Of a stretch of DNA of 41,076 bases, positions 1 through 41,076 are shown one piece after another. The translations under genes and the position numbers were made by a program. The first letter of the stretch is position 1; every line of letters begins with the position of its first letter. The notes beneath the pieces are model-generated. The model was not told the origin of the DNA and did not search any database. It saw only the letters and a list, made by a program, of their open reading frames with translations. This DNA is from Deltaproteobacteria bacterium. GTDB lineage: Bacteria > Desulfobacterota > Syntrophobacteria > BM002. Location: contig JAJDNT010000216.1 of NCBI GenBank assembly GCA_022340515.1, forward strand, positions 1-41,076, written 5' to 3'.

Positions 1-231
1 GGTCCAGTTCCCAACGTCCAATGTCACATCGTAATCTCTACTGGAAGTGCCTTGGTACACTTTATAGCCCGCAATATCCCCCGAACTGGCTTGCCATTTT
101 AAGGTAACTTGAGCTGAATGCACTGCTCGAACGGGGTAAACCAAACTGAGGAGGAAGGCCGCGACAAAGATAATATTCAAGGGGAGAAGGTTGTATAAAT
201 TAAACTTTGACAAGAGATTGTAGCCTTTCAC
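1..231 (-). CDS. Secreted fibronectin type III domain-like protein, 3' end beyond window (partial)
   Basis: Open minus frame from a GTG at 231 (GGAGATTTG upstream) to the window edge: signal-like NIIFVAAFLLSLVYPVRAVHSA, then QVTLKWQASSGDIAGYKVYQGTSSRDYDVTLDVGNWT, typical of an FN3 first strand. Confidence 0.6.
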   Translation of the reverse strand, partial: MKGYNLLSKFNLYNLLPLNIIFVAAFLLSLVYPVRAVHSAQVTLKWQASSGDIAGYKVYQGTSSRDYDVTLDVGNWT

Positions 232-574
232 CAAATCTCCTCATTGGGTGCACTTCATTATACGGGAGACAATCCCCAAGAATCACTGCTGAAAGGGATT
301 ATCCTCCTGCCTCACGAGTACACTTTTGTATCGGATGGCTATGGAACTCACCCGCTCGCATGGGTTATTTAGTTGGGGTCTTGCGCGCCAAGAAGCTTTC
401 GAGCTCCTCTAAGGGGTCAGTCCCACACAAATGAAGAAACAAGAGACGTGCCAATTAGAAAAGAAAAGAGTTCTGAAGTACTTGAGGTTGGGATACGGTA
501 TTGATTTGCACGATATATTAAATGGTTATTCTGCATAGCCTTATGTTCGGTAATAGTATTTTTGTCTCTCTACA

Positions 575-679
575 GTGAAAGAAGAGGAACAGATCATTGA
601 GTGCGGATGCAGAAAGGGATACTTAATCTGGATACATAACGAAGTTCTGTGCGAAAGAGATAAGTACAAAACACAATAA
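575..679 (+). CDS. Possible 34-aa Cys-containing small protein
   Basis: GTG ORF VKEEEQIIECGCRKGYLIWIHNEVLCERDKYKTQ ending just before a hairpin terminator; below the ORF-track threshold. Confidence 0.25.
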   Translation: MKEEEQIIECGCRKGYLIWIHNEVLCERDKYKTQ

Positions 680-683
680 AAAA

Positions 684-705
684 GCGGAGCCGAAGCTCCG
701 CATTT
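684..705. terminator. Rho-independent terminator-like hairpin GCGGAGC-CGAA-GCTCCGC
   Basis: Perfect 7-bp stem with tetraloop, A-run before and TTTT after. Confidence 0.7.
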
Positions 706-932
706 TCTCAGTTCAAAACAAAATATAGTAGCTTGGCCTCAAAAGGAAAAGTGGGAATTAAAGTATGTCATCAAAACTCTCAGCAGGCTGGTGCGCACTT
801 TGGGTCGTGACAGTTGAGCTTGTATTTTGAAAACTCGTACGGGTAGAACCCATTGCCACCAACCCCTGCGGAATTTGACCCTATTTTTCTGGTTTACTGT
901 TCTATATCTATCTTCGCCCGACCCTCTAGCCT

Positions 933-2606
933 TTATTGGGAGCCAGTTAATTCTCGCCGCAAGACTTTTCCAACCATTGATTTAGGGAGTGCGTCACGAA
1001 ACTCAATGCTTTTGGGAACTTTATATGCAGCCAACCTTTCGCGACAAAATTCGCGCAGCTCCCCCTCGGTGGCCTCGTGCCCTTCCTTCAAAACGATCCA
1101 TGCCTTTGCTGCTTCCCCCTGGTAAGCATCGGGCACGCCTGCAACGCCGACCTCCACTACTGCTGGATGTGTTGCGATGACCTCTTCAATCTCTCGAGGC
1201 CAAACCTGGAAGCCACTTGGTTTAATGACATCTTTCTTGCGATCAACAATAAACAAATAGCCGTCATCATCTAAGTAACCAATATCACCTGTAAATAGCC
1301 AGCCATCTCGAATAGCATCAGCTGTCTCTTCAGGGTTTTGCCAATAGCCCTTCATCAGCTGTTTTCCGTGGATCAATATCTCACCAATATCTCCGGGTGG
1401 CAGGGTCTTCTCACCGGTATCCACGTCCACAATTAGAACTTCAACATCAGGTGCCGGCATTCCGACAGAACCCTCCTTATACTCTCCCTGAACAGGCACG
1501 AAAACTGAGGCCAACATTGACTCGGTGAGACCATAGACCTCGAGCATGTGTCCTCCAGTCAAATCCTCAAAATTGCGTTTTGTCTCGGCAAGAAGAGGTG
1601 CGGCTGCCGATATACACAATTTGATGGATTTGAAGTCTACCTTTCCGGCTTTAACTTTGGAGTGATTGAGCAGGCCTATGAATAGGGTCGGTACACCTGG
1701 TAGAAAGGCGGGGCGCACTTTTGCGATTGTGTCAATCAAGTCATCAAGATCGCGCGGATTTGGTACTAATGCGAGCGGGTTGCCGCCAATCAATCCTGTG
1801 CTCATTATGCCGACATTGCCGTAGACGTGGAAAAGAGGGACGGCCAGTATTACTACGTCATCCCAGTCTTTTAATACCGAAGCAAACCAGGCGCGCACCT
1901 GCGTCCCTGTTATGAAAATAGAGTGATGACTGCCAACGGCAGCCTTGGGAGATCCTGTAGTGCCCCCGGTGAGAAGCAATAGCGCGGGATCATCTGGCTT
2001 GATGACCACTTCTGGAGGCGGTAATTCAGTTCCTTCTTCGAGCAGGTCACGCAGCCACAGATCACCAGAGTCAATGTTAACCCGATGCCCCTGCTTCTTT
2101 TCGATAAACAGAGTAAAAAGCAAACGGGTGATCTTTGGCAAGAACTCTTTGATGTTCGTGGCGATGATGCTTTGCAAACCAACTCGAGACCTCAAGGACC
2201 TCACTTTTTCGTACAAGGATGTCAGCACGATGGCAATCTTTGCTCCACAGTCGCGCAAGGCATACTCCAATTCACGTTCGGTATAAAGGGGATTAAGTGG
2301 CGCGACAATGGCTCCAGCCTTCCATGCACCAAACTGGGCGACGAGGAATTGGGGGCAGTTTGGTAGCAATATTGCGACGCGATCTCCCTTTTCTACGCCA
2401 AGGGTAACCAATGATGAGGCAAAACCGTTGCTTAATTTGTCCAACTCTGCATAGGTGAGTTGAGACCCCTTGAATAGCAGGGCAGGGTGGTTCGGTCGGC
2501 GGTGAGCATTCTCTGCAACGATATCTATCAGGGTCAGATCGGGATATGGTTCCAGGGAGTGCGGCACATCGGGATCGTAACGGTTGAGCCAGGGTTTGCC
2601 ACCCAT
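933..2606 (-). CDS. Long-chain fatty-acid--CoA ligase (AMP-dependent synthetase family)
   Basis: LLLTGGTTGSPKAAVGSH (P-loop), YGLTES, GWLFTGDIGYLDDDGYLFIVDRKKD, GKVLRREL. Start moved to ATG 2606 (MGGKPWLNRYD) with AGGAGAATATTC upstream. Confidence 0.95.
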   Translation of the reverse strand: MGGKPWLNRYDPDVPHSLEPYPDLTLIDIVAENAHRRPNHPALLFKGSQLTYAELDKLSNGFASSLVTLGVEKGDRVAILLPNCPQFLVAQFGAWKAGAIVAPLNPLYTERELEYALRDCGAKIAIVLTSLYEKVRSLRSRVGLQSIIATNIKEFLPKITRLLFTLFIEKKQGHRVNIDSGDLWLRDLLEEGTELPPPEVVIKPDDPALLLLTGGTTGSPKAAVGSHHSIFITGTQVRAWFASVLKDWDDVVILAVPLFHVYGNVGIMSTGLIGGNPLALVPNPRDLDDLIDTIAKVRPAFLPGVPTLFIGLLNHSKVKAGKVDFKSIKLCISAAAPLLAETKRNFEDLTGGHMLEVYGLTESMLASVFVPVQGEYKEGSVGMPAPDVEVLIVDVDTGEKTLPPGDIGEILIHGKQLMKGYWQNPEETADAIRDGWLFTGDIGYLDDDGYLFIVDRKKDVIKPSGFQVWPREIEEVIATHPAVVEVGVAGVPDAYQGEAAKAWIVLKEGHEATEGELREFCRERLAAYKVPKSIEFRDALPKSMVGKVLRRELTGSQ

Positions 2607-2908
2607 GAATATTCTCCTCTTGTGGGCGGGAATCAACGTTTGCTAAGTGATACCCTTGAAGTATGGTCCGAGAGGTGCGGAATTGAAGGGAACTTCTCGC
2701 CAGAACGGGCCAGAGCGTTAGATCCATTTTGCTCCAGATTAAAGCAACGCACTGGCTCGTGTAAAGAAAAAAAGGCAGAGCCATTGATTCCGCCGGATAG
2801 CACCGCAGGCGTGCATAACCCGCTTTCTCAATTCAGCCCAAAGGAGGTAGGTGAATCTAAGGGAGGTGGAGTTTAGATTAAAGTATGTTATATACACTCA
2901 GTCCCAAA

Positions 2909-2955
2909 AACCAACGGAGCTATTTGCCCGGGCCGATTGCAGTGCGTGATTAGAT
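2909..2955 (-). repeat. attC-like integron recombination site, short
   Basis: On the minus strand ATCTAAT-CACGCACTGCA...GTTGGTT; follows gene 2966..3271. Confidence 0.5.
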
Positions 2956-2965
2956 TGCACTCTAT

Positions 2966-3271
2966 CTAGTGAATTGTGTCTTCTTCTTGAGGTTCTGGTG
3001 GCCATATGTTGAAAAGGTAGCTTTCACCCACCATCTCAGCTTGCTGGTATAACTCTAAAATCTCAGGATCGTCTGCATAACGATCCTTCTCCGCAAGGAA
3101 GGAATCATGGAGTGATTGGATGTACCAACCATCATTTCGGATAGCTCCCACCGCGATTCTTTCAGCCTCACGTTTGGAATCACTTCTGACCCAACAGTTC
3201 ACAAAAGCACCACCGGACTCTTTGAAGTGCGCGTCTGGTACAACTTCGAAAAGGAAGTAGTAGATTTTCAC
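2966..3271 (-). CDS. Hypothetical protein (probable integron cassette gene)
   Basis: 101-aa ORF between two attC-like sites. Confidence 0.7.
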   Translation of the reverse strand: MKIYYFLFEVVPDAHFKESGGAFVNCWVRSDSKREAERIAVGAIRNDGWYIQSLHDSFLAEKDRYADDPEILELYQQAEMVGESYLFNIWPPEPQEEDTIH

Positions 3272-3290
3272 GATTCTGATTAACTCCGCA

Positions 3291-3359
3291 ATTTAACGGC
3301 CGATCTCACCCGCCGCGCCGGCGAAGCTGTACCGCTGTCAGCTGCAGCGAAGGTTATGT
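3291..3359 (-). repeat. attC site
   Basis: On the minus strand ACATAAC-CTTCGCTGCAGC...GAGATCGGCC-GTTAAAT; inverse core overlaps the TAA of gene 3354..3683. Confidence 0.75.
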
Positions 3360-3683
3360 CGCGTTATCCGATGATTGCAATTTCTGTCCGCAAAACGGAC
3401 AGTAATTGATCTCGATGAGGGAAAGGTTCACTAACTCACCCACTTCGCTTGCATCACCGTTGCGGATTTCTTTGGTTCCCGCTAGCCATATCCTTGCCAT
3501 AGCCCAATCAGGTGCTAATTCACTTTCTGGAGATGAGACATACAATATTGTTGTGTCGACATGTTCGTCGCTCACAGCACATTTGTGCTGATCGTACACT
3601 TTTACTCCAAACCACTTTTCCCAATTAGCCAAATTGGTCTTGACCTCAGTAAGTCTCCGTTTAATGTGTTGTTTTGTAGTCAT
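3354..3683 (-). CDS. Hypothetical protein with C-terminal CPFCG motif (integron cassette gene)
   Basis: 109-aa ORF, INYCPFCGQKL near C-terminus; stop overlaps attC. Confidence 0.7.
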   Translation of the reverse strand: MTTKQHIKRRLTEVKTNLANWEKWFGVKVYDQHKCAVSDEHVDTTILYVSSPESELAPDWAMARIWLAGTKEIRNGDASEVGELVNLSLIEINYCPFCGQKLQSSDNAT

Positions 3684-3933
3684 TTTTTCTCACTCAGCAA
3701 CATGAGAATAATTACGCAGAAAATTTTCAGCCTGTTCCCATAAACGACTGCTTTTGCAGCAAAAATTCTGCGTATTGTCCCATTTCCTATGCTATACAGA
3801 AAATAATCCGCATAGCGAATTGTTAGCAACTTCTCAGCCCTTGTAGTCAAACCAGATTTTGCCAAATGCGAGGCAAGAAGGTCAAGCAGGAAAACTTAGG
3901 AAGACTCGGAGGGGTTTGTGGGTGCAAAAAAAT

Positions 3934-3984
3934 ATTGCATCCCTTAATGCACACTCGCCTGGCCTTCAATCTGGCACAAGATAT
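3934..3984 (+). repeat. 51-bp intergenic repeat, copy 1
   Basis: attgcatcccttaatgcacactcgcctggccttcaatctggcacaagatat; aligns without gaps to copies 2 and 3. Confidence 0.75.
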
Positions 3985-4011
3985 CTGGTCTGGTCAATGT
4001 GGATAAAAAAA

Positions 4012-4046
4012 CCCCCACTGACCCAAACTCGATTGGTCAGTGGGGG
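4012..4046. terminator. 12-bp perfect-stem hairpin (terminator or structured RNA)
   Basis: CCCCCACTGACC - CAAACTCGATT - GGTCAGTGGGGG, preceded by an A-run (T-run on minus strand). Confidence 0.65.
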
Positions 4047-4189
4047 CAAAGCCTGAGGGAGTAGGATGATGCAGAGTAACTGAATCTCCTACCCTGTGAT
4101 CCGTTGGCATCTTATCACATGTGAAGCGAAAAACCACCATTTTCTGGGTAATCTTCTAGCTTAAAGCGCAAAGTGGAGGGATACTGGGG

Positions 4190-4240
4190 ATTACATCCCT
4201 TAATTCAAACTCCGCTGGAATTTAATCCGGCACAAGATAT
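4190..4240 (+). repeat. 51-bp intergenic repeat, copy 2
   Basis: attacatcccttaattcaaactccgctggaatttaatccggcacaagatat. Confidence 0.75.
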
Positions 4241-4256
4241 TGAGAGTATAAAAAAA

Positions 4257-4274
4257 GCGGAGCCTAAGCTCCGC
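4257..4274. terminator. Hairpin GCGGAGC-CTAA-GCTCCGC, near-identical to the one at 684
   Basis: Perfect 7-bp stem with an A-run before it (T-run on minus strand, downstream of gene 4324..4764). Confidence 0.65.
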
Positions 4275-4323
4275 ATGGACTTTGAAAAATAAAGTATTCA
4301 TCCTCTTCCAGGTCTTAGTCCTC

Positions 4324-4764
4324 CTACTCAACCTGACTTGGGCCTGGTCTCCCACCTGTCACCTCATATATCCAGTCAGGCAGTGGGACTTTACCATCTC
4401 CGTCAAACCATTTTTTATAGTACTCTTGTTTCGACAGCAATTTATTGATTTGTGCCGACACCTCCACCAAGCTTCTGGCATTGCGCTCTCGTTCACGTTC
4501 TGCAGGCACCCTTTCCGATGGTGGGAGATAGTATTCTCGTTCAATCTGTGAAAGTACCCTGTCCAATGCTCTGTTGTAATGCTCTCGTTCACGATAGAGA
4601 GTTCTCAATTTCTCAATCACTTCTGGGCTTGGTCTATTCAATGTGTACTTGCACTTAGGGCACTTTTTTTCAGATGGCTTGACCTTTACGGTGAGCTTGC
4701 ACTTCGGGCATTTGACAACGTGGACTTTGACTCGTTTGATTTCGATAGGATCGAGACTAGACAT
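4324..4764 (-). CDS. Hypothetical zinc-ribbon protein
   Basis: CPKCKLTV...KKCPKCKY; start at MSSLDPIEIKRV (4764) with GGAGGAATCTA upstream. Confidence 0.7.
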   Translation of the reverse strand: MSSLDPIEIKRVKVHVVKCPKCKLTVKVKPSEKKCPKCKYTLNRPSPEVIEKLRTLYREREHYNRALDRVLSQIEREYYLPPSERVPAERERERNARSLVEVSAQINKLLSKQEYYKKWFDGDGKVPLPDWIYEVTGGRPGPSQVE

Positions 4765-4944
4765 TAGATTCCTCCGATTCAGGAAGCTCTTGCTCCGGTG
4801 GTCTGAAACAGGCAAGAACTGAGTGAGAGTATAAACTTGAACATCTTTCACAATACGACAACGAAGTGGACTGTGTCAAATGAAGGAAGTATAGTTTGAG
4901 CCATTAGGAATAAGAACTCACTTCGATTCAGCCCGGAAGTGTGT

Positions 4945-4995
4945 ATTACATTTCTTAATGTACAATCGCCTAGAATTTAAATTGATACAAGATAT
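4945..4995 (+). repeat. 51-bp intergenic repeat, copy 3 (more diverged)
   Basis: attacatttcttaatgtacaatcgcctagaatttaaattgatacaagatat. Confidence 0.65.
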
Positions 4996-5107
4996 AGTTG
5001 TCTTTTAACGCTTACTCTTCCGTCACTGTTTCGTAAAAAATATTTGCTCTGCGACCGTATATACGACTTTTCAGCCTTCCTTCTCGGCTTTGTCAATATG
5101 GTCAAAG

Positions 5108-5452
5108 TCAAAATTTCATTACCACCCAGCCAAAGAGAAGTACAACCAGCCAAGCACTAGACAAGGCGAACAGGGCTTTCTTCCATCGGCTAGGAAAATA
5201 TTTCTTAGTAGATTGGATCACCCATTTCCAATTCAACCAGACATGCAAGATCAAGAGCCCTACTAAGAATAGTGCGAGATAGTAGTGAAGATCAGCCCAG
5301 GCATGCCTGTGCAATCCTATGAAATATTTTTCGGCATGGCCCCCCCTACCGGAAGGGATCACAAGAGCCAAAAGTAGGCCAATGGCGAAAATAGAACAGA
5401 TGTCCACAAAGAGCAGGGCATTGACAAAATACAGCCAATCATTTTTTTTCAT
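5108..5452 (-). CDS. DUF4405-like / cytochrome b561-type small membrane protein
   Basis: Several TM segments; HRHAWADLHYYLALFLVGLLILHVWLNWKWV. Confidence 0.7.
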   Translation of the reverse strand: MKKNDWLYFVNALLFVDICSIFAIGLLLALVIPSGRGGHAEKYFIGLHRHAWADLHYYLALFLVGLLILHVWLNWKWVIQSTKKYFPSRWKKALFALSSAWLVVLLFGWVVMKF

Positions 5453-5576
5453 ATCTAACCTCTAGTTTTATAGAGCTCTTCAAACTTGCCCCGTTTATAC
5501 CACACATCAACTAAAAATACTCATTGGTCAAGGATCACAAGCCTCCAGGTCGAGCCTCAAGAAACCCAAAAGCTTG

Positions 5577-5602
5577 GCCTCTGGAGTTCTAGAGGCTTTT
5601 TT
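5577..5602. terminator. Terminator-like hairpin GCCTCT-N8-AGAGGC-TTTTTT
   Basis: 6-bp stem followed by T6. Confidence 0.5.
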
Positions 5603-5643
5603 GTGGCACAAAATGAGGAAAGTTTTCAGGGTGGGAAAGGAGA

Positions 5644-7038
5644 TTACATTACGCCGTATTTTTTCAGTTTCTTGTGAAGAGTGCGTCTGGTAATTCCTAA
5701 TCGCCTGGCGGCTTCACTCTTGTTGCCCCCTGCCGATTCGAGGGTGTTCAAAATGGTTACCTTCTCAACCTCCTCCAGGGGTAAATCCGCTAGCAATTCT
5801 TCTCTTGCCGGCTCCTGCTCTGAACCTCCGGAGTCCCGGAGTGAAAAAGGAAAGTCCGTTTCAGAAATATACTCGCCCCGGCAGAGAATTACGCCCCGTT
5901 CAACGGCGTTCATCAGTTCACGCACGTTTCCCGGCCAGTCGTATCTTACCAGCCTATCCATGGCTTGGGGTGTAAAGCCCTTGATCTGTTTACGGTTTTT
6001 TTCGGCAAAAGTTTGCAAGAAATGCTGAACCAAAAGAGGAATGTCCTCTCTCCTTTCTCGCAGTGCAGGCACAGCCAGAGTAACGACGTTCAAGCGGTAG
6101 TAGAGATCCTCCCTGAATCCTCCTGCCTCAATCTCTTTTTTTAAATCCTTGTTGGTTGCTGCCAGCACCCGCACGTCTACCTTGAGGACCTCCTCACCGC
6201 CAACTCTCTGTATTTGTTTTTCCTGGAGGACTCGCAACAGCTTGGCCTGCATGGCCACTGACATCTCACTAACTTCGTCCAGGAAAATACTTCCATCGTG
6301 AGCCAGTTTGAATCTTCCCTCTTTGCGACGATCTGCGCCTGTAAACGCCCCTCTTTCGTGTCCGAAAAGTTCCGATTCCAACAGGGTCTCAGTAATGGCA
6401 GCACAGTTGATCTGAATAAATGGCTTTTCTCGGCGCGGACTGTTTGAATGAATTGCGCTGGCGATGAGTTCTTTTCCTGTTCCAGACTCGCCGGTTATCA
6501 AAACTGTGGCTTCTGTGGGTGCCACCAGAGCAACAGTATCGAGTAACTCCAGCATAACCCGACTGCGACCAATGATATCGCCGGTGTTTAAGCTAGCCCC
6601 AAAACGCTCTTTAAGTACCCGATTTTCAGCTTTCAACCGACTATGGTCCAAGGCCCTTTCAATGGCCAGCTTGAGCTCGTCGAAGTCCAGTGGCTTGCCC
6701 AGATAGTCGTAAGCGCCCTTTTTTAAAGCCTCCACAGCTGTCTCCACGGAAGAATAGGCAGTCATGATAATGATGGGAATGGCTGGATTGAATTTCTTGA
6801 TCTCAGGCAGGGCCTGCAATCCAGATACCTCAACCATGCGAACATCCATTAGAACCAGATCGTAAGATTTCTCGTGCACTCTTTCAATGGCCAGGGCACC
6901 ATCGTCGGCTTCCTCGACAGAAAATCCCCATCCGCCTAAAAGAGTACGGAGCATGGTACGATGGGCTTGATCATCGTCCACTACCAAAATGTTGCCCCAT
7001 ATCTTGGATTCAGCCACGATTTTGTTTCTCCTCTCCAT
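5644..7038 (-). CDS. Sigma-54-dependent response regulator (REC-AAA-Fis HTH), ZraR-like
   Basis: LVVDDDQAHR, GESGTGKELIASAIH, GAFTGA, C-terminal Fis HTH (NKSEAARRLGITRRTLHKKLKKYGV). Confidence 0.95.
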   Translation of the reverse strand: MERRNKIVAESKIWGNILVVDDDQAHRTMLRTLLGGWGFSVEEADDGALAIERVHEKSYDLVLMDVRMVEVSGLQALPEIKKFNPAIPIIIMTAYSSVETAVEALKKGAYDYLGKPLDFDELKLAIERALDHSRLKAENRVLKERFGASLNTGDIIGRSRVMLELLDTVALVAPTEATVLITGESGTGKELIASAIHSNSPRREKPFIQINCAAITETLLESELFGHERGAFTGADRRKEGRFKLAHDGSIFLDEVSEMSVAMQAKLLRVLQEKQIQRVGGEEVLKVDVRVLAATNKDLKKEIEAGGFREDLYYRLNVVTLAVPALRERREDIPLLVQHFLQTFAEKNRKQIKGFTPQAMDRLVRYDWPGNVRELMNAVERGVILCRGEYISETDFPFSLRDSGGSEQEPAREELLADLPLEEVEKVTILNTLESAGGNKSEAARRLGITRRTLHKKLKKYGVM

Positions 7039-8812
7039 CCGGCAAAGATACGGTTACAGTGGTCCCTGCGCCTCTCTGGCTTCTTACCTTTATAGATCCG
7101 CCGTGGGCGTCTAAAATTTTGTGGACTATGGCAAGGCCGAGTCCTGTACCGTCGGATTTGGTAGTGAAGTAGGGGTCAAAGATGCGTTCCTGGTCTGCCG
7201 TCTCTATACCCCGGCCGTTGTCGGAGACGGTTATTTCGGTTAATTTCCTGGTATCATCCCTGGAAACCTTAACCTGTAAAACACCACCTCCACCCATTGC
7301 CTGTAAACCATTGAGGTAGAGATTTAGGAGTACTTGATTTATTCTATCGCCATCCATGGGTACGTCGGGAAGATCATGAGGAATAGCAACTTCTACCTTG
7401 ATTCCCTTGCTGCGGGCATCTCCTTCGATGAGCTTGAGAGAGTGTTGGATCAAATCATTCAGCCGCACAGGTTTGATCTTAAGGGTGCTGGGGCGGGCGA
7501 ATTCAAGAAGTTGTCCAATAACACGATCCAGTCTTTCCACTTCCTGAATCATAGTGGTGGCCGTGTCCCGGTCCTGAGGACTGTCTTTGAGTTTCTCCCG
7601 AAAATAGGTAGCAAAACCCTTGACCGAGCTCAAAGGGTTCCTAATTTCATGGGCTACGCCTGCGGCCAGGCTCCCCAGTGAGGCCAATCGCTTGCTTCTT
7701 TCCACCTCCTGCTGCAACCGGCGAACTTCAACTAAGTCACGAAAAATAAAGACATAGCCGAGAAAGCCTCCGTCCTCTCCATGGAGAACAGCACCGCTAA
7801 CCCTAAGGGGGACTCCTGTACCGGATGGGGTCTGACACTCCAGCTCCTCCTCAACTACAGTTCCTTTGTTTTCTAGGCGCTCGGTTAGTTGCCACAGTTC
7901 TTGGGGCAAGATATTTGCTGCTGACCCGGCCAATGCCTTAGCACTTGAAATCCCCAAGATTGCCTCAGCTGTTTGGTTATAAGTGGCTACCTTGCCGTCC
8001 TCATCTGTGGCAATAAGCCCCATAGGAAGATTTTCAACGACCTGTTCAGAAAAGGCTCTCACTTTGGCGAGGGCCCGACTGGCAAGCTTGTAACCTTGAG
8101 CGAGAAAAAGGGAAGCTAGCACGGTCAAGCCTATCAACAGTGCCCCTATGGCCATGGCAATAGTATGACGTCTGGCCTCGACTCTAGCCGATTCCATGGT
8201 ACTCATGTCCAAGCCAACAAAGATAAAGAGGGGTGGCCCATTTCGTTCATCTCTGAGTCTTTCCAAGGACCTTTCACTCCGGCCTCTACCGAATCCTGGT
8301 CCTCTCATCATCATGCCATGATGGTGCATGCCACCCCAACTAGGTATACTTTTAATAGGCTTAAAGCGCTTGTAAACCTCAAAGGCCACGGTATTTTTCT
8401 CAATTTTGACTTGATGCCACCTGAGCTGATCCGATTCCTCTGCGAGAACTAATGCCGATGCTGGCTCATGTTGCTTTCCAATCCGATCAGGCTCACTGTC
8501 GGCAACTGCGAATCCCTCTTTGTCGGTTACCACCAGATAAAGGATGTCTGGCTGCTTGGCAGTTTCAACAAGGAGCTGCTGTAGTTGCGCACCGCCCCAC
8601 CCCATTCCCATCATTCCTGTACGTGCACCTGCTTCAAAAGAGCGGATGAGGGCAGCACCCTTCTCAACCATCAGGCGGGTCATATTCTCTTTGTCCGCTT
8701 TGATACTCTTGCTGGCCAAAAAGAAGACGATAGGTGCCAACACCACCAGACCAGCCAAGATTGCCCATGGAGTCAGGGAGAGCCAGAGATATTTTTTCCG
8801 TTCCTTTTTCAT
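7010..8812 (-). CDS. Sensor histidine kinase with PAS domain, ZraS-like
   Basis: Two TM segments flanking a periplasmic domain, PAS, GVAHEIRNPLSSVKG H-box, DNGRGIETADQERIFDPYFTTKSDGTGLGLAIV. Overlaps the regulator gene. Confidence 0.92.
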   Translation of the reverse strand: MKKERKKYLWLSLTPWAILAGLVVLAPIVFFLASKSIKADKENMTRLMVEKGAALIRSFEAGARTGMMGMGWGGAQLQQLLVETAKQPDILYLVVTDKEGFAVADSEPDRIGKQHEPASALVLAEESDQLRWHQVKIEKNTVAFEVYKRFKPIKSIPSWGGMHHHGMMMRGPGFGRGRSERSLERLRDERNGPPLFIFVGLDMSTMESARVEARRHTIAMAIGALLIGLTVLASLFLAQGYKLASRALAKVRAFSEQVVENLPMGLIATDEDGKVATYNQTAEAILGISSAKALAGSAANILPQELWQLTERLENKGTVVEEELECQTPSGTGVPLRVSGAVLHGEDGGFLGYVFIFRDLVEVRRLQQEVERSKRLASLGSLAAGVAHEIRNPLSSVKGFATYFREKLKDSPQDRDTATTMIQEVERLDRVIGQLLEFARPSTLKIKPVRLNDLIQHSLKLIEGDARSKGIKVEVAIPHDLPDVPMDGDRINQVLLNLYLNGLQAMGGGGVLQVKVSRDDTRKLTEITVSDNGRGIETADQERIFDPYFTTKSDGTGLGLAIVHKILDAHGGSIKVRSQRGAGTTVTVSLPDGEEKQNRG

Positions 8813-8932
8813 ATTAGTTGTTAAGTAGAGCAATTAGTGGACCAGAGCAGGATTTAGCTATCAAATTGCTTCGCTATTCACTTGACTGAGCCATTCCCCA
8901 GAGTTACCCCTTTAATAAGTTGAAAGCCTTGC

Positions 8933-8949
8933 TGGATATTTTTTATCCA
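8933..8949. promoter_or_regulatory. Candidate enhancer palindrome 1 (TGGATATTTTTTATCCA)
   Basis: TGGATA-N5-TATCCA. Confidence 0.6.
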
Positions 8950-8974
8950 TCTGCATACTCTCTGAAACCAAACA

Positions 8975-8991
8975 TGGATAAAAAGTATCCA
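8975..8991. promoter_or_regulatory. Candidate enhancer palindrome 2 (TGGATAAAAAGTATCCA)
   Basis: Same TGGATA-N5-TATCCA motif, 42 bp from palindrome 1. Confidence 0.6.
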
Positions 8992-9086
8992 CTTTAAAGT
9001 TTAAGGTCAAGGCGTGGGACCTGTTATTTTTACTTCTTGGAGTAAAATATGTGTTAAATCAGCAAGTTAATTTGATCAAGATTTTC

Positions 9087-9101
9087 TGGCATGTACATTG
9101 C
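9087..9101 (+). promoter_or_regulatory. Sigma-54 (-24/-12) promoter TGGCAT-GTACA-TTGC
   Basis: Matches TGGCAC-N5-TTGC with correct GG-N10-GC spacing; upstream of 9155. Confidence 0.75.
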
Positions 9102-9154
9102 CATAAGGATAAGCCAAGAGCGATAAATCTTGATCAATTAATGGAGGTTAAAAA

Positions 9155-9670
9155 ATGAGAAAAGTCTTGATGACACTGGGTATTCTGTTCATGGTTGGCA
9201 TGCTAGCGGCTCCTGTTTTCGCTCACCGTTGGGGCAGGGGCGGATATGGAGCTCAGGGTGGCCCCGGCTACGGACCCTGCTGGGTTGAAGGGGGAGATAT
9301 AACCGAGAGTCAGCAGGCGGAACTGGACAAGCTCCACGAGAAGTTTGTCGACGACACAGCCAAGCTCAGAGAGGAAATCTGGAACAAGTCTGCGGAACTA
9401 GACACCCTCATGGATTCGGCCAACCCGGATGCCAGCAAGGTTAAGACCCTGCAAAGGGAAATCAGCGATCTCAAAGCCAAAATGGCCGATAAACGGGTCG
9501 ATTTTGAGCTCGAAGCCCGCAAAATCGCGCCCAATGCTCGCTTTGGTCGAGGAGATGGCAAGGGATACGGCAGAGGTTATGGCCGAGGATACGGTAGGGG
9601 ACCTCATCATGGACCGTATGGTGGCTATGGCCAGCATTATGGTCGCGGTTATGGTTCCTGCTGGCAATAG
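9155..9670 (+). CDS. ZraP/CpxP-family periplasmic protein
   Basis: Signal peptide, ESQQAELDKLHEKFVDDTAKLREEIWNKSAELD helical core, Gly/Tyr/Arg-rich tail; divergent from the ZraSR-like genes. Confidence 0.85.
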   Translation: MRKVLMTLGILFMVGMLAAPVFAHRWGRGGYGAQGGPGYGPCWVEGGDITESQQAELDKLHEKFVDDTAKLREEIWNKSAELDTLMDSANPDASKVKTLQREISDLKAKMADKRVDFELEARKIAPNARFGRGDGKGYGRGYGRGYGRGPHHGPYGGYGQHYGRGYGSCWQ

Positions 9671-9706
9671 ATTGCAGCCAAACATACAAAAATGGCAGGG
9701 CACAAC

Positions 9707-9744
9707 ATCCCTCTCCCTGGAAAGGTGAGAGGGATAGTTTTTTT
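9707..9744 (+). terminator. Rho-independent terminator
   Basis: ATCCCTCTC ... GAGAGGGAT 9-bp stem then T7. Confidence 0.85.
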
Positions 9745-9752
9745 GTGACCCA

Positions 9753-10202
9753 CTATGCACGGTGTCCGTACTTTTGGTCCACCAAATCTATAACCTCGGG
9801 AACGGTGTAACCTTCTCCCAATTTTGTGCGGATGAAACTTTTTTCCTCTACCGCACCCTTGACCATGTCGCATTGGCACTCTGCCAATGGAAGTTCTCCA
9901 CAGCCTCCACAGGCGCACTTGAAATTCACTGCCACCTGAAAAACTTGATCCTCCACAGAATTCGCGGCTAGAGTGGTGCTTGCAGGTAGCAGGGTTTTTG
10001 GCTGTATGGTGATTGGCCCTGGGGTGGACTGGATTGGGGTCATCGATCTGGCGTTCTCACGGGGAGAAAACATGGTTTTCGCCGATACGCCAATCAGTAA
10101 GATTACGGCAGCGATGGTCGTAATCATCCAAACATTGGTCTTTTTTTGCTGAACAGGTTGCTGCTTTGTCTGATTTGATTGTCTTTTTTTCTTTTTTGCC
10201 AT
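9753..10202 (-). CDS. Membrane-anchored Cys-rich protein (CcmH/PCYCGC-like)
   Basis: N-terminal TM anchor, FKCACGGCGELPLAECQCDM, C-terminal EVIDLVDQKYG resembling the CcmH tail. Confidence 0.6.
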   Translation of the reverse strand: MAKKKKRQSNQTKQQPVQQKKTNVWMITTIAAVILLIGVSAKTMFSPRENARSMTPIQSTPGPITIQPKTLLPASTTLAANSVEDQVFQVAVNFKCACGGCGELPLAECQCDMVKGAVEEKSFIRTKLGEGYTVPEVIDLVDQKYGHRA

Positions 10203-10245
10203 TTCTCTTTACTCCATTCGCTACAAAAAAATGTTAACAGAGAGA

Positions 10246-10989
10246 TTAAGCCCATTCTGAGTTTTCCATCACTCCATTGCTCCAACATTCCAGATTTCCT
10301 CCTGACCCGTTGATGGGAACATCTTCCACCAGGAGACCATCAGAAATCCGCAACAATCTGCGAGCGTACCCCGCACACTCAGGACTGTGGGTCACCATGA
10401 TGATGGTCATTCCTTCCTGGTTGAGGCTACGAAGAAGATCCATTACATCTCGAGTAGTTTTGCTGTCGAGGTTTCCCGAAGGCTCGTCGGCAAGGAGGAT
10501 TGGTGGTTCATTCACTATGGCGCGGGCAATGGCAACGCGTTCCTGCTCCCCGCCAGATACTTGGCTTGGTAAGCGGTGAGCCTTCCGATCAAGGCCCACC
10601 CTGGATAGAGCATCCTCTGCCATGGACCGCTTTGTTCTTCCATTGGTTTTGACCGTTACTAGTGGAAGCATGACATTCTCCAAGGTGGTAAGGTAGGGAA
10701 CAAGATGGAAACTCTGGAAGACAAAACCCAAGAATTCCCTGCGAAAATCAGCCCTTTGATCCTGTCCCAATTGGTAGACCTCGAGTCCGTCCACCAAGTA
10801 TTGGCCTGATGTGGGAGTGTTGAGTCCACCCATCACAGACAGGAGGGTGGATTTCCCCGACCCCGACTCTCCCATCACTGCCACAAACTCCCCCATTTGG
10901 ATGCGAAAACTCATACCTCCAACAGCCATAACTGCGGCATCACCGTTACCGTATTGCTTTATTAAGTTTTCCGCTTGAATGTAACTCAT
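10246..10989 (-). CDS. ABC transporter ATP-binding protein (MacB/LolD type)
   Basis: GESGSGKST Walker A, VSGGEQERVAIARAI signature, ILLADEPSGNLD Walker B. Confidence 0.95.
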   Translation of the reverse strand: MSYIQAENLIKQYGNGDAAVMAVGGMSFRIQMGEFVAVMGESGSGKSTLLSVMGGLNTPTSGQYLVDGLEVYQLGQDQRADFRREFLGFVFQSFHLVPYLTTLENVMLPLVTVKTNGRTKRSMAEDALSRVGLDRKAHRLPSQVSGGEQERVAIARAIVNEPPILLADEPSGNLDSKTTRDVMDLLRSLNQEGMTIIMVTHSPECAGYARRLLRISDGLLVEDVPINGSGGNLECWSNGVMENSEWA

Positions 10990-11049
10990 AGTTTTTCCTC
11001 TCCTAGTAGCTCGAATGATTCACGAATGGCCGTTGCCACCGCGGATCAC

Positions 11050-11180
11050 GCTGTCCTTCCGGTCGTCCTCGGGTGCTGGACCCTGCGACGTACTTTTCAA
11101 TTACGCCTCGGATCCAACCCCCTGCGATTGATCGGTGGCACACCCTTCTCCGCAGTCTCACGACGTCAATACGCGAAACA
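11050..11180 (+). repeat. Intergenic repeat element of about 130 bp, copy A
   Basis: Shares ccctgcgacgt...tacgcctcg...tcaaccccctgcg.tt...tc..cgacg with 21335..21480. Confidence 0.6.
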
Positions 11181-11186
11181 TCCGAG

Positions 11187-12344
11187 CTACAAAGTCCGCA
11201 GTGCATCAGAGGGGTCGATTCGGGCCGCCAGAAGGGCCGGGTAGACACTTGAGGCCAGGCCCATAACTACGGCAGCAGCAAATGCCGCAGCTGCCAACAG
11301 CGGGTCGAAAATCACCCCTATGCCGTTGCTACCGGTAAAGAAGGGAAGGGCGACCTTGGTGGAGCCGAAGCCTATGAGGTAGCCTAAAACTCCAGCCAGG
11401 GCGGAGATTATCCCTGCTTCCAGGAGAACTATCCGGATCACGTGGCTCCTCCGAAACCCCATGGCCCGAAAAATGCCGATTTCGGCAGTCCGCTCTCTCA
11501 CGCTTCCCATCATGGTCACCAGCACCACGAGACTTCCTACCAGAATCAGCACCAACGCGACTCCATAAGAGAATTTTCTGAAATGGTCCAGAGTTTCCAT
11601 ACGGCTCTGTACCACCTGTTGAATTGCCATAACCTTGGTGTCAGGGAGGGCGTTGGATATTTGACTCACCATGGCTTCAATGGGGCAGGCATTGCAAAGG
11701 GCTGCTACCTCGACCATGGAGACCCGCCCTTCCTTGCGCAGAAGCGACTGGGCCGTGTCCAGGCGGGCGAAGACTAGATGGTCATCTTGTGAGCCAGTGG
11801 GGGCCAGTATGCTGGAAACATGGAGTTCGCTACTGTTGACCTTGAAGTGATCACCGGTTTTCAGTGACAAAATACGAGCCGCTTCGGATCCTAAGAGGAC
11901 ATCAAAAGCGTTTGGCACCGTACCTCCTATTTTCCACCAGGGCTTCAGGATCTTTGTGGCCTGAAAATCGACCCCGGCAAGAAGCACCTTGCGTTTTTTT
12001 ATTTCCACGGCACCTAGAACCGTAGGCCCCATTGCGGCAACATTTGCCGCGTTTTTAATGGCTTTTACCCTGACTAGATCTGCCTGGCGGATCTCCTGCA
12101 TTTCAAAGGATACGGGTCCCAGGGAAAGTCCCCCGTAGGTAAGGGAAAGATTTTCCGTTCTCGGCAGTATTAGAATGTTGGCACCATACTCTTCCAGTTT
12201 CTGCTGGATATCGCGGTTCATTGCTTCAATCAGGCCCAGAAGGGCCACTGCGGTGGAAACCGCTATGAGTAGCCCGGCGAGCACAAAACCAGCCTTTGCC
12301 TTACGCCGTCTGATGTTGCGCAGAGCAATGTCTTTGAGTGTCAT
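11187..12344 (-). CDS. ABC transporter permease (FtsX/MacB family)
   Basis: N-terminal TM plus C-terminal FtsX region (LVTMMGSVRERTAEIGIFRAMGFRRSHV). Confidence 0.93.
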   Translation of the reverse strand: MTLKDIALRNIRRRKAKAGFVLAGLLIAVSTAVALLGLIEAMNRDIQQKLEEYGANILILPRTENLSLTYGGLSLGPVSFEMQEIRQADLVRVKAIKNAANVAAMGPTVLGAVEIKKRKVLLAGVDFQATKILKPWWKIGGTVPNAFDVLLGSEAARILSLKTGDHFKVNSSELHVSSILAPTGSQDDHLVFARLDTAQSLLRKEGRVSMVEVAALCNACPIEAMVSQISNALPDTKVMAIQQVVQSRMETLDHFRKFSYGVALVLILVGSLVVLVTMMGSVRERTAEIGIFRAMGFRRSHVIRIVLLEAGIISALAGVLGYLIGFGSTKVALPFFTGSNGIGVIFDPLLAAAAFAAAVVMGLASSVYPALLAARIDPSDALRTL

Positions 12345-12346
12345 CC

Positions 12347-12922
12347 TCAGCTCCTCTTGGCCAAGTCGAAGTACTGGCTTCCCTGTACTATGTCGGCAAT
12401 CTTTATAACTAATTTGTCACCCACAACCGTCCGCTTCAAAGGTGCGGGGTTGCAGCCGCCCTTTATTTCGTTGACTTTAACCGAGGCAAATCGCTGGCCG
12501 CAATTGCGGCAAACCATGAAGTCGCCATCCTGTTGGTAACCCTTCCCTTCACGCCAGCAGACGTCGCAGGCGTCATAGGCCGCCCTCACCACCCCATCTG
12601 AACTTCTCAGGATAAAGAAACGGACGGTAACGCCATTGCTAGTGGGATATTGGAAATACTGGGCTTGGCCATCGGCAAAAGCTTGCAGGGGGAAAGATAC
12701 TTCGGTAGCCGTGACTACAGGTTGAATGGCAGGTGTTCGAGCCTGGGACCTAATGTCAAGACCGTTCTGAGACAGGTAAAAGACCACACCTCCTATCACC
12801 ACGACCGCCACCACCAGAAAGGTTCGAAGAGGCGACTGGCTCTTTGTTTCGGTCTTGAGGATAGCTTCCTTTTTAGCTGCACTTTTTTCTGCTACATTTT
12901 TTTTGTTATTTTTCTTGCTCAT
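12347..12922 (-). CDS. DUF2318-like Fe-S/metal membrane protein
   Basis: AYDACDVCWREGKGYQQDGDFMVCRNCGQRFASVKVNEIKGGCNPAPL. Start at MSKKNNKK with AAGGAG upstream. Confidence 0.85.
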   Translation of the reverse strand: MSKKNNKKNVAEKSAAKKEAILKTETKSQSPLRTFLVVAVVVIGGVVFYLSQNGLDIRSQARTPAIQPVVTATEVSFPLQAFADGQAQYFQYPTSNGVTVRFFILRSSDGVVRAAYDACDVCWREGKGYQQDGDFMVCRNCGQRFASVKVNEIKGGCNPAPLKRTVVGDKLVIKIADIVQGSQYFDLAKRS

Positions 12923-13132
12923 AACAAACTCCTTACAAAGAATACGGATAAATAATACGGATTCAGCTCTTGACATGGGACATTTAAATTTTGTCATCAT
13001 TAATGAGCCTATTGACTAGGAGGTCTGAGAGACGCAACCCATGGGGTTTGTAATTTCCTATGTCAAAGGCCGGCCCCTAGATGGGGAGAAAAGTCAAGGG
13101 CAATGGAGATACATGGAATTGAATGGTTAGGG

Positions 13133-13564
13133 TCAAATCAGAAAGGTTTCGGTGCGAAGGTAAATTGGTACGCCAGGACCCCTGATTTGGGGACTCCTAA
13201 TAGGGGCCAAAAGGGAACAGGATTGAGGTAGGATTAACCTATTGTTTGCAGATGCAGCAATCTTCACCGTGGCAGGACTTACATTAGGGGCCACAGCGGC
13301 AAGAGCATAGTCTTTGAACTCAGAGTTTGATTCCAGTTTGCGGGGGCAAGGAGCGGTTTCGACTTCAGAGCAGCAATCAGCAACCAGATCGGCAGGCGGA
13401 GCCTGGACCTTGCTATGATATCCGTTAATTTTTGCCTCTACACAGCACTTGGCCGTACACCTAGGGTTGGCAGGAGCCAAGCCTGCGGTAAGCAAGGAAA
13501 TTGCGATCATTATTGTTACTATCTTGCCAAATGATTGTCGCAACAAAGGTATTAATCTCCTCAA
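13133..13564 (-). CDS. Secreted Cys-containing hypothetical protein
   Basis: 143 aa with signal peptide and CTAKCC / DCCSEVETAPC. Confidence 0.6.
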   Translation of the reverse strand: MRRLIPLLRQSFGKIVTIMIAISLLTAGLAPANPRCTAKCCVEAKINGYHSKVQAPPADLVADCCSEVETAPCPRKLESNSEFKDYALAAVAPNVSPATVKIAASANNRLILPQSCSLLAPIRSPQIRGPGVPIYLRTETFLI

Positions 13565-13826
13565 GTTTTTATGCCTACTATTTTAATCGGAAACAAATTG
13601 CGAGTCAATATTTCTGGCATCTGTCTTGAAAAAATATACTGGGCCATAATCCTATCCTACGAACATCATGAAGCACACGAAGCACACACTTCTATCTATG
13701 AAACGCTTTGTGGTCTTTGTGTCCTTTGTGATAAAAACTTTAATCATCAGCCCATGGCAGGGAGAATCGAGGGTGGAAGTCGCTCCCCCAGAGGGCAATA
13801 CACCGGTGCAGGAGGAGGCATTAATA

Positions 13827-14339
13827 ATGGACTTTCTTGAGTTGGCGAGCAAAAGATACAGTGTGCGAGCTTACAAAAGGGACTCAGTGGAAAAAGCAAA
13901 GCTAGAGCGAGTTCTCGAGGCTGCGCGGTTGGCACCAACAGCGGTGAATATCCAACCCTTCCAATTACTTGTTATCCACACGAAAGGTCGGGAAGCGGAG
14001 TTGTTGCAGATTTATAATAAAAAATGGTTTGCCCAGCCCCCGATAGTTATCTGTGCATGCGGTATTCCCGGAAAGAACTGGGTGAGAAAAGACGGTAAGA
14101 ATTACAATGACGTGGATGTGGCCATTGTCATGGATCATTTGATTTTGGCTGCAACCGCCGAGGGACTTGGGACCTGCTGGATCGGTGCTTTTAGTCCTGC
14201 GGCAGCGAAGGAGATCTTGAGGTTGCCTGAAGGGGTCGAACCCATCGCCTTTACTCCACTTGGCTATGCAGCTGATCGTCCCCCGATAAAGAAAAGAAAA
14301 CCGCTGTCGGAGCTGGTAAGATATGAGAGGTGGTCTTGA
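13827..14339 (+). CDS. Nitroreductase family protein
   Basis: MDFLELASKRYSVRAYKRDSV, ARLAPTAVNIQPFQ, AEGLGTCWIGAF; GGAGG before ATG 13827. Confidence 0.92.
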   Translation: MDFLELASKRYSVRAYKRDSVEKAKLERVLEAARLAPTAVNIQPFQLLVIHTKGREAELLQIYNKKWFAQPPIVICACGIPGKNWVRKDGKNYNDVDVAIVMDHLILAATAEGLGTCWIGAFSPAAAKEILRLPEGVEPIAFTPLGYAADRPPIKKRKPLSELVRYERWS

Positions 14340-14433
14340 TACACTAAGCACTAGGCACTTTGGTAATTTGGGATTTCGAATTGCGAATAGCGAAATGTGA
14401 AATAATAAATGCGGTAATCACACGGAGTGGGAA

Positions 14434-15234
14434 ATGGTTAATTACGATCTAAAGTCGTTGTTGGAAGAGTTGAGGGAAAAGAGGCCTCTGGTCCACAACA
14501 TAACAAACTACGTGGTCATGAACTTCACTGCCAATACCCTTCTTGCCATGGGAGCTTCGCCGGTTATGGCTCACGCTGTCGACGAGGTGGAGGAGATGGT
14601 TTCCCTCGCCGAAGCATTAGTAATAAACATCGGGACTCTCTCGAAGCAATGGATTGAATCAATGTTCACGGCTGGGAAACGAGCAAACGAAATAGGGTTG
14701 CCGGTTATTCTGGATCCGGTAGGATCTGGGGCCACCTCTTTTCGAACTGAGACTTTCAGGAGTCTGGTAAAAGAACTTACACTGAGCGTGGTGCGGGGAA
14801 ATGCTTCAGAGATCCTCTCCATCGGTTCTGATTATGTAAGAACTAGAGGAGTGGAAACGGTCCATGGAGCAGAAGAGGCTCTCGAGACTGCAAGGACGGC
14901 GGCCAAGGAGATCGACTCGGTTGCCGCCATCACGGGTCCAGTGGACCTAGTCACCGACGGCGCAAGAGTCATTCGCTGTTATAACGGCCACCCCCTTCTC
15001 GGTTATGTGACTGGCACCGGTTGCGCTGCAACGGCAGTAATTGCAGCCTTCAACAGCATAACAAGCGACTCCCTTGAAGCTGCAGCAGCTGGCCTGGCTT
15101 TTTTCGGCCTGGCAGGCGAAATTGCTGGGGCCAGGACAAATTCTCCTGGGTCCTTCCTGGTGGCATTGCTCGATGCACTTTACCAGATTACCCCTGAGGA
15201 GTTCCAAGAGAAGGCAAGATTAGAAGAGGGTTAA
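14434..15234 (+). CDS. thiM: Hydroxyethylthiazole kinase
   Basis: PLVHNITNYVVMNFTANTLLAMGASPVMAHA, VILDPVGSGAT, GNASEI, VTGTGC. Confidence 0.95.
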   Translation: MVNYDLKSLLEELREKRPLVHNITNYVVMNFTANTLLAMGASPVMAHAVDEVEEMVSLAEALVINIGTLSKQWIESMFTAGKRANEIGLPVILDPVGSGATSFRTETFRSLVKELTLSVVRGNASEILSIGSDYVRTRGVETVHGAEEALETARTAAKEIDSVAAITGPVDLVTDGARVIRCYNGHPLLGYVTGTGCAATAVIAAFNSITSDSLEAAAAGLAFFGLAGEIAGARTNSPGSFLVALLDALYQITPEEFQEKARLEEG

Positions 15235-15297
15235 CCCGGACGGGTTAAAAGAGAATTGTAAACGTGAAAGGTGAAATGATAAGTGTTGAAATGCGAG

Positions 15298-15681
15298 TTA
15301 GTCTATGAAAGCACCTTTTTCGACTTCTAATTTTAGGTAGCCCGAGGACAAAGAAGAAATGAAATCCCGGTCCGCCATGGACATCTCGGTGAATCGCACA
15401 CCCATTCCGCAAGGGGGATCATCTTCGTACGATCCGTATGGATAGGACCATGTCACCTCGGCAGGGATATCTAAGTAGCGTTGATTAGGAAACATGATGA
15501 GCACCCGAATCTTTTCTTGAGCCGGAAGTGGTCGATCACAGAAAATGAATGCTCCCAGAGGACTAATATTCCTTGTTTCTGCAATCAGGGCACCGCGGTC
15601 ACTAATTATGACAACGGGCCAGCTACCTTTACTTCTTGGATATTTTCGCGTCTCAGTCCACTCCGTGGTATCCAAAGTCAT
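15298..15681 (-). CDS. PilZ domain protein
   Basis: ETRKYPRSKGSWPVVI... ARTRNISPLGAF-like region, GMGVRFTEMS. Confidence 0.75.
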   Translation of the reverse strand: MTLDTTEWTETRKYPRSKGSWPVVIISDRGALIAETRNISPLGAFIFCDRPLPAQEKIRVLIMFPNQRYLDIPAEVTWSYPYGSYEDDPPCGMGVRFTEMSMADRDFISSLSSGYLKLEVEKGAFID

Positions 15682-15855
15682 ACCTCCATTGATGTAGCTT
15701 TATAGCCCCACCCCGGTGCCCGAGTACAATCAAATATCTGCAAGGTAGTGTAATAACGACAATTATGAAGTGTAAAGCCCTGTTCGCTTGCTGCAGGCAA
15801 ATCTGACCCAAGAAAGGAAAATCTGCAACTACTATGCCAAGGTACTGGGTGGAGT

Positions 15856-16497
15856 TCATGCTTTCAGTTTTACTGATAGTGTGAAGACTTCTTTCGATAC
15901 TTTTTCACTCAGTCTCGTCAACGCTGTCACCTGCTCCTTCCCCAGCGTTTCAAGAGCGTGATAATTGAAAGGATCAAGGGCCTTGCCTATGTTTCGACCA
16001 AAGTGCTGTGCCGCTGTACCGCTTTTTCCCCCCTGGCCTTCAGAGTATTCTTTTAGTCGGGTCATAGGGTTTAAAGAGTCGCCATGCTTGATTTTAATTT
16101 CAGGAGGTGGAGAAACTAAAACTATCTCCCTCAGCTTGGTCATACCGAGATCGTTACAGAGTTTTATAAGATGTTGTGCAAGTCTGGCATTATAATAACG
16201 CACAAGTTCATAATTTACTTTTTTTAGAATAAGTCTTTTTGTCGCTATATATCTGGGTGATATTTTAGTTGTAAGAAATGCGGTAAAACAAAGTGCTTCA
16301 AAAAGAAGTCTTAACTCTACTCCTTCAGTAATTTTGCGGGGTCTTATGGATCGGTTTTTTGCTTCTGAACTCTCACAAAATTTGATGTAAGAATCGGAGA
16401 TGTCCCTGACCACATTGGCACTTTCAAGATTGCGATCAAGTGAAAAAACATTCGCTTTAGCCTTTACATCTAATTCTGCTTCTGAATATATAGCCAT
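15856..16497 (-). CDS. Hypothetical protein
   Basis: 213-aa ORF, no family recognised. Confidence 0.55.
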   Translation of the reverse strand: MAIYSEAELDVKAKANVFSLDRNLESANVVRDISDSYIKFCESSEAKNRSIRPRKITEGVELRLLFEALCFTAFLTTKISPRYIATKRLILKKVNYELVRYYNARLAQHLIKLCNDLGMTKLREIVLVSPPPEIKIKHGDSLNPMTRLKEYSEGQGGKSGTAAQHFGRNIGKALDPFNYHALETLGKEQVTALTRLSEKVSKEVFTLSVKLKA

Positions 16498-16724
16498 ATC
16501 GAGTTTTTCAAAGTTAACTTAGGGGATTTTTCGCTCAACTTACAAAAACACGTAGTAGATTGCAAGTAAAACCGAGCCCCAGGGTTTTGTTAATGAATGG
16601 AATATATGGCATTAAACGCAAAGAGCAGAACCGTGAAGGAAGGAGGAAGTGCTGGAAACCTATCTTCGAAAGATCGGGAAACGATCAAAACCATGGAAGG
16701 CTTGCGGAGGTCACAGATATTGCA

Positions 16725-17372
16725 ATGTATGATAAAAAGAAAGTGGATTACTCACTGTATCTGGTGACAGACAGAGCTCTCTCCCTTGGGCGAAGCAACC
16801 TTGCGGTCATAAAGGCAGCAGTTGAAGGGGGGGCAACTCTCGTTCAGCTTAGAGAAAAAGAGGCAACTACCAGAGAGTTTTACCAAGAGGGTTTAAAGAT
16901 AAGAGCTTATTTGAAAGGCATAAATATTCCTTTAGTCATAAATGACCGAATCGATATAGCTCTTGCCTTGGATGCTGAAGGCGTCCATCTGGGCCAGGGG
17001 GACATGCCTGTTGACCTAGCCCGAAAAATACTCGGGCCGAAAAAGATCATTGGTGCTTCAGTATTCACTTTGGAGGAGGCTAAAATAGCAGAGAAATTGG
17101 GAGCCGACTATCTAGGCTTGTCGCCCATATTCGTAACAGAGACCAAACCAGAGTTGGTCCGGCAGATAGGTATAGAGGGTATTCCCCAGTTCAAGGCGGC
17201 GGTGCAAATTCCTGTTGTGGGTATTGGTTCAATAAGTGAATCCAACGCCTACGAGGCGGTCAAGGCTGGGTTGGACGGGGTTGCCGTGGTCTCTGCTATT
17301 TGTTCGCAGGAAGATCCGAGAGCAGCAGCAACTGAGATCAAAAAAGAAGTGCTGAGGGCAAAACGCTCATAG
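16725..17372 (+). CDS. thiE: Thiamine-phosphate synthase
   Basis: YLVTDRALSLGR, GGATLVQLREKEATTREFY, INDRIDIALALDAEGVHLGQGDMP. Start placed at MYDKKK. Confidence 0.95.
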   Translation: MYDKKKVDYSLYLVTDRALSLGRSNLAVIKAAVEGGATLVQLREKEATTREFYQEGLKIRAYLKGINIPLVINDRIDIALALDAEGVHLGQGDMPVDLARKILGPKKIIGASVFTLEEAKIAEKLGADYLGLSPIFVTETKPELVRQIGIEGIPQFKAAVQIPVVGIGSISESNAYEAVKAGLDGVAVVSAICSQEDPRAAATEIKKEVLRAKRS

Positions 17373-17586
17373 CATTTTAGAGTCACAAAGCCGCGCCAGA
17401 TCTAGGTTGGTGAACATGAATATACTTGATAGTGGATGGTACACGCTCTATAAACACACAGAAATTTCATTGTACATCAAAAGCTTGTGATCTAGCGTCG
17501 AGCATCCAGCATCTAGCATCCAGAATCTAGCATGGTTGGGCTAAAGAGAGCCAGATTCCCGAGAGCGGGAAAAGCGGGGAAAAGAA

Positions 17587-18582
17587 ATGAGACTGAAAGA
17601 CATTGGTGAAATTGGCTTTATTAAAAGGATCGAAAGCGGCTGTCTTGTTAGAGACAAAAAGGTTATCCGAGGAATTGGAGATGATTGCTGTGTGTTCAAA
17701 GCCTCAGGGAGAATGGCCATCCTGCTGACAACCGACATGCTAGTGGAGAAGATACACTTTCTACTGGGCTCCATATCGCCCTACGAACTTGGGAGAAAGT
17801 CGCTGGCGGTCAACTTGTCCGACATCGCCGCAATGGGCGGGACTCCAAGGGAGGCGGTGATCTCCATTGCCATCCCCGACACGGTAGATCTAGCCATCTT
17901 AGATGGTGTTTACGATGGTATGAAATCGATGGCAAAAGAATTTGAGGTGAATATTTTAGGGGGTGATACCACCTCATCTCCAGAACACTTGGTGATCAAT
18001 GTTGCCCTCGTAGGTGAAGCTGCAGAGGATGAGATTCTCTATAGATCCGGAGCCGGAGAGGGTGAGGTGATTTTTCTTACCGGTCCCGTGGGTTCTTCGG
18101 CTGCAGGTCTTGACCTGATCCTGAAGGGAAGAGAGATCCAGGGATGGGAGGCCCTGATAGAAGCCCATCATAATCCTTATCCCCACATAGAGGCGGGGCG
18201 CATAATTGCAAGCACCAAGAAGGCCAACTCCTTGATTGATGTGTCAGACGGTGTTGCCGCAGACCTAGGACACATCTGCACAGAATCAGGGTTAGGTGCG
18301 ATCCTTGAAGAAAGAATGATCCCCACCACCGAGACGTTCAGGGAGTACTGTAAGAGATTCCATGAAGACTCAAATCATCTATCTCTTCATGTAGGTGAGG
18401 ATTACGTTCTTTTGGGGACAGCGGTTGCAGGGGCGGCCAACGAGCTTCGAGCAGCTCTGGAGTCCGAGGGATTAGAATTCCACCAGATAGGGCAAATGGT
18501 TGCCGAACCCGGTTTGAGATTCAGAACCAGGGAAAATTCCCTAGAGTCAATGGAAACAAGCGGCTGGGATCATTTTAGATAG
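17587..18582 (+). CDS. thiL: Thiamine-monophosphate kinase
   Basis: IGDDCCVF, LTTDMLVEKIHF, LAVNLSDIAAMGGTPREAVIS, GGDTTSSP. Confidence 0.95.
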   Translation: MRLKDIGEIGFIKRIESGCLVRDKKVIRGIGDDCCVFKASGRMAILLTTDMLVEKIHFLLGSISPYELGRKSLAVNLSDIAAMGGTPREAVISIAIPDTVDLAILDGVYDGMKSMAKEFEVNILGGDTTSSPEHLVINVALVGEAAEDEILYRSGAGEGEVIFLTGPVGSSAAGLDLILKGREIQGWEALIEAHHNPYPHIEAGRIIASTKKANSLIDVSDGVAADLGHICTESGLGAILEERMIPTTETFREYCKRFHEDSNHLSLHVGEDYVLLGTAVAGAANELRAALESEGLEFHQIGQMVAEPGLRFRTRENSLESMETSGWDHFR

Positions 18583-18590
18583 ACCAAATC

Positions 18591-18734
18591 TTATTGCTCC
18601 TTAATCAAGACGAAATCTCTCTGTAGATCTGTCCTAATAATCTCCTCTCCCTTGGGGAAGATCCCGCTGCAGTTTAGGGGGACGGGTGAAATGATTTTTA
18701 TGTGAATTTCATCGTCTCCTCTGGCATGGAACAT
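18591..18734 (-). CDS. Possible 47-aa small protein
   Basis: ORF MFHARGDDEIHIKIISPVPLNCSGIFPKGEEIIRTDLQRDFVLIKEQ between thiL and the kinase gene; below ORF-track threshold. Confidence 0.35.
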   Translation of the reverse strand: MFHARGDDEIHIKIISPVPLNCSGIFPKGEEIIRTDLQRDFVLIKEQ

Positions 18735-18840
18735 GCTAAGTCTCTTCAGGTAAACTCACCCAAAAAATATTGCTGAGGTTTGTCTTGCCCGGATTGGTGA
18801 AAAATCCGGGGGCAGCACCATTCGTCTAAAAGAGGGGTAC

Positions 18841-21291
18841 ATGAGGAAGTCCATAAGTCTGTTCTTCTGTATTTTAGCCTTACAGCTTTTTCTTCCCCAT
18901 CCTGTTCAAGCTAATAAACCTTTGAGGGTAGGAGTCTATGACAACTACCCAATGGTATTTTTGGGAAATGACGGCAAAATAGAAGGTTTTCTCATAGATA
19001 TCCTTGAATACATCAGCTCCAAAGAGAAGTGGAAGATAGACTATGTTCCCGGCAGTTTGACAGATTGTCTCGAGAGACTTGAAAAACAAGAGATCGATTT
19101 ACTGGTTGGCCTTGAATACTCGCGAGCAAGAAATAGGCTGTACGACTTCACCTACGAAAATATACTTTCAGATTGGGGCATTGTCTATACTCAAAAGAAA
19201 TCTGACATAAATCAGATCGTTAATTTAGATAATAAAAAAATAGCGGTTGTTCACAACGATATTCATTATAACAATCTCAGAAAACTTGCAGAACAATTCA
19301 AGCTCCAATGTAGATTTATAGAAGCTTACGAATATGATGCTATTCTTGAGTTAATTGCAGAAAAAAGAGTTGATGCTGGAATTGTAGATCGGTTATATGG
19401 TTTAGAATCTGAAAGATATTATAATGTAAGTAGAAGCCCTATCATCCTAAGCCCGGCAGATATCCATTTTGCCGTGCCTAAGAAAAAGCACGGCGAATTA
19501 ATCCGAACTATAGACAAATATCTGGCACCCTTGAAAGCTGACAAAAGGTCAATTTACCACCAGTCACTGGATAAATGGACACCCAAGAATGCCCAGTGGG
19601 CATTACCAAAATGGTTCGCGCCCTTATTGACCTTGGCAGGGGGATTAATAGTGTTGTTTTTGGGAACGGGCCTGATCTTGAGGGCACAGGTAAAGGGCAA
19701 GACTGCTGAACTCTCTCTGATCAATGACGAACTGAGGGCTGAGATTTCCGAGCGCAGAAGGGTTGAAGAAGCCCTAAGGCTTACACAGTTCTCCGTTGAA
19801 AAAGCCGGAGACGCCGTGTTCTGGATGGGATCTGATGCGAGATTTATCTTTGTAAATGATGCAGCCTGCTCATCTCTGGGTTACTCTCGGGAAGAGCTGC
19901 TCTCCATGACAGTACATGACATCGACCCTAACTTTCCAGAAGTGGCTTGGCAAGAACATTGGAAGCAAATCAAAGAGCGTGGCTGTTTCATAATAGAGTC
20001 TCGGCACAGAAGTAAAGAGGGAAAGATTTTCCCGGTTGAGATAACGGTTAATTATCTAGAATTTGAGCGCAAGGAATACAACTGCGCTTTCGCCCGGGAC
20101 ATTAGCGAGCGCAGGGACGCAGAGATGGAAAGAGAAAAGATGCAGGCCCAACTTCGCCAAGCTCAGAAGATGGAAGCCGTGGGCACTCTTGCCGGCGGCA
20201 TTGCCCATGATTTCAACAACCTGTTGCAAGCAGTTCAGGGCTATGCCCAGTTGCTCCAAATGAGAAAAGGTGAGGACGAGTCTGATCAGCGAGAACTCAG
20301 GCAAATTATTCGTGCCGCCGAGAGAGGGGCGGACCTCACTCAACAATTACTAACCTTCAGTCGAAAAGTAGCAAGTGAACTGCGGCCCATCGATCTGAAC
20401 CATGAAGTGGAGAGTGTAAAACTGTTGCTAGAGAGGACCATTCCCAAGATGATCCAGATGGAGTTCCATCTGGCCAAAGACCTCAAAATCGTCGAGGCAG
20501 ACCCTGGCCAGGTGGAGCAAATCTTGATGAATTTAGCGGTAAATGCCAAAGATGCCATGCCAGAGGGGGGTAAGTTCATTGTAGAAACGGCCAATGTAAC
20601 TCTGGATGAGAATTACTGCCTGAGCCATCCCCAAGCCCGACCAGGTGGATATGCCCGGCTTAAAGTATCAGATACTGGTCACGGCATGAACAAAGAGACC
20701 TTGGAGCACATCTTTGAACCCTTTTATACAACCAAAGAAACCGGCAAAGGTACAGGCCTTGGTCTCGCCACAGTTTATGGAATCGTAAAAAGCCACAAGG
20801 GTCACATAACTTGCCGCAGTGAACCAGATGAGGGCACTACCTTCAGGATTTATTTTCCCACCATAGAGTGTGAGGAAAAAATCGTTACAAGAGAGGAACC
20901 GCTAGCCGCCGCTCAAGGGGGCACAGAGACCATTCTTTTGGTGGATGACGAGGAACCAATTCGCATCCTTGGCTCTCAGATCCTTAAGGAATTTGGCTAC
21001 ACAGTTCTCACGGCGGCTGACGGCGAGAGCGCTCTGCAGCTCTTCCGAGAAGAGAACCAGAGGATTGGACTGGTAATTCTAGACCTAATAATGCCAGGCA
21101 TGGGAGGCAAACGCTGCCTTAGCGAGCTTCTGAAATTAAACCATGAGGTGAGGGTGGCCATTGCCAGTGGCTACTCCCCCGATGGACCCACCAGAGAAAT
21201 CTTGAAAAACGGAGCCAAAGGCTTTGTTAGCAAGCCCTACGACATCAGGCAGATGTTAAATGTTGTAAGAGAAGTTCTGGATGGAGATTAG
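18841..21291 (+). CDS. Hybrid sensor kinase: periplasmic solute-binding sensor, TM, PAS, histidine kinase, receiver
   Basis: SBP_bac_3-like N-terminus (LRVGVYDNYPMVFLGNDGKIEGFLIDIL), PAS, GGIAHDFNNLLQAVQGYAQL H-box, C-terminal REC (LLVDDEEPIR...LVILDLIMPGMGG). Confidence 0.93.
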   Translation: MRKSISLFFCILALQLFLPHPVQANKPLRVGVYDNYPMVFLGNDGKIEGFLIDILEYISSKEKWKIDYVPGSLTDCLERLEKQEIDLLVGLEYSRARNRLYDFTYENILSDWGIVYTQKKSDINQIVNLDNKKIAVVHNDIHYNNLRKLAEQFKLQCRFIEAYEYDAILELIAEKRVDAGIVDRLYGLESERYYNVSRSPIILSPADIHFAVPKKKHGELIRTIDKYLAPLKADKRSIYHQSLDKWTPKNAQWALPKWFAPLLTLAGGLIVLFLGTGLILRAQVKGKTAELSLINDELRAEISERRRVEEALRLTQFSVEKAGDAVFWMGSDARFIFVNDAACSSLGYSREELLSMTVHDIDPNFPEVAWQEHWKQIKERGCFIIESRHRSKEGKIFPVEITVNYLEFERKEYNCAFARDISERRDAEMEREKMQAQLRQAQKMEAVGTLAGGIAHDFNNLLQAVQGYAQLLQMRKGEDESDQRELRQIIRAAERGADLTQQLLTFSRKVASELRPIDLNHEVESVKLLLERTIPKMIQMEFHLAKDLKIVEADPGQVEQILMNLAVNAKDAMPEGGKFIVETANVTLDENYCLSHPQARPGGYARLKVSDTGHGMNKETLEHIFEPFYTTKETGKGTGLGLATVYGIVKSHKGHITCRSEPDEGTTFRIYFPTIECEEKIVTREEPLAAAQGGTETILLVDDEEPIRILGSQILKEFGYTVLTAADGESALQLFREENQRIGLVILDLIMPGMGGKRCLSELLKLNHEVRVAIASGYSPDGPTREILKNGAKGFVSKPYDIRQMLNVVREVLDGD

Positions 21292-21334
21292 TCCGGACAT
21301 ACCATGAATCGTCTGCTGCGACCGGGGATATGGC

Positions 21335-21480
21335 CGGCCTTCCAGGCGTCTTCGGGTGTTCCTTCCATAAGCTCAGGACAAGCGCACCCTGCGACGTGCC
21401 ATTTAGGTACGCCTCGAGTTCAACCCCCTGCGGTTACCTGGCGGCCCGCCCATCTTCACGGTCTCCCGACGAAAATTCAT
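21335..21480 (+). repeat. Intergenic repeat element, copy B
   Basis: Homologous to 11050..11180; carries an extra ccataagctcaggacaagcg segment. Confidence 0.6.
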
Positions 21481-21588
21481 GATATTTCCGGGCTGGCCAG
21501 ATCTCTTTTGACCAATTCTACTTATCTGTGTTAATGTACACTCCATCGAGACCGGACAATTCAACTTAAGCAAGAGAGGGACCCAACC

Positions 21589-21825
21589 TTGTCAGAGCGC
21601 AAGCTTACAGTTCAAGATATTATTTTGTTCCAGAAACAACTGGAAGCCGCTGAGCAGCTAAATAACCTTCTTGGTGAGGCTGTGACTGAGATAGGAGAGG
21701 CTGTGAGCGGAATCGACATAGCTGCAGTGGATGACCAGAATGCAGTAGATGTCTTGAACAAGGTCAAAACCGTTCTCACTAAGCTTGAGAAGCAAGTGGA
21801 GGAATTTACCAAGAGTTTGAAATAA
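21589..21825 (+). CDS. Hypothetical small coiled-coil-like protein
   Basis: 78 aa with heptad-like hydrophobics, TTG start. Confidence 0.5.
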   Translation: MSERKLTVQDIILFQKQLEAAEQLNNLLGEAVTEIGEAVSGIDIAAVDDQNAVDVLNKVKTVLTKLEKQVEEFTKSLK

Positions 21826-21929
21826 TAACGGCAAAGCTGAAGCGCATCTGAGCAAGATCAACCCTCCGTCCACTTTTAGAAACTCCACCTTTCACCCAAA
21901 CAACAGCACTCCGTGCACTGGTCAGTGGT

Positions 21930-22367
21930 ATGACTCTTAGCACCTTCTTCCTCCTGCTCATGTCACACGTGATGGGGGATGCGGTTTTTACTTCCTACAG
22001 TCTTGCTGTTCGCAAGAGAAGTCAGGGGCTGTGGGATCAACTTCTGGCAATCGGCTACCATAGCACGGTTCATGCTCTCTTCGCTGGGCTGTTTCTTCTC
22101 ATCTGGGGGAAGCTCTGGTTAAAAGGGGCACTTCTGGTTCTAACCCTGCACTTCACCATAGATTTTTTAAGGTGTAGAACGGAAGTTAGGCTATACGGTC
22201 CTGGTAGGATACATGTGAAACGTTCAGAGGTCATAGGTTGGATATCAGGTAGGGGCAGGGACCCAGAGAAGATGAAGATCAGCAGGTTATGGCCCTGGTT
22301 TGCCATTCATCTTGCGGATCAAGGAGCCCATATGGGCAGTCTATACGGTATAGCCCTGGTGGTTTAG
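21930..22367 (+). CDS. DUF3307-like membrane protein
   Basis: LLLMSHVMGDAVFTSY...HSTVHALFAGLFLL...LTLHFTIDFLRC. Confidence 0.7.
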   Translation: MTLSTFFLLLMSHVMGDAVFTSYSLAVRKRSQGLWDQLLAIGYHSTVHALFAGLFLLIWGKLWLKGALLVLTLHFTIDFLRCRTEVRLYGPGRIHVKRSEVIGWISGRGRDPEKMKISRLWPWFAIHLADQGAHMGSLYGIALVV

Positions 22368-22479
22368 AAAAACGGCTGAGTCTCCAGCTAAGAGGGCTGG
22401 GGCCAGAGTTCAATAGTTTTGCCGGTAAATATGAAGATCGATTTTGGAGTGCTAGCATAAAGTCCCTGAGGTATTTTTC

Positions 22480-24093
22480 ATGACGAGAAAGAGAAAAACC
22501 AAAAAGGACAGTCATGGTCCAGTTAGCTTTGAAGCTGGTGTAATCAAAACGCTTTGGGACATAAGCCAATCTCTCTATCAATACATAAATATAGACGATC
22601 TGGTTTTGCATATAATCAAACAAATTAAAGAGGTCATGGAGGCGGAAGGAGTCTCGGTGATTTTACATGACGCCCCAAAGGACGAATTTGTCTTTTGTTG
22701 GGCAGAGAGTGATCCCAATGGGTTAGTGACTAAGTTGAAAGAAATTCGCTTTCCTGCGGATAAAGGCATTGCAGGTGGGGTGTTCAAGAGTGGAAAAGCT
22801 GAATTAGTCTCTAGTATTGACAAGGATCCTCGCCATTACAAGGAGATCGACTATTCCACCGGTTTTAAGACCACTTCGATGATAGCTGCACCCTTGCACA
22901 AGAAAGACAAAGCTATTGGCGTTCTTGAGGTTCTTAATAAGAAGAAAGGAATTTTTGACCAAGAAGACGTCACTTTTGTCACCACCTTGGCGCCCATAAT
23001 AGCCATGGCTTTAGATAATGCCCGGATGTATGCGGAACTAGAAGAGGCATACAAGGAATTGCAGGATGTAGAGAAGGAAAAGGATAAACTGCTTAGGCAC
23101 ACTACAGAAGAAAACATTCTTCTTAGACAAGAGATCGAGAAACGTTCTACTTTTGACGAGATAATCGGCAGTAGTAAGGTAATGATTGACTTGTTCAAAT
23201 TGTGCGAAAAAGTCATAGATTTGGACATAACAGTATTGATTGAGGGAGAAACAGGAACGGGAAAAGAACTAATTGCCCGATGCATTCACTATAACAGCCC
23301 CAGAAAAAACAGAGCCTTCGTCTCACAAAACTGCGGAGGTATTCCGGAAACTCTACTCACCAGTGAACTCTTTGGTCACAAGAAAGGATCCTTTACTGGT
23401 GCCGTGGCAGACAAGAAGGGACTTTTTGAAATTGCAGACGGCGGAACAATCTTTCTTGATGAAGTAGGGGAAATGTCGCCGGTGATGCAGACCAGTCTTT
23501 TGCGAGTTCTGCAAGATGGCGAGATACGGCCATTGGGAGCTGACTATCACAAGAGGGTGAATACCCGAGTTATTTCCGCAACCAACAAGAATTTGGAAGA
23601 GGAGGTGAGGAAGGGGAATTTCAGAGAGGATCTCCTTTACCGTCTAAATGTATTTACTGTGAAAGTTCCACCGCTACGGGAGAGAACTGGTGACATTCGT
23701 CTTCTCGCCGACCACTTCGCCAAAAAATATAGCCAAAAAATCGACAGATCCACTAAGAGGTTGAGCGCAGAGACTTTGCACTGCCTTGAAAACTATACCT
23801 TTCCAGGCAACGTAAGAGAGCTGGAAAACGAAATTGAAAGGGCGGTGGCGCTGGCACAGGATGTAGGATTAATTGAAGTCTCACATCTTTCAGAAAAAAT
23901 AGCAAAAAAATCTATGACGATTAGCCCTGACGTTAAAATCAAGGGTAGTCTCAAAGAGATGGTTGAAGCCCTGGAAAAGTCCGTGCTGACACAAGCCCTC
24001 GAAAAACATGGTGGCAACAGAACAAGAGTTGCCGGGGAACTAGGGTTAAGCCGGTATGGGCTAATGAAGAAGATGCAAAGATACGGGTACTAG
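22480..24093 (+). CDS. GAF domain sigma-54-dependent Fis family activator
   Basis: GAF N-terminus, GETGTGKELIARCIH, GSFTGA, Fis-type HTH NRTRVAGELGLSRYGLMKKMQRYGY. Confidence 0.95.
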   Translation: MTRKRKTKKDSHGPVSFEAGVIKTLWDISQSLYQYINIDDLVLHIIKQIKEVMEAEGVSVILHDAPKDEFVFCWAESDPNGLVTKLKEIRFPADKGIAGGVFKSGKAELVSSIDKDPRHYKEIDYSTGFKTTSMIAAPLHKKDKAIGVLEVLNKKKGIFDQEDVTFVTTLAPIIAMALDNARMYAELEEAYKELQDVEKEKDKLLRHTTEENILLRQEIEKRSTFDEIIGSSKVMIDLFKLCEKVIDLDITVLIEGETGTGKELIARCIHYNSPRKNRAFVSQNCGGIPETLLTSELFGHKKGSFTGAVADKKGLFEIADGGTIFLDEVGEMSPVMQTSLLRVLQDGEIRPLGADYHKRVNTRVISATNKNLEEEVRKGNFREDLLYRLNVFTVKVPPLRERTGDIRLLADHFAKKYSQKIDRSTKRLSAETLHCLENYTFPGNVRELENEIERAVALAQDVGLIEVSHLSEKIAKKSMTISPDVKIKGSLKEMVEALEKSVLTQALEKHGGNRTRVAGELGLSRYGLMKKMQRYGY

Positions 24094-24161
24094 GCTAAAA
24101 TTAGCAATCCACAGTTTTAAATCTCCCTTGGCCAGTCTCTCAAACCCTCACCACATTCTCA

Positions 24162-24199
24162 GTCAAACAAGTTGACGCCTTCATGCTAACCTGGTTTAC
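24162..24199. promoter_or_regulatory. Operator/enhancer-like pair, locus 3 (GTCAAACAAGTTGAC, GCTAACCTGGTTTAC)
   Basis: GYYAAC-N3-GTTRRC-like sites starting 23 bp apart. Confidence 0.45.
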
Positions 24200-24352
24200 A
24201 CCGGCTAACTTTTCGCTGCCCAAACCTCCAACGACTTTGCGACCCGAGAGAAATTGCTTTGTTTTAGAGATTACCTGTCTCTTTTGACTGGCACCACTTC
24301 CCTATGGTATGTTGAATCATTCAACGCTTTAATCGGACAGAGATTCAATTAA

Positions 24353-24389
24353 GGGATACAGACAAGACTGCAAGTCTGCCCTGTATCCC
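24353..24389. other. Two-tier hairpin (structured RNA or terminator candidate)
   Basis: GGGATACAG ... AGAC-TGCAA-GTCT ... CTGTATCCC; no T-run. Confidence 0.45.
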
Positions 24390-24518
24390 CCTGGCCAATC
24401 CGAATATCATCTGATGGACTCTAGCCTAGCGAGCCCTGGAAAATTTGTCTATCATTTATGTATGCACCACAAACTTTCGTTCTTGACTGCTAATTTTTAA
24501 AAAGGATTTTCCTAAAGT

Positions 24519-25814
24519 ATGGAAGGCTATCCTGCCGACGATGTCAATCTTTCCAAGCGGCTAAAAAATCTTGTCAAGGCAAATCAGTCTCTGGCACATA
24601 TAGAGTCTTTGGATGATTTGCTCCCCCAGCTTCTGGACTTGGCTCAGGAAGTCACCGGTGCCGAAGCATCCTCTATCTTGCTCTACAACTCAGCAGCTGA
24701 CGTTCTCGAATTTGCCCTAGCCAAGAACGAGGCCTTGGGCGAAGAGACTGAACAGATACTCAAACGTAACGTGGAATTGAAGATGGGCGAAGGACTCGCC
24801 GGCTGGGTTGCGGTAAACCGTAAGCCTGTGATTATCCAAGATGTACAGCGAGACACCAGATTCTTCAATAAGGCTGACCATTACACCGGCTTCGAAACCA
24901 GAACCCTCCTTTGTGTCCCTATTGTCTACCGCGAGGAACTTCTGGGTGTGATTGAGGTTCTTAACTCGAAGGGCAGACCTTGTTTCGATACGGAGGATGA
25001 AGAAATTTTGGACAGCTTTGCCCAGCTGGCCGGTGTGGCCATTATAAGATCTAGGCTTCTCCAGACCCAACTCAAGCAACAAAAATTGCAAATTGAACTA
25101 GAAGCGGCATCTCAAATACAAGCGCAGTTTTGTCCACAATGCCCCGAGATGTCAGGTGGCAGCAAGGTTTGGGCTGTGTCACTGCCAGCTGCTTTTGTTG
25201 GTGGTGATCTATATGATCTCATTCCCATGGCCGACGGCAGCTGGCTAACCTATGTGGCTGATGTCTGTGGCAAAGGACTTCCCGCAGCCTTGATAATGGT
25301 AGCCTTGTGGGCAAGGATCAGAAGCGAGGCTCTAATGGACAAAGAGGTTGACGAGATTCTCGAGAATGTAAACAGTGCTATGTACTCTCTCCTGGCCAAG
25401 GAAGGCTTTTTCGCCACTATTGTTATGGGAAGATATTGGCCAGAAAACGGGAGAATGCAACTCGTCCGGGGCGGACATTTATTTCCCCTGTGGCTGGGCG
25501 GAAAGGGTCTGGGAAAGCTTCCTGAGTTGAGAGGAATACCTCTAGGGGTTATACCTAAGCCTGATTATTACTCTAAGGAAATCATCCTAGAACCTGGTCA
25601 ATCCATGATGTTCATAACTGACGGGGTTACTGAAGCGCAGAATGACAGAGATGAGTTCTTCGGCAGCAACCGTTTGCCCCAATACCTAAAAACAACCAAG
25701 GGTCCTCCGTGGGGAAGCAAGCTATTGGATGAGGTCAGAGCTTGGCGAGGCCATGGAGAAGCCACTGATGATCTAACCATCCTTGAAATATGGCGCGAGC
25801 CCGATGGCTCTTAA
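24519..25814 (+). CDS. GAF domain PP2C (SpoIIE/RsbU-type) phosphatase
   Basis: GAF region, then GGDLYDLIPMADGSWLTYVADVCGKGLPAALIM and MMFITDGVTEAQN. Confidence 0.93.
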   Translation: MEGYPADDVNLSKRLKNLVKANQSLAHIESLDDLLPQLLDLAQEVTGAEASSILLYNSAADVLEFALAKNEALGEETEQILKRNVELKMGEGLAGWVAVNRKPVIIQDVQRDTRFFNKADHYTGFETRTLLCVPIVYREELLGVIEVLNSKGRPCFDTEDEEILDSFAQLAGVAIIRSRLLQTQLKQQKLQIELEAASQIQAQFCPQCPEMSGGSKVWAVSLPAAFVGGDLYDLIPMADGSWLTYVADVCGKGLPAALIMVALWARIRSEALMDKEVDEILENVNSAMYSLLAKEGFFATIVMGRYWPENGRMQLVRGGHLFPLWLGGKGLGKLPELRGIPLGVIPKPDYYSKEIILEPGQSMMFITDGVTEAQNDRDEFFGSNRLPQYLKTTKGPPWGSKLLDEVRAWRGHGEATDDLTILEIWREPDGS

Positions 25815-25883
25815 CCGCCATATGCCGAGATGTCGGGTGTCAGGTTTTCCGCCGCAGGCGGATCAAGAAGAACAAACAAAAAC

Positions 25884-25914
25884 GCTGAAACCTGAAACCT
25901 GAACACTGAAACCT
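25884..25914. repeat. Short degenerate tandem repeat (ctgaaac)n
   Basis: gctgaaacctgaaacctgaacactgaaacct. Confidence 0.6.
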
Positions 25915-26281
25915 CAGAAAACTCAGGCCCGCCCAAAACACCGGATTCCCCAGATGCAGATGAAGATCTAAAGAACGGCCTTCCTTTGCTGCGGGGGGTG
26001 GATAAATATTTTCCCAAAAAGTGGCAACTTTTTAACAAACTTTGACTCCAAGGCAAAGCACATCTGTTCTAGCCCGGGAACGATTTTAACAGATAAGCAC
26101 ATGACATTAATATATAAAACTCTAAGTTGCCAACCATGGCACAGTTTTTTCATATATGCAGAAAAAGTAATGTGCTCATTGAGGCCAAAGAAGTTTTTAG
26201 GGGGGAGGATGGCTCTCAACTCACAAAAGTCAAGTTTTGGACTGAAGGATCCAATAAAGGCTTTTCAGTCGGAGGTACAAA

Positions 26282-27013
26282 ATGACCGATCTGAAAGAGA
26301 GTTTAAGACCCTGCCCTTTCTGCGGTTCAGCTGAGCATGAAGCTGACAGAGTTTGTTTGAAAACAATCCCAGATTCCCAAAACTACTACTCAGTTGTGTG
26401 CTGGTGCGGCACCAGTGGTCCAATAAAAGAGAGTGAAAAAGAGGCGATAAAGGCCTGGAACACAAGAGATTATGCTGACCGCCAGACAGTGTGGAATCCC
26501 TTCAATTCATCAAAGAACGTAGTTGCCCTTGACTTCAAAGGAAATTTAAAATCAATTGGCCTGTCTACTATTCTGCAAATCCTCTCCTCAGACAATAAAA
26601 CCGGTATCCTGCAGTTCACCAATGGTGATAAGAGAAGAGCCATCTGTTTAAAAGAAGGTAAGATCATTGCAGGAAGCGGACAACCAGGCCTTCAGTTGGG
26701 ACAGATCCTCTATCACAAAGGCCTCATATCCGCTGAGGCCCTCCTGCAGGTCTTAGACAAGGCGAAAAAAGCCGGCAAGAGAGTGGGAGAGATGCTTTTG
26801 GCCTTGGGATATCTCAACGAAGACACTTTGAAAGAGCTTATTCATCAGCAGGTTCGAGAGGTGGTTTTTGACCTCCTAGGGTGGACTGAAGGTGATTTTC
26901 ACTATCAAGATTGCCTAGTGGAATTCGACGACTTAGTTGTGCAAGATATAAATGCCATTCAGTTACTCCTTGAATCAGCTGTGAGAAAAGATGAGTGGGC
27001 CGCCACTGGCTAG
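26282..27013 (+). CDS. Lar-like zinc finger fused to DUF4388 (PATAN) domain
   Basis: N-terminal LRPCPFCGSAEHE...VVCWCGTSGPIKESEKEAIKAWNTR; then LSTILQILSSDNKTGILQFTNGDKRRAICLKEGKIIAG and C-terminal DUF4388 features. Confidence 0.75.
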   Translation: MTDLKESLRPCPFCGSAEHEADRVCLKTIPDSQNYYSVVCWCGTSGPIKESEKEAIKAWNTRDYADRQTVWNPFNSSKNVVALDFKGNLKSIGLSTILQILSSDNKTGILQFTNGDKRRAICLKEGKIIAGSGQPGLQLGQILYHKGLISAEALLQVLDKAKKAGKRVGEMLLALGYLNEDTLKELIHQQVREVVFDLLGWTEGDFHYQDCLVEFDDLVVQDINAIQLLLESAVRKDEWAATG

Positions 27014-27423
27014 CCTTTATAAAACCACTAACGTGGCTGTCAGCATGTTTCGCTGTCATCATGCCTCCGGCGTCATTTATGCTCATTAGGTGATTAAGCT
27101 TCGCTGTCATTTATATTTAACCTTCCTTATAGCGTTGAAAAAACCTAATGACGGGCTTTAGTCCAACTGACTCAATGACGGCGAAGCCAAATGACATTGC
27201 AACGTTCTAACCTTGGCCCCATGCTCTTTGCTTTGTCCTCTTGATCTTCTTCGTCGCCTTCGTGTTTTTCTATAGGCTTGACAACCCTCAGTCGGTTTTG
27301 CCAAAGTAGACCCTAACCAAAGCTCAGTCCGTGAGCTATCGCCGGCTTTTCTTTGTTTTCAGCCCTATTCCCAGGTAGCCTCCTTGCACCTGTGGTACAT
27401 CAATAAAGGAGTCAATTTAAGCA

Positions 27424-28428
27424 ATGTTAACCCACGACAAAAAGTTACTGACCTGCGTTGAGATCGGCAAAGCGATAACTTCAACTCTCAACATGGAGCA
27501 GATCCTCAAAATAATCATACAGCGGATCAGTGAACTAATAAGAGCAAAGAACTGGACCTTATATCTACTGGACCCTGAGACCCAGGAACTGTGCTTCGAG
27601 TTAGTAGTAGGATTGGAAAGGGAAATGCTTGCCAATACGCGAATGAAGCTTGGCGAGGGAATAGTGGGCACTGCTGCACTTACAGGTGAACCTATACTGG
27701 TGCCCGAAGACGCTCAACACGACCCCCGCTTTAGTAAACGGGTAGATGACATGACCGGCTTTACCACCAAATCTCTCATTTGCCTTCCTTTAAAAGTGCA
27801 AGACTCAGTTATTGGTGCTATTGAGATTGTCAATCCTGAAGATCCTATGCTTTTTGACGAAAGTTCCATGCCCGTGCTTTCTTTTCTCGCAGATTACGTC
27901 TCTATCGCCATAACCAACGCCCGCAACCACATGAGAATTCAAGCTCTTGCCATAACCGATGACGTAACAGGCTTCTATAACACCCGTTTTCTCCACGATT
28001 ACTTGGCCAAATTGCTCCAGCAAGATCAGGTTGTTTCCCTGGCATTTCTGGATTTGGACGATTTCAAAAAAGTGGTAGACACTTACGGACACCTTATGGG
28101 TAGTAAGATGCTCAGAGAAGTGGCCGCAGTTATTGCTTCTCAACTGGATTGTGACGATCGCCTCGTTCGCTACGGTGGTGATGAATATGTGGTCATAATG
28201 CCGGCTCAGGACAAGCAGTCGGCACTCGAGAAAATGAAAGATGTCCAAAAAGAGGTTTCCCATTACCGTTTTCTCCAAGCAGAGGGGTTTGAGATCAAAA
28301 TAACGGTTAGCTGCGGCATTGCAAACTATCCGAGAGACGCGGCAGACATGAGGGAGCTACTGCAGATGGCTGATGGATCCCTGTACAGCAGTAAAAAGCT
28401 TGGCAAGAATTCGATTACGGTTGTCTAA
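27424..28428 (+). CDS. GAF-GGDEF diguanylate cyclase-like protein
   Basis: GAF domain; C-terminal YGGDEYVVIMP in the GGDEF active-site position. Confidence 0.93.
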   Translation: MLTHDKKLLTCVEIGKAITSTLNMEQILKIIIQRISELIRAKNWTLYLLDPETQELCFELVVGLEREMLANTRMKLGEGIVGTAALTGEPILVPEDAQHDPRFSKRVDDMTGFTTKSLICLPLKVQDSVIGAIEIVNPEDPMLFDESSMPVLSFLADYVSIAITNARNHMRIQALAITDDVTGFYNTRFLHDYLAKLLQQDQVVSLAFLDLDDFKKVVDTYGHLMGSKMLREVAAVIASQLDCDDRLVRYGGDEYVVIMPAQDKQSALEKMKDVQKEVSHYRFLQAEGFEIKITVSCGIANYPRDAADMRELLQMADGSLYSSKKLGKNSITVV

Positions 28429-28583
28429 GGGTTTCCATATTAGAGACAGTGTTTCCCCTTTCATATTTTGCCCAGTTTGTGATAACCTTCTCCGGATCGG
28501 AGAGTATCTGGAAAGGGGTAAAGGTAGCCGGTGTCGCTGATGGAGCGCGTTTTGCCAATTCTTTAATCTCACAGGGGGGAAAC

Positions 28584-29198
28584 TTGGCAAGACTGTTGGG
28601 CTATCTGGCGGTTGTGGGACTTTTCCTGCTGCCCATGCCAGTGATAGGGGCTAGTTCTTCTGCTGAAGCGGCTTCTAAAGATTCGTCCCCCGAAGATAGT
28701 TTGTATGCAAGGCAGGTGGAGAAGTCGGACGACCGTGAGGTAAATGACAAAATGCTCGACCTCTCCTATGATAAGATGCCGGATTCTTCCGAAAAGTCGG
28801 ATTCCCGCGAAATGTCTTTAATGGTTGCCGTATTTGCACGGCACGTTGACCAATCGGACGACCCCAATGAGAACCTCAGGATGGTCGTCGCCTCCTATGA
28901 TAATTATGTGGTATCTAGATATGTAAACACCTGGGACGACCCAACATACTTTGGTGGCAAGAGATTCAGCACCAATAAGTACGCTATCAAGGAAAGCCAG
29001 AATTTTTTTTACCAGGGAAATGTGTATGCAGGGATTCTCTATGGGTACGGGAACAACGCGGCTATAAACGTAAAAGGGCTTGCGCCTGCGGTGTTCCCCA
29101 CCGTTGGAGTCGGATATAAAACCACCTCCCTGGAGATGGGGTATATACCTACGCCATCTGGAGGCGTGTTTTTGAGTTTGTTCAAATACGAGTTCTGA
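28584..29198 (+). CDS. Putative outer-membrane beta-barrel-like secreted protein
   Basis: Likely TTG start before LARLLGYLAVVGLFLLPMPVIGASS with GGGGGG upstream; aromatic C-terminus SLFKYEF. ORF track starts at 28449. Confidence 0.5.
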   Translation: MARLLGYLAVVGLFLLPMPVIGASSSAEAASKDSSPEDSLYARQVEKSDDREVNDKMLDLSYDKMPDSSEKSDSREMSLMVAVFARHVDQSDDPNENLRMVVASYDNYVVSRYVNTWDDPTYFGGKRFSTNKYAIKESQNFFYQGNVYAGILYGYGNNAAINVKGLAPAVFPTVGVGYKTTSLEMGYIPTPSGGVFLSLFKYEF

Positions 29199-29272
29199 TG
29201 TTTTTTCCTTGGTTACCAAGGAGAGCAATACTCTGTGGTTAGCAAACAGGTAAGGATGACAAAGGACCTAGA

Positions 29273-30130
29273 ATGAAAAATCGATCCGCTGTTTTGTTGC
29301 TAATAGCGTTAGTTTTCTTGGCCTTGTCCTGCCCGGTCAACGGAGCGGTGGAAGGGGATGTGAAAAAAACCTTGAATCTGGAAAGTCCCCCTCTTGATTT
29401 GGCTGCTTCTCTCAACGGAAAGTATTTATATGTGTTAACCGACCAAGGAAACATTCTCATCTACTCGGTAGATGGCAAACTAGAGGACAAGGTTTCTGTG
29501 GGAAACCAGGTGGATTCCATTAAAGTTGGACCGTGGGAAGATGTAATTCTTCTTGTCAGCAAAAAGAATAAGCAAGTTCAAATACTGCTCCTAGACTTTA
29601 TTAAAGATATCGACCTTTCCAATGCTCCTTTCAAAGGGCCGGCAGATGCTCCGGTAGTAATAGCAGTTTTCAGCGATTTTCAGTGACCTTACTGTGCAAG
29701 GCTTTCGCCTCTACTCGAACAGGTGTTCGAGACCTACCCGAAGGTGGTCAAACTGGCCATAAAAAACTTTCCTCTTCCAAATCACAAATTTGCCCGGCAG
29801 GCTGCTGTGGCTGCACTGGCAGCTGACAGGCAAGGTAAGTTTTGGGAATTTCACGATGAGCTTTACAAGAATTACAGCCGGCTAAGTGAAGAAAAGATTC
29901 AAGAAATTGCCCAGCAATTGGGTTTGGATACGGCCAAGTTGGATCAAGATATGAAAAGCCCCGAAATAAATGCAATAGTAGAGAAAGATTTAAGGGACGG
30001 GCAAGAAGCTGGAGTGCGAGGAATCCCAACTATCTTTATTAATGGAAGGCTGTTGAGGGATAGAAGTTTCGCCGGATTCCAGGCTGCAATAGAAAAAGAA
30101 CTGGCTGAAAAAGGCAAGAAAAAAGAATAG
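29273..30130 (+). CDS. DsbA-family thioredoxin-fold selenoprotein (Sec at UGA 29684..29686, UPYC motif)
   Basis: The two ORFs 29273..29686 and 29723..30130 are in one frame joined by a single TGA: ...VVIAVFSDFQ-U-PYCARLSPLLEQVFETYPKVVKLAIKNFPLP... GIPTIFINGR. The Cys homologue motif is FSDFQCPYC. Confidence 0.88.
29714..29731 (+). promoter_or_regulatory. Candidate bacterial SECIS element
   Basis: CTCGAAC-AGGT-GTTCGAG perfect 7-bp stem; the loop GG lies about 36 nt after the UGA. Confidence 0.7.
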
Positions 30131-30191
30131 GAGAATACCTTCCCGAAAAAACACCGGGTTTTTCTGAAGAGGGTATAGGGGAGAGTAAAAA

Positions 30192-30758
30192 ATGTTTAGA
30201 AAAAACATAATTCCGCTGATATTGACCCTTATTATCATGGCTCCAGTGTGTAACGCTAAAGAGATTGAAGGTGTTAACCTGCCAGAATCGCTTGAGGTTG
30301 CCAAGAGCAGGCTCATCTTGAACGGTGCAGGTGTGCGCAGCAAGTTTTTCATGGATCTCTATGTAGGCGGCCTCTATCTTGAAAATAAGAGCAATAATCC
30401 GCAGGAGATCATAGAAGCTGATAAACCAATGGCTATCAGGCTTCATATTATCTCTTCCTTGATTACCAGCAAAAAAATGGAAGATGCAACTAGAGAAGGT
30501 TTTGAAAATGCCACGAAGGGTAACACAGAACCAATCAAGGGCCAGATAGAAAAATTCATCTCTGTTTTTAAAGAGAAGATAGAGGAAAATGATATTTTTG
30601 ACTTAGTTTATTTGCCCGGTAAGGGATTAGAGGTGTACAAGAATAGTGATTTCAAGTCCCGAATAGAAGGACTCACCTTTAAACAAGCCTTGTTCGGTAT
30701 ATGGCTATGTGATAAGCCTGCCCAAAAGAGTCTTAAAAAGGGAATGCTAGGTATCTAG
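30192..30758 (+). CDS. Chalcone isomerase-like family protein
   Basis: Signal peptide, LILNGAGVRSKFFMDLYVGGLYL, FKQALFGIWLCDKPAQKSLKKGMLG. Confidence 0.85.
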   Translation: MFRKNIIPLILTLIIMAPVCNAKEIEGVNLPESLEVAKSRLILNGAGVRSKFFMDLYVGGLYLENKSNNPQEIIEADKPMAIRLHIISSLITSKKMEDATREGFENATKGNTEPIKGQIEKFISVFKEKIEENDIFDLVYLPGKGLEVYKNSDFKSRIEGLTFKQALFGIWLCDKPAQKSLKKGMLGI

Positions 30759-30889
30759 CAGACCCCCTCCAGGTACTCTTGTAGAAGCCTGAGTATTAGT
30801 TGCTTCAATGAGACCCCTTCCATTGCTGCTCTGACTTTTGCCTTCCGGTGCAATTCATCTGGGACGTCTCTGAGATTAATGGTTGCCAT
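30755..30889 (-). CDS. 44-aa ribbon-helix-helix (Arc/FitA antitoxin-like) protein
   Basis: Minus-strand ORF MATINLRDVPDELHRKAKVRAAMEGVSLKQLILRLLQEYLEGVC; below ORF-track threshold. Confidence 0.75.
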   Translation of the reverse strand: MATINLRDVPDELHRKAKVRAAMEGVSLKQLILRLLQEYLEGVC

Positions 30890-31238
30890 GGCACACCTCG
30901 GCTTTGGCATTTTGAATTGCGGATTGTGGGATGTATAATCCGAAATCCGAAAACCTAAATCGTTTGTGTATCAAGTGTAGCACATGCTACCCTTGCTGCC
31001 CTGCTAAATAATCGGCTGACAGTAGCAAAAAAACGTCCATAATTAGCAATTCTTTTCCCACTTTAATGCGGTAAATTCCCAGAAATCCTTCTTACCTAGC
31101 AGATCTAACAATAGCCTATATAGTTGTAATAATGAATTATTTATTAAGTGAATGGGCGGTGGCATGGTTATTGTTACAGAGGTGACCATTTCAATCGATG
31201 ATTTTAGATTTAAAATTGTAGATTTGAGGTGCTCCTCC

Positions 31239-31778
31239 ATGCCCTTGCCCTTGGGACATACAGCCGTTGGTCTAGCCGTTCATGATATCTATTCCAAATC
31301 TAATAACAGCGGGCATCTCTGGAAAACCCTCACCTTTATCATCGTTCTGACCAACTTGCCTGACATGGACGTTTTAATTGGACTTGCTGTGAACGGGAAC
31401 GGCAATTTCTTCCATCGCGGTCCGACTCACAGTTTTTTGTTTGCCTTGTTTATAGCTTTTATTGCATCTAACGGTTGGAGGTGCTGGTCGAAAATTCCGA
31501 GGATAAGTCCTTTGCTTTGTTTTCTCCTTGTCCTTTCTCATGTGGTGGCGGACGCTTTGCTGACAAACTCTCCGGTTTCATTCTGGTGGCCCCTTGAGTT
31601 AAATCTGAGCGATGGCCACAGCAGCTGGAGAGAAATAATAGAATCTGTTCTTTTTGGAGCCTTTCGAGACTTGGGAACAATTGTTGTCTCGGGACTGGTG
31701 ATTTTCCTCAATCGGCTGATCAGAAATCGGCCCATCCCCATACCCGTCATTCTCTCTCGTCTGGTCAAGGGACGATAA
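31239..31778 (+). CDS. Membrane-bound metal-dependent hydrolase (YdjM/DUF457-like)
   Basis: MPLPLGHTAVGLAVHDIY, LTNLPDMDVLIG, HRGPTHSFLFAL, LSHVVADAL. Confidence 0.85.
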   Translation: MPLPLGHTAVGLAVHDIYSKSNNSGHLWKTLTFIIVLTNLPDMDVLIGLAVNGNGNFFHRGPTHSFLFALFIAFIASNGWRCWSKIPRISPLLCFLLVLSHVVADALLTNSPVSFWWPLELNLSDGHSSWREIIESVLFGAFRDLGTIVVSGLVIFLNRLIRNRPIPIPVILSRLVKGR

Positions 31779-31827
31779 ATCTAGCCCATCCTAGGCAATT
31801 AACCTTGCTTTCATACACCACTTTTTT

Positions 31828-31864
31828 GCCAACCAAGTTAGCGCAGCCTGCTAACCAAGTTTAC
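31828..31864. promoter_or_regulatory. Enhancer-like pair, locus 1 (GCCAACCAAGTTAGC, GCTAACCAAGTTTAC)
   Basis: Two 15-bp sites starting 22 bp apart. Confidence 0.6.
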
Positions 31865-31900
31865 ATTACATAATTATCTAGAAATACACACATTTTTTTA

Positions 31901-31943
31901 TTTACTGGAAAATTTGCTAACTTAGTTAGCAAATTTCAGTAAA
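31901..31943. promoter_or_regulatory. Locus 1 third site GCTAACTTAGTTAGC inside a longer inverted repeat
   Basis: TTTACTGGAAAATTTGCTAAC-TTA-GTTAGCAAATTTCAGTAAA. Confidence 0.65.
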
Positions 31944-32050
31944 TCATCTGGGAGATTCTCCGGGGAGCCGTGCATTTTTGGCACAAAAAGATCACGTTAT
32001 ATTAAGCTCTTAGATGCTTAAGAGAAGTCGTACTCCGGGGCTTGTAAACT

Positions 32051-32065
32051 TGGCATAAAAGTTGC
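32051..32065 (+). promoter_or_regulatory. Sigma-54 promoter TGGCAT-AAAAG-TTGC
   Basis: GG-N10-GC spacing; 22 nt before ATG 32088. Confidence 0.7.
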
Positions 32066-32087
32066 CCATAAAATGAGGCAATAACAC

Positions 32088-32318
32088 ATGGCCACTCAAA
32101 GAAAGTTTATCTTTTTCCACCGTAAATATGGCGGAATCCACATGAGCAAAAAGATCAGAGTAATACTAAGAAACGGTTTAGAGTTAACCTATGAACATGC
32201 AAGGGTTGTGGAGGGCACTAAGACATGGATTTACCAACTCAATGAAAGTGAATATCCGGAAGAACTCCTAGCTCTCATAGATCCGAATCATATTCAGGCC
32301 TTGTACGCAGAAGACTGA
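32088..32318 (+). CDS. Hypothetical protein
   Basis: 76-aa ORF downstream of the -24/-12 promoter (alternative start 32142, MSKKIRVILRNG). Confidence 0.6.
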   Translation: MATQRKFIFFHRKYGGIHMSKKIRVILRNGLELTYEHARVVEGTKTWIYQLNESEYPEELLALIDPNHIQALYAED

Positions 32319-32459
32319 TCTCCACCTGGACCTAATAAACTTGCTTGTCTTGCCTCGAGATTATGCTCCATTCTCCTCGTTAGAGAACATTCACCAACGA
32401 CAATTGCTTTCACCCCTGGTCTCCCAAGGTAAATCCAAAGAAAGGAAGAAGGGGTAAAA

Positions 32460-32642
32460 ATGAAAACTAACTCTCAGGCGCAGTGTGCTAATTGTGAAGC
32501 CAGCTATTCCTATGTGGAGCAGGGTAGAAGAGAATACTTTGTTCCTTGGGGGGATTACTTTCTCTGTGACATGTGCCACCGGCTAGCAATTATGGAAGCA
32601 CTGCAAATTGAATCAAGACAGCCCTTTGAGCCTCCTAGATGA
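32460..32642 (+). CDS. Small Cys-rich (zinc ribbon-like) protein
   Basis: CANCEASYSYVEQG...YFLCDMCHRL. Confidence 0.6.
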   Translation: MKTNSQAQCANCEASYSYVEQGRREYFVPWGDYFLCDMCHRLAIMEALQIESRQPFEPPR

Positions 32643-32710
32643 TATGGTTATGCTGAGCAAGTCATTTGAGGCAGAGCCTTAGAACTGCTGTCTAAGAAAG
32701 GGGGATAAAA

Positions 32711-33010
32711 ATGAGAAAAGGGCACCACAAGACTTTGTCTCAAGAGCTATCGTTCGTGCGGAAGTACTGCTTTGCCAAAACATACCCGGCTAGTGATGCA
32801 CGCTGCCGCTATGCGAAAGCTAAACTACTGATCAAATCTAGAGAAATCCCACTAGCTAATAGGTCTGAAGAAGTGGATGGAATTTTCCTCTGTCGATATC
32901 CAGATGAAAAAATGCCATTACACCAAGCATGTCTGACTTCTGAACTGGACCACTGTCCTAACGCGGAAAGAAGGAAGTTGATTGATGCGGTGTATGGGCG
33001 AGAAGTCTGA
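32711..33010 (+). CDS. Hypothetical Cys-containing protein
   Basis: 99 aa; CRYAKAKLL and CRYPDEKMPLHQACLTSELDHCPNAERRK. Confidence 0.6.
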   Translation: MRKGHHKTLSQELSFVRKYCFAKTYPASDARCRYAKAKLLIKSREIPLANRSEEVDGIFLCRYPDEKMPLHQACLTSELDHCPNAERRKLIDAVYGREV

Positions 33011-33018
33011 CTAACAAA

Positions 33019-33085
33019 AAAGGGGTCAAATATACGTTTAACTCTTGTCTGCAAAACAAGAGTCAAAGGTGGACTTGACCCCTTT
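33019..33085. repeat. REPIN/MITE-like nested inverted repeat
   Basis: Outer AAAGGGGTCAA/TTGACCCCTTT (11 bp), inner ACTCTTGT-CTGCAAA-ACAAGAGT (8 bp). Confidence 0.6.
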
Positions 33086-33111
33086 GTGGACAGAAACCCC
33101 GGGGGTGGTTA

Positions 33112-33405
33112 ATGAAACTGATCTTAAAGGTTGTGGAAATCAAGGGTAAATGTCCTGTCTATGAGATAGGCAACAAAATAACTCTCAGGGATGGATACAT
33201 CCTTGACCCCGAGGAAACAGACATCGTCTGCATGCACTCGTTGGCCTCGGTTCTTCCATACTATGTGGCCCTAGCCAAAGGCGTCGAGGCTAAGGAGATT
33301 GGCCTTTCCCGTAGAGATTCAAAGGAAGCTTACGTCCAATGTCTAGATCCTTGCGAGATTACTGGCGGTGGTACGGTTCGCTTAGAGATTTCCCGGCTAC
33401 AATAA
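33112..33405 (+). CDS. TIGR04076-like protein
   Basis: EIKGKCPVYEIGNKI, VCMHSLASVLPYYVAL, AYVQCLDP, GGGTVRLEI. Confidence 0.7.
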   Translation: MKLILKVVEIKGKCPVYEIGNKITLRDGYILDPEETDIVCMHSLASVLPYYVALAKGVEAKEIGLSRRDSKEAYVQCLDPCEITGGGTVRLEISRLQ

Positions 33406-33413
33406 AAATAGTT

Positions 33414-33517
33414 GCCAAATTAGTTGACACTTTGATGCCAACTTAGTTGACTAATATAAGTCTTTAAAATATTTGATATTTTTATGGATGCTCTAAAAAC
33501 ATGCCAACTAACTTAGC
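33414..33517. promoter_or_regulatory. Enhancer-like cluster, locus 2 (GCCAAATTAGTTGAC, GCCAACTTAGTTGAC, GCCAACTAACTTAGC)
   Basis: Sites start at 33414, 33437 and 33503. Confidence 0.6.
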
Positions 33518-33628
33518 GATTTCTCCATAAAAAGTTCTACCTTCCAACCCCCGACTCAGAGATCATCGTAGTTAAAAAAGATTAAATATCAGCTAGTTAC
33601 AATTAACTCATCCATTTTGCCACATACT

Positions 33629-33643
33629 TGGCATGGCGGCTGC
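33629..33643 (+). promoter_or_regulatory. Candidate sigma-54 promoter TGGCAT-GGCGG-CTGC
   Basis: GG-N10-GC spacing; upstream of 33707. Confidence 0.55.
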
Positions 33644-33706
33644 ACTATGGATAAGTCAGAATGCAAGCAACTAGATTTTATGAGAAGTGGGGGGAGGATC
33701 TAATCC

Positions 33707-34735
33707 ATGCCAAGAACATACCTAGAATGGATAGACGAAAATAAAAAGATGCGTCGCCTCGACATAGTTGACCGGGTCTTTATAGGACGCGTCTGTAAAG
33801 GCATCGATGACACTAGGCGAATCATCTTGAAGCATCCTGCCGTGTCAAGGGATCATGTTGAAATTAACCTGACCGGGACTCAGCCAATAATTAGAGACCT
33901 GAGCAAGAATGGTACCTGGGTGAATAATGTTCGTTTGGCAGCAGGATCTGCAAGGTCACTTGAGGATGGCGATGTGGTGCGTCTGGGGGATACTCAAATC
34001 TTGGTAAGATGTCCATACCAGGCAGATGGCGCTAAGAATGATGAAATGGAATCAACCCAAACCCTGGTGACTCCGAGGGAGGTCATAGTAACCAATGTGG
34101 TTGCCGATGTCAGAGGTTTCTGCAGTATTTCCCAGATGGAGGAGTCTTACCGGGTATACGAGTTAATGAAAGAAATAATCCAGACCTTCTGCACCATCGT
34201 ACATGAACACAAAGGCACTGTTAAAGACTATAACGGAGACGAAGTTTACGCTTTCTGGGAACATGGATCCCACCTGTGCAAAGATCAGGCTGCGGCGGCT
34301 TGTTTAACCGCTTTAAAACAGGCTCAGACCGTGGACCAGATAAGGGCTAAACTAGCCGGGGTAAATCCTGCGGTGGAATCATTGCGGTTGGGGTGGGGAA
34401 TTACCACCGGCAAGGTCACCATGTCCCACTACGGCTGGAGGGTTACCGACCTGACCTTGGTGGGGGACTGTACAAATTCTGCCTTTCGCTTGTCCAGCAT
34501 GGCAAACAAGAACCTGAATAGTGAAATTGTGGTGTGCTCCCAAACAGCTGAGCTTGTCCGGAGGCTGCTACCCACAGAGGACCTTGGCCTGGTTACCCTA
34601 CGGGGTCGTTCCGGGCAGGAGCACGTTTATGGAATAAGCAGGGAGGAAGATTGCGCCAAAAGCAGACTGACCTATGAACCCTCATATGTTGGAGATAGGG
34701 TTTTAGTAACAGACTTTTCGGAAATGATCCACTAA
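33707..34735 (+). CDS. FHA domain-class III adenylate/guanylate cyclase
   Basis: FHA core (HPAVSRDHVEINL...DLSKNGTWVNNVRL); cyclase VADVRGFCSISQM...KDYNGDEVYAFWEHG. Confidence 0.9.
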   Translation: MPRTYLEWIDENKKMRRLDIVDRVFIGRVCKGIDDTRRIILKHPAVSRDHVEINLTGTQPIIRDLSKNGTWVNNVRLAAGSARSLEDGDVVRLGDTQILVRCPYQADGAKNDEMESTQTLVTPREVIVTNVVADVRGFCSISQMEESYRVYELMKEIIQTFCTIVHEHKGTVKDYNGDEVYAFWEHGSHLCKDQAAAACLTALKQAQTVDQIRAKLAGVNPAVESLRLGWGITTGKVTMSHYGWRVTDLTLVGDCTNSAFRLSSMANKNLNSEIVVCSQTAELVRRLLPTEDLGLVTLRGRSGQEHVYGISREEDCAKSRLTYEPSYVGDRVLVTDFSEMIH

Positions 34736-34754
34736 TCACAGCTTCCAGTTTATG

Positions 34755-34790
34755 ACAGGGGGTGATGACCCCCTGTTCCTTTTCCTTTTA
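34755..34790 (+). terminator. Rho-independent terminator
   Basis: ACAGGGGGT-GATG-ACCCCCTGT then T-rich stretch. Confidence 0.8.
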
Positions 34791-34928
34791 CTCTCATCAA
34801 TATTTTGATAGTAATGACTAATCTCGACCTATTTAACTTTTAGTTTGGCACCAGCTATAATTCACTTAAGTGGGTAGTCCGACAACGTCATTCTGAACCA
34901 ACGGCGGATTTATGAAACATCCAGTCTA

Positions 34929-35636
34929 GTGAGGAGAATCTCAATGAAGAGAAAATTCAGCTTCATCCTTTTTGTCATCTGCCTTTCTTTGGCCCTTGCT
35001 CAATTGACCTATGCCAAAGAAGAACCCGAATCGTCCACAATTGAGGTGGTGGGGAAGGCACGGGTCATGACCATGCCTAACGTCGCCACCGTGACATTTG
35101 CAGTGGAAACGAACAGTACAAAGGCTCAGCAGGCAGTGCGAGAAAATGCCAAGCAAACTAGCCAGCTATTAAATGCTCTGAAAGATATGGGGGGACAAAA
35201 AATCAAAATAAAGACATCAGGTTTTTCCCTGACGCCCATATACGACAAAGACAACAGGTTTCAACCCAGGGGTTATCGGGTTACGAATACGGTGATCGTG
35301 GAAACAAAAGAAATCGACCAGGTTGGGATTTTTATAGATGAAGCATCTAAAGCAGGGGTGAGTCGTATCGGGAGCCTCACATTCAGTACTGACAGTGAGG
35401 AAAAATTGAGGAAGGAAGCTGCGGTTCTGGCGGTGAAACAAGCCAAAGATGTCGCGGCAGATCTTGCCAAGGCAGCCGGGCTTACAATAAAGAGAATTGT
35501 AAAACTCAGCTATACACCTCGCGGCCCTGCACCTCTTTTCAGGATGGAGGCCATGGCCGCAGCAGCCAGAACGCCAGTCGAGGTCGGTGAGATCACTCTC
35601 GAAGAGACAGTCCAGGTAATCTTCGAAACCAATTGA
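34929..35636 (+). CDS. SIMPL (DUF541) domain periplasmic protein
   Basis: Signal peptide, IEVVGKARVMTMPNVATVTFAVETNSTKAQQAVRENA. Confidence 0.9.
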   Translation: MRRISMKRKFSFILFVICLSLALAQLTYAKEEPESSTIEVVGKARVMTMPNVATVTFAVETNSTKAQQAVRENAKQTSQLLNALKDMGGQKIKIKTSGFSLTPIYDKDNRFQPRGYRVTNTVIVETKEIDQVGIFIDEASKAGVSRIGSLTFSTDSEEKLRKEAAVLAVKQAKDVAADLAKAAGLTIKRIVKLSYTPRGPAPLFRMEAMAAAARTPVEVGEITLEETVQVIFETN

Positions 35637-35660
35637 GTGATTTTTCAATAGTATTTTGGG

Positions 35661-36734
35661 TCATGGTCTATAAATTTTTACACTCTGTAGACCAGATCTC
35701 ATTACCGCGCTTCTCAAACTGGGATTGAAAATGAAGTGAGACTTCAGATTTTTAATAAAGATGTTCCTTCTCAGTGCCCTGGTCTTTTCATAGTAGCGCT
35801 TCTCGAAACCATGGGGGGTTGAGCGCAGGGATTCTGCCAGCAAAAGGGCACTTCTAAAGGCATAGCTGAGCCCCTCTGCAGAACTTGGACTTATCCAGCC
35901 TGCAGCCTCGCCTATCAAGGCAATTCCTTTCTCGCCGGTAAATAATTGTCTTGTCTTGACAGGCCTGAGGACAAAAGCCCCCTCTCTCCATATTGTCTGG
36001 CCGAAATGGAAGCCGCAACTTCTGAGCTTGTTTTTCAAAAGATCAAACTTTTCAGCTATGTTTTGCTTTGGGTGCAGTGCTGCCCCGATTATCAAGTGCT
36101 CACCTTTTGGTATGGTCCAGCAGTAATAATCAGTGATTTCTGGATCAAATAGAGAAGTGAAGTAAGGCAAATTGTCGGCACCATCGACCCATTCTTGTAT
36201 GGCGAAATATTTTTTCGGCAAAGGGTTTCTTGCTGACATCTGGAGACGTACTTTTGAAATAGCCCCGTCAGCTCCCACCAGGATTCTCGTCTTTTCCACA
36301 TAGGTTTTGCCATGTTGAGCAAGTGTAAGTTTGAAAAAGTTATTTTCTGATGAATATGACTTGAGGCGACAATTTAACCTTAGATCAACACCTGACGGAA
36401 TGAGGGATAACAACCAACAATCGAATTTTTGCCTGTCCATGTTGATATAGTGACGTTGATAATAGCTTTCTAATCCTCGTTGGATATCTGTTGCCTTAAC
36501 AACGAAAAGTTGAGGCTCCTCCAAAACGCTTTTAGGCAGACCCAGACCCAGTTTGGACAGCATCCTTTGGGCATCCGGGGCCAAGAGTCCGCCGCAGCAT
36601 TTTCTTGCGGAAAAGGTCCCAGAGGTATCAGCATACTCTCTCTTGTCAACCAAAAGGACTCTGTAGCTTTCGCCAATGAGCCTGGCTAGGGTGGCACCCC
36701 CTGGTCCTCCTCCTATGATAGCCACGTCATACAT
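35661..36734 (-). CDS. FAD-dependent oxidoreductase, geranylgeranyl reductase-like
   Basis: DVAIIGGGPGGATLARLI, VGADGAISKVR, GIALIGEAAGWISPSSAEGLSYAF. Confidence 0.9.
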   Translation of the reverse strand: MYDVAIIGGGPGGATLARLIGESYRVLLVDKREYADTSGTFSARKCCGGLLAPDAQRMLSKLGLGLPKSVLEEPQLFVVKATDIQRGLESYYQRHYINMDRQKFDCWLLSLIPSGVDLRLNCRLKSYSSENNFFKLTLAQHGKTYVEKTRILVGADGAISKVRLQMSARNPLPKKYFAIQEWVDGADNLPYFTSLFDPEITDYYCWTIPKGEHLIIGAALHPKQNIAEKFDLLKNKLRSCGFHFGQTIWREGAFVLRPVKTRQLFTGEKGIALIGEAAGWISPSSAEGLSYAFRSALLLAESLRSTPHGFEKRYYEKTRALRRNIFIKNLKSHFIFNPSLRSAVMRSGLQSVKIYRP

Positions 36735-36858
36735 AAAAAAATTCCGTGTTGCGATCCGGCCCCTAAGTCCTGTTTAACTCATAAATCTTACTGGCCATCA
36801 TGTTCCATTTTTATCTTTACCCTTAAGGGCTGAGCACAAGCTGCCCTGCCTACAAAAG

Positions 36859-36911
36859 CTCTAACCACTTAATCGCTCAAGCTCAGGCATGATAATCTCA
36901 TTTTGCTAAGG
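36859..36911 (-). repeat. Degenerate attC-like site after CPBP cassette
   Basis: On the minus strand CCTTAGC...CCTGAGCTTGAGCGATTAAGTG-GTTAGAG. Confidence 0.4.
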
Positions 36912-36913
36912 AA

Positions 36914-37579
36914 TCACTGAAAGACATCTTTCCAGGCCATGAGAAGATCCTGCCCATAAACCCAGTAGTAAAGGGTAGCACCGAGTAAGGCGTGAGAGAG
37001 ACCCAGAGGGAATAGAACTCGATAGCGACGGTAGAGAAAAGTCCAGAAGATTCCCGCCGGAGCGGCGGCAAGAGCGACACCGATTTCGGGAAGGTGAACT
37101 AATGAATATGCCACCCCAGTGGCGAATACGGCGACAGGAGTCGGTAAAAGAGAGAGCAACCGCCCAAGAAGATAGAACTGAAAGAGGAACTGCTGCAGTA
37201 AAGCCCATGGTAGGTACACTAAGAAAGCTACAAGAAGATGCGAGTTTAACAACCGAGTCCAACCTCCTTGCCAGCCTAATTCCCTGTAACCAAAAGAAAG
37301 TCCTATTACACCGAAGGCAAGAATCGCAGGGATTGTGAAGGCGCCAGCCAGAGCGTAGGATCGTCTTACTCGGGTCTGTTGATCGTCCCTTGGTGGAAAC
37401 TGAGCCCAGACGGAGTTCTTGGTGAATGAAGCGTTTGCGGCAATAACGGAGAGGGCGAAAATAGCAAGCAGAACATCAATGTAGATAGAGCGCTTTGGAA
37501 AGGCAACGAGGAAAATGATGGTGAGCACACCGAGGGCGAGCAGTTCAGTGAGAAGACGTCGCTTTAAAGATTGTTCCAT
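36914..37579 (-). CDS. CPBP family intramembrane metalloprotease-like protein
   Basis: WALLQQFLFQFYLLGRL, VAYSLVHLPEIGVALAAAPAGIFWTFLYRRYRVLFPLGLSHALLG. Confidence 0.8.
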   Translation of the reverse strand: MEQSLKRRLLTELLALGVLTIIFLVAFPKRSIYIDVLLAIFALSVIAANASFTKNSVWAQFPPRDDQQTRVRRSYALAGAFTIPAILAFGVIGLSFGYRELGWQGGWTRLLNSHLLVAFLVYLPWALLQQFLFQFYLLGRLLSLLPTPVAVFATGVAYSLVHLPEIGVALAAAPAGIFWTFLYRRYRVLFPLGLSHALLGATLYYWVYGQDLLMAWKDVFQ

Positions 37580-37612
37580 AGCCCTTCTGTCCCATGCAAC
37601 TCACGGCCAGGC

Positions 37613-37855
37613 TCAACCAACAATACGCAAGGCGAAATAGGGTACCAGGTTGAACACGAATATGCTTATTTTGAAAAGGGCCATGCATTTATAGTGAATG
37701 GTATCGAATTCCTCGACAGATAACTTGAACCATTTACTATGAAACCTGTAAGTCCAATCGTGGGCCAGAACAAAAAACAAAAACCACCACAGCAGAAATC
37801 CTATGTTTATTACAGCACACCAAGCTAGGGCCTTGCGAATTATTACAAGTGTCAT
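37613..37855 (-). CDS. DUF6868-like small membrane protein (cassette gene)
   Basis: RKALAWCAVINIGFLLWWFLFFVLAHDWTYRFHSKWFKLSVEEFDTIHYK. Confidence 0.75.
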   Translation of the reverse strand: MTLVIIRKALAWCAVINIGFLLWWFLFFVLAHDWTYRFHSKWFKLSVEEFDTIHYKCMALFKISIFVFNLVPYFALRIVG

Positions 37856-37874
37856 AATGTTTCCTCCCTTGGAA

Positions 37875-37937
37875 TCTAACTGCCGAGCTCAGCGGCCCTG
37901 AGCCTTGTGGAAGGGGACCGGCAGCGAGTGGCTAGAT
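37875..37937 (-). repeat. attC site
   Basis: Minus strand ATCTAGC-CACTCGCTGCCGG...CCGCTGAGCTCGGCA-GTTAGAT. Confidence 0.85.
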
Positions 37938-37942
37938 GAAAA

Positions 37943-38401
37943 CTACTTATTAAAGAGGAGTTCTTTTGGTAATATCACCTGGGCTTGTGTATGAAATTGG
38001 AGTTCGGGAATTATCCATCCCTTTGGAGACTTGTAACAATCGAGATACATGAATAGTGGTCCCTTTTCATAAAAAAGTACCACGTACGTTCGAATAGTCG
38101 CTGAAGAAATCTGATAAGATTTTAACAATTCATAACCTATCATCTTTCCATAAATGGTTTCGACTTGAGTCATTCCGCCTCTCACATTCATTAATGAAGT
38201 TTTGTCATTTTCCAACGGTGAACCATTCATCCATATTTTGAAGGCTTCATCGAATCCAGTTCTTTTGTATGTTTCTAGTGCACTTGTTACTATCTTTGGA
38301 TAGTCTGAGGCATAAGAAGGGGTAGTAACATAAATGGCAATAAATAAAGAAAGAAAAATCCAGTTTAACATTTTCATAGGTCTACCTCCTTTAAAAGTCA
38401 T
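37943..38401 (-). CDS. Secreted hypothetical protein (cassette gene)
   Basis: Signal peptide, 152 aa, flanked by attC sites. Confidence 0.75.
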   Translation of the reverse strand: MTFKGGRPMKMLNWIFLSLFIAIYVTTPSYASDYPKIVTSALETYKRTGFDEAFKIWMNGSPLENDKTSLMNVRGGMTQVETIYGKMIGYELLKSYQISSATIRTYVVLFYEKGPLFMYLDCYKSPKGWIIPELQFHTQAQVILPKELLFNK

Positions 38402-38406
38402 GGTTC

Positions 38407-38467
38407 ATATAACCGCCGAGCTCAGCAGTCCGCCGTAGGCGAATCCGGCTACAGCGACTAGTTGAAT
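38407..38467 (-). repeat. attC site
   Basis: Minus strand ATTCAAC-TAGTCGCTGTAGCC...CTGCTGAGCTCGGCG-GTTATAT. Confidence 0.85.
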
Positions 38468-38476
38468 GCCAGAAGA

Positions 38477-38872
38477 CTAATCTACATTAAAGCCAACCAC
38501 TTTGCCGTGAGAAAGACTCAAGCTTCCTAGAAGCTCATACTTATCACCATTGATATATATCTTCCACAAAAGCTCTCGCATACCAATTCTTCTTATGGTG
38601 CCAAGATATTCCAGCTTGTAACCTTTTGCTATTTTTGCTCCCCTTTGCAGTTTGATAGTATCGAAATAATATTCGTCCATGAACTCCTTGAAGGCTTTAT
38701 TCCCATGTTCAATAAATCGCTGGTAATCTCCATCTTTTACAGCCTCTAATTGCCAGATCATCAGCTTTTCAGCAGTCTCCCCTGCTTCATCCTGGGCAAG
38801 GCCAAAGTTTGCTGCCAGTAATAGCGCTAAAATTAAAATAGATCCTTTGAAGATAGAGTTTTTCCTTAACAT
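38477..38872 (-). CDS. Secreted hypothetical protein (cassette gene)
   Basis: Signal peptide ILILALLLAANFGLAQ, 131 aa. Confidence 0.75.
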   Translation of the reverse strand: MLRKNSIFKGSILILALLLAANFGLAQDEAGETAEKLMIWQLEAVKDGDYQRFIEHGNKAFKEFMDEYYFDTIKLQRGAKIAKGYKLEYLGTIRRIGMRELLWKIYINGDKYELLGSLSLSHGKVVGFNVD

Positions 38873-38912
38873 AAATTCACCTCATCGTTTATGGAGTATT
38901 TTAATCAAAACT

Positions 38913-38970
38913 ATCTAACGGCGGGTCTCAGCAGCCCATGGATGCTTCGACTTTGCTCGGAATCGACTAA
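38913..38970 (-). repeat. attC site, degenerate inverse core
   Basis: Minus strand ...TAGTCGATTCCG...GGGCTGCTGAGACCCGCC-GTTAGAT. Confidence 0.65.
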
Positions 38971-39581
38971 AAAAGAAAGGCAGTGATCATCGCCGCCGCT
39001 AAAATCATAAATGGTAGCGCAAACCATACTATCTTAAGAAATACTCGATTATCACTTACCTTGGGCCAGCCAGGTTCCATGAATCCGAAAATCACTCCTC
39101 TCCCCTCTTTCCATTCTAGATTCCAAAGAAGGCCGGCGGAAACATAGAGAACCGAAGAAGCAAATATATTTGGCAACCAGGTATCTGGATAACCGCCGTC
39201 TCTTAGTATGAGATAAACATCATAGGACCAACTGGCCGAGAACATCCAGATACAAACGGCCACATAGACCTTGGCGGCCTTAGCCTTTCCGCGGATAGCC
39301 AGATATAGGGTCCCAACAGCCCAGGGTGCAGTAGCGAATGTCAGTATAGACATGAATGATGCGTCGACATAATCCCAGGTGGGGTCACCAGTGTAAGGTG
39401 CGATGACAATTAACCCGACGGCGGCGAGTAAAAAGCTGGCAATTTTCCAGTCTTGCAGCAGGAATTGCCAATACCGCGACTGGAATAATTCGATGGTGCT
39501 TCGATGGCCAAACATGAGAAAGATTGCAGCCAGGCATGCAAGGCTCCAACTTAGGGTGTAAAAGATGAAGGATGTCGTCAT
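38967..39581 (-). CDS. Multi-TM hypothetical protein (cassette gene)
   Basis: 204 aa with several predicted TM segments. Confidence 0.75.
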   Translation of the reverse strand: MTTSFIFYTLSWSLACLAAIFLMFGHRSTIELFQSRYWQFLLQDWKIASFLLAAVGLIVIAPYTGDPTWDYVDASFMSILTFATAPWAVGTLYLAIRGKAKAAKVYVAVCIWMFSASWSYDVYLILRDGGYPDTWLPNIFASSVLYVSAGLLWNLEWKEGRGVIFGFMEPGWPKVSDNRVFLKIVWFALPFMILAAAMITAFLF

Positions 39582-39715
39582 CCTTTATTTATATCTCCCT
39601 GAATTCGATGCTTGACTTTGGAATCAAGTGGATTATCCAAAGCCTACTGAAGGAAAATGCCACTGTCATGACTTGTTATGCTGCTCATGGAGGCGGCAAG
39701 CAGCGAAGGTGGATC

Positions 39716-40120
39716 TCATCTTCCTACTGCCATGAAAGTAATATTCACTTTTTCTTCTGCAGTAAACTCCTGAATTGCTACAGATATCATGCCCTTCTTC
39801 TGTGGGATAGAAATAGCAGTTTGACGCCCCAGTTCGGATGTATGGGATATAAACTGTGGATCGTACTCATTTAAAGCATTGGCATAGAAGTCTACGACGT
39901 CTTCGAAGGCGTCGGTGGTAGTAAACTGCGCAAGACTTCCACGCACAAAACCACCAGGGCTGGATTGTTCCATGGACTCCCCTTCGGTTGCGTTAGGATA
40001 ACGAGGGATATCCTCCAGGGAGGGTCCGTCACCGCCAGAATTTCCGCAGCCCGTGGTAATACTTATCAGCAAGGCCAGAAAGATCATCATTGCGAGACTT
40101 ACGTGTATCCTGAAGTTCAT
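39716..40120 (-). CDS. Lipoprotein, hypothetical (cassette gene)
   Basis: Lipobox-like ISITTGCGNSGGDG; 134 aa. Confidence 0.75.
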   Translation of the reverse strand: MNFRIHVSLAMMIFLALLISITTGCGNSGGDGPSLEDIPRYPNATEGESMEQSSPGGFVRGSLAQFTTTDAFEDVVDFYANALNEYDPQFISHTSELGRQTAISIPQKKGMISVAIQEFTAEEKVNITFMAVGR

Positions 40121-40148
40121 TGTCTATCTCCTTTCTGCCGGTGTGTTT

Positions 40149-40209
40149 GCCTAAAGGCGGGGCTAAGCGGTCCGCCGCAGGCGGATCCGACTGCAGCGAG
40201 TGATTAGAA
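40149..40209 (-). repeat. attC site
   Basis: Minus strand TTCTAATC-ACTCGCTGCAGTC...TCCGCC-TGC-GGCGGA...CCCCGCC-TTTAGGC. Confidence 0.75.
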
Positions 40210-40325
40210 ACGTCTAAGAGGTCCTGAGGAGGTTCGGCACAACCTGTTTCATGAGGGATGTTACTTTCCCTAGCGATGAACATGTCATTCATGCATCGCT
40301 CAAAACAACGCCCGCAGATGGAAGC

Positions 40326-40496
40326 CTAGTCGCCGGGACGAAGTTGTGATAAAAACCGTTTGGCGAAATAAAAAGCCACCAGCCAAACGATAAAACCAAG
40401 AAAGGCTTTTACCGGCACAGACCCTATGCCAAATAAAGCATGCTGAACAAGCCACGCAAGGGCCGTTGCAATTATGGTAGCCATAAAAGTTGGCAT
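40326..40496 (-). CDS. 56-aa small membrane protein (cassette gene)
   Basis: Minus-strand ORF MPTFMATIIATALAWLVQHALFGIGSVPVKAFLGFIVWLVAFYFAKRFLSQLRPGD; below ORF-track threshold. Confidence 0.7.
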   Translation of the reverse strand: MPTFMATIIATALAWLVQHALFGIGSVPVKAFLGFIVWLVAFYFAKRFLSQLRPGD

Positions 40497-40562
40497 TACC
40501 CGAAACCTATTATGCTAATGGCTTCAACGTGATTATATAGAACCGCTTTTTCCCAATACACT

Positions 40563-40637
40563 TTCTAACGACCGAGCTCAGCGGCCCTGAGCGAGCCGAG
40601 CAAGCCGAATTGGGCCGTCTGCAGGAAGTGGTTAATC
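40563..40637 (-). repeat. attC site
   Basis: Minus strand GATTAAC-CACTTCCTGCAGACGGCCC...GGGCCGCTGAGCTCGGTC-GTTAGAA. Confidence 0.85.
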
Positions 40638-40642
40638 TTCTC

Positions 40643-40939
40643 TCACCTCAATTGAACCCCGCATTTGGCACAGAATTTTGGATTTATGGCTTTGCCAAGA
40701 TATTTATTACAAGATGGGCAGCGCCAATTAAAAAGGGAAAATATCAATACAGAAATGATTAGAGCAAAGGAAATGCCTAAAACAACGTTCGGCGACAGCC
40801 CGAAAATACCGGTTGGGTTGCCCTCAACTGAGAGAAAGGCAATAAATGCTAGTATAATTGGGCCTACCGCCATGATCTGACGTAATCGTCTCTTTTTGAA
40901 CTCGTCCATTATTTCTGTATTGGATCTGTTAAATTCCAT
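40643..40939 (-). CDS. Two-TM zinc-ribbon protein (first cassette)
   Basis: 98 aa, TM pair, then RCPSCNKYLGKAINPKFCAKCGVQL. Confidence 0.75.
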   Translation of the reverse strand: MEFNRSNTEIMDEFKKRRLRQIMAVGPIILAFIAFLSVEGNPTGIFGLSPNVVLGISFALIISVLIFSLFNWRCPSCNKYLGKAINPKFCAKCGVQLR

Positions 40940-41011
40940 GAATCCCTCCTCTCAAGGCACGAACAATAAACTTTGTCATAGCTCCGCCCACTGAGGGCGG
41001 GTGGGTCGTCC

Positions 41012-41050
41012 CTCTAACTTTTTGAATTTATATTGTTTTTGTTGCATCAA
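41012..41050 (-). other. attI-like site (GTTAGAG core preceded by A-rich sequence)
   Basis: Minus strand AAAAACAATATAAATTCAAAAA-GTTAGAG. Confidence 0.45.
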
Positions 41051-41076
41051 TGAGAACAAACCTCGCCAGCCGTCCA

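Follow-up and report, generated by a model that had tools for sequence, protein, structure and literature searches.

The locus at 29273-30130 on the plus strand of the window (the whole 41,076-nucleotide stretch of DNA analyzed here) very probably encodes a selenoprotein of the DsbG/DsbA-like redox class. Its coding sequence is interrupted once, by a UGA codon at 29684-29686 that, judging from the comparisons below, is almost certainly a site of selenocysteine (Sec) insertion. The product would be a single secreted, periplasmic protein in which a signal peptide and two beta-propeller blades precede a thioredoxin-fold domain with a UPYC active site. The selenoprotein interpretation, first put forward in a sequence-only reading of this DNA, is now strongly supported by the selenium machinery of the genome, the codons that orthologs carry at the Sec site, and a hairpin that tracks the Sec state.

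One reading frame across a UGA codon

The complete coding sequence (29273-30130, plus strand) specifies 285 residues and ends in a TAG stop at 30128-30130. An AAGGA resembling a ribosome-binding site is visible by eye upstream of the ATG at 29273. The sole interruption of the frame is TGA at codon 138, which directly follows FSDFQ and occupies the first residue of the UPYC active-site motif, just where the sequence-only reading had placed a single TGA between two open reading frames. That reading also anticipated that automated callers would split the gene, and gene finding with table 11 indeed yields two pieces, 29273-29686 and a GTG-started piece at 29723-30130. The second is spurious: its GTG (29723-29725) overlaps the loop of the SECIS hairpin treated in a later section, together with the first base of the stem, and is therefore not a credible start, in keeping with the earlier view of it as artificial.

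To place this codon among its relatives, we relied on an ortholog set compiled by searching 56 genomes of the class and scanning GTDB contigs once. This provided 42 distinct relatives with the N-terminal domain, window excluded, from metagenome-assembled genomes (MAGs) of Desulfobacterota or “Deltaproteobacteria.” Read directly, the codon at the Sec site was TGA in 36, TGC in five, and TGT in one, so the in-frame UGA stands where homologues have Cys. Sec and Cys were exchanged at least four times on a tree of 40 relatives. Distant relatives that have the DsbA domain only carry TGC or TGT, except for two paralogs with a UPAC motif.

These data bear on the possibility that the UGA is a true stop, whether through a pseudogene, a sequencing error, or two genes with reinitiation at GTG 29723. 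The split made by table 11 is what such a stop would produce. However, TGA recurs in the 36 orthologs, which come from many separate assemblies, and neither TAA, TAG, nor a codon for any other residue occurs at this position in any of the 42. Each of the six Cys orthologs is one unbroken frame of the same extent, and the alignment with Cys homologues that had been suggested as a check runs the full length of the protein; two separate half-proteins consequently make no sense. Against the closest ortholog, Ka is 0.069 and Ks 0.587 upstream of the UGA (Ka/Ks about 0.12), and Ka is 0.076 and Ks 0.466 downstream (Ka/Ks 0.16). Because these low ratios are similar, both halves are under similar purifying selection. 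The hairpin, moreover, is kept only alongside the UGA. The ortholog comparison thus refutes a true stop, and we regard it as extremely improbable.

The window's own genome holds a second selenoprotein of the family (L111:2457-3119, minus strand; G000:C115), with the motif FEUPAC and without propeller blades. Short paralogs resembling it, with one TGA each, occur in six further genomes (G005, G006, G008, G009, G011, and G012). The Sec gene has a second copy in L091 (CP070746.1, about 312 kb); this copy enters a stretch of N after its UGA. Other relatives, family f5 (L044-L059; e.g., L046:535-2037), are proteins of about 500 residues. In L046, the member that was scanned, a Thioredoxin_4 domain with Cys lies at the C-terminus, in addition to a weak VKOR-like part and a SurA_N-like part; by its sequence, a protein of this type could possibly be a self-contained oxidase-chaperone fusion. 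No relative was found in the viral contigs searched, and plasmid matches were all below 60% identity (26-39% among the matches listed).

Selenium machinery of the genome

The genome to which the window belongs comprises 3.83 Mb in 342 contigs and is 87.5% complete; it contains a tRNA-Sec with anticodon TCA (75 bits), SelB (388 bits), SelA (612 bits), and SelD (376 bits). Absence of this machinery had been named as what would count against a selenoprotein, and all four components are there. Across the class, 33 genomes were checked for SelB, and 30 have it. The SelD of the window's genome is itself Sec-containing, with an in-frame UGA in KSGUACK (L112, contig position about 20281; G000:C204).

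A frame left open under TGA = Trp would look identical to the one seen here, and decoding of the UGA as Trp or Cys, through a variant code or by Sec-independent leaky readthrough, must be considered as well. This is hard to reconcile with a genome that encodes tRNA-Sec, SelA, SelB, and SelD, with a UGA site that alternates with Cys codons only, and with a hairpin that covaries. In addition, a neighboring gene stops at a TGA (29196-29198). Decoding as Trp or Cys is therefore highly implausible, and we continue with Sec.

A SECIS hairpin that follows the Sec state

Downstream of the UGA lies the hairpin CTCGAAC-AGGT-GTTCGAG (29714-29731, plus strand), with a 7-bp stem and an AGGU loop at 29721-29724. 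Bacterial SECIS (bSECIS) elements are described in a review as having a stem of 4-16 bp, a loop of 3-9 nt with G in one of its first two positions, a spacing of 16-37 nt, and a minimum free energy (MFE) of at most -7.5 kcal/mol (PMC13188914). The hairpin lies within all of these limits, its UGA-to-loop distance of 34 nt being near the long end of the range; its MFE is -8.3 kcal/mol for the 18 nt alone and -14.2 kcal/mol for 50 nt. The stretch 29684-29760, where the sequence-only reading had proposed to look for such an element, thus holds one, and it tracks the Sec or Cys state across orthologs.

At least six of the seven pairs are present at the exact offset in 39/39 UGA sequences (36 orthologs, two paralogs, and the window) and in 0/6 Cys orthologs. 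The UPAC paralog in the window's genome has the same hairpin design, with 7/7 pairs at the same distance from its UGA. Under synonymous codon resampling, 4.2 SECIS pairs would be expected, while 6.9 are observed. Three pairs show compensatory changes that keep the pairing (C-G/U-G/U-A; G-C/A-U; G-C/C-G). The shuffle controls that accompany this comparison can be inflated by kinship among the sequences, and more reliance is placed on synonymous resampling and on the Cys orthologs as a control. Against synonymous shuffles, the mean z of this distal hairpin is -4.7 in Sec orthologs and -0.35 in Cys orthologs. By a mechanism that the comparisons support very well, the hairpin would recruit SelB with Sec-tRNA(UCA), which would insert Sec at UGA 29684-29686 and so create the UPYC site in the DsbG/DsbA-type thioredoxin fold.

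A smaller, proximal hairpin, AGGC-TTTC-GCCT (29699-29710, plus strand), lies between the UGA and the SECIS hairpin. Its register varies by clade: it occurs in most Sec sequences and in another register in the Desulfocapsa relatives. It is paired in 54% of cells and is mildly favored in Cys orthologs too (mean z of -1.6, against -2.3 in Sec orthologs, relative to synonymous shuffles), and as a required element it was rejected on these grounds. Together, the two hairpins possibly form a stacked element.

Domain architecture

Residues 1-25 (29273-29347, plus strand) form a likely signal peptide, with a predicted helix at residues 4-17 and a probable signal peptidase I cut near NGA-VEG, between A and V. 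Cys20 was rejected as a sign of a lipoprotein: its column is not conserved among orthologs, an argument against a lipobox. After cleavage, the only Cys left in the protein is that of the Sec-Cys pair.

Two beta-propeller blades occupy residues 26-116 (29348-29620, plus strand), as indicated by profile matches, a structure model, and Foldseek. The family profile of this N-terminal domain matches propellers in the PDB (1l0q, 2.5e-22) and a two-blade fragment (6r5x, 6e-4). The domain was modeled as a single chain of seven strands with a pLDDT of 90. With this model, Foldseek placed v13Bagel2, 6r5x, Cake2, and Ph1500 near the top, at weak E-values (best 1.1e-3, to 3e-3).

The DsbA/DsbG-type thioredoxin domain follows at residues 120-275 (29630-30097, plus strand). 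It exceeds the gathering cut-offs of both PF13462 (98.6 bits against 23.2) and PF01323 (80.8 bits against 25.6), has an xPxC-type site and a cis-Pro, and both Pfam matches recur in 40/40 members, among which Cys141 and the cis-Pro, Pro252, are invariant. The sequence-only reading had called the protein DsbA-like with FSDFQ-U-PYC: the motif stands, but Thioredoxin_4 (DsbG-like), rather than DSBA, is the top match in Pfam. The model of this domain has a mean pLDDT of 93, and its nearest structure by Foldseek is 3gyk (E 1e-12), followed by BdbD, alpha-DsbA2, and ScsC.

Reductase/isomerase or oxidase

CPYC- and CPHC-type motifs are known from oxidases and isomerases alike. Consequently, we considered the partners available in the genomes and the residues around the active site. 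The window's genome encodes a full DsbD of 669 residues (DsbD_N, transmembrane, and thioredoxin domains; G000:C157), the partner of a DsbC/DsbG-type isomerase system. DsbB (PF02600) was found in 0/15 genomes carrying the gene or a relative, and VKOR (PF07884) was absent from 14 of these 15, with the single match below cut-off; these counts come from a window genome that is 87.5% complete and from relatives that are mostly incomplete MAGs, and distant oxidases would escape the search. Within the same limits, the DsbB or VKOR partner of a classical DsbA oxidase system was thus not seen. Since DsbD is present and DsbB and VKOR were not found, a reductase/isomerase is favored over a DsbA-type oxidase. 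The residue before the cis-Pro points the same way. Thr precedes the cis-Pro in DsbC and DsbG and does so in 24/40 members here (the window's protein has Ile), which, together with the trimeric isomerase relatives ScsC and alpha-DsbA2, adds to the case. On this sequence-level evidence, the protein is probably a thiol-disulfide reductase or isomerase that DsbD would keep reduced.

An oxidase of the DsbA kind, which would introduce disulfides and be reoxidized by an unknown partner or a small oxidant, has the DsbA-type fold in its favor, as well as the PH found between the redox residues in 11/40 members, as in the CPHC of DsbA. However, the missing DsbB and VKOR matches, the full DsbD, and the Thr before the cis-Pro in most members all argue against it, and we consider an oxidase rather unlikely.

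The N-terminal blades as a proposed oligomerization module

In fold, the N-terminal domain resembles two-blade propellers: the engineered 6R5X tetramer, the designed Bagel2 and Cake2, and the natural homohexamer Ph1500. The likeness to 6r5x extends to the sequence profile. To our knowledge, no two-blade oligomeric propeller is fused to a thioredoxin-fold enzyme. Engineered two-blade fragments form tetrameric, eight-blade rings (PMC6805158), and Ph1500 is, by its PDB title, a homohexamer with a 12-blade ring. Since these fragments form rings, the N-terminal domain is proposed as an oligomerizer. The two-blade domains of several chains would close a propeller of 3 x 2, 4 x 2, or 6 x 2 blades, and the closed propeller would present several active sites together. 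DsbC and DsbG are dimeric and ScsC is trimeric; they also bring several active sites together, by other means than blades. From these analogies, oligomerization through the blades is a proposal that could fall either way.

The blades may instead be an arm with which a monomer binds substrate or metal. The confident model as a single chain would suit such an arm, and the paralog without blades indicates that the catalytic domain can do without them. The ring closure of the engineered fragments and of Ph1500 weighs against it, and we hold a monomeric arm to be possible but somewhat doubtful. Returning to the ring-closing domain, we tentatively suggest, with less assurance than for oligomerization itself, that a clade of Desulfobacterota selenoproteins uses a natural two-blade, ring-closing fragment to build an oligomeric, DsbD-fed Sec disulfide isomerase in bacteria without the usual oxidizing branch of DsbB or VKOR.

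Relation to known selenoproteins

The sequence-only reading called DsbA/DsbG-like selenoproteins known; DsbA-like and DsbG-like ones with UxxC were reported in 2005-2006 (PMC1088965, PMC1794560) and are listed in later work (PMC9312934, PMC13188914). The protein shares the Thioredoxin_4 fold with UxxC with the DsbG-like selenoprotein (COG1651/PF13462) and with NCBIfam NF041057, the Rcas_1661 family (seleno)lipoprotein. NF041057 is the only close NCBIfam selenoprotein model, and none reaches its cut-off: the protein scores 73.5 bits against an equivalog cut-off of 190, only residues 118-275 align, and, unlike NF041057, it has no conserved lipobox Cys and has propeller blades of its own at the N-terminus. 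For want of a model above cut-off, automatic splitting of the gene is likely.

The protein also resembles DsbA-like selenoprotein form 1 (PF01323, UxxC; COG2761 in PMC1088965) in having UxxC in a DSBA-domain protein, and form 1 was reported in several Deltaproteobacteria (PMC1794560). It differs in that PF01323 is its second-best match, although form 1 was compared by description and some of its published members may belong here. The solved structures nearest to the catalytic domain in fold include ScsC and Wolbachia alpha-DsbA2 (PDB 6nen, 4xvw, 6eez), which are homotrimeric isomerases (PMC5524982, PMC6450060). Both use Cys, unlike the Sec seen here. We know of no propeller blades in either.

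Our literature search found no paper mentioning a Dsb selenoprotein with a fused propeller. The kind of protein is thus known, while the branch with a two-blade N-terminus and a conserved SECIS hairpin seems undescribed; single orthologs (e.g., that of Olavius, L067) may possibly have been listed earlier.

Gene neighborhood

No conserved neighbor that could be a redox partner is common across the family, and the neighborhood does not decide the function. In the window's genus, the gene order is GGDEF, a protein without a Pfam match, this selenoprotein gene, a chalcone isomerase-like gene, and YdjM; in the Desulfocapsa relatives, this selenoprotein gene is followed by phoH and ybeY/pdxJ. The upstream protein (249 residues, 28449-29198) has no Pfam match and a sub-threshold C-terminal match to PagP, stays beside the selenoprotein gene in near relatives, and is possibly an outer-membrane beta-barrel. 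Elsewhere in the window, 14434-18582 holds a thiamine gene group with a ThiM-like kinase, a ThiE-like synthase, and an AIRS-fold protein, probably ThiL. A scan of the window at Rfam gathering thresholds returned nothing, and ARAGORN found no tRNA in it.

Implications

In many Desulfobacterota genomes, automatic annotation will probably go on splitting members of this family into two false genes; the SECIS hairpin is regular enough that a new selenoprotein model could be seeded from it. If the functional interpretation is true, anaerobes without DsbB or VKOR would be using selenium to handle disulfides in the periplasm. Likewise, if the blades do close a ring, the family would provide a natural propeller assembled from two-blade pieces, an arrangement known mostly from work on engineered proteins.
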